Below are positions 1 through 64,000 of a stretch of DNA of 64,000 nucleotides, piece by piece. A program made the position numbers and the translations under genes. The notes beneath the pieces were generated by a model, which saw only the letters and a list, made by a program, of their open reading frames with translations, was not told where the DNA came from and searched no databases. The number at the start of each line of letters is the position of its first letter. Position 1 is the first letter of the stretch. Origin of the DNA: Acidobacteriota bacterium (lineage in GTDB: Bacteria; Acidobacteriota; Thermoanaerobaculia; Gp7-AA8; JAHWKK01); the NCBI GenBank assembly GCA_019347945.1, contig JAHWKK010000005.1, positions 1 through 64,000 on the forward strand. Reading direction: 5' to 3'.

Positions 1-159
1 GGCGTCGCCGACATTGTCGGCGCTGTGACCGATCTTCACCGGGATACCCGCTTTGCGAAGGTTCTCGACGACATAGCCGTCGGCGACGTCGGAGCCTTGA
101 ACCGAATAGCCGAGCTGATGCATCACCTCTGGCTCCACAACGAACGATTCATTGCTCAC
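1..159 (-). pseudogene. MurC-like N-terminal fragment, running off the left edge
   Basis: Read on the minus strand, the frame from about 129 down to 1 encodes '[18 protein letters not shown]' followed by '[17 protein letters not shown]' and 'ADNVGDA'. This resembles the first Rossmann strand and helix region of UDP-N-acetylmuramate--L-alanine ligase (MurC), in which GSD follows the first helix. The glycine-rich stretch GIGGIGMSG that should sit just before it is absent: upstream codons read SNESFVVEP, from a possible GTG at 159, with no resemblance to MurC. Homology therefore starts abruptly near position 129. This could be a decayed gene, a recombination junction or an assembly chimera at the contig end. 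The call rests on motif memory over about 43 residues. Confidence 0.5.
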
Positions 160-543
160 CCGGGAAGGCCCAAAGCCATCGCTTCCTGACCGAAAAAACA
201 AAAAACTCATCAAAGGAAAAGACACAACCCAGACTCGAAGCCCAACTCAACGATCCAGTACGATCGAGTCGACCTCGAAAGGATCTCGCGGCGAGCAGCA
301 GTCACCGCTTCGACCGCGTCCCCAGAGTGAGGCGGCTCAACCATTCAGGATCTCCCTCTGCACCTCGAGTGCGTATAGAAGAAGCCGAGACGGCTCGTTG
401 AGCTGACAAAAAAACAAAGACAAAACCCGGGGGGCTTGACATGGCCTACTCATAGAAGATCCTTCGCCCGTGCTCCGCCGGGCTCAGGATGACGAGTGTT
501 GGATGGGGCAGAGCAAAACGAATCGACCCTCCCCGCTTCGCTC
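160..543. other. Gap with no convincing gene; half of a palindromic element near its end
   Basis: No reading frame here has coding character. Two A-rich patches (about 187-222 and 405-427) stand out from the GC-rich surroundings. At 453-496 there is a half copy of the dispersed element whose full form lies at 31068-31201 (shared core CTTCGCCCGTGCTCCGCCGG, then a GCTCAGGATGACG-type end). Confidence 0.6.
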
Positions 544-571
544 GCAACCCGCAACCGGCAACCGGCTACCG
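544..571. repeat. Heptamer tandem array, 4 units
   Basis: Four consecutive 7-bp units: GCAACCC, GCAACCG, GCAACCG, GCTACCG. The array ends 5 bp before the stop codon of the minus-strand gene at 577-1329. It is one of eleven period-7 arrays in the window. Confidence 0.85.
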
Positions 572-576
572 TCTTT

Positions 577-1329
577 TCATCGGAACGAAGGCTCGATGTA
601 TCGCGCGTGGTGGGTCTCGTTGTCGAGGATCGTCGCGTAAACGACGACGCCGTCGTCGGAGGGTTCCGCGACGAGTGTCAGATCGCTTCCCGAACCGAGA
701 ACGGAAAAATATTCGGGAAGACCGCGATGGATGAGCTCACCGGGACCGAGGACGATCGTCGTGATGCCGATGCTTCGATTGTCGACTCGCTGGAGCGCGA
801 GGGTCACGATGCGCACTCCATCGCTCGCGTTCGCGATTCCGACGTTGGTCCGGTACTCCTCGTCCGAGCGAAGGCCGCGGAGCACCGCGTTCACCGGACC
901 GATCGACGCGGGATAGGAAGGGATGTTCTGGCTCGTGATTGCCTTTCCGTCCTTCCATCCGGTGACGATGGTACGCACGGATACCGGCGCCGTCCCGATC
1001 GAATTGACCTCGAGAACGCCCTTCACCCCCGGGCTCGAAAGAACCCCGCCGACGAGCTCCGCGAGAGGGATGACCTGGCCCGGTTCCATCGTCGTGAAAA
1101 AGAAGGGTTCATTGGCCGCGAGGAGGGTCAGCCCGACGGTCAGCTCGCCAGCAGTTCGGTTCTGCAGAGCGAGATCGGTCTTCCACAGCACCTCGCCGAC
1201 ACCAACGAGATGCCCGACGACGGGAACGAACATCCTGTGGGTTCGAGGAGCCGCCGCCTCCTGTGCCGAAAGCGTCGATGCCGTCAGTGCAATCGCGACT
1301 GCCAGCCCGCATGTGAGCGAACTTCTCAT
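577..1329 (-). CDS. Secreted beta-rich protein of unknown function
   Basis: A 250-residue protein with a clear N-terminal signal peptide (residues 1-22, hydrophobic core, cleavage likely after LSA). The mature part opens with a 'MFVPVVGHLVGVGEVLWKTD' strand pattern and ends in alternating hydrophobic strands, suggesting one or two immunoglobulin-like beta sandwiches. The opening resembles that of the secreted protein at 11283-12278 (IIPVPPIGVINGAFGTQW), so the two are probably members of one lineage-specific family. No catalytic motif is visible. It starts 37 bp after the cysteine desulfurase stop and may be the last gene of that operon, although no strong Shine-Dalgarno (SD) sequence precedes its ATG. 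Confidence 0.75.
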   Translation of the reverse strand: MRSSLTCGLAVAIALTASTLSAQEAAAPRTHRMFVPVVGHLVGVGEVLWKTDLALQNRTAGELTVGLTLLAANEPFFFTTMEPGQVIPLAELVGGVLSSPGVKGVLEVNSIGTAPVSVRTIVTGWKDGKAITSQNIPSYPASIGPVNAVLRGLRSDEEYRTNVGIANASDGVRIVTLALQRVDNRSIGITTIVLGPGELIHRGLPEYFSVLGSGSDLTLVAEPSDDGVVVYATILDNETHHARYIEPSFR

Positions 1330-1366
1330 CTGTAACTCAGACGACCCGGCAGCGCGCTGGTTCGCG

Positions 1367-2497
1367 TCACAACTCCATCTCCCGCAGCTTCGGAATCAGG
1401 CGGGCGGCATCCGCGCAGAACGCGGCGACCTCATCCATCGTGTTGCCTCGTCCGAGACCGACGCGGATGGTACTGAGCGCCGCCCGGTCGTCGAGTCCGA
1501 TCGCGCGAAGCACGTGAGAGGGCTGCCGGTCGCCCGAACTGCACGCCGAGCCCGTCGATAATGCGAACTTCTCCATCGCCATGATGAAAGCCTCGGCGTC
1601 CACCCGCTCGAGGGTGAAACTGAGGTTGCCGGGAAGCCGATGGTCCTCGTCGGCGGGACCGTTGATGGAGACGCCGCCGATGCTGTCGAGGCAGTCGACG
1701 AGCGCGTCCCTCAGCTCTCGAAGCTTCTCCGCCTCGCTCGTCATCCGCTGCTTCCGCAAGTCGAGCGCGGCTGCCATTCCGACGATCCCCGGAACGTTCA
1801 GCGTGCCCGATCTGAGCTTCCGCTCCTGCCCGCCCCCTTCCATCATCGCGGTGAGTCGCATCGGTTTCCGAGCCACCAACGCTCCCACCCCCTTCGGCCC
1901 ATAACACTTGTGCGCGGACATCGAAAGGTAATCACACGGAACCACCGAGAGATCCGTCTCGATCTTTCCGACTGCCTGGGTCGCGTCGGTATGAAAGGGA
2001 ACGTTCTTCTCGCGGCAGAGCCGGGCGATCTGCTCGACAGGCTGGATGGTTCCGATCTCTCCGTTTGCCCAGCCGATCGTGACGAGCTTCGTTCGCGCTT
2101 CGATCGCGCTCTCGATCCGCGCGGGATCGACGAAACCCTGGGAGTCGACGTCGATCACCGTGACGGCCGCACCTGAACGCTCGAGTGTCCGGATCGGTTC
2201 GAGGACCGATTTGTGCTCGACGGCTGAAGTGACGACGTGGGCACCTTCGCTGACGAGGCTCCGGATGACGAGATTGTTCGACTCGGTGGCTCCGGCCGTG
2301 AAGATCACGCAGTCGGCCGCTACTCCGAAGAAGCTTGCGATCCGCTCCCGAGCCTCCCGGACGGCCATGGCCGCCGCCCGCCCCTGAACGTGAGTGATCG
2401 CCGACGGGTTGCCGTACCCCTCCGTGAAGAAGGGCAACATTTTCTCCACCGCGTCCGGATCGCAGGGAGTCGTTGCATGGTGGTCGAAGTAGGCCAT
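1367..2497 (-). CDS. Cysteine desulfurase (NifS/IscS family)
   Basis: A 376-residue class V aminotransferase-fold enzyme that takes sulfur from cysteine as a persulfide for Fe-S cluster, thiolated tRNA or cofactor synthesis. Family signatures are all present: DHHATTP at the N-terminus, ATESNN (71-75 region), His95 in AVEHKSVL, PLP lysine Lys197 in SMSAHKCYGPKG, and the persulfide cysteine Cys319 in STGSACSSG. Its ATG overlaps the pcnB stop by one base (TGATG), so translation is probably coupled. No IscU-type scaffold lies beside it. The short C-terminus makes a tRNA-thiolation or general role as likely as a dedicated ISC role. Confidence 0.95.
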   Translation of the reverse strand: MAYFDHHATTPCDPDAVEKMLPFFTEGYGNPSAITHVQGRAAAMAVREARERIASFFGVAADCVIFTAGATESNNLVIRSLVSEGAHVVTSAVEHKSVLEPIRTLERSGAAVTVIDVDSQGFVDPARIESAIEARTKLVTIGWANGEIGTIQPVEQIARLCREKNVPFHTDATQAVGKIETDLSVVPCDYLSMSAHKCYGPKGVGALVARKPMRLTAMMEGGGQERKLRSGTLNVPGIVGMAAALDLRKQRMTSEAEKLRELRDALVDCLDSIGGVSINGPADEDHRLPGNLSFTLERVDAEAFIMAMEKFALSTGSACSSGDRQPSHVLRAIGLDDRAALSTIRVGLGRGNTMDEVAAFCADAARLIPKLREMEL

Positions 2498-3777
2498 CAG
2501 CGGCGGCGTCTTCTTCTTGCTCTGCGGCGAGCGGGGCGTTCACCCGCCCTGACTCGCCTGGCGAGAGCATGCCATTCGGTGAACGCATCGGCGTGTCTGC
2601 CGGATGAAATCGCATAGAGCTCGAACAGCGCCAGCGCATCCGAGCTTCGATCCCGCAGCATGAGTCTCAGATCGCGACGGTTGTCCGAGGGTGGCTCCTG
2701 AAAGCGCCAGACGAGCTCCAGATTCTGCTCGATCTCATGTCGCATCCAGGCAGGGATGACGAGCCTCCGCATCAGCAGTTCGATCCGTTCACGAATGAAT
2801 GGAAGAACTTCGAGCGGTTGCATCCTCTCCCGCCTCGCGGTCTCGAGCTCGAACACCGCCTCCACGACCGTCGGCATCGCCACGACACTCAGAAGCATCG
2901 TGTCCTGAAGCACCTTTCCGGCGCGGGTGGTGCGGTCCAGAACCTCGAGCATCTTCCAGAAATAGGCCCCGCGCCCGCTCTCGAGAAGCTCCGACACCTC
3001 CGGAATGAGAGATCGCAGCACCTGGGTGTCGTCGAGAAGATGAATCGACTCGAGCGCAAAACCTCGCCTGAGGAGCTCGAGCAACTCGTCGGTCACTCGC
3101 GCCGGCGAGGCTTTGAGGATCTCCTCCCGGTGCTCGACGATTGCGTCGAAGGTGGCCGCTTCGATCTCGAAGTCGAGCCGTGCCGCGAACTCGATCGCGC
3201 GCAACATTCTCACGGGGTCTTCGCGAAAGCGGAGGTCGGGATCCCCGATCACGCGGATCAGCCTCGCTTCGAGGTCCGCGACTCCGTCCACGTAGTCGAG
3301 AACACGGTAATCGGCAATGTCGTAGAACAGACCGTTGACCGTGAAATCCCGACGACGAGCATCCTGCTGCGGACTGCCGAAAACGTTGTCGCTGCGCACG
3401 AGCACTTCGCCCTCGGCCGGATTGGCTTCCGGCTCCCGTCGGAACGTGGCGACCTCGACCACCATGTCCTGAAAGAGGATGTGGACCAGGCGAAACCGGC
3501 GACCGATGATGCGGCTGTTTCGAAACAACCTTCGCAGTTCCTGCGGCCGCGCGTCGGTCACGACATCGAAGTCCTTCGGAACACGTCCCAGAAGCAGATC
3601 GCGGACGCTTCCGCCGCACAGGTACGCCCGGTGGCCGCTGCGGTGGAGCCGATAGAGAACCTTCAGAACGCTTTCGGGAATCGCCTTTCGGGAGATTCCG
3701 TGCTCCTCCCGGGGAAGGACGCGTTCCGGATCGGAATCGCGAGTTCGCTCCCTGCCGGCCCGCTCGACGTCGGTCAC
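2497..3777 (-). CDS. pcnB: Poly(A) polymerase I / tRNA nucleotidyltransferase family
   Basis: About 426 residues from the GTG at 3777, chosen because it forms a 4-bp GTGA overlap with the upstream lipoprotein gene; a longer ATG reading from 3852 would overlap that gene by 79 bp. The start of the fold reads RVLPREEHGISR, matching the PcnB hallmark (E. coli IPREQHAISR), followed by the nucleotidyltransferase motif GGSVRD (55-60) and catalytic DFD (Asp69, Asp71). A C-terminal Arg-rich tail (ARRRARRRRRR) fits RNA binding. The predicted role is 3' adenylation of RNA that promotes decay. A CCA-adding function is less likely because of the PcnB-specific N-terminal motif. Confidence 0.9.
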   Translation of the reverse strand: MTDVERAGRERTRDSDPERVLPREEHGISRKAIPESVLKVLYRLHRSGHRAYLCGGSVRDLLLGRVPKDFDVVTDARPQELRRLFRNSRIIGRRFRLVHILFQDMVVEVATFRREPEANPAEGEVLVRSDNVFGSPQQDARRRDFTVNGLFYDIADYRVLDYVDGVADLEARLIRVIGDPDLRFREDPVRMLRAIEFAARLDFEIEAATFDAIVEHREEILKASPARVTDELLELLRRGFALESIHLLDDTQVLRSLIPEVSELLESGRGAYFWKMLEVLDRTTRAGKVLQDTMLLSVVAMPTVVEAVFELETARRERMQPLEVLPFIRERIELLMRRLVIPAWMRHEIEQNLELVWRFQEPPSDNRRDLRLMLRDRSSDALALFELYAISSGRHADAFTEWHALARRVRAGERPARRRARRRRRR

Positions 3778-5156
3778 CGCTCGTCTCTCCCGCGCACGGC
3801 GTTGCTCAGCGCATCCGTCCCGCTGGTTCCGATCCTCACTCCCAATCGGCAATCCCTCCCGATGGAGTCGATCACTCTCGACACTTCATCGGGAATCTGC
3901 CGCGAGAGCTCGTCGCACGAGCCTGAAAAATACAGAATGATCGCCTCGGAATCGATCCAGGCGATTTCACGAATTGATTCGATCGCCGATTCAGCGTCAT
4001 CGCTGAAGACGATTCCGATGTCCTTGCTGTTGGCGAGCGCCGACAGCTCCGCGTCGAACCGATCGGGGGACTCGACGATGACGACCGAATACCGCTGTCC
4101 GTAACGGATCGCACGGGGCTGGACGAGAACCGACTTTCCGTCCGAAAGGACGACCGCCTCTCCCTCGAATCTCGACTCGGGCTCGAGCGCGGTCCTAACG
4201 TGCTCACCTCGAAAGCTGTAAATCTCGACGGCGTCCCCGCTCAGAAGACTCCGGGTGATCACAGCGATTCGCTCCCCGTCCTGATGCCAGTCATACGATC
4301 CGATCGACGTACCCGGAGCGACGTGCTGCGTCGCGGCGGTCGGCACGTGAACGCTCCGGATCGCATCGCGATAACCCTCGACGATGAACGAGACCTTGTA
4401 CCCTCGCGGTGCCCAGCGGGGCATCGTCTGCGGAAGACCTTCCCCGGGAATCCAGTTGAGCGCGGGCCTCGTCGCGGAGACGATCGCCGCGTCGAGCGTA
4501 CCCTCGCGGTTCACGATCACGACGGCTTCCTCGCCGTCCGGGGCGAGATCCCATCCTGCGAAGCGCCCTTCGAGACTCGATAGTTTCGTCTGGCCCAGCG
4601 GATCCATCCGCACTCGAACGAGCTCGTCCGCCTCCTCGCCCCGCCGCACGGCAAGCGCCTCGTCACCTCCCGGAAGAAGCGCGACGGCGACGATGTCGCC
4701 GACCTCCGGGACCAGTATTTCCTGACCAGCTGTTTTCCACCGAACATCGTCGTTCACGGCAGCGATGAAGCTCTGCCGGCTCTGCCACGCCAGCACCGCG
4801 TCGGCGATCAGCGCACCCTCCCGGTCATGAACGCGTCCCCCACCCTGACTGCCGAGAAGAAGGTCGCCCTCCAGCGTGATCTCGATCCAATCCGGGCAAG
4901 GCGCCTCGGACCGGCCAGCGGGGCGGCCGTCCTCGCCAACCCTCAGCAAACGGCACTTCCCGTCATCCGCTTCGACCGCCACCCAGAGTGCATCCCCCTC
5001 CCAGCCGACCGCGGCATAACGGGCGGCGACATGAGCCGGCTGGACGAGCCCGGTCGCGGGCGGGGCGCTTGCACACCCCGACAACGGCACCAGGGAGGCG
5101 CAGAGCAGGATAATGGAGCTCGTTGGGAGCGCTGACCGGAAAAAACGTCCTGTCAT
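3774..5156 (-). CDS. Predicted lipoprotein, propeller-like, unknown function
   Basis: From ATG 5156 the product is 460 residues, beginning with a signal peptide and lipobox LSGC (lipid cysteine at residue 28). The mature region contains repeated 'WEGDALWVAV'- and 'GWDLAPDGEEAVVI'-type strands and a 'GSYDWHQDGERIAVI' segment, which suggest TolB/WD40-like blades rather than an enzyme. Translation is coupled to pcnB by GTGA. The ATG faces that of the divergent lipoprotein at 5203 across only 46 bp, which must hold both promoters. The longer open frame upstream of 5156 has no signal peptide and lies antisense to the next gene, so it was not used. Confidence 0.75.
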   Translation of the reverse strand: MTGRFFRSALPTSSIILLCASLVPLSGCASAPPATGLVQPAHVAARYAAVGWEGDALWVAVEADDGKCRLLRVGEDGRPAGRSEAPCPDWIEITLEGDLLLGSQGGGRVHDREGALIADAVLAWQSRQSFIAAVNDDVRWKTAGQEILVPEVGDIVAVALLPGGDEALAVRRGEEADELVRVRMDPLGQTKLSSLEGRFAGWDLAPDGEEAVVIVNREGTLDAAIVSATRPALNWIPGEGLPQTMPRWAPRGYKVSFIVEGYRDAIRSVHVPTAATQHVAPGTSIGSYDWHQDGERIAVITRSLLSGDAVEIYSFRGEHVRTALEPESRFEGEAVVLSDGKSVLVQPRAIRYGQRYSVVIVESPDRFDAELSALANSKDIGIVFSDDAESAIESIREIAWIDSEAIILYFSGSCDELSRQIPDEVSRVIDSIGRDCRLGVRIGTSGTDALSNAVRGRDER

Positions 5157-5202
5157 TCGAATGGATGACCTTCCCTCACCGGGAACGCCGGGCGCGCATC
5201 TC

Positions 5203-5985
5203 ATGATCGAAAAGCGACGACCCATGGTACTCCAACAGAGTCGGGCTGCGCGAGTTGCAGCGGCGCTTCTCCTTGCCACGCTGTGTGGCTGTTCCGGCGT
5301 CCGCAATCTCGCGAAGGAGATTTCCGGCCAGCCCTGGGAACAGAACCTCTCCATCCGCTTCGAGAACAATCTTCCGATCCTGCCGAGCACATCGATCAAC
5401 GGGTTCACAGGACGATTCTCGCTCGCGACCGCCCTCCCCACGACCGTCATCGACACCGAATTCGCCGCCGGTGCCGGGATCGAGGGCCAGCTCCGCGTGC
5501 GGGTGACCTTTCGGGAGCTCGACACGTCGTTCGTCAGAGCCGAGCTTCTGGATATGGATGGAGTCGTCGATGCCATGATCGGTGCGGACGCGCTCGGGCC
5601 GGTTCTCGTCGTCGACTTCCCCCGCCGGGTCCTGACACGCGTCCGGACGCTCGCCGTTTCCGACGCGCTCGAGATTCACGAATGGGAAATCGTCCCCTCC
5701 CTCCCCGTCACCATAGACGGCGTCGGCTACGACGCCATCGTCGACACGATGAATCCCGACACGATCCATGTACCCGCCGGAATCCTCGGTTTGAGCTCCG
5801 GGGCACGCAAGGGGATCAACCTGAAGATCGGGCAACTCGATTCCGCGCCGGTCGAAGCCCTCGCCACATCCGGCGACAGAATCCGGCTCGGAAATCTCGT
5901 TCTGAAGGATCTTCTGATCGGCATCGACTACAACGCCCGGCTGATCGCGGTCTGGGATCTCGACGGACCCTTTGATCGACCCTGA
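5203..5985 (+). CDS. Lipoprotein with two retropepsin-like lobes, catalytic triads altered
   Basis: A 260-residue product (ATG 5203; ATG 5224 also possible) with a lipoprotein-type signal ending LCGC (Cys30). Two similar halves follow: lobe 1 has 'SLATALPTTVIDTEF' with Asp84 and a later 'DAMIGADALGPVLVVDFPRR' strand; lobe 2 has 'VGYDAIVDTMNPDTIHVP' with Asp181 and 'LVLKDLLIGIDY'. This layout is that of bacterial retropepsin-like aspartyl protease domains, where the active sequence is D-T/S-G. Here the glycine is Glu in lobe 1 and Met in lobe 2, so proteolysis is doubtful and a binding role is possible. It is transcribed away from the lipoprotein at 3774-5156. Confidence 0.7.
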   Translation: MIEKRRPMVLQQSRAARVAAALLLATLCGCSGVRNLAKEISGQPWEQNLSIRFENNLPILPSTSINGFTGRFSLATALPTTVIDTEFAAGAGIEGQLRVRVTFRELDTSFVRAELLDMDGVVDAMIGADALGPVLVVDFPRRVLTRVRTLAVSDALEIHEWEIVPSLPVTIDGVGYDAIVDTMNPDTIHVPAGILGLSSGARKGINLKIGQLDSAPVEALATSGDRIRLGNLVLKDLLIGIDYNARLIAVWDLDGPFDRP

Positions 5986-6002
5986 GAGCTCGCTGCCGGT
6001 GA

Positions 6003-8867
6003 TCAATTGCCCCAGCGAACGTTGAGCCACCACTCGATGTCGTCGGCATTCGCGCCCTTCAGAATCTGCGCCGCACCGAGCTCGAGCGCCCCTCGCGGAA
6101 TCGCCAGAATCGGCATCGCCGGAATATCGACAGAGACTCTCAGCCCTGCGAGCTCGGTCCAATCGCCCTTCCCGGAGCCATCCATCCATGCCCGATGAGC
6201 AGACCAGAAGGGCCGGAGAGGACCGCCCCATCTCAGTTCCCCCGAGACTCCTTCGTAGCGATCACCCGCCAGTGAGCCGAGCGACAGCGCGGGCTCGTCG
6301 ATGCGGCTCAGCTGGTCCGTGGAGGGCTCCAGAACCGATTGCAGACCGCCGACACGGATCAGGTCGCGCGGATCGATGACCTCATCGACCTCCGCGATTC
6401 GTCCTCCGAGCAGAACGCCGAAATCCTCTGTTCCCGCCCCGAGCTCGAGTGCGGCGTTCAATCCGGTGAGGTCGTGGCGGGATGTCGTGGCCAGCAGTTG
6501 CCCGCCGGCTCCGAGGCGCATGCTTCCCGGGCTCCACCTCCGGCGTCCCGCGATCTCTGCTCCGGCACGCCAGAGGCTGTCGTCATCGAAGACCGGTGAG
6601 CCGCGTTCCTCGAAGAGTCCCGAGAGCCCGACCTTCACGAAGCCGTCCCTCCAGAGTCGATCCCAGCTCGCCATCGCTTCGATTCCGGTCCGCTCCTCCT
6701 CGAGGTTCAGCGTCGAAGGGGTATCCGAGGGGGCGAAGGTCGGTTCGAGCGAGAACGAATAGATTCGGGTGCCGAGCTCGACGGGCCAGCGTTGCGTCCG
6801 TGCCAGGATCGCACCCCCTTCAGCGCGCCCGTCGGAGATCGAACCGATGACGAGCGTCTCAATTCGACCGACGACGTCGCCGATTCGCACGCCCGCTTCG
6901 AACGTCTCCTGCCCCGCCGCGCGTCCGCCGCCGGTGAGAAAGCTCAGCTCCTGTCTGCCGAACCCATATGGTTCCGGAGCCCCCGGATCCTCGAGCTCCA
7001 GCGCCACGACGTCCGTCAGCGGTGGTCTGGCGAGGGGCGTGGCATTCTCGGGCAGCCGCAGCCCATCCTCCACACTGGCCGGATCGAGCACATGGAGGTC
7101 GAGTCCATCGGGATCGAGCGAGAGAAAGAACAACCGCTCGCCTCCTCCGATCGCAGGACCGAGCGACGCTCCGAGGCTTCGCGTCAGAAGACGGACAGGG
7201 GAAGATCCGTCGACGTCGATCTCGTGGATCTCGATGAATCCCTGCCGCCCCAGCGCCTGGTATATTCTCTCCCCGTCCGCGGTCCATTCCGGCGTACCGA
7301 TCACGGTCGCTCCCTCCGGAAGAGTGACCTCGGTCATCGAATCCGCCCGAAGATCGCCGACGACGAGACGCCATCGACCGGATCGATGCTCCACGAATGC
7401 CAGCCTGTCGCCAGCCGGCGATACGCTCGGCGCGGAAGCGACGACGTCGATCGACGGCTCCGTGATCTCGATCGTCTCGCCCCACTCGAGGCTCACCCGC
7501 ACCAGTTGCGAGAACCCATGCCTGTTGCGTACAGCGATGACGTCGCGCGTGCCGGCCACCGGCGCCGGATCGCGAAAGTCCCCGCCCCGGGTCGCCCGCC
7601 TCACCGCTCCCGTCTCGACCGACCAGACGAAGAGGTCGGGGTGGAGAACACCGCGCGAGTCCGGCTCGAAGCGGACGTAAACGATCTCGTCGCCGTTGAG
7701 CCATCGAGGTGAATGCAGCTCGACGTCATGGGGGGCCTCGAGCGTGTACTCCGGATCCCGCCTCAGCGGATGCCGGAGGACCGGAGCGACGTCGAGAGGA
7801 TCCTTCTCGAGGATCTTCTCCAGTCGCTCGTTGAACTTTTCCTCCGCCTCGTCATCGTCCCCGGTTTTCCACACGACCAGTTTCGACCGCCCCTCCCGTT
7901 GCCGCTCGACGATGACGAGTCTCGATCCATCGGGGGAGACATCCGGCGCCGAGGTCGACCATGAGAGATCCTGCCACTCCGCCCCCTGAACGTCCGGACC
8001 GATCTCTTCCTCCAGCGACAGCGCCTCGTGGATCAGCTCGGCCAGGAATCGGGCATACAGCGTTTCGGGCGACTCCCCGAAAACGCCGCGGAAGGCTTCG
8101 GAGAATGATCGTCCCTGCCGGGCGCTCATCCGGCGCCAGAGATTCTTCAGACTCTCCGGCCCTTCCCGCTGCTGCAGCCACTCGAGGTAGGCAGACCCGG
8201 TCAGGTACGCCATCGACATGCCGAGAAAGCTCCTCGAGTCGGACGAGAGCTGCCCGTAGGTCGGAAGCCGGCCGGCCCTCGCCCATTCACGAAGGATCGC
8301 GCTTCTAAGATCGCTCTGCGGCCGCCCGCTTCCGGTCAGCTCCCCCTCGATCACCGTCGCATAACCTTCGATCACCCATCGCGGTGACTTCGTCATCAGC
8401 GGGCCGAGACGGGTGTACGCCGAAAAGAGCCGGTCGATCCCGCGCCGCGACGGGATCAGCAGATGGGTCAGGTGAGCCTGCTCGTGAATCGTGACCAGGT
8501 CGACCCAGTCGTTGTACGTTCCGATGACCGAGCCGGAGTCGGGCGGTGACGCCCAGAGCACCATGCGCGCCCGGCCGAGAAATGGCCAGGCCGAACCGTT
8601 TGCGGTCGACATCGGATCCATGACGAGAACGTCGATCACCTCGTCGGTCTCGAACCCGATCTTCTCGCCGACGATCTCGCGAACCGACTCGAGCCGGGAA
8701 GTGACTTTCCGAGCCCACGCCTCCATCTCCGCCGGGAAGTGAACGCGATAGTGCTCGGTCTCGAACGTCATCCACTCTTCGGAGGGTGCCTGCGCGACGA
8801 TCGGGATCGCGATCAATGAAAGCAGGAGAAGCGTGACGAACAACCGACGAGGAGCGCGCATAGACAA
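6003..8867 (-). CDS. Secreted gluzincin-like domain plus TolB-like propeller plus C-terminal barrel-like region
   Basis: A 954-residue protein with a signal peptide (1-25, ending VAQA). Residues 30-280 form a peptidase-like domain: HEQAH (128-132) with a downstream glutamate in 'RWVIEGYATVIEGE' (Glu167), the order expected of gluzincin metalloproteases. The middle (about 290-650) has repeated 'DVSPDGSRLVIVE', 'SVSPAGDRLAFVE' and 'EWTADGERIYQ' motifs typical of PD40/TolB propeller blades. The last 250-300 residues have alternating Gly/aromatic strands suggesting a beta-barrel or outer-membrane anchor, with a C-terminal 'WWLNVRWGN'. The architecture is shared with the gene at 15730-18825. Substrate unknown; envelope proteolysis or peptide sensing is inferred. 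Confidence 0.8.
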   Translation of the reverse strand: MSMRAPRRLFVTLLLLSLIAIPIVAQAPSEEWMTFETEHYRVHFPAEMEAWARKVTSRLESVREIVGEKIGFETDEVIDVLVMDPMSTANGSAWPFLGRARMVLWASPPDSGSVIGTYNDWVDLVTIHEQAHLTHLLIPSRRGIDRLFSAYTRLGPLMTKSPRWVIEGYATVIEGELTGSGRPQSDLRSAILREWARAGRLPTYGQLSSDSRSFLGMSMAYLTGSAYLEWLQQREGPESLKNLWRRMSARQGRSFSEAFRGVFGESPETLYARFLAELIHEALSLEEEIGPDVQGAEWQDLSWSTSAPDVSPDGSRLVIVERQREGRSKLVVWKTGDDDEAEEKFNERLEKILEKDPLDVAPVLRHPLRRDPEYTLEAPHDVELHSPRWLNGDEIVYVRFEPDSRGVLHPDLFVWSVETGAVRRATRGGDFRDPAPVAGTRDVIAVRNRHGFSQLVRVSLEWGETIEITEPSIDVVASAPSVSPAGDRLAFVEHRSGRWRLVVGDLRADSMTEVTLPEGATVIGTPEWTADGERIYQALGRQGFIEIHEIDVDGSSPVRLLTRSLGASLGPAIGGGERLFFLSLDPDGLDLHVLDPASVEDGLRLPENATPLARPPLTDVVALELEDPGAPEPYGFGRQELSFLTGGGRAAGQETFEAGVRIGDVVGRIETLVIGSISDGRAEGGAILARTQRWPVELGTRIYSFSLEPTFAPSDTPSTLNLEEERTGIEAMASWDRLWRDGFVKVGLSGLFEERGSPVFDDDSLWRAGAEIAGRRRWSPGSMRLGAGGQLLATTSRHDLTGLNAALELGAGTEDFGVLLGGRIAEVDEVIDPRDLIRVGGLQSVLEPSTDQLSRIDEPALSLGSLAGDRYEGVSGELRWGGPLRPFWSAHRAWMDGSGKGDWTELAGLRVSVDIPAMPILAIPRGALELGAAQILKGANADDIEWWLNVRWGN

Positions 8868-8990
8868 ACCTACGAAATCGACCCTCCTCGGTTCTCATTC
8901 CGCAAAGGGCGGGGCATGAGGATTTGAATCACGGCGTCTGGAGTCAGGCGATGCGCTCTTCGAACCATCGTGTCGGCCGCCGGAATTGAG

Positions 8991-9017
8991 CCGTCCGACC
9001 CGTCCGACAGGTCCGAC
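8991..9017. repeat. Nonamer tandem repeat, 3 units
   Basis: CCGTCCGAC, CCGTCCGAC, AGGTCCGAC in direct succession. The period is 9, unlike the heptamer arrays elsewhere. Confidence 0.8.
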
Positions 9018-9371
9018 AGTATCCCATTCCCTCGCCCGGCACTGGTCGTCCCTGTGGGTTGTCCAACGGACCGCTTCCGCCTCTTTTCCCGACCGTATGA
9101 TCAGGTGAGTGAAGTGGCGGAATGAAACAGAATGCTCTCGAGCCCGAAAATGCGCAACGAAGCGAGAAACGAAGGTGCCACCGCCACCGAAAGAGCTACC
9201 CCGAATGCGCCACTATCCCTCCTCTTTTCAAAGCTTTACTCCCCCACGGACAGGAACTAGGTTAGAATTCTGGCTGTGATGACCTTTTTTCATGGGTCAC
9301 CATATACTAGCCAACCAAATACAATGAGAGTATGATCTCGTCATCGCCCTTCATCCGGTCCTGACGGTCCA

Positions 9372-9377
9372 AAAGGA
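9372..9377 (+). promoter_or_regulatory. Strong SD that fixes the subtilase start at GTG 9385
   Basis: AAGGAG ends 7 bp before GTG 9385, the start of a perfect signal peptide. No comparable SD precedes the GTG at 9479, the first start codon of the downstream frame. This indicates that the native gene began at 9385. Confidence 0.7.
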
Positions 9378-9384
9378 GAAAAGA

Positions 9385-9498
9385 GTGCAGAATGTTGTTA
9401 GAGCAGCTCTCGTGTTGCTGACATTGTTTTTGTCGCAATTCCCTCTTTTTGCTCAATCAGATCTAGTTCAACCGAGCAGTGGCGTGCATTTCCAGTAA
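9385..9498 (+). CDS. Signal-peptide exon-like start of the subtilase, closed by a frameshift
   Basis: Thirty-seven codons read 'MQNVVRAALVLLTLFLSQ' then FPLFAQSDLVQPSSGVHFQ and stop (TAA 9496-9498). It is a textbook Sec signal (Arg, hydrophobic core, AQ/S cleavage). The protease domain continues in the +1 frame, open from 9467 (in-frame TAG at 9464-9466), so the two frames overlap for about 30 bp. A one-base indel in 9467-9495 would join them. This could be a sequencing error, a true pseudogene or a recoding site. Confidence 0.7.
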   Translation: MQNVVRAALVLLTLFLSQFPLFAQSDLVQPSSGVHFQ

Positions 9499-11281
9499 CT
9501 GGTTGGATGAGAACGGCAAACGAGTCACGAGTGAGACAAAACTAAAACCAGCAGTGCCGTGTATCGACTGCCCGGAGATTATACGAGTAGATGTGCGGCC
9601 GCCTTCGGGCGTAACGAAGATAAAAGTGAGTCCGTCGCTCACCGAGTATGTATCGACGACGAAGGCAGAAGTTCTAGATGTGCTTATCCGCTTCGTCGAC
9701 GACCGACCACTCCCTAGGTTCCCCGAATATCTAAAATCGCTGCCGCCCTCACATCCCAAGAATACTGCTGTTTTAGAGCGCCGCCGAGAGCTGGCTCGTA
9801 GGGCGGTTGACGAGAACCGGGTCGCCAATGCGCAAATACTGTCAGCACTCAAAGCCGAAGGTGCGGCCATCACCGAATATTTTTGGATCGTCAACGGCGT
9901 CGCCGCGAGTATTCCACTTGAAGCACTTCCTCGAATTGCAGCACTCCCAAAGGTAAAGTATGTGGAACTTGCTCGTACGGCAGTACCACCCCCGACGATC
10001 TTCCAGGGAAGGACTGCAATCCGGAGTGACTTGTTCTACGACGCAGCGACCTACGCGTTGGAATACTGGCGCATTGCTCTTCTCGATACGGGGATGCCGA
10101 TCACGGCAGGTGGCAGCATAACGCACACCTTGTTCAACAACGACCCTATTCGAATCAGGGGGTTCGATTGCGTAAACGCCGCAGCAGATTCCTTGTGTGA
10201 TGCTCCGGCTCCGGGACTCGTCTTAAACCCGACCGACGATTGCTGGAACCACGGAATAAGTTCGGCGTCTATTTTGACGGCCAATGGAGCATTGGGTAAC
10301 GATTACCGGGGAGTTACGCGCTTCTCAGTGGATGGGTACAAGGTGTACGACCAGAATGGAAGCGGGTCAGACTGCGATAACGGACTTGGCCTCAACCTCA
10401 CGGCTGCGTCCAGAGCTTTTGAGGTCGCGGTCATTAATGGCGCAGACGTGATTGTCGCAGAAATGCAAGACCATAAAGGTTCCATTGTTACGGAGGCTGC
10501 GGACCGGGCGTTCGATGCTGGTTGCCTCATTATCGCGGCGGCGGGGAATTTCCCCGGTGAAATCAGAGCTCCAGGTGAAGGCCATAAGTCAATCGCCGTC
10601 GGAGCCGTGGATGCGTGGAGTCTCGAGCAATATGCCGGTCAGGGCACAGGACCCGAAGCGGACGGCCGAACGAAGCCGGAGATACAGGGACCGACCAACA
10701 CCACTACGGCCAGCAATGAAGGGTACTCTGCGACAAGATCATTCTGTTGTACGAGTGGATCCACGCCATATCTCGGTGGTGCGGCGGCTCTTTTTGCTTG
10801 GTGGCTTGATGCGGATGATTCGTGGAACAGACCTCCTGGATGGATATACTCCTACATAATTCTTAACGGCAACAACTATAGCGATCCTACATCTAACAAT
10901 ACACGCGGCTCTGGACTGCTCAGGATGCCACTTTGGGGACGGCCCGGGGGCTCCGGGTACGTATGGCTGGGCCAGGGAGAGGTGACAGACATTTGGCGAG
11001 AGATCACTAACTCCCATGCCTATGACTTGACCGCGGCGCTGTGGTGGCCGGAGACTGCATCACAATCTCATAATGATGTCGATTTGTACTTGGTTACTCC
11101 GGACAGTGTGCAGATCGCGTACAGCCTGTCCACGAGTAGTATTTTTGAGAAGGCACGTGCGGCCGGAAACTTGCAATTGGGCTGGTGGCGCGTGCGGATC
11201 GTAAGAAAGTTGGGAGGAACTTCTGGGGGCCAAAAAGTGTTCTACTCTTACTATTATAAGGAACAGCAACAACCCGATTAA
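9479..11281 (+). CDS. Subtilisin-like serine protease (S8), frame-disrupted from its signal peptide
   Basis: A 600-residue frame. Residues 60-165 look like an I9-type propeptide ('EVLDVLIRFVDD', 'YFWIVNGVAASIPLEAL'). The catalytic domain has all four S8 positions: Asp203 (ALLDTGM), His258 (WNHGISSA), oxyanion Asn357 (AAAGN) and Ser426 (CTSGSTPYLGGAAAL). The His and Ser motifs deviate from the usual HGTHVAG and GTSMATPH, so this is a divergent subfamily, rich in cysteines (C231, C240, C255, C299, C423, C424). The C-terminal 110 residues resemble a P-domain-like or pre-peptidase beta domain ('NDVDLYLVTPDS'). Base and codon use is clearly more AT-rich than in the neighbours, suggesting transfer. 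The next gene starts 2 bp downstream. Confidence 0.8.
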   Translation: MACISSNWLDENGKRVTSETKLKPAVPCIDCPEIIRVDVRPPSGVTKIKVSPSLTEYVSTTKAEVLDVLIRFVDDRPLPRFPEYLKSLPPSHPKNTAVLERRRELARRAVDENRVANAQILSALKAEGAAITEYFWIVNGVAASIPLEALPRIAALPKVKYVELARTAVPPPTIFQGRTAIRSDLFYDAATYALEYWRIALLDTGMPITAGGSITHTLFNNDPIRIRGFDCVNAAADSLCDAPAPGLVLNPTDDCWNHGISSASILTANGALGNDYRGVTRFSVDGYKVYDQNGSGSDCDNGLGLNLTAASRAFEVAVINGADVIVAEMQDHKGSIVTEAADRAFDAGCLIIAAAGNFPGEIRAPGEGHKSIAVGAVDAWSLEQYAGQGTGPEADGRTKPEIQGPTNTTTASNEGYSATRSFCCTSGSTPYLGGAAALFAWWLDADDSWNRPPGWIYSYIILNGNNYSDPTSNNTRGSGLLRMPLWGRPGGSGYVWLGQGEVTDIWREITNSHAYDLTAALWWPETASQSHNDVDLYLVTPDSVQIAYSLSTSSIFEKARAAGNLQLGWWRVRIVRKLGGTSGGQKVFYSYYYKEQQQPD

Positions 11282-11282
11282 G

Positions 11283-12278
11283 ATGATGTTGATGAGAGCC
11301 GTCTTTAGCCTCGTAACGCTTTCGTCGCTGCTAATTGCAGTGCCGCTGCGAGCGGAACGGCTGATTATACCCGTTCCGCCGATTGGAGTGATTAACGGTG
11401 CCTTCGGCACGCAATGGCAGGCAGAACTGTGGGTATACAATGGCAGCGAGACGAGTGTAGAGATAGTCGCCGGTCCGGCCGAGCACTGGGAAGTCTCTAT
11501 CCCCCCCGCGGGGGTTGTGAGGATTACTGAGGTGCCGACGAGGTCCGACCGCACATCATTTCTCCTGGTGCCGCGGGAAGAACAAATATGCCGCTCGCTT
11601 CACTTTTTGCTGAATGTAAGCGAGCTTAGCAGAGGGCGGGACAGACGACTCCGGGTTCCGCTTGTGCCCCTAACGGATTTTCACCAGGGTAGTCTGCAAT
11701 TGCTTGACCTGCCTCTCGACGTGCAGCGTAGATTGTCCCTCAGGATTTTCGCCGACTTTCGTGATCGTTCACCAGCCCATTTTATTCTACGATTATACGA
11801 ATTTGAGCGTGACGGAGTTCTGATTGAGGAAGTCACAGTGGCAATAGCCTCGCCACCGCAGTTGCCGCCTTCGTGGCTCGACACGACAGTGGCATCAGTC
11901 ATCGAAACAGAGATATTCTCCCGAGCATTAGCCAGCGGAGTTGGTCGTGCCAGACTCGAGATCGTCCCCGATGATCCGGAGATGAGTTATTGGGCAATGG
12001 CAACAGCCGTCGATAACCAAACTCAGAAAGTAACCATGTTTAGTTCAGGAGTGGCGCACGCGTCCCGGTGCGAGCAAAACGCACAGAGAGAACTCGAATC
12101 GCGGGCGCCGCAGGGGCCGGTCTCAAATGAGTCTCTCGATACCCATTCCTGGCCTCGGGGAGATCCCGATGAAAGTGGCGAACGATCGAGTCAGAGAGCC
12201 ACCATGGCGCCCGCTCGGGCCCCGCACTCGCCCGGTAGCTCGACCAACGGCGTGAAAGGGTCTACCATCGGATTTTGA
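11283..12278 (+). CDS. Secreted protein of the 577-1329 family, with run-on C-terminus
   Basis: A 331-residue frame with a signal peptide (1-24, ending PLRA), then IIPVPPIGVINGAFGTQW resembling the opening of the protein at 577-1329. The natural fold appears to end near residue 256 at 'TAVDNQTQKVTMFS', the family's terminal motif (compare 'SVTHNETQDVLLISP' at 12640-12663). The remaining 75 residues are Arg/Ser/Pro-rich, from GC-rich sequence unlike the rest of the gene, and look like accidental read-through after the original stop was lost. It follows the subtilase with a 1-bp gap, so the pair is probably one operon, perhaps protease plus partner. Confidence 0.65.
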   Translation: MMLMRAVFSLVTLSSLLIAVPLRAERLIIPVPPIGVINGAFGTQWQAELWVYNGSETSVEIVAGPAEHWEVSIPPAGVVRITEVPTRSDRTSFLLVPREEQICRSLHFLLNVSELSRGRDRRLRVPLVPLTDFHQGSLQLLDLPLDVQRRLSLRIFADFRDRSPAHFILRLYEFERDGVLIEEVTVAIASPPQLPPSWLDTTVASVIETEIFSRALASGVGRARLEIVPDDPEMSYWAMATAVDNQTQKVTMFSSGVAHASRCEQNAQRELESRAPQGPVSNESLDTHSWPRGDPDESGERSSQRATMAPARAPHSPGSSTNGVKGSTIGF

Positions 12279-12301
12279 GTGGCGGCGGAGGTTGTGGGCG
12301 T
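12258..12301. repeat. 44-bp direct repeat, copy 1
   Basis: The sequence from GGGTCTACCATCGGAT to GGTTGTGGGCGT recurs at 12747-12789 with one substitution and one deletion. Copy 2 lies at the truncated end of a transposase fragment, so both copies may be remnants of the same element end. Confidence 0.85.
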
Positions 12302-12665
12302 TGGAGGATCCACCCATCCGTACAACGGAACGTCGGTAACATACGATCCCTTGCGCGATTCGAGAACGGAGGTGCTCGCGGAATTCATGAGAGATAATGG
12401 CGAGGTCCTCGCCAGTACCGTCCTTCGGCCCGGCGCAGACCCTGTGGTCGCCCGAACGGACGACGACGCCGAATTCCTTCCCGGCTTCGACGTGGTCTAC
12501 GACATCGAGAGCGCTTTCCCCGTTTTGCGGACGATCACGGCGGATTTTCGGGAGCAGTTGATCTATAACGTGCGATTGACTTCTCTCGTCGAAGGTACCG
12601 TGTTTTGGGGATTCGTCTCCGTCACCCATAACGAAACTCAGGACGTCCTGCTTATTTCTCCGTGA
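12279..12665 (+). pseudogene. Orphan C-terminal remnant of the secreted family
   Basis: A 128-codon frame from GTG 12279 that starts inside the 44-bp repeat. It has no signal peptide and no SD. Residues from about 15 on ('NGTSVTYDPLRDSRTEV', then an ending 'FWGFVSVTHNETQDVLLISP') have the same terminal motif as 11283-12278. It looks like the 3' end of a related gene left after recombination at the repeat. Base composition is back to GC-rich. Confidence 0.6.
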
Positions 12666-12746
12666 GAATTGTCCCACTGAACAGATAGTAGCCCGCTGGA
12701 GGACTCTCCGACCTCTCCAGCAGGCACCTCGATAGAAGAGGAGAGA

Positions 12747-12789
12747 GGGTCTACCATCGGATCTTGAGTGCGGCGGAGGTTGTGGGCGT
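12747..12789. repeat. 44-bp direct repeat, copy 2
   Basis: Second copy of the repeat at 12258-12301. It directly abuts the transposase fragment and is read as its truncated end. Confidence 0.85.
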
Positions 12790-12870
12790 AAGAGAAGGAT
12801 GTGGTAGTGATTGCCCATCAGGACCCAGGCGTGGATGCGCCAGTTGGAGAGGGCGACGACCCTTCCATGA
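12780..12870 (-). pseudogene. Fragment of a Y1 (HUH) REP-associated transposase
   Basis: On the minus strand the frame encodes 'GRVVALSNWRIHAWVLMGNH' followed by YHILLL. NHYH preceded by a 'xxAWVLMxNHYHxLL' strand is the HUH histidine motif of REP-associated tyrosine transposases (RAYT, IS200/IS605-like Y1 family). Only about 30 residues survive. The catalytic Tyr helix and C-terminus are missing, and the frame breaks where the 44-bp repeat begins. Confidence 0.65.
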
Positions 12871-12904
12871 CTGGGGCGGTTCGGACCCGCGCGAAAATCC
12901 GACG

Positions 12905-13987
12905 TCAGGCTTCTCCCGGCTTCCTCCATTGGCGCAGCGTCGTCACGATCAGGGTCAGAACGGTCAGCGGGACGACGAAAGCCAGCATCACGAAACGAAG
13001 CTCGTCGGTCGCCGGGTGACGCGTACTGTTCATGAGGAGGAATGCCGTGTAGGCGACGTAGTACCCGAGAAACACGAAGCCCTCCCATCGGGCGATCGTC
13101 GACCCAGTGAAGAAGATCGGGAGGCATGCGACCGCGACCGCGATCATGATCGGAATGTCGAACTGAAGGGCGTACGCCGAAACAGCGATGCCATCGGGCG
13201 CGACGATCGAAGCGAGACCGAGCACCGCGAGAAGGTTGAAGATGTTGCTTCCGACGACGTTGCCGACCGCGATGTCGCGCTCACCCCGAATGCTCGCCAT
13301 GATCGACGTTGCCACTTCCGGCAGCGACGTTCCTCCCGCGACGATGGTCAGACCGATGACGAGCTCGCTCACCCCGAGCGAGGTCGCGATCGAGATCGCG
13401 CCGTCGACGAGCCACCGCGACCCGATGACGAGCAGACCGAGCCCGGCGACGACGAACACGATATTCAGCCAGACCGGATGCGTCCGCCCATCGACCGGTT
13501 CCGCAAGGGCATCGAGTGCATCCCGATCGATGCGCGAATCCCGCCGCCCTCTCACGATCGCGACGACTGTATAAACGAGAATTCCGGTGAAGAGGATCGC
13601 TCCGTCGCCACGACCGACCTTTCCGTCCATCGTGATCAGGAGCAGCAGGACCGAAGCAGCGATCATGATCGGGACATCGATCCGGATGATCTGCCTGGAA
13701 ACCACCAGCGGAGTGATCACCGCCGACACCCCGAGGATCAGGAGCACGTTGAAAATGTTGCTGCCGACCACATTTCCGATGGCGACATCCGCCCCCGCCT
13801 CTCCGCCGAGCGCCGACACGACACTCACGGCCATCTCCGGCGCACTCGTGCCGAACGCGACGAGCGTCAGGCCGATGACCAGCGGCGAGATCCCCACCCT
13901 TGCCGCGAGCCTGGAGGAACCGCTCACCAGCAGCTCGGCTCCGCCCACGAGCAGGACCAGCCCGACCACGAAGAGCACGATCGTCAT
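12905..13987 (-). CDS. Na+/Ca2+ (or K+-dependent) exchanger, CaCA family
   Basis: A 360-residue integral inner-membrane antiporter with about 10 hydrophobic segments arranged as two inverted halves. Each half carries the ion-binding alpha repeat: 'AFGTSAPEMAVS' with 'IGNVVGSNIFN' in the first, 'AGGTSLPEVATS' with 'VGNVVGSNIFN' in the second. Acidic residues Glu of SAPE and SLPE are the expected cation ligands. The length fits bacterial YrbG-type proteins. It lies 28 bp after the rhodanese gene on the same strand and is probably cotranscribed. The exchanged ion cannot be decided from sequence alone. Confidence 0.93.
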   Translation of the reverse strand: MTIVLFVVGLVLLVGGAELLVSGSSRLAARVGISPLVIGLTLVAFGTSAPEMAVSVVSALGGEAGADVAIGNVVGSNIFNVLLILGVSAVITPLVVSRQIIRIDVPIMIAASVLLLLITMDGKVGRGDGAILFTGILVYTVVAIVRGRRDSRIDRDALDALAEPVDGRTHPVWLNIVFVVAGLGLLVIGSRWLVDGAISIATSLGVSELVIGLTIVAGGTSLPEVATSIMASIRGERDIAVGNVVGSNIFNLLAVLGLASIVAPDGIAVSAYALQFDIPIMIAVAVACLPIFFTGSTIARWEGFVFLGYYVAYTAFLLMNSTRHPATDELRFVMLAFVVPLTVLTLIVTTLRQWRKPGEA

Positions 13988-14015
13988 GATTCGTCGAACC
14001 GGCTCCGGCCGTTGA

Positions 14016-15389
<1,374 letters not shown>

Positions 15390-15729
15390 GCGACTCCTCC
15401 CGAATCGAGATCGGTAACAGCAGCGCAGGGATCTCCAATCCCTGCCCTCCGGTGAGGACGCCCGCGGCGTCGGGAGAGGACATCCTCGAATGCGCGGGCA
15501 CGGGGTGAAAACCACGCCTCCGTTCGGCCATTCGGAAATCCGAATCCCCTCGTTTGCACCCGTCGACGACGGGGCACCCTGCGAACACGGTCATCACCCC
15601 GGATCCTGCACCACCCCGGACAATCGGTTGGATCCACGAGCTCCTGCGGTGCGCCGAGGGACAGCTCCGGGGCAACGGTCTTGCAGCGGGAACATCGGCA
15701 ACTGTGGATCCACGTCGAAAGGACCAGCC
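15390..15729. other. 340-bp divergent intergenic region with two small hairpins
   Basis: It separates the minus-strand rhodanese gene from the plus-strand outer-membrane gene and must contain both promoters. An 8-bp hairpin GCAGGGAT-CTCCA-ATCCCTGC lies at 15425-15445, and a 7-bp near-perfect palindrome near 15530-15545. The frame of the downstream gene stays open through this stretch but shows no signal peptide or protein-like pattern. Confidence 0.5.
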
Positions 15730-18700
15730 ATGAAACACGCAATTCGCCTGCTTGCGCTTCTGATCATCGTCACCTCGACCGTTCATCTTCAGGCACAGTA
15801 TTTCGGTCGCAACAAGGTTCAGTACGAGCAATTCGAGTTCAAGGTCCTGAAAACGGACCACTTCGACATTTACTACTACTTCGATGACGAGCAGACGGTG
15901 GAGGACATCGCGCGCCAGGCGGAACGCTGGTACGACCGGCTCTCGACGCTGTTCGAGCACGAGCTTCCGCGGAAGCCGATCGTCATTTACGCCGACCACC
16001 CCGACTTTCAGCAGACGACGACCACCGGCGGGCTGATCGGCGAAGGAACGGGCGGGTTCACCGACTCGTTCAAAAACCGGATCGTCATGCCGCTCACGGG
16101 CAGCTACGCCGACAACGACCACGTGCTCGGGCATGAAATGGTCCACGTGTTCCAGTACGACATCGCCCAGACGATCTCACGCTCCGGAACGGGGGGGCGC
16201 TTCCAGCTGCAGCAGCTGCCGCTCTGGATGATCGAAGGGCTCGCGGAGTATCTCTCTCAGGGCCGGATCGACGCTCAGACGGCGATGTGGATGCGCGACG
16301 CGGTAGCCCAGGACGATCTGCCGGACTTCACTACTCTTTCCCGAGACCTTCGTTACACTCCGTATCAGTACGGACAAGCCGTCTGGGCTTATGTGGCCGG
16401 TCGCTGGGGCGATCGCGCGGCGGTTCAGACATTCATCGCGTCGGGCGTACTCGGTCCCGAGGCTGGTTTCAGCCGGGTTCTCGACATGACACCCGATGAG
16501 CTGTTCGAAGCGTGGCATGCGGCAACGCGGGAAGCGTTCGCGCCGGTCATTTCGGCGAGATTCCCTCCCGGTTACACCTCGCGCCCGCTTCTGACTTCCG
16601 AGATCACCGGCGGACGCGTCAACATCGCTCCGTCAATCAGCCCGGACGGGAGTCAGGTCGCTTTTCTTTCGACGCGCGACCTCTTCTCTCTCGACCTCTT
16701 TCTCGCTGACGCCCGGACCGGGGAAGTCTCGCGGAAACTGATCAGCGCGGACGCCGACCCACACTTCGATGCTCTCCGCTTCATTGATTCCTCCGGAACA
16801 TGGTCACCAGACGGCCGGAAGTTCGCCCTTTCGGTTTTCGAGGACGGCAACAACACGATCGCCATCCTCGACGTCGAGTCTCGCGCGGTCGAGCGGCGGA
16901 TCAGGGTAGGGTCGGTAGGCTCGATCTCCAATCCGGCATGGTCACCCGATGGAGAGACGATTGCGTTTTCCGGGATGCGGGGAGGAATCAGCGACCTCTA
17001 TCTTCTCGACCTCGAGTCCAACAATGTCACCCAGCTGACCAACGATCGATATGCCGACCTTCAGCCAGCGTGGGCGCCGAATGGGCGCATGATCGCCTTC
17101 GTCACCGATCGAGGGCCGGGCACCGATCTCGGTGACCTCGATTACCACCAGATGAGGCTCGCGATCTACGACCTCGACTCGAACAACGTGCAGGTCGTCT
17201 CGCTCTTCAACGAGACGCGCCATTCGAACCCGCAGTTTTCCCCCAACGGTTCAGAAATTTTCTTCATCGCCGATCCCGACGGCGTGGCCAACGTATACGT
17301 CTACGACCTCGGAACCGGCTCCGTCGGCCAGCTCACCAACGTCCAGACGGGAGTCACTGGAATTACCGACCTCTCCCCCGCAATCTCGGTCGCCGCATCG
17401 ACCGGTGATCTGATGTACTCGGTTCTCGAGGATGCGCGGTGGAACATCTACGGAATCCAGCGAGACGAGCTGCGCAGAACCAGCATTGCTCAGAACATCT
17501 CCGGAAGAGCCGAGGCTTCAGAGATCCTTCCGCCAGTGGAAGCCATTGGCGACACTGCGGTCGCGAGCTACCTGTCGCGTCCGACGCGTGGTTTGCCGAG
17601 CGAAGACGTCGACTACGCCGTCGGCCGTTACTTCCCTAAACTGAGTCTCGACTACATCGGTCCGCCCGCAATCGGCCTCACCTCCGACGAGTTCGGCACC
17701 GGACTTTCCGGAGCGATCAGCGCTTACTTCAGCGACGTTCTGGGCCAGCATCAGCTCGGAGTGGCTCTCCAGACGGGAAACACCTCGTCCTCAGAGGGGA
17801 CATCCTTCGCCGAACAGATCGGCGGGCAGCTTTTCTATCTCAATCAGTCTCACCGCTTCAACTGGGGCACCGTCCTCATGCACGTCCCATATGTGGATCA
17901 GTTCACGACGGGTGTCGACAGGAACGTCGATCTCGGAGGCGGAGTGCGAGGGGATGTCGTTCAGCAGCTTCGGAGAATCGTCACGATCGACGAGCTGTCT
18001 CTGATCGCGCAATACCCCTTCACGCAGACGAGACGTTTCGAGACCGAAGTGGGGTACACCCGATACCAGGACTCCCGGGATCTGATCGAATACACCCTGG
18101 TTGGAGGGCGGATCGCCGACATCCAGGTCGTCGATTCCGCGGAGATCGATCCACTCGATTACTACCACGGCTCGATTGCCCTGGTCGGCGATTCATCAGC
18201 TTTCGGTTTCGTTTCCCCCGTGCGAGGTACTCGGTATCGCCTCGAGGCGGAAGTCAACGAGGGAGACATCAACTTCACGACCGGCCTCGCCGATTACCGT
18301 CGCTACGTCTTCTTCCGCCCGGTGACCTTCGCGGTCCGCGCAATCCACTTCGGCCGGTACGGTGACGGCGCCGAGGACAACCGGCTGTCGGATCTCTATC
18401 TCGGCAGGACGAGCCTGGTCCGCGGCTATGACGACTTCTCGGCCAGCGAATGCACCTTCTCGCCGGCGAATCCCGAGATCTGTCCGGAGTTCGAGCGGCT
18501 GCTCGGCAGCAAGATCGGCGTGGTCAACCTCGAGGTCCGAGCGCCTCTGTTCGGCAACGAGGAGTTCGGTCTGTTTCAGGTCGAGTTCCTTCCGACCGAG
18601 ATGTACGCCTTCGCCGACGGGGGTGTCGCATGGACGGAAGACGAATCACCGACGTTCAGGTTCGATCAGGATTCGCTCGAGCGCATCCCGGTCTTCAGTG

Positions 18701-18825
18701 CCGGAGTTGGCCTTCGGATGGTTCTCGGTGGCTATCTCCCGCTCAACTTCTACTACGCATTCCCGTTCCAGCGGCCTGCGGAAGAAGGTGGCAAATTCGG
18801 CTTCGCGATTCAGGTCGGATGGTAA
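15730..18825 (+). CDS. Outer-membrane protein: gluzincin-like domain, PD40 propeller, BamA-type barrel
   Basis: 1031 residues from ATG 15730, where a signal peptide (1-22, HLQAQ) begins. The peptidase-like domain shows 'HVLGHEMVHVFQYD' (HEMVH 135-139) and 'LWMIEGLAEYLS' (Glu169), the HExxH...E gluzincin layout. At least five PD40 repeats follow ('SISPDGSQVAFLST', 'TWSPDGRKFALS', 'AWSPDGETIAFSG', 'AWAPNGRMIAFVTD', 'QFSPNGSEIFFI'). The last 350 residues look like a surface-antigen/D15 beta-barrel, with 'LYLGRTSLVRGYDDFS' resembling the VRGY/F barrel motif and an ending 'FGFAIQVGW'. Likely a surface-anchored protease or sensor; substrate unknown. Confidence 0.88.
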   Translation: MKHAIRLLALLIIVTSTVHLQAQYFGRNKVQYEQFEFKVLKTDHFDIYYYFDDEQTVEDIARQAERWYDRLSTLFEHELPRKPIVIYADHPDFQQTTTTGGLIGEGTGGFTDSFKNRIVMPLTGSYADNDHVLGHEMVHVFQYDIAQTISRSGTGGRFQLQQLPLWMIEGLAEYLSQGRIDAQTAMWMRDAVAQDDLPDFTTLSRDLRYTPYQYGQAVWAYVAGRWGDRAAVQTFIASGVLGPEAGFSRVLDMTPDELFEAWHAATREAFAPVISARFPPGYTSRPLLTSEITGGRVNIAPSISPDGSQVAFLSTRDLFSLDLFLADARTGEVSRKLISADADPHFDALRFIDSSGTWSPDGRKFALSVFEDGNNTIAILDVESRAVERRIRVGSVGSISNPAWSPDGETIAFSGMRGGISDLYLLDLESNNVTQLTNDRYADLQPAWAPNGRMIAFVTDRGPGTDLGDLDYHQMRLAIYDLDSNNVQVVSLFNETRHSNPQFSPNGSEIFFIADPDGVANVYVYDLGTGSVGQLTNVQTGVTGITDLSPAISVAASTGDLMYSVLEDARWNIYGIQRDELRRTSIAQNISGRAEASEILPPVEAIGDTAVASYLSRPTRGLPSEDVDYAVGRYFPKLSLDYIGPPAIGLTSDEFGTGLSGAISAYFSDVLGQHQLGVALQTGNTSSSEGTSFAEQIGGQLFYLNQSHRFNWGTVLMHVPYVDQFTTGVDRNVDLGGGVRGDVVQQLRRIVTIDELSLIAQYPFTQTRRFETEVGYTRYQDSRDLIEYTLVGGRIADIQVVDSAEIDPLDYYHGSIALVGDSSAFGFVSPVRGTRYRLEAEVNEGDINFTTGLADYRRYVFFRPVTFAVRAIHFGRYGDGAEDNRLSDLYLGRTSLVRGYDDFSASECTFSPANPEICPEFERLLGSKIGVVNLEVRAPLFGNEEFGLFQVEFLPTEMYAFADGGVAWTEDESPTFRFDQDSLERIPVFSAGVGLRMVLGGYLPLNFYYAFPFQRPAEEGGKFGFAIQVGW

Positions 18826-18830
18826 CGACG

Positions 18831-18858
18831 GTTGGAGGTTTGAGGTTTGAGGTACTCG
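18831..18858. repeat. Heptamer tandem array, 4 units, 5 bp after a stop codon
   Basis: GTTGGAG, GTTTGAG, GTTTGAG, GTACTCG directly after the outer-membrane gene's stop. It faces an array of the complementary heptamer at 19047-19067. Confidence 0.85.
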
Positions 18859-18870
18859 ATTTTCGGAAGC

Positions 18871-18971
18871 GAGACGGGGTCGGGTCTGAACTTGGAACTT
18901 AACTCGCTCTGATCTCGCGAGCTCTGGCGAACACTCAAGTTAAGTTCCAAGTTCAGACCCGACCCCGTTTC
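18871..18971. repeat. Long palindrome, 34-bp arms around a 33-bp loop
   Basis: Arms 18871-18904 and 18938-18971 are inverted copies with one mismatch. Each contains GGGGTCGGGTCTGAACTTGG and continues AACTTAACT. Lying in a convergent intergenic region, it could act as a bidirectional terminator, but it has no T-tract and its arms are far longer than a terminator needs. It resembles a REPIN-like mobile palindrome. Confidence 0.9.
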
Positions 18972-19046
18972 CACGTCATTTCTGAGCGGGCAAACCTCGG
19001 CGGCGGCTCGTGAAGCCGCTGGTCACGATCTACCTGGGTGGGCCTC

Positions 19047-19067
19047 CTCCAACCTCCAACCTCCAAC
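19047..19067. repeat. Heptamer tandem array, 3 units, beside the glutamate dehydrogenase stop
   Basis: Three perfect CTCCAAC units (GTTGGAG on the minus strand) ending 3 bp from the stop codon of the gene at 19071. Confidence 0.85.
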
Positions 19068-19070
19068 CCT

Positions 19071-22000
19071 CTATGCCTGCGCGATGCGACGGAGGGTCCG
19101 CGCCGCGACCGCGAGCATCGAAAGATCCATCGCGGACGCGGAGCGGAGCTCGGTGAGCACACGCTCGGTTCTCTCGACCACCGGCCCACGTTCGGCGAGC
19201 CACTCTGCAATCGCGACTTCCACCTCGCCATTCGGTGAGCTCGCGAGGATGTCGCTGGCGATGTCGCTCTGGTACCCGAAAAGGTCGTCGATCAGGCCCG
19301 CGAGGGCGGCTCTCTGCCAGGCGGATTCGGCAGCAATCCCCGAAGCCGCCTCGCGCAATGCATCGAAACCGAGACGCGCCCCGAGGTCGAAGTAGACCTT
19401 GCCCGCTTCCCGGACGTCACGATCGGTCCTCATCGCAATCCGGACGATGTCGGGAAACGAGCCGACGATATCGAGACTCGCGAGGCGGTTCGCGAGCGAT
19501 TTCGGGATGCCCAGCATTTCGTGATCCCGCGCCTCCTCGCGCAACGAAAGGAGTCTTTCGTCAGACAGCGTGTCGTCGAGGGATTTCGCCAGCGTCATGA
19601 TGCGCTCGTTGAAATTCTGCTGATTACGCGTGATGTCGAGGTCCTCGACGGTTCGCAACAGCCACCGGGTGGTCCGCTCGAGCAGACCCTGCATTGCGAT
19701 GAACATGTCGGTCTGCATTCCGGAGGCGACTTTGTTGTCGAGGCCCTCGATCTTCGCCCAGGTCTTCCGCATCGCGAAGGCATCCCGCGCGATCGTGTAA
19801 GCCCTGGCGATGTCACTGACTGTCCGGCCCGTTTCCTCGATCATCTGAGACACGAACGTAGCGCCGACACGGTTGACCATGCTGTTGGTGACATGAGTCG
19901 CAATGATCTCGCGTCGGAGCCGGTGTTGCTCGATCGCCTCCCGATAGCGTTCGCGCAGCTCCATAGGAAAGTAGAGGAGCAGATCTTTGACCAGAAGCGG
20001 GTCATCAGGGAGGTTCGACTCCAGCAGCTCTTCGTATGTGTCGATTTTCGCGTACGCCAGCAGGACCGCGATCTCGGGTCTGGTGAGGCCCTGACCGGCG
20101 GTTGCACGCTCGGTGATCTCTTCGTCGTTCGGCAAAAACTCCAGCGCGCGATCGAGTCTCCCTTTCCTCTCGAGCAACTTCATCAGACGAGCATGCTGAT
20201 CGAGGATCTCGGGGGCAAGTCTTTCGATGACGCTGATCGCCTGGGTCTGCTGGTAATTGTCCCTGAGAACCAGCTCGGCAACCTCGTTGGTCATGTCGGC
20301 AAGAAGCTCGTTGCGCTGGGTCTGGTCGAGGGCACCCTGGCGCACCCGCGTATCCAGCGCAATCTTGATGTTGACCTCGTGATCGGATGTGTCGACCCCG
20401 GCCGAATTGTCGATGGCGTCCGTATTGATCTTTCCGCCTCTCCGAGCGAACTCGATCCGGGCTTCCTGAGTAAATCCGAGATTTGCGCCCTCGCCCACCA
20501 CCCGTGTACGAAGCTCGTCCGCATTGACTCGCAGCGCGTCGTTCGCACGGTCGTGAGCTTCGGCATGAGTCTGCTCGCTCGACTTCACGTACGTTCCGAT
20601 CCCGCCGAGCCAGAGGAGATCGACCCTCGCTCGCAGCATCGCCTTGATCAGATCATTGGGAGTCGTCGTTTCCGATTCGAGCCCGTAGAGCTCGCGAATC
20701 TGCGGGGACACCCGGATCGTCTTGGACGACCGATCGAAAACACTGCCTCCCTCGGACATCACTGAACGGTCGTAATCCGCCCATGTCGTTCTCGGTGTGT
20801 CGAACAGACGCTTTCGTTCGTTGAAGCTGGTCGCCGGATCCGGATCGGGGTCGACGAATATGTGCATGTGATTGAACGCACCCACCAGTCGTATGTGCTG
20901 GGAGAGGAGCATCCCGTTGCCGAAGACGTCGCCAGCCATGTCCCCAACTCCGACGACCGTGAAGTCCGCAGCCTGAGTGTCGTGGCCGAGCTCGCGGAAG
21001 TGTCGCTTGACGGCCTCCCAGGCTCCGCGGGCCGTGATTCCCATTTTCTTGTGGTCGTATCCGGCCGAGCCGCCCGACGCGAATGCGTCCCCGAGCCAGA
21101 AGTCATACTCGGCCGCAACTGCGTTCGCGTAGTCGGAAAACGTCGCGGTCCCCTTGTCCGCGGCCACGACCAGATATGAATCATCCGGGTCCCGCCTCAC
21201 GACATTCTTCGGAGGCACGAGAACATCGCCGACCAGGTTGTCCGTCAGGTCGAGCAGGCCTCGAAGAAAGTTCTGATAGCAGTGGATTCCCTCTTCGAGA
21301 AAGGCGTCCCGGTCAGACGCCGGAGGCGCCTGCTTCAGAACGAATCCACCCTTGGAGCCGACGGGTACGATGACCGCGTTTTTCACGATCTGCGCTTTGA
21401 CGAGCCCCAGGATCTCCTGGCGAAAATCCTCTCGCCGGTCGGACCACCGCAAGCCTCCACGCGCGACGCGGCCCCCGCGCAGGTGAACGCCTTCGAAGCG
21501 CGGGGAATAGACGAATATCTCGAACATCGGCTTGGGCGCCGGCATGAACGAGACTGATCTCGAGTCGAATTTCATCGACAGATAGCGTTTGCGTTCGCCA
21601 TTTTCCAGAGGCTGAAAAAAGTTGGTTCGGAGCGTCGCATCGATCACTTCGAGGTAATGCCTCAGAATCCGGTCTTCGTCGACATTGGAGACGCCGTCGA
21701 GATGGCCCTCGATCTGGTCCCGGATCTCGTCGACGCGATCACGCTCCTCCTCGGAGGCTTCAGGATCGAACATGGCGTTGAAGAGCCTGACGAGCAGATA
21801 GGCGATCGTCGGGTTGTTCGCGAGGGTTACCTGCATGTAGGTCTCGCTGAACGTCACTCCGAGCTGTCTGAGGTATTTGCAGTACGCTCTGAGAATGATG
21901 ATCTCGTACCATTCGAGTCCCGCGCACAGCACCAGCCGGTTGAAGCCGTCATCCTCGGTGTCGCCCTTCCAGGCGCGAATGAATGCCTCCTGAAACGGCT

Positions 22001-23876
22001 CTTTGACGGGCGCGATCTCGATGTCCGCCATCGGCATGATCAGGGTGAAATCCCGAATCCGGACGGTCCGCTCCTCTCCCGCGACGTGAAGCTCGTGAGG
22101 TGTCGCCATCTCAACGCGGAGTCCCATGTTCTCGAGCCGCGGGACGATGTCGGAGAGCGCAAGCGGGTCGCCGAGATTGATGAATTTACAGTGCAGATCG
22201 AGCAGTTCTCCCGATTCCTCGCTCGGCTGCTCGTAGAGCTCCACGATCAGATCTCCACGTTCGATGAGCGCATCGATTGACTGAATGTCCCGCACTGCAT
22301 CCGCAGCGGTGAATTTTTCTTTGTAGGCGACCGGAAAAGCTTCGCGGAACCGGGAAAATTGTTCTCGTCCCTCCTCCTCGCCGAGCTTCTCGATCAACAC
22401 CGCCCGAAGGTGGTCGTTCCAGCTTCTGGCAGCTTCCGCGATGAGCGTTTCGACGGCCTTCAGGTCGTACTCGGGGATCTTGCCCGGCTCGGTCTTGACG
22501 ATGAAGTGGGCTCTCGCCAGCGGAGAGTCGGTCATCTGCGTATAGAACGCCGTGACCACGCCGTTGAACGCGACCTCGAGAATGACCCGGATCTTCTCAC
22601 GAAGGTTCGAGTCGTAGTGATCTCGCGGAACGAATACCAGACACGACAGGAACCGCTCGAACACGTCTCGTCGGACGAAGAGCGCGGTCCTCTGCCGCTC
22701 CTGCAGCTGCAGGATCCCGAGGCTCATTTCATAAAGCTCGTCCTCCGTAATCTGGAAGAGCTCGTCCCGCGGCAGCGTCTCGAGTATCTGAGCGAGCGCT
22801 TTTCCCGCATGCGAATTCGGGGCGAGCTCGGCCCTCTCCAGCGTCCTCGAAGCTTTTCTCCTCAGCAGCGGAATGAACTTGACGCTCCGCGAATATGCCG
22901 TCGAGGTGAACAGCCCGAGAAAACGATGCTCGCCGATGACGCGTCCGTCTTCCGCGAAGCGTTTGACGCTGATCCGGTCCATGTGAACCGGTCGATGGAC
23001 GCGACTCCGGCTGTTCGCCTTCGCAACGATGATCATTTCGTTGCGCCGGGCGAACTGGCTGAACTCTTCGGTGAACGGCTGCGCGCCTCTCTCGGCGCTC
23101 TCCGGTCGGACTTCCCGGAGGATACCGAGTCCCGACTCCGGATCGAGCTTCAGATAGTCGTCACCCTTCTCGGTGACGAAGTCGTAGCGGCGGTAGCCGA
23201 GAAACGTGAAATGCTCGTCATCGAGCCATTTGAGGAATTCGACCGCTTCATCGACTTCCTCCTCGGCCACCGGGGGATGTCGCTCGCTTAGCTCCCTGAG
23301 GCTCTCGCGCATCTGCTCCCGCATCGCTTTCCAGTCGCGAACCGCGACGCGAACGTCCGCGAGCACATCGAGGATGCTCGCCCGCATTGATTCGAGAACG
23401 TCGGGGCTGGTCTCCCGGTTGAGCTCCAACTGCATGTACGACTCGGAGATCGGCTCTCCATCGGCGCTCCGTACGCCCTCGGGAGTTCGTCTGATTTCGA
23501 CGACGGGGTGAATCACGAGCTGCAGTGTGTGTTCCGAACTGACGATGGCGGCCGTGATCGAGTCGACGAGAAAAGGCATGTCGTCATTGACGATCTCGAG
23601 AACGGTCCGATCGTGTGCCCATCCACCTTCCTCCGAGGGATTCTTGAATCGGAGTTTCGGCGTGTCGGGTTCTCTTTTCTCGCCAAACTCCCAGAGCGAG
23701 AGCACCGCGCTCAGCAGATTGTCGAGCGAGCGGGGAATGATGTCCGCAGGAGAAACGAGCTCGTAGAATTTTCGAATGAATCGTTCGAGACCGTACTGAT
23801 CCCCCTCGACCGATCTCAGTGCCTTGTCGACGATGTCATCGACGATCTCCGCTTTTCGCGCCTCGTCTGCAATCAC
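19071..23876 (-). CDS. NAD-specific glutamate dehydrogenase, large (180-kDa) class
   Basis: A 1601-residue cytosolic enzyme, the size expected of the L-GDH180 class, which converts glutamate to 2-oxoglutarate and ammonia with NAD+. The N-terminal half holds the ACT-like regulatory regions ('WAHDRTVLEIVNDDMPFLVD' at 69-88). The catalytic half has 'VPVGSKGGFVLK' with the catalytic lysine, the NAD-binding 'VVGVGDMAGDVFGNGML', and 'VGEGANLGFTQEARIEFA'. Translation starts at GTG 23876; no strong SD is visible. It is monocistronic in appearance, bounded by repeat arrays on both sides. With korAB (41-44 kb) it supplies and consumes 2-oxoacids, fitting growth on amino acids. Confidence 0.95.
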   Translation of the reverse strand: MIADEARKAEIVDDIVDKALRSVEGDQYGLERFIRKFYELVSPADIIPRSLDNLLSAVLSLWEFGEKREPDTPKLRFKNPSEEGGWAHDRTVLEIVNDDMPFLVDSITAAIVSSEHTLQLVIHPVVEIRRTPEGVRSADGEPISESYMQLELNRETSPDVLESMRASILDVLADVRVAVRDWKAMREQMRESLRELSERHPPVAEEEVDEAVEFLKWLDDEHFTFLGYRRYDFVTEKGDDYLKLDPESGLGILREVRPESAERGAQPFTEEFSQFARRNEMIIVAKANSRSRVHRPVHMDRISVKRFAEDGRVIGEHRFLGLFTSTAYSRSVKFIPLLRRKASRTLERAELAPNSHAGKALAQILETLPRDELFQITEDELYEMSLGILQLQERQRTALFVRRDVFERFLSCLVFVPRDHYDSNLREKIRVILEVAFNGVVTAFYTQMTDSPLARAHFIVKTEPGKIPEYDLKAVETLIAEAARSWNDHLRAVLIEKLGEEEGREQFSRFREAFPVAYKEKFTAADAVRDIQSIDALIERGDLIVELYEQPSEESGELLDLHCKFINLGDPLALSDIVPRLENMGLRVEMATPHELHVAGEERTVRIRDFTLIMPMADIEIAPVKEPFQEAFIRAWKGDTEDDGFNRLVLCAGLEWYEIIILRAYCKYLRQLGVTFSETYMQVTLANNPTIAYLLVRLFNAMFDPEASEEERDRVDEIRDQIEGHLDGVSNVDEDRILRHYLEVIDATLRTNFFQPLENGERKRYLSMKFDSRSVSFMPAPKPMFEIFVYSPRFEGVHLRGGRVARGGLRWSDRREDFRQEILGLVKAQIVKNAVIVPVGSKGGFVLKQAPPASDRDAFLEEGIHCYQNFLRGLLDLTDNLVGDVLVPPKNVVRRDPDDSYLVVAADKGTATFSDYANAVAAEYDFWLGDAFASGGSAGYDHKKMGITARGAWEAVKRHFRELGHDTQAADFTVVGVGDMAGDVFGNGMLLSQHIRLVGAFNHMHIFVDPDPDPATSFNERKRLFDTPRTTWADYDRSVMSEGGSVFDRSSKTIRVSPQIRELYGLESETTTPNDLIKAMLRARVDLLWLGGIGTYVKSSEQTHAEAHDRANDALRVNADELRTRVVGEGANLGFTQEARIEFARRGGKINTDAIDNSAGVDTSDHEVNIKIALDTRVRQGALDQTQRNELLADMTNEVAELVLRDNYQQTQAISVIERLAPEILDQHARLMKLLERKGRLDRALEFLPNDEEITERATAGQGLTRPEIAVLLAYAKIDTYEELLESNLPDDPLLVKDLLLYFPMELRERYREAIEQHRLRREIIATHVTNSMVNRVGATFVSQMIEETGRTVSDIARAYTIARDAFAMRKTWAKIEGLDNKVASGMQTDMFIAMQGLLERTTRWLLRTVEDLDITRNQQNFNERIMTLAKSLDDTLSDERLLSLREEARDHEMLGIPKSLANRLASLDIVGSFPDIVRIAMRTDRDVREAGKVYFDLGARLGFDALREAASGIAAESAWQRAALAGLIDDLFGYQSDIASDILASSPNGEVEVAIAEWLAERGPVVERTERVLTELRSASAMDLSMLAVAARTLRRIAQA

Positions 23877-23950
23877 TTTTTCTCGCCCCCCGGGAACATC
23901 CGAGAGGTGATTCTCGCACCCCGGCGGACAAAGTGGAAGGCCTGTGGCAG

Positions 23951-23978
23951 GTTGGAGGTTTGAGGTTGGAGGTTGGAG
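23951..23978. repeat. Heptamer tandem array, 4 units, upstream of glutamate dehydrogenase
   Basis: GTTGGAG, GTTTGAG, GTTGGAG, GTTGGAG. It sits about 75 bp ahead of the GTG at 23876, in the likely promoter region, between that gene and the end of the gene at 24090. Confidence 0.85.
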
Positions 23979-24089
23979 GAGCCAGTCAGACGACGCGAAG
24001 CGCCGAGTCTTCGGGGGGCACCGGCGCTGCGCCTGGATTGACCGTAGGCGGGGCGGGTCGGAAGGCTGCGAAAACCGGCTGTGGTCCGG

Positions 24090-25052
24090 TCAACCGGGTG
24101 AGGCGGTCACCACCGCGGCGTCGATTCCTTCGGCGTAAACCATCAGAAATCTGAACGCGCGGATCTCGGGAAGGTCGACGACCGTCTCCTCATCCGCGGT
24201 CGAGATCATCACCGGAGCCACCACCTCGTCGAGCTCGGAACGCTCCAGCGCCATCCGGACCGGAACGGCTCTCGCGGGCCCGGGCTCGAGAATCAGACGC
24301 GGCCTTCCGACGACTTCCCTTCCGAAGTCGAAAAGCGTCCCCGGGACGTGCCGGCTCCCCGCAACGGCGACCCCCGCGATCACCTCGATGTCGGGGAGCG
24401 CTCCCTCCACCGCCATCGCGCTGACCGCGGTGCGCGTATACGTAACGGTCGGCTCGACCTGCCGGACGGCGAGCGAGGGATAGTTCCACTTCCCCACCGG
24501 AGGCGGGCCGAGCGCGATCGGCCGCTCCCCCTCGTCCGGATCCCGAACGAGCAGATCCTCGGTTCGACGCCTGAAAATGCGCCAATCCGTATCCGAGACC
24601 ACCATTGCACCCATCATCGGCCCGAAGTCGATCGAGACGATCAGCCCTCCGACACCCTCAGCACTCCTGCAGGCCACCACGATCCGGTTCACATCCTCCC
24701 GGCGGATGATGTCACTCACATTCCACTGATCGATCGCCTGACGCCCGGCCCAGCCTCCCGCTCCGATCTGGCGCTCGTTCAGATAGAGGGTGTACCAGGG
24801 ATCAGCGCCAATCCGGATGACTGCCCCTCGTGCCTTCGCAGGAACCCGGAAGTTCTTCGTCGCGAAGAATGTGACCGGTTCCTGATCGATGATCGGGCGA
24901 TCCATCCAGATCCACTGGGCGTTGCCCGTCAGCGTGTGAATCTTGCGCTCGTAGAAACCCCTCAGGGAGGTGAAAGACACAAAAGCGGCGAGCGCGAGAG
25001 CTCCGAAACCAAGCCACTTTCGGAGCGAGCTCCGGATTCGACCCTCGATCAA
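24090..25052 (-). CDS. Membrane-anchored protein with a rhamnosidase-N-like carbohydrate-binding domain
   Basis: 320 residues from TTG 25052, in a 4-bp TTGA overlap with the thioesterase stop. One N-terminal transmembrane or uncleaved signal segment (about 13-32) precedes a beta-rich periplasmic part. Residues 40-150 read 'NAQWIWMDRPIIDQEPVTFF', later 'ATKNFRVPAKARGAVIRI' and 'WYTLYLNERQIGAGG', the pattern of the N-terminal jelly-roll of alpha-L-rhamnosidases and related glycosidases. No catalytic (alpha/alpha)6 domain follows, so it may be a binding protein rather than an enzyme. The family name is inferred from this pattern only. Confidence 0.6.
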   Translation of the reverse strand: MIEGRIRSSLRKWLGFGALALAAFVSFTSLRGFYERKIHTLTGNAQWIWMDRPIIDQEPVTFFATKNFRVPAKARGAVIRIGADPWYTLYLNERQIGAGGWAGRQAIDQWNVSDIIRREDVNRIVVACRSAEGVGGLIVSIDFGPMMGAMVVSDTDWRIFRRRTEDLLVRDPDEGERPIALGPPPVGKWNYPSLAVRQVEPTVTYTRTAVSAMAVEGALPDIEVIAGVAVAGSRHVPGTLFDFGREVVGRPRLILEPGPARAVPVRMALERSELDEVVAPVMISTADEETVVDLPEIRAFRFLMVYAEGIDAAVVTASPG

Positions 25053-25453
25053 CCCGCCTTCCCTTCCAGCATCGCGACAATCTCCGCGGAAGCCACCACC
25101 GGCCTGCGCGACCCTCGATCCACCCAGACGTGCTCACTGTAGCCGAGCCCGTGCAGGGTTCCGGCAGAGGAATCGGTGAGCCGGTAATCGAACCTCACTC
25201 TACGGCTTCCGTTGCGGGCCAGCGTGGTTTCGATCCGAACCTCGTCGTCATATCCATAGGGAGCTCGGTACTCGCAATGCACCGCCGTCACGACCAGAAG
25301 ATAACCGCGCTGTTCGATCTCCCGGTAGGTGATTCCGGCCGCCCGGCAGAGGTCCGTCCGTCCAATTTCGAACCATACGATGTAGTTCGAGTGATGGGCG
25401 ATGCCCATCTGATCGGTGTCCTTGTAACGGACTCTGGTGCGGCTTTCAATCAT
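25049..25453 (-). CDS. ybgC: Acyl-CoA thioesterase, YbgC/4-hydroxybenzoyl-CoA thioesterase type
   Basis: 134 residues from ATG 25453: a small hotdog-fold thioesterase. The active-site region 'YKDTDQMGIAHHSNYIVWFE' matches the family pattern (TDxxG-x(3)HxNY-x(3)FE), with Asp as the expected nucleophile or base. An extended frame upstream carries no family homology. Coupled by TTGA to the next gene. In many bacteria this enzyme sits beside Tol-Pal genes; it does not here, so a general acyl-CoA clean-up role is inferred. It is divergent from tdh over 88 bp. Confidence 0.9.
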   Translation of the reverse strand: MIESRTRVRYKDTDQMGIAHHSNYIVWFEIGRTDLCRAAGITYREIEQRGYLLVVTAVHCEYRAPYGYDDEVRIETTLARNGSRRVRFDYRLTDSSAGTLHGLGYSEHVWVDRGSRRPVVASAEIVAMLEGKAG

Positions 25454-25541
25454 GTTTTCCGGGTCCCTCCGTCGGGCGTCGTTCGTGCTAGTGTAGTCGG
25501 TCGCTCGCGCTCCACGGAGGATCAAACTGGCCAGAGAAACG

Positions 25542-26654
25542 ATGAAAGCAGTCGTCAAGACCGAGCCGATCCCCGGACCGGAGGGAACGGACATTCTCGA
25601 CAGGGAGATCCCGAGCCCGGGATCCGACGAGGTCCTCGTTCGAGTCGGTGCGACCGCGATCTGCGGCACCGACAAGCACATTTTCAAGTGGGATGAATCG
25701 ATTCGACGCTCGGTCGTACCTCCTCGAGTCTACGGTCATGAGTTCTGCGGCTTCGTCGAACGGATCGGCGAGGGTGTCCGCAACCCCGCGGTCCAGTCGG
25801 GCGCCTACGTATCGGCGGAGATGCATTCGGTCTGCGGAATGTGCGACCAGTGCAGAACGGGCAACGGCCATCTCTGCGTCAATACGAGGATCCTGGGAGT
25901 CCATGCCGACGGGGCGTTCGCCGAGTTTGTCGTCGTTCCCGCTTCCAACATCATCCCGCTCGACCCGAGGATCGTTCCGCCACGAGTCGGGGCATTTCTC
26001 GACGCTCTCGGTAACGCCGTCCATGCAACGCAGGTTTTCGATCTCGTCGGAAAGACCGTGATGATCACGGGCTTCGGCCCGATCGGCGCAGCTGCAGCCG
26101 CGATCGCCGAGCACTCGGGTGCATCACTGATCATCGTCACCGACATCAGTGACCACGCTCTCGAGACCGCCCGGCGCTGGGCGGCGCATCTGAATTTCCC
26201 GAATCTCCATGCGTTCAACGTCCGGACCACCGACCCGCGCGATGTGCTGGAAGCGGTCCGTGCGCTCACCGGCGGCGGGGTCGACGTGACTCTCGAGATG
26301 TCGGGAGCGCCGTCCGCACTGAACTTCGCGCTCGATGCGGCCCGGATGGGAGGAAGTCTCGCGCTTCTCGGCCTTCCCGCGCAGGAGAGCCTCACGATCG
26401 AAAATTACGCGCGCAACGTCGTTTTCAAGGGGCTGGACCTGCGAGGCATCATCGGCCGGAGGATGTACGACACCTGGGATCGGATGCTTGCGATGCTCGC
26501 CGGTGGCCTCGATGTCTCATGGATCGTGCAGGGAGAATTCGACGGTCTGGATTCGTTCAGCGAGGCGATGGAGCTGTTCGAGACGGGAAATGCGTTGAAG
26601 GTCGTTCTCTATCCCGAGGGGTCCGCGGACGCGATCCGACGCGTCACGAGCTGA
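25542..26654 (+). CDS. tdh: L-threonine 3-dehydrogenase
   Basis: A 370-residue zinc-dependent medium-chain dehydrogenase that oxidises L-threonine to 2-amino-3-ketobutyrate with NAD+. 'TAICGTDKHIFKWDES' with the zinc ligand Cys41 is close to the Tdh signature, 'YGHEFCGFVERIGEG' supplies the second zinc site, and 'CGMCDQCRTGNGHLC' is the structural zinc lobe. The nucleotide site is 'MITGFGPIGAAAAAIAEHSG'. An SD (GGAGGAT) lies about 18 bp upstream, rather far. No kbl (2-amino-3-ketobutyrate CoA ligase) is adjacent. Family paralogs such as sorbitol dehydrogenase are less likely given the motif. Confidence 0.9.
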   Translation: MKAVVKTEPIPGPEGTDILDREIPSPGSDEVLVRVGATAICGTDKHIFKWDESIRRSVVPPRVYGHEFCGFVERIGEGVRNPAVQSGAYVSAEMHSVCGMCDQCRTGNGHLCVNTRILGVHADGAFAEFVVVPASNIIPLDPRIVPPRVGAFLDALGNAVHATQVFDLVGKTVMITGFGPIGAAAAAIAEHSGASLIIVTDISDHALETARRWAAHLNFPNLHAFNVRTTDPRDVLEAVRALTGGGVDVTLEMSGAPSALNFALDAARMGGSLALLGLPAQESLTIENYARNVVFKGLDLRGIIGRRMYDTWDRMLAMLAGGLDVSWIVQGEFDGLDSFSEAMELFETGNALKVVLYPEGSADAIRRVTS

Positions 26655-26662
26655 GCGGCGGA

Positions 26663-27367
26663 TCAGTGGCTCGAGGCGGCTGCCCTGCCGAAACCGCCTC
26701 CGAGCAGCGGGCGCGAGACGGCCACGGCCGACTTCACCAGCACCGGATAGGGATTGACGGTCGTGCTACGGCTGACGATCTGGAAATGGAGGTGGGGTGG
26801 TGTCGTCCGGGCATTTCCCGTGTTACCGACGTATCCGAGCGTCTCCCCCTTCGACACTTCCATCCCCTCGCGCAGCCCTCCGACCCATCGGTCGAGATGT
26901 GCGTAGTAGAACATCGACCCATCGGGAGCACGAAGCCAGATGCATTTGCCTCCGAGTCGCTGCTCGCCGATATAGGTGATCACTCCCGGGCTCACGGCGA
27001 CGACCTTCGTCCCCTTCGGCGCAAAGATGTCGATCCCCTTGTGCTTCCGCTTTCCCGCGTCTCGCGGCGCCCCGAAGCTGTCGCGAAGGTCGCGTCCCCG
27101 GACACCCTCGACTGGAATCATCAGATCGGCCAGAACCGAACCGGGGCGCAACTCCTCTCCGAGCCTTCGTGAGATCGACTTGCCGGTTCTCCGCCAGGCG
27201 TCCCGTTCGTCGAGGACGGCGAGGTCCTCGGCGAGTTGCGCATCGAGGGATGTCCAGTCAGGGTCGACGCGGACGGGGGGCTCGGTCACTGCCGGGCCGG
27301 CAGAAGAGCAGGCCTGCGCGATCAGTGCTGCAGCAAGGACCAACCCGATACGGAGCCTGGACGCCAT
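26663..27367 (-). CDS. M23 family (LytM-type) metallopeptidase, lipoprotein
   Basis: 234 residues. A signal with lipobox-like IAQAC (Cys20) anchors it to a membrane. Residues 85-205 form the M23 domain with a full zinc and catalytic set: His109-x3-Asp113 ('KHKGIDIF'), His157 ('YYAHLD') and His192-x-His194 ('PPHLHFQI'). These predict an active peptidoglycan endopeptidase. A -10-like TACAAT lies 8 bp ahead of the ATG, so the message may be leaderless. It converges with tdh, 8 bp apart. Confidence 0.92.
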   Translation of the reverse strand: MASRLRIGLVLAAALIAQACSSAGPAVTEPPVRVDPDWTSLDAQLAEDLAVLDERDAWRRTGKSISRRLGEELRPGSVLADLMIPVEGVRGRDLRDSFGAPRDAGKRKHKGIDIFAPKGTKVVAVSPGVITYIGEQRLGGKCIWLRAPDGSMFYYAHLDRWVGGLREGMEVSKGETLGYVGNTGNARTTPPHLHFQIVSRSTTVNPYPVLVKSAVAVSRPLLGGGFGRAAASSH

Positions 27368-27375
27368 CCTTCACA

Positions 27376-27381
27376 ATTGTA
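27376..27381 (-). promoter_or_regulatory. Candidate -10 (TACAAT) of the M23 gene, leaderless
   Basis: TACAAT on the minus strand ends 8 bp before the ATG at 27367, placing the expected transcription start at or within a base or two of the start codon. No good -35 was found at 16-18 bp. Confidence 0.4.
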
Positions 27382-27428
27382 GCAAGACGGCGAGCAATGT
27401 GGGAAGAGGCTGTTCCGCCGGGCTCGGG

Positions 27429-27449
27429 GTTTGAGGTTGGAGGTTCGAG
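27429..27449. repeat. Heptamer tandem array, 3 units
   Basis: GTTTGAG, GTTGGAG, GTTCGAG, about 60 bp upstream of the M23 gene's ATG. Confidence 0.8.
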
Positions 27450-27579
27450 GTTTTAAGCCGAAGCACTCGATTCTCGCGTGATCGAGCCGCCGAAGGCGAA
27501 GGATCTGGGGACGGTCGTGGTCAACGTGACCAGCGCCTGCACCGATGATTCACGACCCCCCTGCCCCCCTCGCTTCGCC

Positions 27580-27795
27580 GGGCTCCTAATGAAACGACCA
27601 CGAAATTGTTAGACTTCGACCCTTTTGCAGCGCTTCGCTTGGGCTGATGTCCCACCCTGCAAGGTTCCTCGCTTGCCCGCCCGACCACCCGCTCGGGATG
27701 ACGTCGGTTTGAGTACGCGAGTGCGGTTGTTCCTGCACTCACGGGTGTCATTTGCGATTCACCGTCGCAACGCGCCGGTCAATTGCTCAGGATGG
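27580..27795. repeat. About 215-bp dispersed element, copy A
   Basis: From GGCTCCTAATGAAACGAC to CAATTGCTCAGGATG this stretch matches, in reverse complement, 45661-45871. Shared blocks include CTTTTGCAGCGCTTCGCTTG, GATGTCCCACCCTGCAAGGT, CGCTCGGGATGACG and CGCAACGCGCCGGTCAATTG. No open frame with protein character lies in it. A half copy of the 31068-type palindrome end (GCGAAGGATCTGG) lies just outside, at 27495-27510. Confidence 0.9.
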
Positions 27796-27810
27796 CGAGC
27801 GCTTGGATGG

Positions 27811-27845
27811 CTGCAACCTCCAACCTCGAACCTCGAACCTCGAGC
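27811..27845. repeat. Heptamer tandem array, 5 units, touching a stop codon
   Basis: CTGCAAC, CTCCAAC, CTCGAAC, CTCGAAC, CTCGAGC end exactly at the base before the S41 peptidase stop codon (27846-27848). Confidence 0.88.
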
Positions 27846-29495
27846 TCAGTTCCGGCCGACCGAGGTCCCGCCTTCGGCCCGCTCGGCCGAGGCCATTCGC
27901 TCCGCCCTGATCCTTCGCACCTCGTTGGCGAGCCTCTCGGCTGCCGGCATCAGCTCGATTGCACGCTCGACCTGCTCGTCACCGAGAAGTCTGTAAGGAT
28001 ACGAAGCGTCGTAACCGAATTTGGCGGCGACGATCTCGGCTTTGAGCTGACGTTCCACGTAATCCCGGCTCAGCGGATCCGACTCGAACAATTCGAGGAT
28101 CTCCTCCTGGGAGGCAATCTCCACCGATTCGGCATAGGCCGCGAAATCTCGAATCATCGCGTCGGAGATCATCAGTTCGCGGGTCGTTTCGGGATGATCG
28201 GCGACGTACTGCACGGCGAAGTTGAAGATGGCGCTTCGCACCTGGAGAAGCTGGACCAGATTCGGGAGCTCGCGAGGCTCGACCAGTACGTCCGGCTCGA
28301 TGCCACCGCCGCCGAAAACCTTTCTTCCGGATTCCGTTTCGAAAGAACCGTCCTCGAGACTCGATTCGGTGGCTTCGCCGAGGTAGTAATCGTAAAACGA
28401 CGAGTAATCCCTCTGAATGTTCCGACCGGAGGGAGTGTAGTAACGGGATGTGGTCAACGCGAGGCCCGCGCCGTACTGGAGTGAGAAGACGCTCTGTACG
28501 AGCCCCTTCCCCCAGCTCGTCTGACCGACGACCAGTCCCCGATCATGATCCTGGATGGCCCCGGCGACGATCTCGGAGGCAGATGCGCTCTCCCGATTGA
28601 TCAGAATGACGACCGGAATGTCGAGGTTCCGGTGCTTCCCGGGAGCTCGATACTCCTGATAGTTATCCTCGTTACGCCCCCGGTGGTAGACGATCATCTC
28701 ACCTTTTCTGATGAAGAAATCGGAGACTCCTACGGCCGCGTCGAGAAGTCCACCGGGATTCGTACGGAGATCGAGCACGAGCTTCTTCATTCCCTGTTCT
28801 TCGAGTCGCGCGAGCGCATCGTCGAACTCTCTGACGGTGGTGTAGGTGAAGTCCTTGAGTCGAATGTAGCCCACGTCCGGACGGACCATCTCGACGACGG
28901 TCACCGAGTTGGTCGGGATGGCCGCACGCTCGATCTCCATCGGGATCGGTTCCTTGATTCCGACGCGAACGATCTTGATGTTGACCGTGGTTCCCTTCGG
29001 ACCTTTCAGCTTGCCGACGACTTCGTCAACGGGCATCTCCTCGGTGCTCTCCCCTTCGATCTCGGAGATGATGTCTCCCGCCCGGATTCCGAGGCGTGAC
29101 GCCGGCGTCCCCTCGAGCGGGGTAATGACGGTGATCTGGTTGTTTCGCTTGGTGATCAGGATGCCGAGTCCGTAGAAGCTACCCTTCTGGCGGTCCTGCA
29201 TCTCGCCGAAATCCCGTGGTTTGAGGAAGGTCGTGTGGGGATCGAGGGTCCGCAACATTCCGTCGATGGACGAAAAGACGAGATTTTCCGATTCGACCGG
29301 GGCGGCGGCCCAGTAACGTGCAGCGGTGATCAGGTCGGTGTACTCCTCGAGTCTGCCGTGGAGCTCGTCTTCCCCCTTGGATTCGGTGATCCGATCGCCG
29401 AACAGCGCTCCCGCCGCTGCGGAAGCGACGAGGGTGATGAGTACGACTCCCAGGAAGCCCGACTTGCGTTTCTGCACGTTTTGATTGTATTTCAT
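27846..29495 (-). CDS. C-terminal processing (S41/Tsp) protease
   Basis: 549 residues from ATG 29495, which has an SD (AAGGAG) 5 bp upstream. One N-terminal transmembrane segment or signal anchors it facing the periplasm. A PDZ domain (about 100-185, '[20 protein letters not shown]') is followed by the S41 core with the '[14 protein letters not shown]' serine box and the general-base lysine in SWGKGLVQ (Lys330), so the Ser-Lys dyad is intact. '[14 protein letters not shown]' is the conserved core strand. Expected role: trimming of periplasmic proteins or peptidoglycan-hydrolase control. It is divergent from tatA across 84 bp. Confidence 0.94.
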
Positions 29496-29579
29496 CTCGA
29501 CTCCTTCAACTCCCGCCCGCGTGGAACTATTCATCATCCAGGCTGCGTTCGGGACAATTGCAACAAAGGTGCTACCAGG

Positions 29580-29819
29580 ATGGGACCACTCGGATTTCCG
29601 GAACTGCTACTGATCTTTGCCATTGCACTGATCGTCTTCGGCCCTCGCAAGCTGCCCGAGATCGGGCGGACGATCGGGCGGGCCTTCGGTGAGTTTCGGC
29701 GCGCCACCAACGAGCTCAAGTCGAGCCTCGAGGACGACATCGATGCCGAGCAGGGCCGTTCCACCCGACCGAAACCCGACTCGAGATCCATCCCGGCCGA
29801 GCCCTCCTCGAAACCCTGA
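29580..29819 (+). CDS. tatA: Twin-arginine translocase subunit TatA/E
   Basis: 79 residues. A short N-terminal transmembrane helix ('[20 protein letters not shown]'), then the [11 protein letters not shown] hinge and amphipathic helix ('[17 protein letters not shown]') and a charged tail are diagnostic. ATG 29580 was chosen because the TatA helix starts there. TatA forms the pore-like assembly for folded, twin-Arg proteins. No separate tatB is present, so this subunit probably serves both roles, as in other minimal TatAC systems. Its stop overlaps the tatC start (TGATG). Confidence 0.95.
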
Positions 29820-30583
29820 TGACGGTTTCTCACCCGGTGAGCGACGAACGAGTGCCCGAGCAGGATGAGCTCGAGGAACTGAGTTTCCTCCACCATCTGG
29901 ACGAGCTTCGCCGCCGCCTGATCGTCGTCATCGTCAGCCTTCTGGTCGCATTCCTGCTCTGCTGGTCATTCGCTCCGGCGATCTTCACCATCATCCAGGC
30001 GCCTGTGGTCCAGTACCTCCCCGACGGACAGCTCGCATTCACCAGCCTCACCGCTCCCTTCTTTCTCTACATGAAGGTCGCCCTCTTCGCCGGTGTCTTT
30101 CTCGCCTCCCCGGTGATCATTCTGCAGGTCTGGCTCTTCATCCGGCCCGGTCTCTACCGGCGGGAGCGCCGCTATGCCGTCCCGTTCATTCTGTTCTCCT
30201 CGATCTTTTTCATTGCGGGTGGTTACTTCGGCTACAAGGTAGTTCTTCCTCTCGCCTGCAATTTCTTCGTCGAGATGGGATCCGGCTTCGACGACGTGAT
30301 CACGATCGATGATTACTTTTCGTTCGCGTCCCGGCTCGTTCTCGGTCTCGGGCTCGTTTTCGAAACGCCCATTCTGATCTTTTTCCTCGCCAGGCTCGGT
30401 CTGGTGACTCCGGCCTTTCTTCTGAAGAACCTGAAATATGCGATCCTGATCATCTTCATCATCGCCGCGATGATCACGCCGACTCCCGACATCGTCACGC
30501 AGTCGGCCCTCGCCATCCCGATGATCGCTCTTTATCTTCTGGGTATCATGATCGCCTGGATTTTCGAGAAGAAAGAGGAGTGA
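29819..30583 (+). CDS. tatC: Twin-arginine translocase subunit TatC
   Basis: 254 residues with six hydrophobic segments. The N-terminal 'LSFLHHLDELRRRLIVVIVS' is the TatC signature (H-L-x-E-L-R-x-R) that receives the twin-arginine signal. The length is normal. ATG overlaps the tatA stop by one base, so the two are coupled. sixA follows with a 2-bp gap or an overlap, depending on start choice. Confidence 0.97.
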   Translation: MTVSHPVSDERVPEQDELEELSFLHHLDELRRRLIVVIVSLLVAFLLCWSFAPAIFTIIQAPVVQYLPDGQLAFTSLTAPFFLYMKVALFAGVFLASPVIILQVWLFIRPGLYRRERRYAVPFILFSSIFFIAGGYFGYKVVLPLACNFFVEMGSGFDDVITIDDYFSFASRLVLGLGLVFETPILIFFLARLGLVTPAFLLKNLKYAILIIFIIAAMITPTPDIVTQSALAIPMIALYLLGIMIAWIFEKKEE

Positions 30584-30585
30584 CG

Positions 30586-31017
30586 ATGGATCTGCTCGTG
30601 CTCGTGCGACACGGCCACGCCCGGAACGGGAAGAACGACTCGGAGAGATCGCTCTCCGATCAGGGCCGCGAGGAAGTCGAGTCGCTCGCGGAAAAACTGG
30701 CCGCCCGCAGGATTGATCCCGTAAAAATCATCCACAGCCCCAAATTGCGCGCCATGGAGACGGCACAGCTGCTCCAGCGACGGCTCGGAGGGGCGCTCGA
30801 GGTGGACTCGAACGTTTCACCCGATTCGGATTCAGATGTGATCGCGACGGACTTCGAGTCGGCGGAGGGGACATTCATCGTGGTGAGCCATCTGCCCTTT
30901 CTCCCCTCCCTGACTCAACGACTGATCGGAAGCGCTCTTTCGTTCTCCACGGCCGGCGCGATCGGAATCGAGCAGACCGACGCGGGTCCCCGGCTCGCCT
31001 GGAAAGAGGGTCCCTGA
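30586..31017 (+). CDS. sixA: Phosphohistidine phosphatase SixA-like
   Basis: 143 residues from ATG 30586, two bases after the tatC stop; a GTG at 30580 that would overlap tatC is an alternative, but the SD GAGGAG sits better for the ATG. The histidine-phosphatase motif 'VLVRHGHARNG' carries the nucleophilic His, 'SPKLRAMETAQLL' the conserved Arg, and 'VVSHLPFLPSL' the second His. The length matches SixA, which removes phosphate from phosphohistidine of phosphorelay or PTS proteins. Its target here is unknown. The next 300 bp are repeats. Confidence 0.88.
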   Translation: MDLLVLVRHGHARNGKNDSERSLSDQGREEVESLAEKLAARRIDPVKIIHSPKLRAMETAQLLQRRLGGALEVDSNVSPDSDSDVIATDFESAEGTFIVVSHLPFLPSLTQRLIGSALSFSTAGAIGIEQTDAGPRLAWKEGP

Positions 31018-31023
31018 CGACAG

Positions 31024-31051
31024 CAGGAATCAGGATCCAGGATCCAGGTTG
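31024..31051. repeat. Heptamer tandem array (CAGGATC type), 4 units, 6 bp after the sixA stop
   Basis: CAGGAAT, CAGGATC, CAGGATC, CAGGTTG. Confidence 0.85.
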
Positions 31052-31067
31052 AGGGCAGCGTTTAATT

Positions 31068-31201
31068 CGTCATCCTGAGCCGCCGAAGGACGGCGAAGGA
31101 TCTGGGGGCGGCTCGTGAGTCAACATGGCGAGTGGATGCAAGGGTGACTCACGATCCCCCGCCAGATTCTTCGCCCGTGCTCCGCCGGGCTCAGAATGAC
31201 G
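31068..31201. repeat. Full palindromic REPIN-like element, 134 bp
   Basis: The ends CGTCATCCTGAGC (31068-31080) and GCTCAGAATGACG (31189-31201) are inverted. Inside, GGCGAAGGATCTGGGGG pairs with CCCCCGCCAGATTCTTCGCC, and GTGAGTC pairs with GACTCAC. Halves of the same element are found at 453-496, about 27487-27511, 45868-45911, 46001-46038 and 46066-46083. In RNA it would form a long hairpin after sixA. Confidence 0.88.
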
Positions 31202-31220
31202 AGTGCTTCGCTCTTCAACT

Positions 31221-31288
31221 CTGGCTCCTGATTCCTGTCCTGGCTCCTGATTCCTGAATCCTGGCTCCTGATTCCTGAATCCTGGCTC
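31221..31288. repeat. Heptamer tandem array (CTGRNTC type), 10 units
   Basis: CTGGCTC, CTGATTC, a 5-bp short unit, CTGGCTC, CTGATTC, CTGAATC, CTGGCTC, CTGATTC, CTGAATC, CTGGCTC. A higher-order 21-bp period (three different heptamers) is visible in the second half. Confidence 0.9.
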
Positions 31289-31333
31289 CTCTCTGCCGGT
31301 TTACTTTCCGCCTCTGGCCGTGTCAAAGGGAGC

Positions 31334-33490
31334 GTGAAGAAGCTCCAGTCCATCGATCCCCGATATTTTCAGATCGCATCGCTCGGAGCGCTCGTGGCGT
31401 GGGGCGGGCTCGGGCTCGGCCTCGATCTTCGGTTCGCGCATGTCGCAGCCGCATTCGCCGGCGCCATCGGCGCCCAGGCGATCGGGTCACGGTGGGCAGG
31501 AATCCCGTTCGAAGCGAAAAGCGCGTTCATCTCCGCGCTCTCGATCATCGTTCTGCTGCGAGCGGAGAGCTGGCTGACGATCCTGCTGGCCGCCGGGCTG
31601 GCGGTCGGATCGAAGTTCATCCTGAGGATCGATGGCCGGCACGTCTTCAATCCGACAAACATCGCAATCGTTGCGGTGCTCGCCACCGGGTGGGACGGCT
31701 GGGTTTCGAGCGGCCGGTGGGGCAGCGAGACGTGGACGGTTTTTCTCATCGCGTGCGGCGGAGTACTCGTGGTCCATCGCGCTGCGCGATCAGACGTCAC
31801 ATGGGCGTTTCTGCTCTCCTGGACGGCTCTCGTCTTCGGACGTGCAATCTATCTCGGGGACCCGCTCGCCATCCCGCTCCATCAGCTTCAGAACGGCACC
31901 CTTCTGATCTTTTCGTTTTTCATGATCTCCGACCCGAAGACCACACCCGACTCCCGGATCGCGAGAATTCTCTGGGCCGTGGCAGTCGCCGCGCTCGCCG
32001 GCTATCTGCGCTTTCACCATCAGCAACCAAACGCGCTCCTTCTGGCGCTCGCCTTTTCCTCGCCGTTCGTTCCGGTACTGAACCGTCTGATCCGAGCTCG
32101 TCGTTTCGAGTGGCCCGGTGACGACTCAACCGCTCCCGCTCGGCGTGGAGCCCTGCTCACACCGCTTCACTTCCCGAAAGGAGATCTTTCCATGATTCGA
32201 ATCTCGTTGATGTTCCTCGTGTCACTCACTCTGGCGATGCCAGCGTTCGCATTCTGCGGCTTCTATGTCGGCAAGGCAGGATCGAATCTTTACAACAATG
32301 CCTCGAAAGCCGTCCTGGTCCGCGATGGCGATCGGACCGTGATCACGATGGCTAACGATTACGAGGGGGATCTCGACGAGTTCGCGATCGTCATTCCGGT
32401 TCCGACCGTCATTCAAAGAAGCCAGATCAATCTCGCCGATCCGGCGCTGCTCGAACGGCTCGATACATTTACGGCACCCAGGCTCGTCGAGTACCACGAC
32501 GAGAATCCATGTCAGATCGCACTGAGACGGCAGCAGTCACCGTTCCCGGCCACGGCGAAGATGGCCGACGCGTCTTCCGTGAGAGAAGAAGCACTCGGCG
32601 TGACGGTCGAGGCTTCGTACAGCATCGGCGAGTACGAGATCGTCGTTCTCTCCGCGAAACAGAGTGACGGCCTTCAGACCTGGCTCCGGGAAAACGGCTA
32701 CCGGATTCCCGAGGGAGCGACCGCCACGCTTCAGAGCTACATCCGGCAGAATACGAAGTTCTTCGTCGCCAGGGTCAACATCGAGGAACAGAGACGTCTC
32801 GGATTCACCTATCTGCGGCCGATCCAGATCGCGTTCGAGACGCCGAAGTTCATGCTCCCGATCCGCCTCGGTACGGTCAATGCCAGAGGCCCCCAGGATC
32901 TGATCATCCACACGCTCACTCGAAAAGGTCGCGTCGAGACGACGAACTATCGGACCGTCAGAATTCCGACCGACGCCGAGGTTCCGATGTTCGTACGAGA
33001 TGAATTCGGCGAGTTTTACTCGGCGATGTTCGATCGCCAGGTCCGCGAGGAGCGGATGCGGGCGGTGTTCCTCGAATATGCATGGAACGCCGCCTGGTGC
33101 GATCCATGCCCGACAAACCCACTCACCCGCGATGAGCTCCGCGCACTCGGTGTCTTCTGGCTCGACGGCGGAGGCCCCGACGTCTTCGTGACGCGGCTCC
33201 ACGTCCGCTACGACGCCCGCTCCTTTCCGGAGGATCTGGTCTTCCAGGAGACGAACGACCAGTCGACCTTTCAGGCCCGTTACATCGTCCGTCATCCGTG
33301 GGAGGGACGCGAATGGTGCTCGGCAACCGATCGGTATCGTCGCGAGCTCGCCGAACGGGAACGGCTGCAGGCGAGAACCGCAGCGCAGCTGACCGGATGG
33401 CCGGTCGAAGCGATCTTCCGCAGGATGGACATCCGTGGAATCGACGACGAGCAGAAGCCCTGGTGGGAACAGCTCTGGGACCGATTCTGA
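31334..33490 (+). CDS. RnfD/NqrB-like membrane protein fused in frame to a secreted DUF2330 protein
   Basis: One uninterrupted 718-codon frame from GTG 31334 (SD AAAGGGA). Residues 1-265 have about eight hydrophobic segments with 'NPTNIAIVAVLA' and 'NGTLLIFSFFMISDPKTTP', the signature of RnfD/NqrB-type membrane subunits. No other rnf or nqr gene is near. Residue 287 is a methionine beginning 'MIRISLMFLVSLTLAMPAFA', a complete signal peptide with its own SD, followed by a DUF2330 domain ('FCGFYVGKAGSNLYNNASKA' onwards, conserved Cys residues) to the end. The two parts are probably made as separate proteins from internal initiation at 32192, with the missing stop codon an oddity. A true fusion would place a signal-peptide-like helix as a further membrane segment. 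Function of DUF2330 is unknown. Confidence 0.8.
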   Translation: MKKLQSIDPRYFQIASLGALVAWGGLGLGLDLRFAHVAAAFAGAIGAQAIGSRWAGIPFEAKSAFISALSIIVLLRAESWLTILLAAGLAVGSKFILRIDGRHVFNPTNIAIVAVLATGWDGWVSSGRWGSETWTVFLIACGGVLVVHRAARSDVTWAFLLSWTALVFGRAIYLGDPLAIPLHQLQNGTLLIFSFFMISDPKTTPDSRIARILWAVAVAALAGYLRFHHQQPNALLLALAFSSPFVPVLNRLIRARRFEWPGDDSTAPARRGALLTPLHFPKGDLSMIRISLMFLVSLTLAMPAFAFCGFYVGKAGSNLYNNASKAVLVRDGDRTVITMANDYEGDLDEFAIVIPVPTVIQRSQINLADPALLERLDTFTAPRLVEYHDENPCQIALRRQQSPFPATAKMADASSVREEALGVTVEASYSIGEYEIVVLSAKQSDGLQTWLRENGYRIPEGATATLQSYIRQNTKFFVARVNIEEQRRLGFTYLRPIQIAFETPKFMLPIRLGTVNARGPQDLIIHTLTRKGRVETTNYRTVRIPTDAEVPMFVRDEFGEFYSAMFDRQVREERMRAVFLEYAWNAAWCDPCPTNPLTRDELRALGVFWLDGGGPDVFVTRLHVRYDARSFPEDLVFQETNDQSTFQARYIVRHPWEGREWCSATDRYRRELAERERLQARTAAQLTGWPVEAIFRRMDIRGIDDEQKPWWEQLWDRF
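32177..32184 (+). promoter_or_regulatory. Internal SD for the DUF2330 start at ATG 32192
   Basis: AAAGGAGA lies 7 bp before the in-frame ATG 32192 that begins a signal peptide. It is stronger than the SD of the upstream gene. Confidence 0.7.
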
Positions 33491-33512
33491 GGTCTCGATG
33501 CAACGATTGACC

Positions 33513-33634
33513 GGGAGGGCGAGCCTCTGGCGAGCCGCGATTCTCGAAATCGGACCTGAAACCCGCGATCAGCCGGGCGGGCGACAAGCCGACCAATCCC
33601 GCCAGCTCGCGGCTCGCCAGAGGCTCGCCCTCCC
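33513..33634. repeat. Palindrome with perfect 28-bp arms
   Basis: Arms 33513-33540 and 33607-33634 are exact inverted copies beginning GGGAGGGCGAGCCTCTGGCG, separated by 66 bp. The family differs from the other palindromes in the window. Located between the DUF2330 stop and the threonine-dehydratase-like gene. Confidence 0.92.
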
Positions 33635-33727
33635 AACGTGATGCTTGATCCCGCGAGATCGCGGCTTGCCCGGAGGCCCGCACCCCGTCGCGCGTCCCTC
33701 GCCCCGTATTCATTGCGCAAGCTCCGT

Positions 33728-33733
33728 TAGAAT
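33728..33733 (+). promoter_or_regulatory. Candidate -10 (TAGAAT), leaderless start
   Basis: TAGAAT ends 8 bp before ATG 33742 and no SD is present, so transcription should start at or next to the ATG. The -35 is not recognisable. Confidence 0.45.
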
Positions 33734-33741
33734 GGCCGCCA

Positions 33742-34710
33742 ATGAAGGACACCGCTTCGGTACCGACGCTCGAGGCGATTCGCCAGGCTGCTTCGACTCT
33801 CGAGGGCATCGTCGTCCGGACTCCGCTCGTCCGGCTCGAAGGGGATTTCGAGGGACGTGAGATCTGGCTGAAGCTGGAGAACCTCCAGCCGATCAATGCT
33901 TTCAAGATCCGGGGCGCGGTCAACGCGATTGCCGAGCTCGACGAAAACAGACGGGCGCAGGGCGTCTGGACGATCAGCGCGGGAAACGCGGGACAGGGTG
34001 TCGCGTGGGCCGCCCGGCGGTATGGAATTCCCTGCACGGTCGTCGTCATCGAGACCGCGCCCGATACGAAGGTCCGGCGGATGGAGCAGCTCGGAGCCGA
34101 GCTCGTCCGCGCTCCCTTCGACGAGTGCTGGCAGGCGATGCAGGATCGCCGGTTTCCCGGCGTGGAGGGGGCGTTCATCCATCCCTTCGACGACGATGCA
34201 TTCATTACCGGCAACGCGACGATCGGTCTCGAGATCCTCGACGACCTTCCGGAGGTTGACGTCGTCTGTGGCGCGATCGGCGGAGGGGGGCTGATGGCGG
34301 GTGTGGGTGCGGCGATTCGTCCCCTTCGAAGCGACGTCACGATTCTCGGCGCTGAACCCGAGACCGCTGCCCCGCTGGCCCTCTCGTTCGAGCGGGGGAG
34401 TCCTCAGGTTTTCGACCGGTGGGAAAAGTCGTTCGTCGATGGAGCCGGCGGCAAGAGCGTCTTTCCCTCGATGTGGGATCGCCTCCACCCCGTTCTCGAC
34501 GGGTCGGTCGTCGTCAGCCTCGAAGAGGTCAGGGAAGCGATCCGAACGATCGCGGAGCGCGCACGCGTGATCAGCGAAGGCGCTGGAGCACTCCCGGTCG
34601 CCGCGGCGATCGCCGGTCGGACCGGCGGGCGGAAGATCGTCGCCATCGTGTCCGGCGGCAACATCGATCTTCGCGATCTCGCCGGAATCCTGACCGGATC
34701 AGCCCGCTGA
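33742..34710 (+). CDS. Threonine/serine dehydratase family, PLP enzyme
   Basis: 322 residues, fold type II PLP enzyme. Lys55 in 'INAFKIRGAVNAIAEL' is the Schiff-base lysine, 'SAGNAGQGVAWAA' the substrate loop (usual form SxGNHxQ; here Ala replaces His), and 'GAIGGGGLMAGVG' the phosphate-binding loop. It lacks the C-terminal ACT regulatory domain of biosynthetic IlvA, so a catabolic threonine/serine deaminase or a serine racemase is more likely. The 3' end overlaps the convergent VOC gene by 12 bp. Confidence 0.88.
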   Translation: MKDTASVPTLEAIRQAASTLEGIVVRTPLVRLEGDFEGREIWLKLENLQPINAFKIRGAVNAIAELDENRRAQGVWTISAGNAGQGVAWAARRYGIPCTVVVIETAPDTKVRRMEQLGAELVRAPFDECWQAMQDRRFPGVEGAFIHPFDDDAFITGNATIGLEILDDLPEVDVVCGAIGGGGLMAGVGAAIRPLRSDVTILGAEPETAAPLALSFERGSPQVFDRWEKSFVDGAGGKSVFPSMWDRLHPVLDGSVVVSLEEVREAIRTIAERARVISEGAGALPVAAAIAGRTGGRKIVAIVSGGNIDLRDLAGILTGSAR

Positions 34711-35148
34711 ATCGCGAACTCTCCGTCGGATCTCTTCCTCTTCGAGATCTTCCGTCCTGGCGGCAATCGACCAGATGTGTCCGAACGGATCCTCGACCTC
34801 TCCGAATCGTTCGCCCCACGCGGTGTCCTGGATCGGGACCACCACTTTCGCACCCTCGCTCAAAGCTCTGGAAAACATCCGATCCGGGTCTGTGCACCAG
34901 AGCTTCAGAACGACCGGCGTTCCACCGAGGGATCGCGGATCCGACTCCCGCTCCATCGTGTCCGCGACCTGAAAGAGCGATTCGCCGATTCTCAGCTCCG
35001 CGTGAAGCACGCCCTGCCCCATCGGATCTTCGATCACCGAGATCCGCTTTGCTCCGAAGGCACGCTCGTAATACTCGATGGCTCTCCTGCCGCCTTCGAC
35101 GAGGAGCCGGGGAACAAGAACCGGACCAGACGGGTCATCCACGATCAC
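34699..35148 (-). CDS. VOC (glyoxalase/PhnB-like) family protein
   Basis: 149 residues from GTG 35148, chosen for its 4-bp GTGA overlap with the channel gene stop. 'PRLLVEGGRRAIEYYERAFG', 'LHAELRIGESLFQVAD' and 'GERFGEVEDPFGHIWSIA' are the paired beta-alpha-beta-beta-beta modules of PhnB-like VOC proteins, which bind small substrates or antibiotics. Substrate is unknown. It is translationally coupled to the ion channel upstream, an unexpected pairing. A longer reading upstream overlaps the channel and was rejected. Confidence 0.85.
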   Translation of the reverse strand: MIVDDPSGPVLVPRLLVEGGRRAIEYYERAFGAKRISVIEDPMGQGVLHAELRIGESLFQVADTMERESDPRSLGGTPVVLKLWCTDPDRMFSRALSEGAKVVVPIQDTAWGERFGEVEDPFGHIWSIAARTEDLEEEEIRRRVRDSAG

Positions 35149-36230
35149 TGCTCCTCGTCGCCGAGATACCGAATTCTGATCGCCCTGAACTCTTCCCCTT
35201 CGATCAGCTCCAGAATCTTCCGGTTGACGGGCTCCCTGAGCGGGCTCCCCGAAGGAAATGCGATCCCGTAAGTCTGCAGGCCCAGATTCTGGTCGAGCAC
35301 TCGGAGATCCTCGAACCGGTGGCGCGACATATATCGCAGGATGGGCGAGTCGTAGACGACCGCATCGAGCTCTCCGGCGCTGAGCTCGTCCAGGGCCTCT
35401 TCGATCCTCGAAAAGCCTCGATGGCGGATCGCGCGGGCGGTGAGCCATTCATTGCTGGTCGAGCCGGATACCGTACCGACGGTCACGCCCGGAAGGTCCT
35501 CGGGTCCGTCGATGCTCCCCTGCAATTCGTTCAGCGTGAGCGCCGAAGCCATCGACGCCGTCAGCGTCGAAATGGCGATGAGGCCTGCCACCATCCACAC
35601 CAGAGCGATGATTCTTCCGCCCGAGGTGACCGGTGACTTGTCCCCGTATCCCACCGTAGTCATGGTGACCGCGGACCACCAGAGTCCCGACCAGAGTCCT
35701 TCTCGGGCTGAGCCTCCGAACTGATCCGGATTCCTTCGTCTTTCGAACAGCCAGACGAGAGCGCCGACGACGAAAGCCACCAGAATGATCATGCCGAGAG
35801 TCTTCAGCAATTGCTTCGAGAAGAGTGCTCTGACCAGCACGAGCGGCGTATCTTTCGCGCCCGACTTCACTGCGATGCCCAGTCCGCTCGCATAATAAGG
35901 ATGGCTGAAGTCGACTCGCCTCTCCCGTTCTTCGGTGATTGTCAGAGCCGATACAGCAAGGTCCAGATCATTCGTCTCGACCCCGGAGATGAGCCCGTCG
36001 AGATCCCTTTCGACATACCGGAATTCGATGCCGGCTTCGTTCGCGATCTCGTTCCAGAGGTCGATACTCATTCCGGTCCATTCGTCTCCGGCACGCATAG
36101 CAAACGGAACGGCCTCCCTTGTACCAACCACTAATGGTTCGGACGAGGAGATCTCAGGCGGATCTTCTCCCGTCTGCGCCTGAAGGGCAGAACTGAAGAC
36201 AATGGTGAGAATCAGAATGACGTTCCTCAT
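35145..36230 (-). CDS. GluR0-type ligand-gated potassium channel (ionotropic glutamate receptor-like)
   Basis: 361 residues. Signal peptide (1-19, LQAQ). S1 half of a periplasmic binding domain (33-125) includes 'ALTITEERERRVDFSHPYY' with Arg102, the ligand-carboxylate arginine position. Then M1 (about 142-163), a pore helix and the potassium selectivity filter 'TMTTVGYGD' (TVGYGD, 192-197), M3 (about 207-231), and the S2 half (239-355) with 'VVYDSPILRY' (Asp294 near the alpha-amino-group position). This is the layout of cyanobacterial GluR0: bilobed amino-acid sensor split by a K+ pore. No M4 is present. A perfect TATAAT lies 9 bp upstream of the ATG. The downstream VOC gene is coupled. Confidence 0.9.
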   Translation of the reverse strand: MRNVILILTIVFSSALQAQTGEDPPEISSSEPLVVGTREAVPFAMRAGDEWTGMSIDLWNEIANEAGIEFRYVERDLDGLISGVETNDLDLAVSALTITEERERRVDFSHPYYASGLGIAVKSGAKDTPLVLVRALFSKQLLKTLGMIILVAFVVGALVWLFERRRNPDQFGGSAREGLWSGLWWSAVTMTTVGYGDKSPVTSGGRIIALVWMVAGLIAISTLTASMASALTLNELQGSIDGPEDLPGVTVGTVSGSTSNEWLTARAIRHRGFSRIEEALDELSAGELDAVVYDSPILRYMSRHRFEDLRVLDQNLGLQTYGIAFPSGSPLREPVNRKILELIEGEEFRAIRIRYLGDEEQ

Positions 36231-36239
36231 CGGATGGTC

Positions 36240-36245
36240 ATTATA
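36240..36245 (-). promoter_or_regulatory. Candidate -10 (TATAAT) of the channel gene
   Basis: Perfect TATAAT on the minus strand, 9 bp before ATG 36230. Implies a leader of at most a few bases. Confidence 0.5.
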
Positions 36246-36268
36246 ACGACGGGCAACTCCGCCTCTGT

Positions 36269-36274
36269 TAGTAT
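36269..36274 (+). promoter_or_regulatory. Candidate -10 (TAGTAT) of the alpha/beta hydrolase gene
   Basis: TAGTAT lies 6 bp before GTG 36281, back to back with the channel's -10 box. No SD is present, consistent with a leaderless message. Confidence 0.4.
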
Positions 36275-36280
36275 CGTGCG

Positions 36281-36901
36281 GTGCAATTTATTTTTGACGG
36301 TCCGGAGGCCGCGCCGGCCACTCTGATCCTCGCTCATGGCGCCGGTGCTCCAATGGATTCACCGTTCATGAACGACATCGCCTCCGGCATCAGCAAAGAA
36401 GGGATACGCGTTGCACGCTTCGAATTCCCCTACATGGCCCAAAGGCGAACCGGTAAGAAGAAGGGTCCTGACCGCCCCGCCATTCTCGAGGCGACATGGA
36501 TCGATGCAATTGCAAGCCTCGAACAGGCAGGCAGGACCTTCATCGGTGGTAAGTCGATGGGAGGGCGGATCGCAACCATGGTCGCGGACGATTCGGTCGC
36601 GGCAGGAGTCATCTGCTACGGATACCCCTTTCATCCCCCCGGCAAGCCGCAACAGACACGAACCTCACACCTCGAGACTCTGCGGGCTCCGACGCTGATC
36701 CTCCAGGGGACGAGGGATCCATTCGGGAAGCCGGAGGAGGTCGCTCGCTACGCACTCTCCGACGCCATCCGGGTCGAGTGGCTCGAAGGAGGCGATCACT
36801 CTTACAAAGCCCCCGCTCGCGCAGCCAATTCGACCAGAGACCTGATCGCTATGGCGATCGAAAGGTCGATTGCCTTCATCAGACGAACACTTTCCGATTG
36901 A
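36281..36901 (+). CDS. Alpha/beta hydrolase of the KANL3/TEX30 (COG3571) type
   Basis: 206 residues from GTG 36281. The nucleophile elbow is 'FIGGKSMGGRIATM', the acid 'GTRDPFGKPEE' and the base 'GGDHSYKAP', giving an apparently intact Ser-Asp-His triad. The N-terminus 'LILAHGAGAPMDSPFM' with the 'RRTGKKKGPDRP' insert is typical of this family. The substrate is not known. No membrane or signal segment, so it is cytosolic. Divergent from the channel over 50 bp. Confidence 0.85.
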   Translation: MQFIFDGPEAAPATLILAHGAGAPMDSPFMNDIASGISKEGIRVARFEFPYMAQRRTGKKKGPDRPAILEATWIDAIASLEQAGRTFIGGKSMGGRIATMVADDSVAAGVICYGYPFHPPGKPQQTRTSHLETLRAPTLILQGTRDPFGKPEEVARYALSDAIRVEWLEGGDHSYKAPARAANSTRDLIAMAIERSIAFIRRTLSD

Positions 36902-36982
36902 GATGAACATTGATTCTACCAATTTGCTATGATCTTTAAAGTGGTATCGACACATCCCTTCAATCAACAGTAAGGACGGTCT

Positions 36983-37426
36983 ATGAATCTCACCGAGGCG
37001 CAGGCACATTACGTAGTTGAAAAGATGCTCGAGGATCGCAAGATCTCACAACGAGACGTCGATCGCTATCTCAAGAGCATGCATTCGGATATCGATGATC
37101 TCGAGCGCCGGCTCGATCGATTGCGAGAGGCCGCCGGCTCCTCAGCCGGGTCCTCTTCAAAAACGCGCAAGCGTAGATCCGGAACCGGAAAGAAACGCGG
37201 CAGAAAGAAGCGCGCCACTGGCAAAACCTCCAAAGCCGGCAGTGGAAAGAAAAAAGGGAAGAAACGAAATCTTTCGCCCGAAGTGAAAGCGAGCCGGGCG
37301 CTTCAGGGGAGATACATCTCGAACCTTCGACGTTTTTCCGGGCGCAAGAAGGCCGATTTTCAGAAAATCGCCAGGGAACAGGGCCGCGAAGAAGCGCTTC
37401 GTCAGATGCAGGCCGCCAAGTCCTGA
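36983..37426 (+). CDS. Basic, histone-like hypothetical protein
   Basis: 147 residues, not recognised as a named family. Residues 1-48 form an acidic/basic coiled-coil-like helix ('MHSDIDDLERRLDRLREAAG'). Residues 50-92 are a low-complexity Ser/Lys/Arg linker (KKRGRKKRATGKTSKAG) like histone H1 tails. Residues 93-147 end 'GRYISNLRRFSGRKKADFQK' and 'IAREQGREEALRQM', reminiscent of small DNA-binding modules. A nucleoid-associated role is inferred. It has a good SD (AAGGA), its own upstream TATGAT at about 36928, and a strong terminator after it, so it is a single-gene unit. Confidence 0.75.
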   Translation: MNLTEAQAHYVVEKMLEDRKISQRDVDRYLKSMHSDIDDLERRLDRLREAAGSSAGSSSKTRKRRSGTGKKRGRKKRATGKTSKAGSGKKKGKKRNLSPEVKASRALQGRYISNLRRFSGRKKADFQKIAREQGREEALRQMQAAKS

Positions 37427-37452
37427 CGAATTTCCCCTAAGAACCCGAAGAA

Positions 37453-37482
37453 ACGCACGCTCCATCGAGCGTGCGTTTTTTT
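37453..37482 (+). terminator. Rho-independent terminator after the histone-like gene
   Basis: Stem ACGCACGCTC / GAGCGTGCGT (10 bp, perfect), loop CATC, then seven T residues. It also lies just past the end of the convergent nuclease gene. Confidence 0.95.
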
Positions 37483-37486
37483 GACG

Positions 37487-39400
37487 TCAATCCAGCCGGA
37501 CGCGTACCAGCAATGGCTCGTGATCCGACGTCTGTAATGATCCCGGCTCGTCGACTGTGACGTGCACAATGTCCAGCTCCGTCCGGCTTGCAAGCTCCCG
37601 AGGAACGAGTATGTGGTCGAGGATCTGTGAGTTCCCCTGGTAATTGTAAGTGTAACGATCCTGTCCTGGATGGCGATCGACCAGAGCAACGAGACCTCGT
37701 TTCCGCAGCTCGTCGATCGGTGGGCGAAACTCGTACTCGTTCAGGTCGCCGAGAACCACCACTGCCGCCACGGGAAAGCGCGATCGAATGCGTTCTACGA
37801 ATTCGCCGATCAGCGCCGTCTGACAACTTCGCTGTGCCTCGGTATGTCGAACCGGTGGCTGCACAGGGCCGAACACGGCATCGTCACCGCGCTTCGACTT
37901 GAGGTGATTGTTGATCACCACGATTCGCTTTCCACCGAGCTCGAACTCGCCGACGAGCGACTTCCGGGTCCCTTCCGCTTCATCGCTGCTCCCCTCGCCG
38001 AGAAAACAAGGCTCGCGCGTTCCGAGGCGAGCCGGATTCGTCTGCAGAATTTCTCCACCGCTCACCGCCAGGGCCGCCTCGGTCTCCGCTCCAGGCTCCC
38101 CCCGGTCAGGGAAAGATACGCGGTCCGGATTGAAGAGAAAGGCGTTCCGGATGTTCGAACCGGGGGCACCCCCGTCTGCGCTGTCGAGTGGGTCGATCTG
38201 ACGAACGGCATACTCCGGACCACCGGCATCCGAAATCGCGGCGACGAGCCGTTCGAGAGTCGCTCGCGCGCTCGTGATTCCATCGTCCCGGCCACCCGAG
38301 TCGTCCTGGATTTCCTGAAGGCCGATGATGTCGGGACTCCTGAGATGTTCGACGATCACCCGGGCAATCCCTTCGAACTTCAGGGGGGGATTCGTTGCCG
38401 CGAGATTCAGGACGTTCCACGAAGCAATCGTCACCGAATCCGGGCCACCGGTCAGCCTCGTGGTCTCGCTCGCCCACCCAACGGGCCCGAGAGACTCAGG
38501 TTTTTCCACGAGCAGAACTCTCTGGATACCGAATTCCTGGCTGACGATGCCGCGGACATTTCCTCGCAATCTCTCCCCCACCCGAAAATCGGGCACTCCG
38601 CCAATGATCCGGCCGTCGATGACGACCTTCTCCGGGTTCTCGTCGTCCGGCATGACCCGGACCCCTCCTCGTGCGGTCTTCTCCGAGACACGGTGCCAGT
38701 CCGGACCGGAAATCACGACAGCGTCGCCGTAACGACTGGTCGGACCGATCACTACGGGGTCCTGGATCTCGACGAGCATTCCTTCCAGACTCTCCCAGAA
38801 ATCGATCGCGTCGGAGCGAGGCTCGAATCGTGACAGCCCGTCGTCGTCGACGACGCCCGGGGGATTGCGGTGGCCCGGTATCAGAACCGGCGCGGGAAGT
38901 TCGGCCTGCCCGAGGATCTCCCAGGCGGGATCGGCCAGTTCGGTCTGGGTCAGCTCACCTCCCCTGCTCCACTCGCTGACGGTTCCTGACACGGCTACGA
39001 GCGAACCGACCGCGGGCATCGGAACGTCGACGCCACGCGTCAGGACCATCAGGCCTTCAGAGGTCGCGGGCGAGTCGTCCGGACGCCTCGACTGAATCCA
39101 GAAGCGGGGAGGTCGCTCATCCTCGAGAACGGCCGTCACGACCCCTTCGACCCGATCGACCCTCGCGTCCTTCAGAGGAGAGACGTGCCCGGCACCCTGA
39201 ATCGAGGCGATCGTAGTTCCCGGCTGGACGCGCGGGGCGCAACCACCGCACAGGATGCCCAGGCCCAGGAGGGCAGCGAGCGCGACAGGGACAGTCCGCC
39301 CCCCGGGAAATTCGCCACGGGTGCGCCGAGGTTCCTCCGACTCGAAACGCGCATCGAGGTTCATCGGATTCTGCGTTCGCTCGCGAGTGGCTGGGTTCAT
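37487..39400 (-). CDS. Secreted endonuclease/exonuclease/phosphatase family lipoprotein
   Basis: 637 residues from ATG 39400 (SD GGAGG, 5 bp spacing). A hydrophobic segment ending GGCAPR (Cys about 53 residues in) suggests a lipoprotein with an unusually long N-region; starting at ATG 39361 gives a normal signal. Residues 65-300 hold OB-like strands as in ExeM-type nucleases ('DRVEGVVTAVLEDE', 'VAVSGTVSEW'). Residues 320-637 hold the EEP catalytic core: 'SWNVLNLA', 'IIGLQEIQDD', 'INNHLKSKRG', 'VLGDLNEYEF' and 'DHEPLLVRVRLD', with the catalytic His, Asp and Asn residues present. Likely extracellular DNA degradation for nutrients. Divergent from efp. Confidence 0.9.
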   Translation of the reverse strand: MNPATRERTQNPMNLDARFESEEPRRTRGEFPGGRTVPVALAALLGLGILCGGCAPRVQPGTTIASIQGAGHVSPLKDARVDRVEGVVTAVLEDERPPRFWIQSRRPDDSPATSEGLMVLTRGVDVPMPAVGSLVAVSGTVSEWSRGGELTQTELADPAWEILGQAELPAPVLIPGHRNPPGVVDDDGLSRFEPRSDAIDFWESLEGMLVEIQDPVVIGPTSRYGDAVVISGPDWHRVSEKTARGGVRVMPDDENPEKVVIDGRIIGGVPDFRVGERLRGNVRGIVSQEFGIQRVLLVEKPESLGPVGWASETTRLTGGPDSVTIASWNVLNLAATNPPLKFEGIARVIVEHLRSPDIIGLQEIQDDSGGRDDGITSARATLERLVAAISDAGGPEYAVRQIDPLDSADGGAPGSNIRNAFLFNPDRVSFPDRGEPGAETEAALAVSGGEILQTNPARLGTREPCFLGEGSSDEAEGTRKSLVGEFELGGKRIVVINNHLKSKRGDDAVFGPVQPPVRHTEAQRSCQTALIGEFVERIRSRFPVAAVVVLGDLNEYEFRPPIDELRKRGLVALVDRHPGQDRYTYNYQGNSQILDHILVPRELASRTELDIVHVTVDEPGSLQTSDHEPLLVRVRLD

Positions 39401-39457
39401 CAAGACCTCCGTTGAGCTCTTACATACCATTCCCCGTATCCTGGAAGGAAAAATCTC

Positions 39458-40015
39458 ATGCAGGCAACCAACATTCGAAACGGTATGGTTCTCCTCTTCA
39501 ACGGGGATCTCTGCCGGGTTCTCGACTTCAGGCACCACACACCGGGAAACCTCAGGGCGATGGTTCAGACGAAAATGCGCAATCTCCGAACCGGCAACCA
39601 GTTCGAGCATCGCTTTCGATCGAACGACTCGATCGAGCAGGCTTTCATCGATACGCAGGAGATGGAGTATCTCTACTCGGACGGAGAATCCTACCACTTC
39701 ATGAACACCCAGACCTTCGAGCAGATCGGCCTCAGCGACGAAGACCTCGGTGATGCCGCCCGGTGGCTTAGCGAGGGGATGAACGTCCAGGTTCAGATGT
39801 ATGAGGGGAAGCCGATCGGTGTCGATCTTCCCAAGACGGTGGTCTGCCGCATCGCCGAGACCGAGCCGACCCTCAAGGGGGCGACCGCCTCGGCGTCACC
39901 GAAGCCCGCCACACTCGAGAACGGCGTCGTCATTCAGGTACCCGCTTTCATCGAGAGCGGCACCGAGATCGTCGTCGATCCAGCCGACCTGCGCTACATC
40001 GAACGCGCGAAGTAA
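39458..40015 (+). CDS. efp: Translation elongation factor P
   Basis: 185 residues, three OB/KOW-like domains, normal length. It relieves ribosome stalling at polyproline. Signatures: '[20 protein letters not shown]', '[16 protein letters not shown]' and the C-terminal '[16 protein letters not shown]'-type segment (here [20 protein letters not shown]). The tip loop reads TPGNLRAM, so the residue that is a modified Lys or Arg in many bacteria is Asn31 here. The factor may work unmodified; no epmA/earP-like gene is in the window. SD GGAAGGA precedes ATG. Confidence 0.96.
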
Positions 40016-40099
40016 GGGGTCGCGGAACCAAATCGGGCTGTTGCCCAAACCAATAGAGATCGATCCGCCCCGGCAGGGGCGGCCAGAAGGTAGCACGGG

Positions 40100-40260
40100 G
40101 TGAAGGACCGTCAGGCGACGTCCGCAACCCCGGGACGGATGGCGGGACAGGAATTCGAGCCCCGGAGGGGCGACAGACCCTTCCAATCCCGGTCACGACT
40201 CATCTGTCGCCCCTTCGGGGCTCAAAATTGCCCTCGAATTCATACCCGGGGTTGCCCGTG
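40100..40260. repeat. Nested palindromic intergenic element
   Basis: Core arms 40152-40177 and 40203-40228: AGCCCCGGAGGGGCGACAGA against TCTGTCGCCCCTTCGGGGCT, two changes. An outer pair GCAACCCCGGG (40124-40134) and CCCGGGGTTGC (40246-40256) is also inverted. It lies between efp and the convergent metal-receptor gene, along with a small CCCCGGCAGGGG hairpin at about 40070. The family differs from the other palindromes. Confidence 0.85.
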
Positions 40261-40293
40261 CCGGGTCTCTTCATCGGAAGCATTCGCCCCAGG

Positions 40294-41070
40294 TCAGTGG
40301 GCAACCGCATCCCGGACGAATCGAAGACCGCGCAGCGTCCGGGTCCCGTGCCACGTGATCAGATGCCCGGGGAAGGGCCCGACCATGCGAGCGGTGGTCG
40401 CCCGCCCGAGTGCGACGGCATCCTCAGTGGTGAATACGTACGGCTCGTCCGGAAGAAAGACGACGTCCGGGCGAAGATCGAGTGCCGCCCCGAGATCGAC
40501 CGCCGGATAGCGGTCACGATTCCCTACCAGATTCCGCCCCCCCGCAGCCTCGATCAGGGCCGAAACATAGGTGTCTCCACCACACCACATCCAGGGGTCC
40601 TTCCAGATCGGGCAGAGAAAGGAAAAGTTATCGGTACGGCGCGCATCGAGCGCTTCGTCGCGAATGGCGGTCGACCAGCGAGCGGCCTCCGTCTCGACGC
40701 GATGAATCGTCCCGAGCGTGGTGATCAGTGCACAGACATCCTCCACGGTGCGAGGCTCAGTCGCGAAGACCGGAGAGAACTCGGCGATCCGCTGCGCGTG
40801 ACGTTCGAGGTTTTCTTCGACGTTGACGTAGACGAGATCGGGCTCGAGCTCCCGGATCCGCACGACCTTCGGATTCTTCGTTCCGCCAATCCGCGGCAGC
40901 CGTCCGGTCTCGAGCTCCGGAAAAATGCAGTAGTCGGTGATTCCGACGACGCAATCACCGGCTCCGATGTCGAACAGCGTCTCGGTGAGGGATGGGACGA
41001 GTGAAACGACGCGCCTGGGTGACGCGCTCAGATCGTGCTGCACACCGAGCCGATCCTCGACAGCGGTCAC
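40294..41070 (-). CDS. BtuF-like helical-backbone metal-receptor protein without signal peptide
   Basis: 258 residues from GTG 41070 (GTGA overlap with the 72-residue gene). 'RRVVSLVPSLTETLFDIGAG', 'VVGITDYCIFP' and 'IRELEPDLVYVNVEENL' are the first lobe of cobalamin/siderophore-type substrate-binding proteins; 'FVFLPDEPYVF'-type strands form the second. Unlike transported BtuF proteins there is no signal peptide and no ABC permease nearby, so it may act in the cytosol, perhaps in cobalamin or metal handling. It is the last gene of the korAB operon. Confidence 0.8.
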   Translation of the reverse strand: MTAVEDRLGVQHDLSASPRRVVSLVPSLTETLFDIGAGDCVVGITDYCIFPELETGRLPRIGGTKNPKVVRIRELEPDLVYVNVEENLERHAQRIAEFSPVFATEPRTVEDVCALITTLGTIHRVETEAARWSTAIRDEALDARRTDNFSFLCPIWKDPWMWCGGDTYVSALIEAAGGRNLVGNRDRYPAVDLGAALDLRPDVVFLPDEPYVFTTEDAVALGRATTARMVGPFPGHLITWHGTRTLRGLRFVRDAVAH

Positions 41071-41285
41071 TTTCCGGGTTTCTGCTTCGGCGGAATCTCG
41101 TCCGGTTCGTTGTCCGCCAGATCGTGATCGGGATCGAGATGAGGCACCGGCTCGTTCTGCCCACTGTGCTCTTCGCGGGACTCTCCGTCGTATCCGAGGG
41201 CCTCGGTGCGGTCGATCGATTCGATCCGGTTCACCTGGTCCTCGGTTGCGCCCTTCCCGTCCGCTTCCTTCTCACCTTTGCTCAT
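41067..41285 (-). CDS. Small acidic hypothetical protein in the korAB operon
   Basis: 72 residues, no recognised domain. It is highly polar (about one third Asp/Glu, few hydrophobics), probably disordered: 'MSKGEKEADGKGATEDQVNR' start and 'EIPPKQKPGK' end. An SD (GGAGAG) precedes the ATG, it starts 12 bp after korB, and its stop overlaps the next gene. This tight coupling argues that it is real. Confidence 0.65.
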   Translation of the reverse strand: MSKGEKEADGKGATEDQVNRIESIDRTEALGYDGESREEHSGQNEPVPHLDPDHDLADNEPDEIPPKQKPGK

Positions 41286-41297
41286 CTGGCTCTCCGG

Positions 41298-42350
41298 TTA
41301 CATCAACTCGGCCATGATCTGATCGAGAGCTTCCTTCGGAGGACGGATGACGTCCTGACTCAGAGTCCCGAGTGGCTCGTCCACGATTCCGAGCTGAGAA
41401 GTGAAGCTCTTCTTCGCGGGGTCGAGGTAGACGATCCCGGTGAGCATCTGTCCTGCCGAGACGGCGCGGTGAAGGCGGGTCATCGCCTGGTTCGCGTCGC
41501 CGGGATCGTAATCTTCCTCGAGCTTTTTCAACAGCACCCTCGAGCCGTCGTGAAGTGAAACGTCACGAACCTCACCCGGCTCGTAATCGATCTCGATCGG
41601 TTCGAACGACGGGACGAAGCCGACCTGGTGGAGGATCTCGTCGTGCTCTTTGGCGTAAGGGTAGCTCTTCGTCGAGCCTTCATGGTTATTGAACGTCACA
41701 CAGGGGGAGATCACGTCGATGAAAGCCAGGCCGTCGTACGCGATCGCCGCCTTGAGCATCGTCACCATCTGCTTCGGATCCCCGGCGAAGCCGCGGGCGA
41801 CGAATCCGGCGCCGCACGTAATGGCGAGCGCACAAAGATCCATCGGGGGAAGATCGTTGATGACGCCGTTCTTGAGCTGGGACCCTTCGTCGGCCGTCGC
41901 CGAGAACTGCCCTTTGGTCAATCCGTAGACACCGTTGTTCTCGACGATGTAGACCATCGAAATGTTGCGGCGAATCATGTGGAGGAGTTGCCCGAGACCG
42001 ATGGATGCCGAATCGCCGTCGCCGGAAACCCCGATCGAGACGAGCTTCCGGTTCGCCAGTGTCGCGCCCGTTGCGACCGCCGGCATCCTTCCGTGGACAG
42101 CATTGAAACCATGCGCACGCGACATGAAGTACGCCGGGGTCTTCGAGGAGCAACCGATTCCGGAGAATTTCGCCACGCTTTCCGGCTTGACGCTCATTTC
42201 ATAGAACGCTCGAATGATCTGGTTCGAGATCGCGTCGTGACCGCAACCGGCGCAGAGCGTCGACTTCCCCCCTTTGTAATCGAGAGCCGAAAGTCCGACG
42301 CGATTTTCCTTCGCTACCGGGCCGGTCAGATTGAGAACGCTGTCAGCCAT
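41298..42350 (-). CDS. korB: 2-oxoacid:ferredoxin oxidoreductase, beta subunit
   Basis: 350 residues from ATG 42350, overlapping the alpha-subunit stop by 8 bp. The thiamine-diphosphate/magnesium motif is 'GVSGDGDSASIGLGQ', and the [4Fe-4S] cysteines fit 'TLCAGCGHD', 'GIGCSSKTP' and 'AITCGAGFVARG'. It pairs with the alpha subunit to decarboxylate 2-oxoglutarate or a related 2-oxoacid oxidatively, reducing ferredoxin. 'HGRMPAVATGATLAN' is the usual subunit core. Confidence 0.94.
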   Translation of the reverse strand: MADSVLNLTGPVAKENRVGLSALDYKGGKSTLCAGCGHDAISNQIIRAFYEMSVKPESVAKFSGIGCSSKTPAYFMSRAHGFNAVHGRMPAVATGATLANRKLVSIGVSGDGDSASIGLGQLLHMIRRNISMVYIVENNGVYGLTKGQFSATADEGSQLKNGVINDLPPMDLCALAITCGAGFVARGFAGDPKQMVTMLKAAIAYDGLAFIDVISPCVTFNNHEGSTKSYPYAKEHDEILHQVGFVPSFEPIEIDYEPGEVRDVSLHDGSRVLLKKLEEDYDPGDANQAMTRLHRAVSAGQMLTGIVYLDPAKKSFTSQLGIVDEPLGTLSQDVIRPPKEALDQIMAELM

Positions 42351-44190
42351 TTCGCTTCTCCCCCTCCATCGCAACCACCGATTCGACGACGAACCGCGCA
42401 TAGAGTGGTAACCCGTCGAAGTGAAGAATACTTCTCAGATCCGGGTCACCCTTCAGCTCGAGGCGGATCAGGGAGCGTAGCTGCCCGTCGCGGTTCTGTT
42501 CGATGACGTAGATCCGGTCGTGATCGGCGACGAACGCCTCGAGATCCTTCGTGAACGGAAGAGCGCGAAGTCTCAGGTAACTGGTCGCGAGATCATGATC
42601 CCGTCGCAGAACGTGTCGCGCCTCCTGAACGGCAACGTCGCTCGAACCGAAAGCGATCAGACCGACTCTTGCCCCTTCCTCCCGTTCGATCACCGGCCGC
42701 GGGACATGTCCTCGCGCCGTTTCGAATTTCTTCCTGAGCCGTTCCATCAGATTGACGTAATCCTCGGGCTTTTCGGTGTAACGAGCTTCCTCGTTGTGGC
42801 CCGAGCCTCTGGTGAAGTAGGCGGCGTCGGGATGATCGGTGCCGGGAAGAGTCCGCCAGGGAATCCCGTCTCCGTCGACGTCGAGATACCGCCCCCACTT
42901 GCCCCCGAGCTCTTTCAGCTTCTCCGCCGTCAGGACCTTCCCGCGGTTGATCGGCTCGGTCGGATACTCGAACGGCTCCGACATCCAGCTGTTCATCCCC
43001 AGATCGAGATCGGAGAGGACGAACACGGGCGTCTGAAAGAGCTCGGCGAAATCGAGCGCCTTCATCGCGAATTCGAAGCACTCGGCAACGGATCCGGGAA
43101 ACAGCACGATGTGCTCGGTGTCACCGTGCGACAGATGTGCGACCTGGAGCAGGTCCCCCTGGCTGGTCCTCGTGGGAAGGCCTGTGGACGGCCCGATTCT
43201 CTGAATGTCCCAGACGACCGCCGGGATCTCGGCGAAATATCCGAGCCCGGCGAATTCGGTCATGAGCGAGATTCCCGGTCCGGAGGTGGCCGTCATCGAA
43301 CGCGCCCCCGCCCAGGCGGCCCCGATCACCATGCCGATCGCGGAGATCTCGTCCTCGGCCTGCACCACCGCGAACGTCGCCTTACCGTCATCGGCGAGAC
43401 GGTAGGCCTTGAGATATTCGATGAGCGCTTCGCAGAGCGAGGACGAGGGGGTGATCGGATACCAGGTGGCGACCGTGACCCCGCCGAACATCGCTCCGAG
43501 CGCCGCCGCAGAGTTTCCGTCGATCAGGATCTGTCCCCGGGTCTTGTCCATCCGCTGCAGGCGATGGGCGACCTGGGGCTCGAGATTGTCGGCGGCATAT
43601 GCGATCCCCTTGTCGATCGCCTCGACGTTCAGCTCGACCGCTTTCGCCTTGCCGCTGAACTGTCGCTCGACTGCGCTGACGAGCTCCTCCCGATCGATTC
43701 CGATCATCCACGCGACCACCCCGACGTAGACCATGTTCGCGATCAGCTTGCGAAGCCTCGAGTCCGAGGTGACCTCGCCGGCGATCTTCGAGAAGGGAAT
43801 CGGGTAGAACGTGACGTCATCCCTCGATCCCTCGAGACCGAGGGCGTCGTCGAAAATGCAGATCGCGCCCGGGTTGAGCGCTTTCACGTCGTCCGCTCCC
43901 GTAGCCGGATTCATACAGACGAGGACGTCGACGTTGCGCCGCCGGCCGGTCCATCCTTCGGAGCTCGCACGGATCGTGAACCAGGTCGGCAGCCCCGCAA
44001 TGTTAGAGGGAAAGAGATTCTTTCCGCTGACGGGAATGCCCATCTGGAAGATGGCGCGCATCAGTACATTATTCGACGACTGGGAACCCGATCCGTTGAC
44101 GGTCGCCACGTGGATGGTGAGATCGTTTGTCCGTTCACCTGCGGCCGAGTCACGCTCCTCGGCCACCGTTGAATCGGAGAGGTTGGTCAT
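42343..44190 (-). CDS. korA: 2-oxoacid:ferredoxin oxidoreductase, alpha subunit with fused gamma domain
   Basis: 615 residues. Residues 25-200 are the gamma domain ('GSGSQSSNNVLMRAIFQMGI', 'SNIAGLPTWFTIRASSEGW'); from 215 on comes the pyrophosphate-type alpha domain ('GNSAAALGAMFGGV', 'YPITPSSSLCEAL', 'TSGPGISLMTEF'). This gamma-alpha fusion marks the KorA/VorB type that works without an extra ferredoxin subunit. SD GGAGGAG; a TAGAAT -10 candidate lies at 44239-44244. Likely substrate 2-oxoglutarate, though branched-chain 2-oxoacids cannot be excluded. Confidence 0.94.
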   Translation of the reverse strand: MTNLSDSTVAEERDSAAGERTNDLTIHVATVNGSGSQSSNNVLMRAIFQMGIPVSGKNLFPSNIAGLPTWFTIRASSEGWTGRRRNVDVLVCMNPATGADDVKALNPGAICIFDDALGLEGSRDDVTFYPIPFSKIAGEVTSDSRLRKLIANMVYVGVVAWMIGIDREELVSAVERQFSGKAKAVELNVEAIDKGIAYAADNLEPQVAHRLQRMDKTRGQILIDGNSAAALGAMFGGVTVATWYPITPSSSLCEALIEYLKAYRLADDGKATFAVVQAEDEISAIGMVIGAAWAGARSMTATSGPGISLMTEFAGLGYFAEIPAVVWDIQRIGPSTGLPTRTSQGDLLQVAHLSHGDTEHIVLFPGSVAECFEFAMKALDFAELFQTPVFVLSDLDLGMNSWMSEPFEYPTEPINRGKVLTAEKLKELGGKWGRYLDVDGDGIPWRTLPGTDHPDAAYFTRGSGHNEEARYTEKPEDYVNLMERLRKKFETARGHVPRPVIEREEGARVGLIAFGSSDVAVQEARHVLRRDHDLATSYLRLRALPFTKDLEAFVADHDRIYVIEQNRDGQLRSLIRLELKGDPDLRSILHFDGLPLYARFVVESVVAMEGEKRNG

Positions 44191-44238
44191 TGCTCCTCCG
44201 GAAGGGGTCTGGACGGGCCGAAAGCCACTAGGACTCCG

Positions 44239-44244
44239 ATTCTA
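44239..44244 (-). promoter_or_regulatory. Candidate -10 (TAGAAT) of the korAB operon
   Basis: TAGAAT on the minus strand, giving a leader of about 40 bp that contains the GGAGGAG SD. Confidence 0.4.
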
Positions 44245-44270
44245 CCGCTTCGGGCCGCGTGTGGAAACTC

Positions 44271-45542
44271 TCAACTGCCGGAAACGAGTTTCTCCGAAGC
44301 AAAGGGGGGGAGGTCGTGCGCAACCCGGTAGGCCTCGAGGCCCGCCGTCAACGCCGCCACCGCCTTCTCGAGCTCCGGAACTCCCAGAACGTACGCGATC
44401 CGCACCTCGTCGTGACCGAGACCCGGATGATCGTAGAACCCCCTGGCGGGGGCCAGCATGACGGTCGCCCCCTCGAGACTGAACTCCGCCAGCATCCATC
44501 TGCAGAAGTCGGTACTGTCTTCGATCGGAAGCTGTGCGATGAAATAGAAGGCTCCCTCCGGCTTTCTCAGGAAGACTCCCGGGATCTTGCGAAGCGCGTC
44601 GTAGAGGTAGTCTCTTCGAAGCTGGTACTCCTCTCTCACGGCGGCGAGATACCGTTGCTCGAGGTCGCTGATTCCGATCGCGAGGTACTGAGCCAGACCG
44701 GGCGGTGCGAGCCGGGCCTGCGCCATCCGCGCACAGGAGAGATAGACATCCCGATTTCGGGTTACCAGGCATCCGAGTCTGATTCCGCACGAGCTGTAAC
44801 GCTTGGAAAGGCTGTCGACGACGATCAGGAGCTCGTCCATCTCGTCGAGCTCCAGAGCCGAGATCGGACGGCGCCCGTCGAATGTGAATTCCCGATAGAC
44901 CTCGTCCGAGAGGAGGAAGAGTCCTTTCTCCCGGCAGAACTCGGCGACCATGTCGAGCTCCTCCCGGTGATAGACGGCGCCGGTCGGGTTGTTGGGATTG
45001 CAGATGATGACGATCCGCGTCCGCGGCGTGAGCTGACGGTCCCAGACATGTCGATCGGGGAGATGAAAGCCGTCCCGACCCCGCGAAGTGACCGCGGTCA
45101 CGCCGAGCGAGGCCATCTGGGCAAACCCTCGATAGTTCGCATAGAACGGCTCGACCACCATGACGTCGTCTCCCGGGTCCGCGCACGCGATCATCGCAAA
45201 GAGAATCGCTTCGCTCGCACCCGTCGTCCCGAGAATCTGATCGGTCCTCAAACGGATGCCGAGCCCGGCGTAGTAACGCCTCATCGTCTGGAGGAACTCT
45301 TCGGTTCCGGTCGCCGGCGTGTAACTCAGACACGTCGCATCGATCCGGCTGAGCCTCTCCCTCAGCTCCGGCGGCGTATCGAGATCGGGTTGCCCGATGT
45401 TCAGATGGTAAACGTGGACCCCGCGGCGTTTCGCCGCATCCGCAAACGGAACGAGATCCCGAATCGGGGACGCAGGCATCTCCCTCCCCCGCTTCGAAAG
45501 GTCGAGACTCATCACTTCCGCTCGAAGCTTGATCCGTGCCAT
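44271..45542 (-). CDS. Aspartate/aromatic-type class I aminotransferase
   Basis: 423 residues from ATG 45542. Fold type I PLP enzyme with 'MPASPIRDLVPFADAAKRRG' and 'YHLNIGQPDLDTPPEL' at the start, 'IICNPNNPTGAVY', and PLP lysine in 'VVDSLSKRYSSCGIRLGC'. The natural start is uncertain: ATG 45512 (MSLDLSKRG) matches the usual family N-terminus as well. Upstream of 45542 there is no SD, because a 63-bp heptamer array begins 3 bp before the ATG. It supplies 2-oxoacids that KorAB could oxidise; specificity is undetermined. Confidence 0.88.
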   Translation of the reverse strand: MARIKLRAEVMSLDLSKRGREMPASPIRDLVPFADAAKRRGVHVYHLNIGQPDLDTPPELRERLSRIDATCLSYTPATGTEEFLQTMRRYYAGLGIRLRTDQILGTTGASEAILFAMIACADPGDDVMVVEPFYANYRGFAQMASLGVTAVTSRGRDGFHLPDRHVWDRQLTPRTRIVIICNPNNPTGAVYHREELDMVAEFCREKGLFLLSDEVYREFTFDGRRPISALELDEMDELLIVVDSLSKRYSSCGIRLGCLVTRNRDVYLSCARMAQARLAPPGLAQYLAIGISDLEQRYLAAVREEYQLRRDYLYDALRKIPGVFLRKPEGAFYFIAQLPIEDSTDFCRWMLAEFSLEGATVMLAPARGFYDHPGLGHDEVRIAYVLGVPELEKAVAALTAGLEAYRVAHDLPPFASEKLVSGS

Positions 45543-45545
45543 GGA

Positions 45546-45608
45546 AGGTTGGAGGTTGGAGGTTCGAGGTTCGAGGTTGCCGGTTGCCGGTAGCCGGTAG
45601 CCGGTTGC
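45546..45608. repeat. Heptamer tandem array, 9 units with drifting sequence, touching a start codon
   Basis: AGGTTGG x2, AGGTTCG x2, AGGTTGC, CGGTTGC, CGGTAGC x2, CGGTTGC: neighbouring units differ by one base, in a gradient. It occupies the place where the RBS of the aminotransferase should lie. Confidence 0.92.
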
Positions 45609-45660
45609 GCGCAACGCCGCCTACGTCGAATCGTTTGCTCTCGCCACATCAAGACACTCG

Positions 45661-45871
45661 TCATCCTGAGCAATTGACCGGCGCGTTGCGCCGGTGAAGC
45701 GGGAATGAAAACCGGAGCCCGCAAAACTCCGCACCCCATACTCAAACCGGCGTCATCCCGAGCGGGCGGTCGGTGGGCAAGCGAGGGACCTTGCAGGGTG
45801 GGACATCAGGCCAAGCGAAGCGCTGCAAAAGGTCGAAGTCCACGCAATTTCGTCGTCGTTTCATTAGGAGC
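45661..45871. repeat. About 215-bp dispersed element, copy B (inverted relative to 27580-27795)
   Basis: Reverse complement of copy A over nearly the whole length. The middle 130 bp is best conserved, including the block AGCGAAGCGCTGCAAAAG. It is flanked by half copies of the 31068-type palindrome. Confidence 0.9.
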
Positions 45872-46085
45872 GCCGAAGGACGGAGAAGGATCTGGCGGCA
45901 GGCTCGTGAGTGAAGGGTGAGAGTATGCAGAGGTGACCTTCGCGGCGTCTCTTTTTTTCACTCTTCACTCTTCTCTCTTCACTCTTCTCGAACCCTCGCC
46001 CAGATTCTTCGCCCGTGCTGCGCCGGGCTCAGAATGACGTGGGGTCAATTTCGCGAGATCCGCACCGGGCTCAGAATGACGTGGG
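45868..46085. repeat. Cluster of partial palindromic elements (31068 type)
   Basis: Half copies at 45868-45911, 46001-46038 and 46066-46085 carry the AAGGATCTGG or GCTCAGAATGACG ends. They appear to be nested insertions into or next to heptamer array 45959-45993. Confidence 0.75.
45959..45993. repeat. Heptamer tandem array (CACTCTT type), 5 units
   Basis: CACTCTT, CACTCTT, CTCTCTT, CACTCTT, CTCGAAC. Confidence 0.85.
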
Positions 46086-46117
46086 TCGGAACTGCGCGAG
46101 CTCATCTCGCCGAGCCT

Positions 46118-46158
46118 CCAACCGGCTACCGGTTACCGGTTACCGCATACCGGTTTAT
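46118..46158. repeat. Heptamer tandem array (GNTACCG type), about 6 units
   Basis: CCAACCG, GCTACCG, GTTACCG, GTTACCG, CATACCG, GTTTATC; ends about 40 bp before the pseudopilin ATG. Confidence 0.8.
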
Positions 46159-46197
46159 CATCTCCACGACAGGTTCGACCGGCTTCAGGAGGTTCGG

Positions 46198-46677
46198 ATG
46201 AAGAAAGATGTAAGTAATGCCCGGGGTGATTCCGGATTCACGATCATCGAGCTTCTCGTGGTCGTCCTGATTGTTGGGATCCTCTCCGCGATTGCAATCG
46301 TCAACTACGTCAACGCGCTCGACAAGGCGAAACAGCGCCAGACGATCGCCGACATCCGCGAGATGGCGATGGCGTGGGAACGCTACTCGATCGATCACAA
46401 CACCTACGCGGTCTCGGCAGCTTACGTATTTCCCGATGAGCCGGTCGCGTATCCGGATCTCGTCGCGGCGATGGTTCCAACCTACTCGAAAACTTTTCAC
46501 CAGTTCGATGGCTGGGGCAATAGCTATGAGTTCTCACTCGACGGAGACCGATATGCGATTCGATCGAAGGGGAAGGACGGCGTCGCGGACGACGATTACG
46601 AGAATCCGGATCCGCGTGATTACGACACCGACATCGTCTTTTCTTCGGGATCGTTCGTCGTCTATCCGGCTGAATGA
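46198..46677 (+). CDS. Type IV pilin-like / type II secretion pseudopilin (GspG-like)
   Basis: 159 residues from ATG 46198 (SD AGGAGG). A prepilin peptidase site 'GDSGFTIIELLVVVLIVGIL' with Gly-1, Phe+1 and Glu+5 follows a 12-residue leader, with the long hydrophobic N-helix of pilins. The C-terminal half contains 'DGWGNSYEFSLDGDRYAIRS', like the GspG calcium-site region. It is alone, with no assembly genes nearby, so it probably joins a machine encoded elsewhere. It converges with the AI-2E transporter; the stops abut. Confidence 0.9.
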   Translation: MKKDVSNARGDSGFTIIELLVVVLIVGILSAIAIVNYVNALDKAKQRQTIADIREMAMAWERYSIDHNTYAVSAAYVFPDEPVAYPDLVAAMVPTYSKTFHQFDGWGNSYEFSLDGDRYAIRSKGKDGVADDDYENPDPRDYDTDIVFSSGSFVVYPAE

Positions 46678-47790
46678 TCAGCGCATACGCTTCTTGTGAT
46701 CCGTCGCGACGACGACGCCTGTTCGATCGCCGCTCTTCCTTCGCTCGCGCCGCGCGAGAAACGACTCCTCGAAAATCACCTGAATGATCGCCGCCGTGGG
46801 AACTGCCAGGATCGCACCGATGATCCCGAAAAGAGTCGCTCCGATGAGAAACGCAATGAAGACTGCCAGCGGAGAGATCGACACCTTGTGCCCCATGATT
46901 CTCGGGACCAGCAGATAGTTCTCGACCTGCTGAATCAGAATCGCGAGCACCAGAGCCGCCCAGAAATGGCTGGGTGACTGGAGAAGCGCCACCAGACAAA
47001 GCGGAACCGCGCCCACGATCGGTCCGATGACCGGAACGACCTCCCCCACCGCCGCGATCAGGGCGAGAGGTACCGCGTAGGGAATCCCGAGGGCCGTCGC
47101 CCCGATGCCGGTGGCCAGGCCGACGATCGCCGCGAGTGTGATCTGGCCGCCGAGCCACGAGCTCATCCGTCGCGAGACCCTCCGAATCGTCGCCTGCCGG
47201 GCCGAACGGCTGCTCGCCGGAAAGAGAAGAAGAAAGACGCTCCGCAACCGATCGGCATCGACCAGCATGTAGGCGACCATGAAGAGAGTCGCAACGATCG
47301 CCGTCACGACCGCCACGACGTTCCAGACATAACTGAAGAGCTGGTTCGGGCTCGCGTTCCCGTACCGCTCGAACCACGCGACGATTGCGTCGACGGGAAC
47401 TCCGTAAGCCCGAGCGGGCCCGAGCAGATTCTGCTCGATCAGCGCCGGAAGATCGGACGCCATCTCCTGGACTTCGAGGACCATCGTCGGAACGATTACC
47501 GCGAAGAAAATCGCGGCGAAAATGAGAAGCGGAAGGTAGACCACGAACACCGCCACACCTTTTCGGATCCGCCGCCCCAGCCACGCTCTCCCGATGACAC
47601 GCACTCTCCGAACGACCGGCGAGATTCCTGCGGCGAGAACTGCCGAGATGTAAATCAGGAGAAGAATGTAGCGAATCGACCACGCAAGAACGAGCCCTAC
47701 AATAATCGCGGCGACGATGAGAGCCTTCTTCGCGAACAGAAGCAGCTCCTCCTGTCGTTCGTCGCTCGACCGCTCATCCATTTCATCCAT
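46678..47790 (-). CDS. AI-2E (PerM/TqsA) family transporter
   Basis: 370 residues with about seven hydrophobic segments, including the family's hallmarks 'VGEVVPVIGPIVGAVP' and 'VENYLLVPRIMGHKVSISPL'. Some members export autoinducer-2, others act as Na+/H+ exchangers, so the substrate is not assigned. The start at ATG 47790 (MDEMDERSSDER) could also be ATG 47781. It lies 51 bp after the AttH-like gene on the same strand. Confidence 0.9.
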   Translation of the reverse strand: MDEMDERSSDERQEELLLFAKKALIVAAIIVGLVLAWSIRYILLLIYISAVLAAGISPVVRRVRVIGRAWLGRRIRKGVAVFVVYLPLLIFAAIFFAVIVPTMVLEVQEMASDLPALIEQNLLGPARAYGVPVDAIVAWFERYGNASPNQLFSYVWNVVAVVTAIVATLFMVAYMLVDADRLRSVFLLLFPASSRSARQATIRRVSRRMSSWLGGQITLAAIVGLATGIGATALGIPYAVPLALIAAVGEVVPVIGPIVGAVPLCLVALLQSPSHFWAALVLAILIQQVENYLLVPRIMGHKVSISPLAVFIAFLIGATLFGIIGAILAVPTAAIIQVIFEESFLARRERRKSGDRTGVVVATDHKKRMR

Positions 47791-47841
47791 TCCGGTTCAC
47801 CCTTCCAGCTGCGCCGCGCCGATGCGAAGCAGGCGCCATGA

Positions 47842-48996
47842 TCAACGCTGCCCGACGATACTGAAGATCTCCGCGTAGCCGGTCATCTCGACATATCCTC
47901 GACCTCGTACAGGCGTACCCCCCGACCTCCCGGCCGCCGAGACCATCCCTTCCCAGTAGGTGATACCCGTCGACGAGCGGGTGACGAGCTCCTGATTCTT
48001 CTGCAACGCACGCACTTCGAGATCGAGCCCGATTGCCCCAGCGATCACTCTCCATCGTACCGGATATGCCGCCGCGGTTTCGCTCGAAGTCCAGTGCTCG
48101 AGATCTTCGATCAGGAAGTCCTCGCTCCGGAGATGAATCACTTCTCCGCTTCGCGCAACGAAGGAACCGGATGACATCGGCTCCCTCGACCCGTCCTCCC
48201 GCCGGATCTGATACAGCATCAGCTCCGTACCATCGTCGAGTTGCAGCGAGAACCAGTCCCATCCGACCTGGTCGCTGCGGAGAACCGCGCTGCCGAACTC
48301 GTGATCCATCCACGCCGAGCCCGTCACATCCATTACGTTTCCCTCGTCTCGCAGCTCCCCCGTCGCGGAAAGCCTGGTCAGCGAGTAGTAGTGCGAGCTA
48401 TAGCCAACCCCTTCGGCCTTGAGACTCACACCATCGACCCCGTTCACCACGGGATCCTTCTCAGGTCGGAGCCGGAGGCTCAGACCGTCGCCCTCGTCGA
48501 CCGACGCCTTCAGCTCGATCGTGCCGTCCGAAGTCAGCCTCGCGCGCCATCCTTCGTTGAAGACATCGAGACGATCGGTCGCCGCGTCGGCGGTGAACGG
48601 GCTGCCGCGATTCAGCTTTTCGTAATATCGGAAATCTCCGTCCTCCAGATCCGTCACAGCGAAGTGTGCCAGCATGATCTCCTCGAGCTCCCACGCGCTT
48701 TCGCTGATCCGCCTCTTCGGAGGTGGAACCACACCGACTCGGAAGAAGGTCAGCTCGAATCCGAAGCGCAATCCCTCGTCGCTTCGCAGGTGTCCGGTGA
48801 AGTACCACCACTCCGTACTGAAATCGCGATGGGCGCCGTGATCGCGCGGAAAACGGAATTCGTAGCCGGGCTCGGCTGCCTTCCAACCCTCGCGCACCGG
48901 AGGGGCAATCTCCGCGGGGGACTTCGCGCGCGTTCTCTCCTGCGCCTCCGGGCTCCATGCGACCAGGAGCGCCGCCGCCAGGATCCAGCGACTCAT
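47842..48996 (-). CDS. AttH/CrtC-like secreted lipocalin-fold protein
   Basis: 384 residues from ATG 48996 (ATGA overlap with the permease). Short signal peptide (about 1-20, SPEAQ). 'HRDFSTEWWYFTGHLRSD' and 'RFGFELTFFRVGV' are the AttH (COG5621) signature, a double lipocalin fold shared with carotenoid 1,2-hydratase CrtC; 'GSAWMDHEFGSAVL' and 'GWDWFSLQLDDGTELMLYQI' are the second signature. Coupling to a LolD/FtsX-type exporter is the standard context of AttH proteins; the cargo is unknown. Confidence 0.9.
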   Translation of the reverse strand: MSRWILAAALLVAWSPEAQERTRAKSPAEIAPPVREGWKAAEPGYEFRFPRDHGAHRDFSTEWWYFTGHLRSDEGLRFGFELTFFRVGVVPPPKRRISESAWELEEIMLAHFAVTDLEDGDFRYYEKLNRGSPFTADAATDRLDVFNEGWRARLTSDGTIELKASVDEGDGLSLRLRPEKDPVVNGVDGVSLKAEGVGYSSHYYSLTRLSATGELRDEGNVMDVTGSAWMDHEFGSAVLRSDQVGWDWFSLQLDDGTELMLYQIRREDGSREPMSSGSFVARSGEVIHLRSEDFLIEDLEHWTSSETAAAYPVRWRVIAGAIGLDLEVRALQKNQELVTRSSTGITYWEGMVSAAGRSGGTPVRGRGYVEMTGYAEIFSIVGQR

Positions 48997-51578
48997 TCGG
49001 CACGCACCTCTCTCGCCGGATCGATCGTGTCGACCAGCTTCGCGGCGAACATCCCCGAAGCGAGCACCGAGGCAGCAACGATGAGCGCGGTGAAAACGAT
49101 CGTGTTCCAGGGAGGACTGAAGTCGATCGTCCACCCAAACGACTGGACGTTGATGACGTAAACGAGTACCAGAGCGATCACCCACCCGGCCGCCGCACCG
49201 ATGACGATGGCGGTCAGTCCGATCGGCACCGACTCGAGGACGATCATCGTACGGATCTGCCGCCGGGTCAGCCCGGCGACGCGCAGCAGAGCAATTTCCC
49301 GTTTTCGTTCGAGAATGATCGCCCCGAGAGTATTGAAGGTTCCGAGAACCGCGACCGCCACCGCAATCGCCAGAAGAACCCAGGTGACCCGGAACGTTTC
49401 GTCGAAGATCTTCATTACTTCCAGCCGGATCGTCCGGTTCGTGAAGACGAAGGCGTTCCATTCCGAAAGCTCCCGCTGGATTTCAACCCCCGCCTCCTCC
49501 GGATCGACGCCGTCGCGAAGGTAAACGGCAATGGTGCTGATCCCATCATCCGAGTAGAGTCTCTCGTACAGCCGTCGATCCATGACGACGACGCCTCGGT
49601 CGGTCGAATAGTCGCGGTAGACGCCCGTCACGGGAAAGCGCCGCAATCCATCCCTCACCGGCAGCTCGATCTCGCTGCCACGATCGAGCCGGTGCCGTCG
49701 CGCCAGCGATTCCGAGATCACGACGCCATTGCTGTCGACAGCTTCGCGCAGAGCAACCGACCTCGGTACGCCGTCGAGCATCGGCAGCTGACCGTATTGC
49801 GAGGCGACATCGAAATCGGAACCGCCGACGTAGATCGGCAGGTCGTTCCAGATGAGCTCCCTCCCCCGAATCCTGTCGAACGCTGCGATCAGCCCGATCT
49901 TCTCGATGTCCGACGCGATCGCGGCGGGGAACGTGGCGGCCGCTGCGTTCGAGAGATCGCGGGCAGGCCGGATCCAGAGATCCGACTGAAGCGTCTGCCC
50001 CATCCAGATCTCGACCGTCGATCGAAAGCTTCCGACCATCAGGGCAACAGCGATGACCATGGCGACGGCCGTCGCGAGCGCAGCGGTCGCAACGGCGATC
50101 CTTCTCAGCGAGGCGATCGCGCTCCCGGCACTGATCGCCCCGACCACCCCCCACAGCCGGTTGAGAACCGGCCGCAGGAACCTCGCCGACAAATAGAGCA
50201 CGGCCGGCGTGCCGAGAACCATTGTGACGACGATCGCGAGAACCGAGCCGTATCCTCCGAGCGGCCGGCCGTCGATCGGTGGCACGAGCGACAACAGCCA
50301 GGCCACAATCGCGGTCGCGACCGCGGCTCCGGCAAACAGCCAGATCCTTCCCGTCGAAACCCTTCCCACCATTGCATTCAACCGGTGCTGCAGAGGACTC
50401 GACCGGGACGCTTCGAGGGCCGGCTGAAGCGATGAGAGTAATGACACCGCAACGCCGATCGCGAACGCCGACAGAACGAGCTCCGGCGTGAGATTCACGC
50501 TGGAAGGATTCGTCGGAAGATAGAGCGCATTGATCGTCCCGGACACCGCGGAGAGAATCGACCGGGCCATCAGGACACCGAGCGCGATCCCCAGCAACGA
50601 GCCGAGCACCCCGAGCAGCACCCCCTCGAGAACGAACACGGTCGCGATCTGAGAGCGAGACACCCCGAGAGTCCGCAGCATCGCAACGGTTCGCCGTCGC
50701 CTCAGATAAGAGAGCAGCACGGTGTTGTGCACCAGGAACATCCCGACCAGAACGGAGATCCCGGCGAGTGCCGTCAGGTTCGTCCGGAATGCCTCGAGCA
50801 TCTCCACCGCCCGCTCGCTCCGTCTCGAGGGCCTCTCGATTCGCAGCGGCGTTCTCAGCGAGCCGCGCAGATCCTCGACGACCGATTCCTCGATCCCGGC
50901 CGGAATCATCAGATCGATTCGACTGAGCTCACCTCCGAGGCCGAAAGCTCTCTGCGCAGTGGCGATGTCGAGGATCGCGATGTTGCCGCCGAATGCGGCT
51001 CCCGGTCCTTCGCTCTCCAGTATTCCGCGCAGCGTGAACGCGACGCTCCGGCCGTTCAGCTCCAGCCGCACGCGCTGGCCGACTCTGAGCCCGTGAGATT
51101 CCGCGAAACGATCGGGCAGTACCACCGAGTCGTCCTCGAACAGCTCGAGAAACCAGGCTGCGTCCTCCGACCGCGCTTCGCGGTTCGCCCGCATCACCGT
51201 GGCGTAACGGTAGTCGCGAAAATGGATGTCCGAGAGTAGATCGACTGCAAGAATCCGAATCGGCTCCGACGACTCATACATCCCGTCCCGGTCGATCACC
51301 GGCGCGAAGCGCACCCCGAGCGGCCAGAGGTGCCGGAGGCGAAGCAGGGTTCGCTCATCCATCGCGCCGACGTCGGAGGCAATCTGCCAGTTCGCCCTCC
51401 CCGCCACCAGCTCGACCGTCTCGGAAAAGGAGCGGAGCGCGCTCGCGTTGACGAGCTGGATCGAAAGCAGCGTCGCGACTCCGATCGCGATTCCGGAGAG
51501 CGTCATCGCCAGCCGGGCCAGGTCCCGGCGCGAGAACCGAGCGACGAGAGCACGGAAGAGTACCCTCAGCGCGGTCAC
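48993..51578 (-). CDS. ABC transporter permease, FtsX/LolC-MacB type
   Basis: 861 residues from GTG 51578 (GTGA overlap with the ATPase gene). An N-terminal helix ('LARLAMTLSGIAIGVATLLS') precedes a large periplasmic domain, then three-helix FtsX cores at about 255-410 and again at the C-terminus ('RVTWVLLAIAVAVAVLGTFN' onward). This is the duplicated-core arrangement of the large YbbP/AttG-like permeases. Mechanotransmission type: extracts lipoproteins or hydrophobic substrates to AttH rather than transporting through a channel. Confidence 0.9.
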   Translation of the reverse strand: MTALRVLFRALVARFSRRDLARLAMTLSGIAIGVATLLSIQLVNASALRSFSETVELVAGRANWQIASDVGAMDERTLLRLRHLWPLGVRFAPVIDRDGMYESSEPIRILAVDLLSDIHFRDYRYATVMRANREARSEDAAWFLELFEDDSVVLPDRFAESHGLRVGQRVRLELNGRSVAFTLRGILESEGPGAAFGGNIAILDIATAQRAFGLGGELSRIDLMIPAGIEESVVEDLRGSLRTPLRIERPSRRSERAVEMLEAFRTNLTALAGISVLVGMFLVHNTVLLSYLRRRRTVAMLRTLGVSRSQIATVFVLEGVLLGVLGSLLGIALGVLMARSILSAVSGTINALYLPTNPSSVNLTPELVLSAFAIGVAVSLLSSLQPALEASRSSPLQHRLNAMVGRVSTGRIWLFAGAAVATAIVAWLLSLVPPIDGRPLGGYGSVLAIVVTMVLGTPAVLYLSARFLRPVLNRLWGVVGAISAGSAIASLRRIAVATAALATAVAMVIAVALMVGSFRSTVEIWMGQTLQSDLWIRPARDLSNAAAATFPAAIASDIEKIGLIAAFDRIRGRELIWNDLPIYVGGSDFDVASQYGQLPMLDGVPRSVALREAVDSNGVVISESLARRHRLDRGSEIELPVRDGLRRFPVTGVYRDYSTDRGVVVMDRRLYERLYSDDGISTIAVYLRDGVDPEEAGVEIQRELSEWNAFVFTNRTIRLEVMKIFDETFRVTWVLLAIAVAVAVLGTFNTLGAIILERKREIALLRVAGLTRRQIRTMIVLESVPIGLTAIVIGAAAGWVIALVLVYVINVQSFGWTIDFSPPWNTIVFTALIVAASVLASGMFAAKLVDTIDPAREVRAE

Positions 51579-52243
51579 CCGGACACCACCACTCCATCCA
51601 CCATCTCGATACATACGGTTCCGCGCTCGGCCGCCTCCTCGGCGTGAGTTGCCATCACGATCGTCGGGGCATCGTCACGATGAATCTCCGAGATCAGATC
51701 GAGAATCGACTGACCGGTCTTACGATCGAGATTTCCGGTGGGTTCGTCGGCGACGATAAGCCGGGGCCGGTGAACCACCGCCCGCAGGACCGCCAGCCTC
51801 TGCATCTCTCCGCCGCTGAGCTCCGCGGGGAGATGTCCGGCTCGATTCGAAACGCCCGCGCGATCGAGCAGTTCGCTGACGAGCTCCGGGTCCCGGATCC
51901 CGTTGAGCTGCAGGGGCAGCTCGAGATTCTCCCGAACGCTGAGGGTCGGCACGAGGTTGAAGAACTGAAAGATGAACCCGACGTTTCGACGCCGATGAAG
52001 AGTCAGCTCGCTCTCGGTCATCGCCGTCAGCTCGAGCTCGTCGTGGAGCACGGTGCCGCTGGTGGGCGTGTCCATCGCTCCCGCCAGATGCAGAAGAGTC
52101 GACTTGCCGCTTCCCGAGGGCCCCATGATCGTGAGGAACGTGCCGTCGGCCACCTCGAGATCGAGATCGCGCAGCGCATGAACCGTCGCCCGGTCGCTCG
52201 CGCCGGGATAATCGTGAGATACACCTTTGAAGGAGATCCTCAT
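51575..52243 (-). CDS. ABC transporter ATP-binding protein, LolD/MacB type
   Basis: 222 residues. Walker A 'GPSGSGKST' (41-49), Q-loop 'FIFQFFNLVP' (91-100), signature 'LSGGEMQR' (143-150) and Walker B 'LIVADEPTG' (163-171) followed by the H-loop in 'MATHAEEA' are intact. First gene of the attE-attG-attH-like operon with the permease and lipocalin. It is divergent from the hybrid kinase across 96 bp. Confidence 0.95.
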   Translation of the reverse strand: MRISFKGVSHDYPGASDRATVHALRDLDLEVADGTFLTIMGPSGSGKSTLLHLAGAMDTPTSGTVLHDELELTAMTESELTLHRRRNVGFIFQFFNLVPTLSVRENLELPLQLNGIRDPELVSELLDRAGVSNRAGHLPAELSGGEMQRLAVLRAVVHRPRLIVADEPTGNLDRKTGQSILDLISEIHRDDAPTIVMATHAEEAAERGTVCIEMVDGVVVSG

Positions 52244-52339
52244 TTCGACCGCTCAACCGCCTTCTGCGGGAAGCGAACCATGCCGTCCCGGAAACCGATC
52301 AGTGTGTGTTATACACTCCGGCGAATTCGCGTCGCTCCC

Positions 52340-54865
52340 ATGACAGTTCCGACATCTCCAGAACAGCGTCTCGAGGCACTCGGGCGATACAACCGACAGG
52401 CTCTCGCTGGAAGCCCGTCGCTCACCCAGCTGGTCAGCCTCGCAGCCGGCGTCGCCCGGACCCCCGTGGCGCTTTTGAGCCTCCTCGAGAAGGATCAGGA
52501 GGTCGTACTCGCGAACTATCGGTGGAACCTCTCGAAGATTCCGTTCGAGAGCTCGTTCATCCCGCGTGTAATCGACAGCGTCGAGCCGGTCCTGATCGGC
52601 GACACGACCGCCGACGAGATGGCGCGATCGAACCCGCTCGTTACGGAAAGGCCATACATCCGGTTCTACGGCGGGTTCCCGCTCACGACCACCGACGGTA
52701 GGAGAATTGGCGCGCTCCAGGTTCTCGACACCACTTCGAGGCAGCTCGAGTCCGGGCAGGTGGAGCATCTTTCGACCATCGCTTCCCTGGCCATCCGCGA
52801 GCTCGATGACGCCCGGCGCATCGCGCAGCTCGAGGAAGCGGTTCGTTCCGAAGAGCTGACGCGCGAAGCGCTCAAAGAGAGCGAAGACCGCATCAGAGAT
52901 CTCTTCGAGAGCCTCGACGACATCATCATGACGCTGTTCGCCGATGGGCGGATCTTCAATCTCAACAAGGCCGGAGCCGAGCATTTAGGCTTTTTCGAAC
53001 CCAAGGATCATCCGCGATCGATTTTCGATCTCGTCGGGCATGCCGACCTCCCCGAGTTTCGCGAAACGTTCAGCGGAGTCGTCCAGTCCCAGATCCGGCA
53101 ACCGGTGCAGACCACCTTCGTGACCGAGCATGGAAAGGTCGTCATCGTCGAAGGAACCCTTATTCCGAAGGTCGAGGACGGAGAGACCCGCTTCATCCGT
53201 GTCATCTTCCGCGACGTAACCGACCGCGTGGGCACGGAAAAGGAGCTCGGCAAGGCGCGCGATCAGGCCCTGACCGCGGCACGCGCGAAAATGAGCTTCC
53301 TCACGAACATGTCTCACGAGATCCGGACGCCGATGAACATCGTCATCGGAATGACGGAGCTTCTCCTCTCGACCGACCTCGACGACGACCAGAAGGATCT
53401 CGCACAGACGTCGCTCGCAAACGCCGAGCAACTGCTCACCACTCTCGACAACGTTCTCCACGTCTCGAAGCTGGAGTCCGGAAATCTGTCGGTCACCGAA
53501 GCCGACTTCGACCCGCGGACGACCCTGACACGGCTCGTGGACGTGACCAACATCATGGCGAGCGAAAAGAACGTCCGGCTCCAGCTCGACATCGAAGACG
53601 ACCTCCCGCTCGTCCTCCGGGGAGACGTTGCACGAGTCCGACAGGTTCTGGGGAACCTGATCGCGAATGCCGTCAAGTTCAACCGGGACACGAAGGTCAC
53701 GGTCTCTGCAAAAGTCGCCGACGAGACCGCCACCCACTCGATCGTCCGATTCGAAGTGGCCGACAAGGGAGTCGGGATTCCACAGGAAAAGCTCGGGAGC
53801 CTCTTCGATCCCTTCACTCAGGTCGACGACTCGGTACGCCGTGCCCAAGGCGGAATGGGACTCGGCCTCGCCACCGCGAAACAGCTCGTCGAGCTGATGG
53901 GCGGCGCCATCGGCGTCAAGAGCAAGGTCGGCGATGGATCGACATTCTGGTTCAACATTCCTTTTCAGAAACTCTCGAGCGATTCGATCTCGGTGACCGC
54001 GAGGAAGAGAGGCTTTCCCGGGCTCCGGGTCCTCGTGCTCGACCGCACCTACACCAGCCGGAAAATTCTCGAACATTACTTCGCCGACTGGGGCGTCAGG
54101 CCGAGGCTCGAAACCACTCTCGAATCGGCGCTTCAGCGGCTCAACAGCCAGGCCTCGCTCGGCGAACCCTACGATCTGTTCATGTTCGATTACCGGCTCG
54201 GCGACAAAACCGGGATCGAAGTCGCCGAAAAAATCCGATCCGATCCGGCGACTGCCGACACCCACCTCATCACGATGATTCCTCTCGGGGAGTCGCTCGA
54301 TGACACGAAGATCCGCGCTCACGGGATCTCCGGCTACGTCTCGAAGCCCGTCGAACAGTGGGAGCTGTTCGACAGACTCTCTGCAGCGCTCGCTGCCCGC
54401 ATCGGCGCTTCGGTGGCAAAGGGTTACGAACCATCAGCCCCAACAGTCAGAACCACGACTGTGGCGCCCCCCGACGCGTCCACCCCTCGCCCTGCGCGAA
54501 CCACCGAGCTGCGTATCCTTCTCGCGGAGGACAAGCCGCTCAATCAGAAACTGACTCTCAGTCAGCTGAAGGCTCTCGGTTTCACCGCCGATGTCGCCGG
54601 CAATGGCGAACAGGTGCTGGAAGCGCTCTCCCGCAAGAGTTATGACGTCATTCTGATGGACTGCCAGATGCCCGTCATCGACGGTTATGAAGCTACGATG
54701 CGGATCCGTCAGGACGAGGGACCGGAGCGGCGGGTTCGAATCATCGCGCTCACCGCTCACGCCGTCGCCGGTGAGCGGGAGAAATGTCTCGCCGCAGGTA
54801 TGGATGATTACCTCTCAAAGCCTACCCGTCAGGCGGATCTCAAGGCTGCGCTCGAAAAGATCTGA
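52340..54865 (+). CDS. Soluble hybrid histidine kinase, GAF-PAS-HisKA-HATPase-REC-REC
   Basis: 841 residues from ATG 52340. No transmembrane segment, so it is cytosolic. GAF-like domain (about 25-155), coiled linker, PAS (about 183-297), dimerisation/phosphoacceptor 'SFLTNMSHEIRTPMN' (His326), the ATP lid motifs 'NLIANAVKFN', 'DKGVGIP' and 'GGMGLGLAT', then two receiver domains. The second has the aspartate in 'YDVILMDCQMPVIDGYEA'; the first has 'YDLFMFDYRLGDKTG'. No Hpt or output regulator is adjacent, so its partner lies elsewhere. A palindromic GTGTTATACAC about 30 bp upstream (52308-52318) may contain the -10. Confidence 0.94.
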   Translation: MTVPTSPEQRLEALGRYNRQALAGSPSLTQLVSLAAGVARTPVALLSLLEKDQEVVLANYRWNLSKIPFESSFIPRVIDSVEPVLIGDTTADEMARSNPLVTERPYIRFYGGFPLTTTDGRRIGALQVLDTTSRQLESGQVEHLSTIASLAIRELDDARRIAQLEEAVRSEELTREALKESEDRIRDLFESLDDIIMTLFADGRIFNLNKAGAEHLGFFEPKDHPRSIFDLVGHADLPEFRETFSGVVQSQIRQPVQTTFVTEHGKVVIVEGTLIPKVEDGETRFIRVIFRDVTDRVGTEKELGKARDQALTAARAKMSFLTNMSHEIRTPMNIVIGMTELLLSTDLDDDQKDLAQTSLANAEQLLTTLDNVLHVSKLESGNLSVTEADFDPRTTLTRLVDVTNIMASEKNVRLQLDIEDDLPLVLRGDVARVRQVLGNLIANAVKFNRDTKVTVSAKVADETATHSIVRFEVADKGVGIPQEKLGSLFDPFTQVDDSVRRAQGGMGLGLATAKQLVELMGGAIGVKSKVGDGSTFWFNIPFQKLSSDSISVTARKRGFPGLRVLVLDRTYTSRKILEHYFADWGVRPRLETTLESALQRLNSQASLGEPYDLFMFDYRLGDKTGIEVAEKIRSDPATADTHLITMIPLGESLDDTKIRAHGISGYVSKPVEQWELFDRLSAALAARIGASVAKGYEPSAPTVRTTTVAPPDASTPRPARTTELRILLAEDKPLNQKLTLSQLKALGFTADVAGNGEQVLEALSRKSYDVILMDCQMPVIDGYEATMRIRQDEGPERRVRIIALTAHAVAGEREKCLAAGMDDYLSKPTRQADLKAALEKI

Positions 54866-54888
54866 CACCGCGGAACCCGCGGCCGGGT

Positions 54889-55533
54889 TCAGCCGTCGAC
54901 GACCGCCAATCCGATTCCGTCGCTCATCGGAACCACGACCGAGGTGAGTCGGGGATCCTTCATCAGGAAATGATTGACCTCGTGAAGCGCCTCCGCCTCG
55001 GCGCTTCTTTCTGTTCCTGCCACTTCCCCTTTCCAGAGAAGGTTGTCGAGCGCGATCATTCCACCGCGGCGCATCCTCGGGATCAACAGCTCGAGGTACT
55101 GGAGATACTCGGTCTTGACGCAGTCGATGAAGGCGAGATCGATCCCGCCGGCGAGCCCCGGAAGAACGTCGAGTGCAGCGCCTTCGTGAAGCTCGATGGT
55201 GCATTCGAGACGCGCCTCATCGATGAAACGCCGGGCATCCTCGAGCGTGTCGTGATCGATCTCGATCGACTCGATGACGGCGCCGGCCGGCAGATGCCTT
55301 CCCATTGCAACGACCGAGTAGCCGATGTTGGTCCCGACCTCCACGACCCGGTTCGGGCGGAAACCGATCGTGAGAATCTCCAGCAGGCGCGCCACGTCAC
55401 GGTCGGCGATCGGATGACCGTGCTCGCTCGCGAACTTCTCCATCTTCGCCAGCAGCAGATCCGCCGGGGGAAGAAGCGCATCGAGATAACGGGTGATCGG
55501 TTCCTGAAGGATGGCATCGGGACTGGATCTCAT
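54889..55533 (-). CDS. Class I SAM-dependent O-methyltransferase (COMT-like)
   Basis: 214 residues. Typical of the catechol/caffeoyl-CoA O-methyltransferase family (COG4122): 'RVVEVGTNIGYSVVAMGRHL' SAM loop, 'IESIEIDHDTLEDARRFIDE' acidic SAM ligand, 'IDLAFIDCVKTEYLQYLELL' with the metal Asp (the usual D-x-D-K is here D-C-V-K), and 'GGMIALDNLLWKGEVA' with the second metal Asp/Asn. The catalytic lysine is retained. SD GGAGG. The substrate is unknown. Convergent with the kinase, and upstream of a terminator belonging to the next gene. Confidence 0.9.
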   Translation of the reverse strand: MRSSPDAILQEPITRYLDALLPPADLLLAKMEKFASEHGHPIADRDVARLLEILTIGFRPNRVVEVGTNIGYSVVAMGRHLPAGAVIESIEIDHDTLEDARRFIDEARLECTIELHEGAALDVLPGLAGGIDLAFIDCVKTEYLQYLELLIPRMRRGGMIALDNLLWKGEVAGTERSAEAEALHEVNHFLMKDPRLTSVVVPMSDGIGLAVVDG

Positions 55534-55570
55534 GGGGGGCTCCTCTCAAAGACTCGGGGACGGGGTCGGG

Positions 55571-55602
55571 AAAATAGAAAGGGCGGTTCGTTCGAACCGC
55601 CC
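55571..55602 (-). terminator. Rho-independent terminator of the DUF1573 gene
   Basis: Minus-strand stem GGGCGGTT / AACCGCCC (8-10 bp) followed by a U-rich TTTCTATTTT tail. It lies 32 bp past the stop at 55634. Confidence 0.88.
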
Positions 55603-55633
55603 TCCGGGTGAATCAATCTGATGTCACTGGCGC

Positions 55634-56665
55634 TCAGCCCTTGACGACTCCCTTGACGGGAAGCGTGAAAACCGGCGTCCCCATGTCGGTCGTGTAGATC
55701 TTGAGCTGGCCATCGACGTTGCCTGCTTTTGCTCCGTCGCGAACCCGCACCTCGATCTCGTAACGGCCGGGCGTGTCGGTTGCGCGGCTGTTGACCACGA
55801 GAACTCCCGGAATCGTCGACTCCACCTTCTCGATCATGAACGAACCCGGCGCCTCGCGATCATTCGACATCACCGTGACCACACGCGAGGAGGCTACGTC
55901 ACCGCTGTTGACCTCACCGAAGTTGAGCACTGTCGGCATCACGTTGTAGCTCGGGCGGACGATGCCGGAGAGATTCAGCGTGTAGACGGGCTGTCTGACG
56001 GAGTTGCTGTGGATGTAAATCTTGTCGACCAGCGGTCCGACCGGAACGTCGGGACCACCCACGGTCACGTCGACCCGGTACTGATTCTGCCCCTTCCGGC
56101 CAGCGTTGACGCGATCCGCCTCGCCGAGCTTCTCGAACTCCGCTTTCGCCCACGAACCGGGCACTTCAATCCGCGTGACTTCGAACGGCGTCTCCTCCTC
56201 GGAGAAGATCACCACACTCTGCTTGTCGGCCTGCCCCTGGAGGATGTTGTAGCGAAGGAAGCCGGCGGGCCAGGCCTCGACGAAGGGCTGCACGACCGCC
56301 TTGATCGTGACCATCGTCGTCGGCGTAGTCGGATCGTTCGAGGTGATCGTCACGCTCTTGCTGATCGGACCGTTGAACGCATTCGTATCGACGACCGCCT
56401 TGATGTCTCCGGTGGTACCCGGGCGGATGACGGAGTCGAAATCCGCAACCGTACAGCCACAGGCGGGTTGAACCTTCAGAATCTCGAGATCGTTCGCTCC
56501 GGTGTTTTTCACCTTGAAGGTCCACTCGAGCGTTTCGCCCTTGGCAACTGTGCCGAAATCCTTGACGGGATTCTCGACGGTGATCTTCGCCTCGGCGAGC
56601 GCCACGGTGGCGACCATCAGCACGAGCGCGAGCATGAACAGCGTACGCACAGACTTCGACTGCAT
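55634..56665 (-). CDS. Secreted DUF1573 protein (ASPM/immunoglobulin-like repeats)
   Basis: 343 residues with a signal peptide (1-25, VALAEA). The DUF1573 motif 'DFGTVAKGETLEWTFKVKNT' then 'LEILKVQPACGCTVADF' (CGCT) is at 36-77; further Ig-like modules follow, such as 'PTVLNFGEVNSGDVASSRVV' and 'ITSNDPTTPTTMVTIKA'. The domain occurs in many envelope proteins; function is unknown. It is divergent from mpl over 135 bp. Confidence 0.85.
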   Translation of the reverse strand: MQSKSVRTLFMLALVLMVATVALAEAKITVENPVKDFGTVAKGETLEWTFKVKNTGANDLEILKVQPACGCTVADFDSVIRPGTTGDIKAVVDTNAFNGPISKSVTITSNDPTTPTTMVTIKAVVQPFVEAWPAGFLRYNILQGQADKQSVVIFSEEETPFEVTRIEVPGSWAKAEFEKLGEADRVNAGRKGQNQYRVDVTVGGPDVPVGPLVDKIYIHSNSVRQPVYTLNLSGIVRPSYNVMPTVLNFGEVNSGDVASSRVVTVMSNDREAPGSFMIEKVESTIPGVLVVNSRATDTPGRYEIEVRVRDGAKAGNVDGQLKIYTTDMGTPVFTLPVKGVVKG

Positions 56666-56786
56666 CAGAAAATCCTCCTTACTTGTAGAACCGTTCGGTC
56701 GCTCGTTCGAACGACCCCCAAAACAACGCTATTCCCAACGAAGCACGGGATTTGCTTCGAGCATGCTCCGCGACGAGCATCTTCCC

Positions 56787-56794
56787 GAGAGGAG
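56787..56794 (+). promoter_or_regulatory. SD fixing the mpl start at TTG 56801
   Basis: GAGAGGAG, 6 bp before TTG 56801. The residues after it (PRITSFNDIKKVYLIGICGT) are the true N-terminus of the family. Confidence 0.75.
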
Positions 56795-56800
56795 CTTCAA

Positions 56801-58246
56801 TTGCCACGGATCACCTCATTCAACGACATCAAAAAGGTCTACCTCATCGGTATCTGCGGTACCGCGATGGCCTCGCTCGCAGGCATGCTGCAGAAGCGCG
56901 GATACGAGGTAACGGGCTCGGACGAGAACGTCTATCCCCCGATGTCGACCTATCTCGAGAGTCTCGGCATCCCGATCCTCGAAGGGTATACGGGCGAGCA
57001 CCTCGATACGTTCCGCCCCGACCTGGTCGTGGTCGGAAATGCGGCTGCCATGACCAACCCGGAAGCCGCACGGGTCCTCGAGAACGACCTCCCCTACACG
57101 TCGATGCCCGAGGCGATCTACCAGCTCTTCATCCACGGAAAACACTCGATCGTGATCACCGGAACCCACGGCAAGACCTCGACAACGTCGCTCATGGCCT
57201 GGCTTCTCGAAGCTGCCGGACGCGATCCCGGATACGTCGTCGGGGGCATCCCGGTCAACTTCGGCCACAACTTCAAGCTCGGCGAAGGGCCGGAATTCGT
57301 CATCGAAGGCGACGAGTACAACACGGCGTTCTTCGACAAGGGCCCGAAGTTCCTCCATTACCATGCCGACAGCCTGCTGCTGAACAACATCGAGTTCGAT
57401 CATGCCGATATCTATGACTCGCTCGATACGATCATCGCCTCGTTCCGAGCCGCGGTGGAACAGACCGGCAGAGACGATCTGATCGTCGCGAATGGCGATG
57501 ACGACAACGTCGAGGGACTGCGGCAATATGCGCGCGGTGAATGGCTGACGTTTGGCCAGTCCGAGGCCTGCGATGTCCGCGTCACCGATATCGACCTCAG
57601 TCCCGAGGGGGCGTCGTTTCGCATCCTATGGGAAGGAAAGGAGTGGGCCGGGTTGCGCGCGCCGATCTCTGGAATCCACAACGTGCTCAACGCGGTCGCG
57701 ACGCTCGCGATCGCCCGGCGCCGCGGTCTCGAGGCGGAGGTTCTTCAGGAGGGGCTGGAAACATTTCGCGGAATCAAGCGGCGAATGGAGGTTCGGGGGA
57801 TCGTGCGCGGCGTGACCGTCATCGACGATTTCGCCCACCACCCGACCGCGATCGCGACGACGCTCGAGGGAGCGAGAAAAACCTACCCGAACCGCCGCAT
57901 CTGGGCTCTCTACGAGCCCCGGTCGGCAACTTCCGCGAGAAAACAGTTCGAAGAAGGCTATCGCGAGTCGTTCCGGAAAGCCGATCGCTTCATCCTCGGG
58001 CCGATCTTCCACAAGAAACGTTACGGCGTGAGCTACCCGGCAGAGAGTCTGATGTCGGTCGATTCGATACTCGAGGATCTCAACTCCGCCGGAGTCGATG
58101 CGCGTCAGATCGAAGATTTCGACGAAATCGCACGGCACGTCGGACGCACCGCGGAAGAGGGTGACGTCGTGATCGCCATGTCGTCCGGAGCGTTCGGAGG
58201 CATCCACGAAAAGATCCTGAAAGAGCTCGAGTCTGCGAAGGGATGA
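56801..58246 (+). CDS. mpl: UDP-MurNAc-tripeptide ligase for peptidoglycan recycling
   Basis: 481 residues from TTG 56801. Mur ligase fold: N-terminal 'IGICGTAMASLAGMLQKRGY' Rossmann loop, ATP-binding 'ITGTHGKTSTTSLMAWLL', 'EGDEYNTAFFDKGPKF' characteristic of Mpl rather than MurC, and C-terminal domain 'FAHHPTAIATTL' and 'YEPRSATSARK'. It joins the recycled tripeptide L-Ala-gamma-D-Glu-meso-Dap to UDP-MurNAc. Genes for other recycling steps are not seen. Divergent from DUF1573. Confidence 0.94.
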   Translation: MPRITSFNDIKKVYLIGICGTAMASLAGMLQKRGYEVTGSDENVYPPMSTYLESLGIPILEGYTGEHLDTFRPDLVVVGNAAAMTNPEAARVLENDLPYTSMPEAIYQLFIHGKHSIVITGTHGKTSTTSLMAWLLEAAGRDPGYVVGGIPVNFGHNFKLGEGPEFVIEGDEYNTAFFDKGPKFLHYHADSLLLNNIEFDHADIYDSLDTIIASFRAAVEQTGRDDLIVANGDDDNVEGLRQYARGEWLTFGQSEACDVRVTDIDLSPEGASFRILWEGKEWAGLRAPISGIHNVLNAVATLAIARRRGLEAEVLQEGLETFRGIKRRMEVRGIVRGVTVIDDFAHHPTAIATTLEGARKTYPNRRIWALYEPRSATSARKQFEEGYRESFRKADRFILGPIFHKKRYGVSYPAESLMSVDSILEDLNSAGVDARQIEDFDEIARHVGRTAEEGDVVIAMSSGAFGGIHEKILKELESAKG

Positions 58247-58337
58247 CCGCGCCCTCTGCAATTCGCCCGGTCAGGAATTTATCGAGCCCTGAAGTGGTGA
58301 ATCTACGTCCAGACCCTTTGACGTATCGGAGGTTTCA

Positions 58338-60416
58338 TTGAATCTGTCTAAAACCGTTCGTGGCCTCGTGGATGCTGGCGAGACCGACAAGGTGGAATCC
58401 GCCTGGATGGAGGCCGTCGAGCGCGATCCCTCACCAACCGCAGACTTTCTCGAAGCGGGAAAGATTCTCCGCAAAGCAGGTGAACGAGCGTTGTCGGAGA
58501 CCCTGCTCGAGCTTCTGGCCGAAGCACAGAAGGAAAAGGAGCTCTGGCACGAACGGCTGGAGACGCTCAAGGAGCTCGCCCGGCTCTCGAAACGACCGGC
58601 ATCGTTGCGTGATGACATCGTCGAGACCCTCGAAAAGGGATGGGGGGCTCGAAAGAATTACGAGCGGGTCGTGAAGGTCGTCGGTCTCGACGGCGACAAC
58701 CCGGCAGACAAGGCCGCGAAGATCGAGAGCTGGCTCAACTACGAGCCCGGAGAGACATTTTTCATGACGGGTCGGGGGGTTGGAATCGTGACCGAGCTCA
58801 ATCCGGAGCTCGGCGTCGCGCGGCTCGACTTCGAGAGCGAGAAGAATTTTCCGGTACCGCTCGGCGCTGCCCCGAGGTTCCTCGAACCGGTCTCGGAATC
58901 CCACGTTCTGCGGCGCCGGTTCACCGACGAGGAAGCGGTCCGGCGCGAGGCAGCCGATTCGCCCCGGGAGTTCATCGGGAGAGTCCTTTCCGATTTTGGC
59001 CGACCGATGACCCAGTCCGAGCTCAAGGACGCGATGCTCTCCGTGCTTCCGGCGAGCAAATGGACCTCGTGGTGGGCAACCGCGAAAAAAAATCCGCGCG
59101 TGGTCATGTCGGGAAAGGGAGCGAAGGCGACCTACGCGTGGGCAGCCTCGACCGAGGCAGCCGACGAGCGGGTCCTGGCGCGGTTCGCCCAGGCAAAACC
59201 CGCTCAGAAGATGAAGATCGCCCGGAGGGAAAGCGGCCGTAACGCCGAGGTCGCCGACAAGATGGCAGACATTCTGGCCAGGGATGCGGAGAAACTGGCG
59301 GAACGAGATCCTGCAGCTGCCTGGGAGATTCTGGCGACGCTGGAAAAGCTTCCCGGTCAGCACGACACCGAGCTCGATCCCGACCAGCTTCTCCTCGATA
59401 TCCCCCCCGCTCGCATCACCTCCGGAATCACCGACCGCAGCCTGCGGGAAAAGGCGATCGGACGCATCGCCGAGATTTCGGAGAACCCCGCACGCGCCCT
59501 CGAGGAGATCTTCTTCAGCGAGACCGACTCGAGAGTTCTCACACTGATCTTCACGCTCCTCGACGAAGGGGGCCATGAGGCGGTCGCACGTCGGGTAGTC
59601 GAGCAGACGCTACGCTACCCTCGCCGGTTTCCCCGCGCCTTCATGTGGTTTGCAAATCGCGCGGATTCCGCTTCGAAACTCCCCGAGCGTGCCGACTACA
59701 ACATGATCTATCAGCTCAACGAGCTGCTCAGCTCCGAGATGCCGCCGGCGGAAAGACTCAAGGTCAAGGAATTCTTCGACAAGGGCCGGCTCGCAATGCG
59801 AATCGTCGGAGAACGGGATCAGCCGGACGAAGCGCGGCGCCTGCACGCGGCGCTCGACCGGTTCGGTCAGCTCGAGCCCTTCCGTCGCGACGGGCTGAAA
59901 GCGGCGATCGAGATGAAGCATCCTTCAGTCCGCGACGTCCCAGACGACGAGCCGATCGTCGCTCTCGCCTCTTCGATCGCCCAGAAACGCGACGAGCTCG
60001 AACGGATCCGAAACGTCGAGATCCCCGCAACTCTCAAACAGATCAAGGAAGCGCGCGAGATGGGCGACCTCCGGGAGAATTTCGAGTACAAGGCCGCCCG
60101 CGATCGCCAGGAGTATCTCGCATCCCGTGTCGCCGCGCTCACAGCCGAGCTCAGCCGAGTGCGTGTCCTCGACCCCGCGACCATCGATACGCGCGTGGCG
60201 CGACCCGGCACCAGCCTTCTTCTGAAGGACCCCGCCGGCGAAGAGCGCCGCATCTCGATACTCGGGCCGTGGGAGTCGGATCCGGACAAAGCGATCTACT
60301 CGCTCGAGTCGGAGGCGGCCAAAAAGCTGCTGGGACAACCGGTCGGCTCCCGGGTCTCTCTGTTCGGCATCGACTACGAGATCGTCTCGATCGACCCGTG
60401 GCAGCAATCCGCCTGA
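58338..60416 (+). CDS. greA: GreA-family transcript cleavage factor with a ~530-residue N-terminal extension
   Basis: 692 residues from TTG 58338 (SD CGGAGG, 6 bp). The last about 155 residues are a Gre factor: a coiled coil with 'GDLRENFEYKAARDRQ' (tip acidic residues Asp and Glu retained, compare GDLSENAEY) and the FKBP-like domain ('LLGQPVGSRVSLFGIDYEIV'). The first about 530 residues are mostly helical, TPR- or ARM-like ('AAWEILATLEKLPGQHD', 'ALEEIFFSETDSRVLTLIF'), with a small beta segment 'GRGVGIVTELNPELGVARLD' at about 150. Long GreA fusions exist in spirochetes. Expected role: rescue of backtracked RNA polymerase, with an unknown added function. It starts 91 bp after mpl. Confidence 0.9.
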   Translation: MNLSKTVRGLVDAGETDKVESAWMEAVERDPSPTADFLEAGKILRKAGERALSETLLELLAEAQKEKELWHERLETLKELARLSKRPASLRDDIVETLEKGWGARKNYERVVKVVGLDGDNPADKAAKIESWLNYEPGETFFMTGRGVGIVTELNPELGVARLDFESEKNFPVPLGAAPRFLEPVSESHVLRRRFTDEEAVRREAADSPREFIGRVLSDFGRPMTQSELKDAMLSVLPASKWTSWWATAKKNPRVVMSGKGAKATYAWAASTEAADERVLARFAQAKPAQKMKIARRESGRNAEVADKMADILARDAEKLAERDPAAAWEILATLEKLPGQHDTELDPDQLLLDIPPARITSGITDRSLREKAIGRIAEISENPARALEEIFFSETDSRVLTLIFTLLDEGGHEAVARRVVEQTLRYPRRFPRAFMWFANRADSASKLPERADYNMIYQLNELLSSEMPPAERLKVKEFFDKGRLAMRIVGERDQPDEARRLHAALDRFGQLEPFRRDGLKAAIEMKHPSVRDVPDDEPIVALASSIAQKRDELERIRNVEIPATLKQIKEAREMGDLRENFEYKAARDRQEYLASRVAALTAELSRVRVLDPATIDTRVARPGTSLLLKDPAGEERRISILGPWESDPDKAIYSLESEAAKKLLGQPVGSRVSLFGIDYEIVSIDPWQQSA

Positions 60417-60421
60417 CGCGG

Positions 60422-60427
60422 TAGAAT
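60422..60427 (+). promoter_or_regulatory. Candidate -10 (TAGAAT) of the ferredoxin gene
   Basis: TAGAAT lies 36 bp before ATG 60464, with a GGAGGA SD in between. Confidence 0.4.
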
Positions 60428-60463
60428 CTGCGCGCGGAAAATTTTGGAGGACCTCGACCCCAG

Positions 60464-60724
60464 ATGACCTACATCATCGCCGAACCATGCATCGGCACCA
60501 AGGACACATCCTGTGTCGATGTCTGTCCCGTGGACTGCATCCACCCGAGAAAGGATGAAGACGGCTTCGCGGAGACGGAAATGCTCTATATCGATCCCGA
60601 GGTCTGTATCGACTGCGGCGCGTGCGAGCCCGCCTGCCCGGTCCAGGCAATCTTCCCGGAAGATCTCCTTCCCGAGAAGTGGGAGAAGTACCGGGAGATC
60701 AACACCGATTGGTATAAGAAGTAA
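60464..60724 (+). CDS. fdxA: 7Fe ([3Fe-4S][4Fe-4S]) ferredoxin
   Basis: 86 residues. Cysteines: C9, C17, C21, C25 then C48-x2-C51-x2-C54-x3-C58P. The position of the second cysteine in an ordinary first CxxCxxC motif (residue 12) is Thr ('CIGTKDTSCVDVCPVDC'), which marks a [3Fe-4S] cluster there; the second set binds [4Fe-4S]. A likely electron acceptor for KorAB-type enzymes, though a partner cannot be proven. Own promoter box upstream, terminator downstream: a single-gene unit. Confidence 0.93.
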   Translation: MTYIIAEPCIGTKDTSCVDVCPVDCIHPRKDEDGFAETEMLYIDPEVCIDCGACEPACPVQAIFPEDLLPEKWEKYREINTDWYKK

Positions 60725-60798
60725 CCAATCCAGATCTTGCTTTTCTATTCTCTCTGTGAGAGCCTTACCAGTAAGGACAAACGTTGGACGTGAGAGCG

Positions 60799-60821
60799 AG
60801 GGGCGTACCGCCCCTTTTTTT
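60799..60821 (+). terminator. Rho-independent terminator after the ferredoxin gene
   Basis: Stem AGGGGCG / CGCCCCT, loop TAC, then seven T residues. Confidence 0.93.
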
Positions 60822-60854
60822 GTGTCCGGCGAACGGCGGATTCTTTGAAAGCGA

Positions 60855-60959
60855 ATCGCGGCAGCATGGAGCTCCCTGGGTTCATTCCTATCGCTCAGTA
60901 CCAACCCACGAGCCTCTGAGCACGCCTGTCGCCCCCAGGGAGCTTCATCCTGCTGCGAT
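60855..60959. repeat. Imperfect palindrome, 26-bp arms around about 53 bp
   Basis: Arms 60855-60880 (ATCGCGGCAG then GAGCTCCCTGGG) and 60934-60959 (CCCAGGGAGC then CTGCTGCGAT) are inverted with a few changes. Another, unrelated palindrome family. Confidence 0.8.
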
Positions 60960-61005
60960 CCGTTTCCCTCCTGTATCATCCGCCTTCGAGGGCGGATACT
61001 TCCAC

Positions 61006-61140
61006 ATGACCATCACTTTCATCGGCCCCGGCGCCATGGGGCGTCCGATGGCTGCCAATCTTTCGTGCCGGTTCCCGACGCGGATCTGGAATCGGACGAC
61101 CAGATACGTCGCTCATCTCAATCGCACGGAGTGGAACTGA
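61006..61140 (+). pseudogene. N-terminal remnant of a 3-hydroxyisobutyrate dehydrogenase-family gene
   Basis: The 44 codons from ATG 61006 encode '[20 protein letters not shown]' then [15 protein letters not shown]. GxGxMGxPMAxNL and the NADP-binding WNRT strand are the N-terminal Rossmann start of the beta-hydroxyacid dehydrogenase family. The frame stops at 61140, five bases before the lepA ATG, with the rest of a ~290-residue enzyme missing. A truncated gene, or an exaptation as a short leader. Confidence 0.6.
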
Positions 61141-61145
61141 ACCGA

Positions 61146-62942
61146 ATGCCGGACCAGTCGCATATCAGAAACTTTTCGATCGTGGCGCATATCGACCACG
61201 GAAAGACCACGCTGTCCGATCGGATTCTCGAGACCACCGGCGCGGTGACTCAACGCGAGCTGGGCGCTCAGATGCTCGACGACATGGACCTCGAGCGAGA
61301 ACGCGGAATCACGATCAAGGCTCGCGCGGTCACGATCAAATACAAAGCCGACGACGGAGAGATTTACTCGTTCAACCTGATCGACACGCCAGGCCACGTC
61401 GACTTCACCTACGAGGTCAGCCGAAGCCTGGCCGCGTGCGAGGGTGCCATCCTGGTCGTCGATGCGACCCAGGGGCCCGAGGCGCAGACGCTCGCCAACG
61501 CCTACCTCGCAATCGATAACGATCTCACCCTCATCCCGGTGATCAACAAGATCGATCTTCCGTCCGCCGAACCGGATCGCGTCCGTGAACAGATCTCCAA
61601 CGTAGTCGGCATCGACGGAAATCGCGCCATCCTCGCTTCGGCGAAGGCAGGCACCGGAATCCACGAGATCCTCGAGCGAATCATCGAAGAGATCCCCGCT
61701 CCGTCCGGAATCCCCGACGCTCCGCCACGCGCACTTCTGTTCGACTCCTGGTACGACTCCTATCGCGGAGTCATGATCCTGGTCCGTGTCGTCGACGGAG
61801 AGCTCCGGAAGGGAATGAAGATCCGCTTCGTCTCGACCGGCCGCAGCTACGAGATCTCGACGCTCGGCATGTTTGCTCCCAAGCCGATCGAAGTCGATCG
61901 GCTCGGTACCGGCGAGGTCGGATTCATCGGCGCGAACATCAAGGACATCGTCCAGGCGCGCATCGGTGACACGATCACCGAGGTCAAGGCGGAGGTCGTG
62001 CCGCTGCCCGGGTTCGAGGACGTCAAACCGATGGTCTTCGCCGGAATCTTTCCGATCGACAGCGACGACTACCCCGATCTCAGGGATGCCGTCGAGAAAC
62101 TGCGGCTCAACGATGCGTCCTTCAGCTTCGAGCCCGAGACCTCGGGTGCGCTCGGATTCGGATTCCGGTGCGGCTTTCTCGGACTCCTCCACATGGAGAT
62201 CATCCAGGAGCGCCTCGAACGCGAATTCGATCTCGAGCTGATCACGTCCGCCCCCGGCGTCCGCTACGAGGTCACCACGACCTCCGGCGACCTGGTCGTC
62301 GTCGAGAATCCTCAAAAGCTTCCCGATGCGGGATCGATCGCGAAAACGGAAGAGCCCTACATCGAGGCGACCATCATGACCTCCGATGAGTTCGTCGGAC
62401 CGATTCTCGCTCTCGCAACCGAGCGCCGCGGCATCCAGAAGAAGCTCGAGTACGTCTCCTCCAATCGCGTCATGATCGTCTACGAAATGCCCCTCGGTGA
62501 AGTCATCCTCGACTTCTTCGACAAGCTCAAGTCCGTGTCGCGCGGCTACGCATCGCTCGATTACCACTTCGTCGGCTACCGCGAGAGCGATCTCGTCAAG
62601 CTCGACATCCTCGTCAACGGAGAGCCCCTCGACGCGCTCAGCCTCATCGTTCACAAGGACAAGGCCTACGAACGAGGCAAGCAACTCGTCGACAAGATGA
62701 AGGAGTTCATTCCACGCCAGATGTTCGAGGTGGCTCTTCAGGCCGCGATCGGAAATCGAATCGTCGCACGCGTTTCGGTCAAAGCCCTCCGAAAGAACGT
62801 CATCGCGAAGTGTTACGGCGGTGACATCACCCGGAAGCGGAAGCTCCTCGAGAAGCAGAAGGAAGGGAAGAAGCGGATGAAGCGGGTGGGGAAAGTCGAG
62901 ATTCCGCAGGAAGCCTTCCTCGCGGTTCTCGAGATCGACTGA
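61146..62942 (+). CDS. lepA: Translational GTPase LepA (EF4)
   Basis: 598 residues from ATG 61146; a longer reading from 61065 overlaps the pseudogene and lacks an SD, and homologs start near '[17 protein letters not shown]'. P-loop AHIDHGKT, G3 'DTPGHVDF', G4 'NKID', G5 'ASAKAG', then the LepA-only C-terminal domain '[20 protein letters not shown]'. Back-translocase or ribosome-biogenesis GTPase. It overlaps ruvA by one base (TGATG). Confidence 0.97.
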
Positions 62943-63541
62943 TGATCGCATCGCTGAACGGCCCGATTGCCCGTCTCGAGCCCGACCGGGTCGTCGTAAT
63001 GGCCGGCGGCGTCGGCTATCTCGTCCACATTCCGCTGTCGACGTTCTACGTGATCGAGGGGAAAAAGGAAGCCAGTCTCGAGATCTACACGCACGTCAGA
63101 GAGGACATCCTCGCGCTTTACGGTTTCGCGACCAGCCGCGAGAAGCAGGTCTTCGAGAAACTCATCACGATTTCCGGAATCGGTCCGAAGCTCGCCCAGT
63201 CGATCCTCTCCGGCATCGACGTCAACGAACTGATCGACGCCGTGGTGAGCAACGACAGCAAGCGGCTCAACGCGATCCCGGGGGTCGGCAAGAAAACCGC
63301 CGATCGAATCTGTCTCGAACTGAAGGACAAGCTCGACCTTCCGGGTCTGCCGGAGGGCCGGACAACGTCGTCAGGCGTCGGGCGCTCCTCGCTCGCCGAA
63401 GACGTCGTCTCCGCACTGGTCAACCTCGGTTACAAGGACACCCTCTCGAGAAAGGCGGTCGAGGCCGCTGCCGCGGATCTCGATTCCGAGCCGGAGTTCT
63501 CCGAGCTCCTCCGCTCTTCGCTCCGCCACCTCTCTGGCTAG
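62942..63541 (+). CDS. ruvA: Holliday junction branch-migration protein RuvA
   Basis: 199 residues. Domain I OB fold ('[19 protein letters not shown]'), domain II helix-hairpin-helix DNA contacts ('LITISGIGPKLAQSILSG' and 'LNAIPGVGKKTADRICLEL'), short domain III ('LVNLGYKDTLSRKAVEAA'). Coupled to lepA by TGATG. ruvC and ruvB are not in the window, although ruvB could lie further on. Confidence 0.96.
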   Translation: MIASLNGPIARLEPDRVVVMAGGVGYLVHIPLSTFYVIEGKKEASLEIYTHVREDILALYGFATSREKQVFEKLITISGIGPKLAQSILSGIDVNELIDAVVSNDSKRLNAIPGVGKKTADRICLELKDKLDLPGLPEGRTTSSGVGRSSLAEDVVSALVNLGYKDTLSRKAVEAAAADLDSEPEFSELLRSSLRHLSG

Positions 63542-63673
63542 TCCGTACCATCGGTTCTCGCCTGCCTTCGACCGTTCCTTCGCTTGCCCCTCGCCTCTCG
63601 CCTCTTCTTCGATTGTGACACCCGTCACATTGCGTCCGGCAGGCTTTCGGGATAATTTCACTCCCGAATCGTC

Positions 63674-64000
63674 GTGAACCAACATTCACCAGAACGGGTA
63701 CGGCCACGTATGGAGAACCAGAGGACGCTGGAGCGCCACCCGATCGATCCGCCGATCGATGCCCTGCTCGGGGCGAACGCCGTCCAGATCGGCGACCTGT
63801 CGTCGATCGGCGCCAGGCTGCGCCACCCGCAAAAGCTCCAGCCCGGCCTCCGCGCACAGCTCCACCTCGAAGGTGGCGTTTCCTGCGAAACGGAGCTCGT
63901 CTGGTGCCACCCGTCGGTCTCGACCGTCGCGTTCGAGAGCGGCGTCAGGATCCTCAACGATTCGAACAAGGTCGAGGCTCTTCTCGACAAGCTCGTACGC
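63674..64000 (+). CDS. PilZ-like domain protein, partial at right edge
   Basis: Open from GTG 63674 (ATG 63710 also possible) to the end of the window, about 109 or 97 codons. 'IGDLSSIGARLRHPQKLQPG' then LRAQLHLEGG is the PilZ pattern (D/NxSxxG followed by the beta-barrel); the RxxxR motif would have to lie in 'NQRTLERHP' and is not obvious, so c-di-GMP binding is doubtful. A candidate GATAAT lies at 63651-63656. Confidence 0.55.
   Translation, partial: MNQHSPERVRPRMENQRTLERHPIDPPIDALLGANAVQIGDLSSIGARLRHPQKLQPGLRAQLHLEGGVSCETELVWCHPSVSTVAFESGVRILNDSNKVEALLDKLVR

Follow-up and report, generated by a model that had tools for sequence, protein, structure and literature searches.

A dispersed hairpin-forming repeat and mirrored heptamer arrays in a gap between convergent genes of an Acidobacteriota bacterium

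In TIRtrons, or TIRYT elements, a Y1 transposase lies between long terminal inverted repeats (TIRs), some of which share the sequence GGGGWSAS, and the TIR repeats also occur dispersed in the genome, as singles or as dimers, in the sections of Di Nocera's account that treat them (PMC3733652). The repeats of REPIN/RAYT systems, as outlined in PMC3116915, are inverted doublets of a short repeat that form a hairpin, their mobilisation being attributed to a Y1 transposase acting in trans, and in the part of the TnpA-Y1 classification that concerns subclass 2.1, Y1 proteins that are long and have a helix-turn-helix at the C-terminus are linked to TIRYTs (PMC6006769). Tandem heptamers have been described in other settings, namely in Geobacter metallireducens, where tandem octa- or heptanucleotide repeats come in pairs, one on each strand and variably spaced, with five tandem heptanucleotides in one of the repeat classes (PMC2700814, in the portion on these repeats), and in Beggiatoaceae and others, where TAACTGA heptamers form intergenic tandem arrays near genes (as presented in outline in PMC4679880).

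The window analyzed here, a stretch of 64,000 nucleotides from an Acidobacteriota bacterium (contig JAHWKK010000005.1, positions 1 to 64,000), contains a gap of 245 bp (18826-19070) between the called stops of two convergent genes (Table 1). A sequence-only reading had described this gap as a palindrome with 34-nt arms flanked by heptamer arrays in mirror orientation, running from one stop through heptamers, palindrome and inverted heptamers to the other stop, and as repeat-built and symmetric as a whole. The arms (an inverted repeat that is 97% complementary), the mirrored arrays and the order of parts between the two stops were all confirmed; the order is symmetric, but arms and arrays together amount to about 115 of the 245 bp, and "repeat-built" is thus overstated for the gap as a whole. 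All gene ends were supplied by a self-written, simple codon-usage caller, and distances to them are therefore approximate. Folded as RNA, the gap region reaches -137.1 kcal/mol (z -10.7). A 20-nt arm motif has two matches in the window and none in 100 shuffles, the two heptamer arrays form an inverted pair (18827-18852 and 19046-19071, 26 nt, 88%), and the motif of the heptamer pair is found 18 times in the window as against a shuffle mean of 1.2. The explanation that we consider quite probable joins two parts, a palindrome that would be a dimer copy of a TIR repeat and a pattern of heptamer brackets that is independent of it.

Table 1. Coordinates of the features in and around two heptamer-bordered gaps of the window
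Feature	Position	Strand
PD40/WD40-like propeller + Omp85 domain protein, 1031 aa (left gene)	15730..18825	+
Heptamer array (GGTTTGA)3.4, 4 bp past the stop of the left gene (TRF)	18830..18853	+
Left arm of palindrome, 34 nt; family-conserved core CGGGGTCGGGTCTGAACTTGGAACTTAAC at 18875-18903	18871..18904	+
Putative TIR-repeat / REPIN-like element, 93 bp, one of 17 clean genome copies	18875..18967	.
Loop of palindrome, 33 nt, differs among family members	18905..18937	.
Right arm of palindrome, inverted copy of left arm	18938..18971	-
Heptamer array (CCTCCAA)3.3, 2 bp short of the right gene's stop (TRF)	19046..19068	-
Large NAD-dependent glutamate dehydrogenase, 1601 aa (right gene)	19071..23876	-
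Same heptamer family, left bracket of second gap (TRF)	27424..27452	+
Same heptamer family, right bracket of second gap, mirror pair without palindrome (TRF)	27815..27843	-

With up to two mismatches allowed, the 19-nt core of the arm is found 41 times in the genome, and the backwards pattern not once. A scan of 34 sequences (the window and 33 loci) returned 18 rows of pairs and 8 of solo or partial copies, with 17 clean inverted pairs of 96-97 nt outer length as scanned (the element itself measures 92-93 bp) and one pair, at L087, whose right arm is degraded. The element consists of two inverted 29-nt arms around a centre of 34-35 nt, and in an alignment of the 17 clean copies (93 columns) the arms are almost invariant while the centre is variable. 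The window palindrome forms a DNA hairpin of -41.3 kcal/mol (z -11), and the family hairpin comprises 33 pairs over the 17 copies, with 95.5% of cells paired, both sides altered in 5 pairs and a covariation score above that of all 500 shuffles; arms taken singly show no folding beyond that of shuffles (z 0.23 and 0.62). An Rfam search returned only microRNA-precursor models below the gathering threshold (best 42.7 bits, cut-off 100), which we read as what any long hairpin would give. The arm was found in none of 59 relatives, the nearest of the genomes compared belonging to the same order as the host; its exact pattern matches one record in the public genome collection, a contig of Algoriphagus, and none in the viral collection. 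The palindrome, one of about twenty copies of this repeat, is best read, on sequence features, as a non-autonomous repeat of mobile type (a REPIN-like TIR repeat), in a family that would be new though its kind is already known. Partial elements at the start of contig C19 (L082) and at the end of C49 (L091) have one loop in common and are probably a single element split at its hairpin by the assembly, the two contig ends being neighbours. Elsewhere (L072:3640-3667), a called gene runs at its end into an arm, which provides its stop codon.

Eight matches to PF01797 were identified in the genome. None of these eight Y1 loci has a transposase flanked by exactly the arms of the window family; seven show no family arm within the stretch fetched, and the remaining one, on C5, has a solo arm, the Y1 gene beside it being rejected as cognate since that gene sits in a different REP family. 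A second REP-like system, with Y1 genes amid the repeats GTCGCCCGCTGAAGCGGGC and CCCCCGGCTGAAGCCGGGGG, is present on C5 at about 112-113 kb (L073:1130-2200) and at the start of C8 (L094:1-1420), and one of its Y1 genes matches the IS200 transposase model of NCBIfam.

The Y1 transposase on C31 is intact (318 aa, with HYH and Y---NP motifs and a helix-turn-helix-like C-terminal stretch giving sub-threshold Pfam matches only); against NCBIfam REP_Tyr_transpos it scores 72.4, below the cut-off of 80, and a fragment on C1 scores 85, above it. The C31 gene is flanked by inverted arms (TGGGGTC...AACTTAAC and TGGGGTC...AACTTACC) which are equal to the family arm in length (29 nt) and have the same GGGGTC and AACTTA ends. 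In register, and counted in part by eye, they are identical to the window arm at 18 and 17 of 29 positions; taken alone this identity is weak, and in the background 19 of 768,048 29-mers reach 18/29, while sites in transposase loci that are not flanks also reach 17-18. The link is stronger than the raw identity, since the pattern GGGGTC N4 CT N2 A N5 AACTTA, built from the C31 arms and the family arm, located, unprompted, the arms that enclose a second transposase, a broken one on C4, as well as further inverted pairs on C3 and C44, the inverted pairs overall spanning 179-233 bp. With up to one mismatch this pattern occurs at 33 + 30 places in the genome, and its reverse at 0 + 0. The C4 transposase lies in pieces between its inverted arms (L096:869-1948), one piece having an in-frame stop. 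Four inverted pairs of 227-233 bp (L205:1945-2190 and 3936-4180, L208:1485-1740 and 2070-2320) have both ends of the C31 element and no gene, and look like shortened C31-type elements resembling internal-deletion derivatives. No such arms lie near the RAYT fragments on C10, C37 and C38, one stray match excepted.

The exact GGGGTC...AACTTA pattern is found in 4 of 195 genomes of relatives (5 of 196 with the host's own). In one of these, G002, which belongs to the same order, it occurs 46 + 44 times, and the transposase, 55% identical to that of C31, has one arm on its left and two inverted arms on its right; each of the six dispersed arm clusters fetched from this genome contains an inverted pair. 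At 43 nt the G002 repeat is longer, an imperfect palindrome (GTTAAGTTGG...CAACTTAAC, by eye) around a GGGGGTC core, and the counterpart of the window arm is only this core together with the inner half. Among 29 transposase loci of relatives (L241-L269), both-side arms were found only at L243, that of G002, with one stray match at L267, and the arm design is therefore common to few members and not to the whole transposase family. The earlier suspicion that the arm motif is of a type seen at loci of REP-type transposases was right in kind, similar arms flanking Y1 transposases both here and in G002, although a transposase with the exact arms was not found.

From the G002 arms and the outline of REPINs in PMC3116915, we infer that the palindrome would work like a REPIN and would have been spread in trans, a Y1 transposase acting on single-stranded hairpins having probably copied or moved it; the element would then be a non-autonomous mobile repeat of 92-93 bp served by TIRYT/RAYT Y1 transposases. 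A version of this explanation, rather than its opposite, holds that the family is a fossil, inactive today, whose arms were spread by a transposase since lost. This is possible but on the unlikely side: the exact-arm transposase is absent among the eight Y1 loci and a decayed transposase remnant lies on C4, yet the arms are nearly invariant in 17 copies whose loops differ, and this favours a recent spread or copying that has continued.

As for the heptamers, the exact GAGGTT form has 104 matches in the host genome and single matches in 4 of 99 relatives. The G-rich strand of GAGGTT arrays reads away from the nearest gene in 54 of 59 cases, and other heptamer families have matching polarity (TTCACT 25/27, CAGGAT 19/19, GCAACC 13/14), so that in the four families pooled the C-rich or pyrimidine-rich strand reads into the nearest gene in 111 of 119 arrays, at starts and stops alike. 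This sample comes from loci fetched around GAGGTT arrays and elements, arrays within a called gene or with a missing flank having been dropped (7 for GAGGTT, 2 for TTCACT, 3 for CAGGAT and 0 for GCAACC). In a sample of 448 kb, made up of the window, C18 and C19 (these two contigs picked for having arrays) and 240 kb of C1, the strand with more G than C reads away from the gene in 51 of 63 intergenic period-7 arrays, but in only 7 of 13 on unselected C1 alone; in relatives the polarity holds for 14/18 (G002), 8/11 (G004) and 9/11 (G003). The proposal that heptamers are read in sense only after stop codons was rejected, given that arrays also adjoin starts, and the count of the backwards heptamer (76 + 64) is invalid as a control, the heptamer being nearly its own mirror. 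In the window, a CAGGATC array at 31031-31048 faces an array of CTGGCTCCTGATTCCTGAATC at 31221-31290, whose unit is three heptamers. Some heptamer-bordered gaps (L192:2371-2544 and L191:2522-2679) hold arrays built of GTGGAC-type units, most of them 9-12 nt long, and another dispersed repeat (TCATCCTGAGC...GAAGGATCTGGG) lies within many gaps, e.g., L169, L176 and L197.

In 23 of 138 gaps the left and right halves of the same gap form inverted repeats with a score of at least 20, and re-dealing the right halves gives a mean of 3.7 such gaps (0/2000); direct repeats with such a score are formed in 4 of 138. This pairing within gaps is clearer than the per-array polarity. Some of the same-gap inverted arms are non-heptamer repeats, and the window gap itself is counted in these inverted-arm tests through its palindrome, not as a heptad stem. 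A stricter test, aimed at stems built of repeats, leaves 30 gaps over all samples, the best lag being 7 in 24 of them, and the 5' arm of these heptad stems is purine-rich in 23 of 24. Gaps with heptad stems number 6/86 (C1 and window) and 3/50 (C18 and C19) in the host, 7/49 (G002), 1/39 (G004) and 3/30 (G003) in relatives of the same order, and, at phylum level, 1/48 in G156 and 3/18 in G195 and G152 pooled; no heptad stems were found in 30, 34 and 41 gaps of the class-level genomes G026, G032 and G049. All four genomes sampled from the order, and both of the phylum-level samples, thus contain heptad-stem gaps, and the heptamer motifs mostly differ from genome to genome. Tentatively, and with more doubt than confidence, mirrored heptamer brackets may be a general, little-described intergenic structure of the order, perhaps of the phylum, in which one heptamer array would stand at either border of a gap as an inverted pair, its purine-rich arm lying 5' whichever strand is read; conserved geometry with free heptamer sequence would suggest a generating process over a binding site.

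Matching heptamer arrays border a gap in inverted orientation, and their G-rich or purine-rich strand leads, in most cases, away from the nearest gene; the pattern may have a structural or transcription-boundary role or may come from a repair process that adds repeats. In the latter case, a break within the gap might be followed by the addition of one templated heptamer to each of the two 3' ends, with telomere-like polarity, or the brackets might arise by fold-back synthesis. The Rho factor prefers a C-rich, G-poor strand, and the mirrored heptamers could be viewed as transcription insulators, presenting such a strand, to be read by Rho, to transcription that enters a gene. We regard this as unlikely: the strand reading into the nearest gene is C-rich or pyrimidine-rich in the 111 of 119 arrays from the fetched loci, but the polarity falls to 7/13 on unselected C1, and pairing of the two arrays would bury the C-rich strand in a stem.

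Among the 18 family elements with a gene on both sides (5 elements lacking one or both flanks and the solo arms being left out), 9 lie in convergent gaps, 9 between tandem genes and none in divergent gaps. The baseline on 240 kb of C1 is 28 convergent pairs among 197 neighbouring gene pairs (p = 8e-4 against 9/18) and 29 divergent ones, the latter not significantly different from 0/18 (p = 0.14). A preference for convergent gaps is reported for REPs too, in the passages of PMC3733652 on their location. Six elements overlap a called gene end. The palindrome as a bidirectional terminator of both convergent genes, maintained by selection, would account for the strong hairpin and for the excess in convergent gaps; this is very unlikely, however, as no terminator-like site (a GC-rich stem followed by a T run) is found in 18700-19200, half of the elements lie between tandem genes, and near-identical arms in many copies indicate spread, not local selection. 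The place of the palindrome in the window gap was more probably tolerated than selected, and the hairpin may have a secondary role in RNA 3'-end stability.

Palindrome and heptamers are two independent repeat systems sharing one gap. Only 3 of the 23 elements (both contig-end halves of the probable single element being counted and solo arms left out) have a period-7 array within 250 bp, as compared with 7 of 68 gaps of at least 100 bp in the part of C1 covered (Fisher p = 0.71). The view of palindrome and heptamers as a single layout is not supported, and the check that it had called for, other copies of the arm with heptamers at their flanks, gave the copies and, in those 3 elements only, the heptamers; arm and arrays both recur, separately. 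That the whole gap is a composite mobile element with heptamer ends is scarcely credible, the symmetric order in the window being offset by the 3/23 association and by mirrored arrays that elsewhere surround quite different contents.

Under the two-part explanation, the palindrome would represent a further family in the TIRYT branch of repeats linked to Y1 transposases, a branch that is little known, and G002 offers a clean system of transposase plus repeats. The heptamer brackets are the surprising part and merit specialist attention more than the palindrome: if real across the order, with geometry kept and sequence free, they would point to a DNA process at gene borders.

In comparison with known heptamers, each Geobacter class consists of a single motif common to its members and interpreted, in the relevant part of PMC2700814, as binding sites for regulators, whereas here the heptamer varies by gap and genome and the geometry is constant; TAACTGA is likewise one motif, forming direct repeats mostly just upstream of starts (PMC4679880, in its description of the arrays), unlike the mirrored pairs seen here. 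A search of the open-licence literature with few terms returned no description of sequence-free mirrored heptamer pairs, an absence that is weakly supported. The window family resembles REPINs in having two inverted copies, a variable spacer and a hairpin. It falls outside the definition of REPs, since these are each palindromic and a single arm of the window family does not fold (z 0.23), and since the conserved arms, by eye in the aligned family, are without the GTAG tag of the GTAG REP class. The C31 transposase resembles TnpA-Y1 subclass 2.1, an assignment by length, motifs and weak helix-turn-helix matches only. Like the TIR repeats of TIRYTs, the family is dispersed, as 17 clean inverted pairs and solo arms; it was found in none of the 59 relatives examined. 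In the excerpted description of PMC3733652 the repeats flank the Y1 gene, and here similar, non-identical arms flank the C31 and C4 transposases. By eye, the GGGGWSAS sequence of some TIRs is matched at 7 of 8 positions by the window arm (GGGGTCGG) and by each C31 arm, and at 8 of 8 by the C4 and G002 arms (GGGGTCAC). Membership in TIRYTs is short of proven, as a transposase with the exact window arms was not found in the genome; judged on these features, the palindrome likely belongs with the TIR repeats of TIRYT elements, a better place for it than among REPs.

Follow-up and report, generated by a model that had tools for sequence, protein, structure and literature searches.

A predicted K+-filter glutamate receptor of the GluR0 kind encoded in an Acidobacteriota genome

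Does the minus-strand gene at 35145-36230 of the DNA studied here (the window, a 64,000-nucleotide stretch of an Acidobacteriota genome) encode an amino-acid-gated potassium channel, and can its ligand and its role be read from the protein or from the genes that surround it? An earlier note, made from the sequence, had called the product a GluR0-type ionotropic glutamate receptor with a split binding domain, an assignment that domain matches, ligand-site residues and fold comparison all bear out. In our reading, the product is very probably a GluR0-like K+ channel, tetrameric and gated by amino acids, its tetrameric state, orientation, ligand, conductance and role being extrapolated from better studied relatives.

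The gene and its protein

The open reading frame, for which the earlier note had given no strand, lies on the minus strand and runs from ATG to TGA over 361 codons without internal stops; the plus strand of the same interval has internal stops. Its GC content (59%) and GC3 (72%) are near the values of the neighbouring genes, so that base composition gives no sign of recent transfer. The gene is real and intact. Judged from its sequence, the domain layout of the 361-residue product is that of a two-helix prokaryotic ionotropic glutamate receptor: S1 (residues about 31-125), M1 (139-163), the pore helix and filter (175-197), M2 (203-234) and S2 (about 236-358). Pfam finds a single SBP_bac_3 match (4.8e-27, residues 33-357) interrupted by channel domains, with Ion_trans_2 at 149-232 (2.2e-15), and Lig_chan at 147-247 (2.6e-15); Lig_chan-Glu_bd also matches (7.1e-12), and hydropathy has two peaks above 1.6, at 144-162 and 207-225.

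The residues expected of such a receptor lie where the earlier note had placed them or implied them to be. R102, within the motif LTITEERE (R102-E103, 35922..35927, minus strand), and D294, within AVVYD (Y293-D294, 35349..35354, minus strand), are found in 83 of 83 aligned homologues and correspond to the Arg and Asp that in relatives hold the carboxylate and the amino group of the ligand, respectively (PMC2950845); their role here is assigned by homology. A further motif, SGST, occupies residues 255-258. The K+ selectivity filter, TVGYGD (residues 192-197, 35640..35657, minus strand), sits within TTVGYGD, and each of its six residues is conserved in 96-100% of the 83 sequences. The run WWSAVTMTTVGYGD is invariant in a smaller alignment of 36 rows (A1). 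As to the N-terminus, the same note had described a signal peptide, and the sequence reads as one by eye. The protein starts MRNVILILTIVFSSALQAQ, with a short charged start, a hydrophobic core VILILTIVFSSAL and then LQA before residue 19, so that residues 1-18 (36177..36230, minus strand) are a probable signal peptide.

Fold, ligand and mode of action

A single-chain AlphaFold model built from alignment A1 has a mean pLDDT of 87.4, with most of the ligand domain above 94, and contains a helix at residues 3-15, two transmembrane helices and a pore helix. The top-ranked Foldseek matches are AMPA-receptor chains comprising both the ligand-binding and the transmembrane domain (E 5.9e-23, about 370 columns, 24-26% identity). 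VIA-align places first the ligand core of Nostoc punctiforme GluR0 with bound glutamate (2pyy; Z 30.2, rmsd 1.5, 213 residues aligned, 37% identity), which also came first by sequence (1.5e-34 in one search, 5.3e-55 in another), and gives Synechocystis GluR0 (1ii5) a Z of 29.7, with an rmsd of 1.8 and 26% identity over 217 aligned residues.

It could be supposed that the protein is simply the component of an ABC transporter that binds amino acids in the periplasm, misread as a channel, as S1 and S2 are SBP_bac_3 and proteins of this sort frequently carry an ABC binding-protein annotation (PMC2950845). An ABC binding protein would, however, require an uninterrupted, pore-free SBP, and in this case both Pfam and the model have a pore module inserted in the SBP; indeed, conservation in the family alignments is strongest in the transmembrane helices, the pore helix and TTVGYGD, all of which lie inside that domain, and there are no permease or ATPase genes among the neighbours examined. 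We consider this reading extremely improbable. That the gene might be a degenerate or non-conducting relic could be suspected from its rarity in its own phylum (four of 297 genomes), yet a stop-free frame, ligand and filter positions that have been kept and high model confidence make that very unlikely too.

What the receptor binds is the harder question, and the fold does not settle it. Glutamine-binding proteins 8eyz and 9p4d tie with the GluR0 ligand domains in VIA-align Z, and 4f3p and 1wdn tie with or come near GluR0, so glutamate is not singled out by fold; the ligand domains of the rotifer receptor AvGluR1 bound to serine or phenylalanine are also close, and the fold therefore gives no ligand range. 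The same channel architecture might well be opened by glutamine instead, by some small neutral amino acid or by a solute that resembles an amino acid, a possibility that is substantial even if we do not favor it: besides the standing of 8eyz, 4f3p and 1wdn in the fold comparison, the best partial NCBIfam match is GlnH (5.4e-39, below the family cut-off), and hydrophobic amino acids are agonists of AvGluR1 (PMC12226733). Against it, the best single fold match is glutamate-bound 2pyy, though tied, and position 38 is basic, being R in the window receptor and in 2pyy and K or R in 78 of the 83 homologues, whereas Asp occupies it in the glutamine-binding proteins 4f3p and 8hnj. R102 and D294, which would grip the backbone of the amino acid, are both present; the basic R38 would favor an acidic side chain such as that of glutamate, and the likeliest ligand appears to be glutamate or some other amino acid whose side chain is acidic or polar.

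By homology, we infer that the receptor is gated by amino acids and conducts K+. Four subunits would form one K+ pore, as in GluR0, with the split S1/S2 clamshell in the periplasm. An L-amino acid would be held by its carboxylate at R102 and by its amino group at D294, the clamshell would close on it, and closure would pull on the M2 helix of the inverted two-helix pore and allow K+ to flow. Synechocystis GluR0 lets E. coli LB2003 take up K+, and it buffers cell volume, with slower shrinkage after KCl upshock (PMC13099474); by analogy, the role of the window receptor would probably be the fast adjustment of membrane potential or turgor upon an external change.

Distribution and genomic neighborhood

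The earlier note had implied that the receptor's occurrence in a non-cyanobacterium is a rarity. This does not hold up: glutamate-receptor channels of prokaryotes were already described by Ger et al. (2010; PMC2950845) from proteobacteria in addition to cyanobacteria, so that presence in a non-cyanobacterium is to be expected, and our scan found K+-filter members in many phyla. Searching species genomes with the receptor protein gave 551 pattern matches, and in 371 of them the stretch encodes a relative. Of these 371, the best 80 are 40-52% identical to it over most of their length and fall under about 13 phylum labels, none of them cyanobacterial. The alignment of 83 homologues over the length of the receptor is far beyond chance, and the receptor as found here belongs to an already described family that is widespread in bacteria.

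The window's genome yielded no 16S rRNA, and its phylum was therefore judged from rpoB. This gene matches that of one named Acidobacteria genome (RI_231) at 69% in a single continuous piece, the same value as for a genome listed under the same phylum (G088), whereas matches to genomes of other phyla are broken into pieces of about 46-75% each, which makes Acidobacteriota the most likely source. Within Acidobacteriota the receptor gene is rare, at four of 297 genomes. A relative of the same order (G001) has an rpoB 87% identical to that of the window genome and a receptor that is just 39% identical, while receptors of Planctomycetota, Omnitrophota and others among the best 80 of the 371 relatives reach 47-52%. 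In a quick tree the window receptor has a long branch of its own and no supported partner, away from the receptors of G001 and of another genome (G033), which pair with each other (SH-aLRT 99). Phylum labels are mixed over the tree, requiring 24 changes where 12 would be the minimum. The distribution is compatible with loss, with paralogy and with horizontal transfer; transfer of prokaryotic glutamate-receptor genes between proteobacteria and cyanobacteria was already proposed by Ger et al. (2010; PMC2950845). The tree also contains two receptor copies with identical rows (L027 and L028) from distant sites of one chromosome, that of Deltaproteobacteria bin85 (CP070652.1).

The nearest gene on the same strand encodes a VOC/glyoxalase-superfamily protein (34699..35151, minus strand; Pfam Glyoxalase, 5.3e-11), and the junction sequence offers it two starts: a GTG that overlaps the receptor's TGA (GTGA), or a GTG 2 nt past it with GAGGAG 8 nt upstream. 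The two genes are probably co-transcribed. The translational coupling that the earlier note had asserted is plausible. No relative of the VOC protein was found near the homologues examined, and its gene is not a conserved partner of the receptor. Beyond this pair lie a PLP-dependent enzyme (33742-34710), on the opposite strand and convergent to the receptor, and an alpha/beta hydrolase (36281-36901), divergent from it. When these three and other neighbors were compared with all open reading frames around the homologues (6 kb of flank at many loci, less on some shorter contigs), no window neighbor recurred beside homologues, and an operon-based function for the receptor was rejected. The larger clusters in the comparison consisted of frames that overlap the receptor gene, in antisense or in another reading frame, and the remaining ones were shared within small groups, for example in Alcanivorax. 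The proposed tie to neighboring amino-acid catabolism is weak: the PLP enzyme runs toward the receptor from the opposite strand, no homologue examined has a relative of it or of the VOC gene alongside, and amino-acid catabolism as the receptor's context is not supported.

Elsewhere in the genome the only further matches are one to SBP_bac_3 (G000:C19:66577-67269) and two to Ion_trans_2 (G000:C3:99957-100181 and 161995-162216), the channel at 99957 carrying a TVGFGD filter. Two further frames in the window deserve mention in their own right. The plus-strand frame at 31334-33490 combines an NQR2/RnfD/RnfE-like part (about residues 130-258) with a DUF2330 part (303-637) and has the signal-peptide-like MIRISLMFLVSLTLAMPAFA between them, so that it would be one fused gene or a pair of in-frame genes; that at 36983-37426, also on the plus strand, encodes a 147-residue protein with a Lys/Arg-rich middle and no Pfam matches.

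Relation to known receptors

The window receptor alone adds little, and its interest is that of its family. The functional work that we found on K+-selective bacterial glutamate receptors concerns cyanobacteria, and Ger et al. (2010) was the sole study of members from outside cyanobacteria that came up in a literature search drawing mostly on papers available without subscription. More than 80 intact homologues in many phyla offer easy material for work on ligand, conductance and physiology outside cyanobacteria, with cultured strains including Thiocapsa marina, Marichromatium gracile, Luteolibacter pohnpeiensis and Alcanivorax. It is tempting to speculate that the K+-filter receptors outside cyanobacteria make up a large and mostly unstudied group, spread widely by transfer and with a ligand preference of its own, marked by the basic position 38, and serve as a general sensor coupling amino acids to membrane potential, although we hold this broader idea to be doubtful.

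Among known receptors, the sequence features place the window protein with the K+-type prokaryotic glutamate receptors, the "Group 1" of Ger et al. (2010), a set of 12 proteins founded on Synechocystis GluR0 in which S1 and S2 flank two transmembrane helices and a K+-filter P-loop and the ligand site has an Arg and an Asp (PMC2950845). The window receptor is built likewise: its SBP halves flank the pore in Pfam and in the model, hydropathy and the model helices give two transmembrane segments around TVGYGD, and R102 and D294 align with the segments of GluR0 that Ger et al. show. With GluR0 of Synechocystis PCC 6803 (slr1257), the founding K+-selective member, it shares the order S1-M1-P-M2-S2, a K+-type filter, the ligand-site Arg and Asp and the fold of the ligand domain; it differs in being non-cyanobacterial, and in the stretches compared identities are limited to 13 over 43 columns in S1 and 20 over about 69 in S2. 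The closest solved ligand domain is that of the Nostoc punctiforme homologue 2pyy, bound to L-glutamate and sharing the basic residue 38, and as 2pyy is the ligand-binding core only, the likeness covers the ligand domain. Finally, the ligand-domain fold is held in common with AMPA and kainate receptors and the K+-selective AvGluR1, and in the AMPA case the similarity extends over the whole chain of ligand-binding and transmembrane domains. In contrast to all three, however, the window receptor lacks an N-terminal domain, M4 and a C-terminal domain, and its K+-type filter is unlike that of AMPA and kainate receptors.
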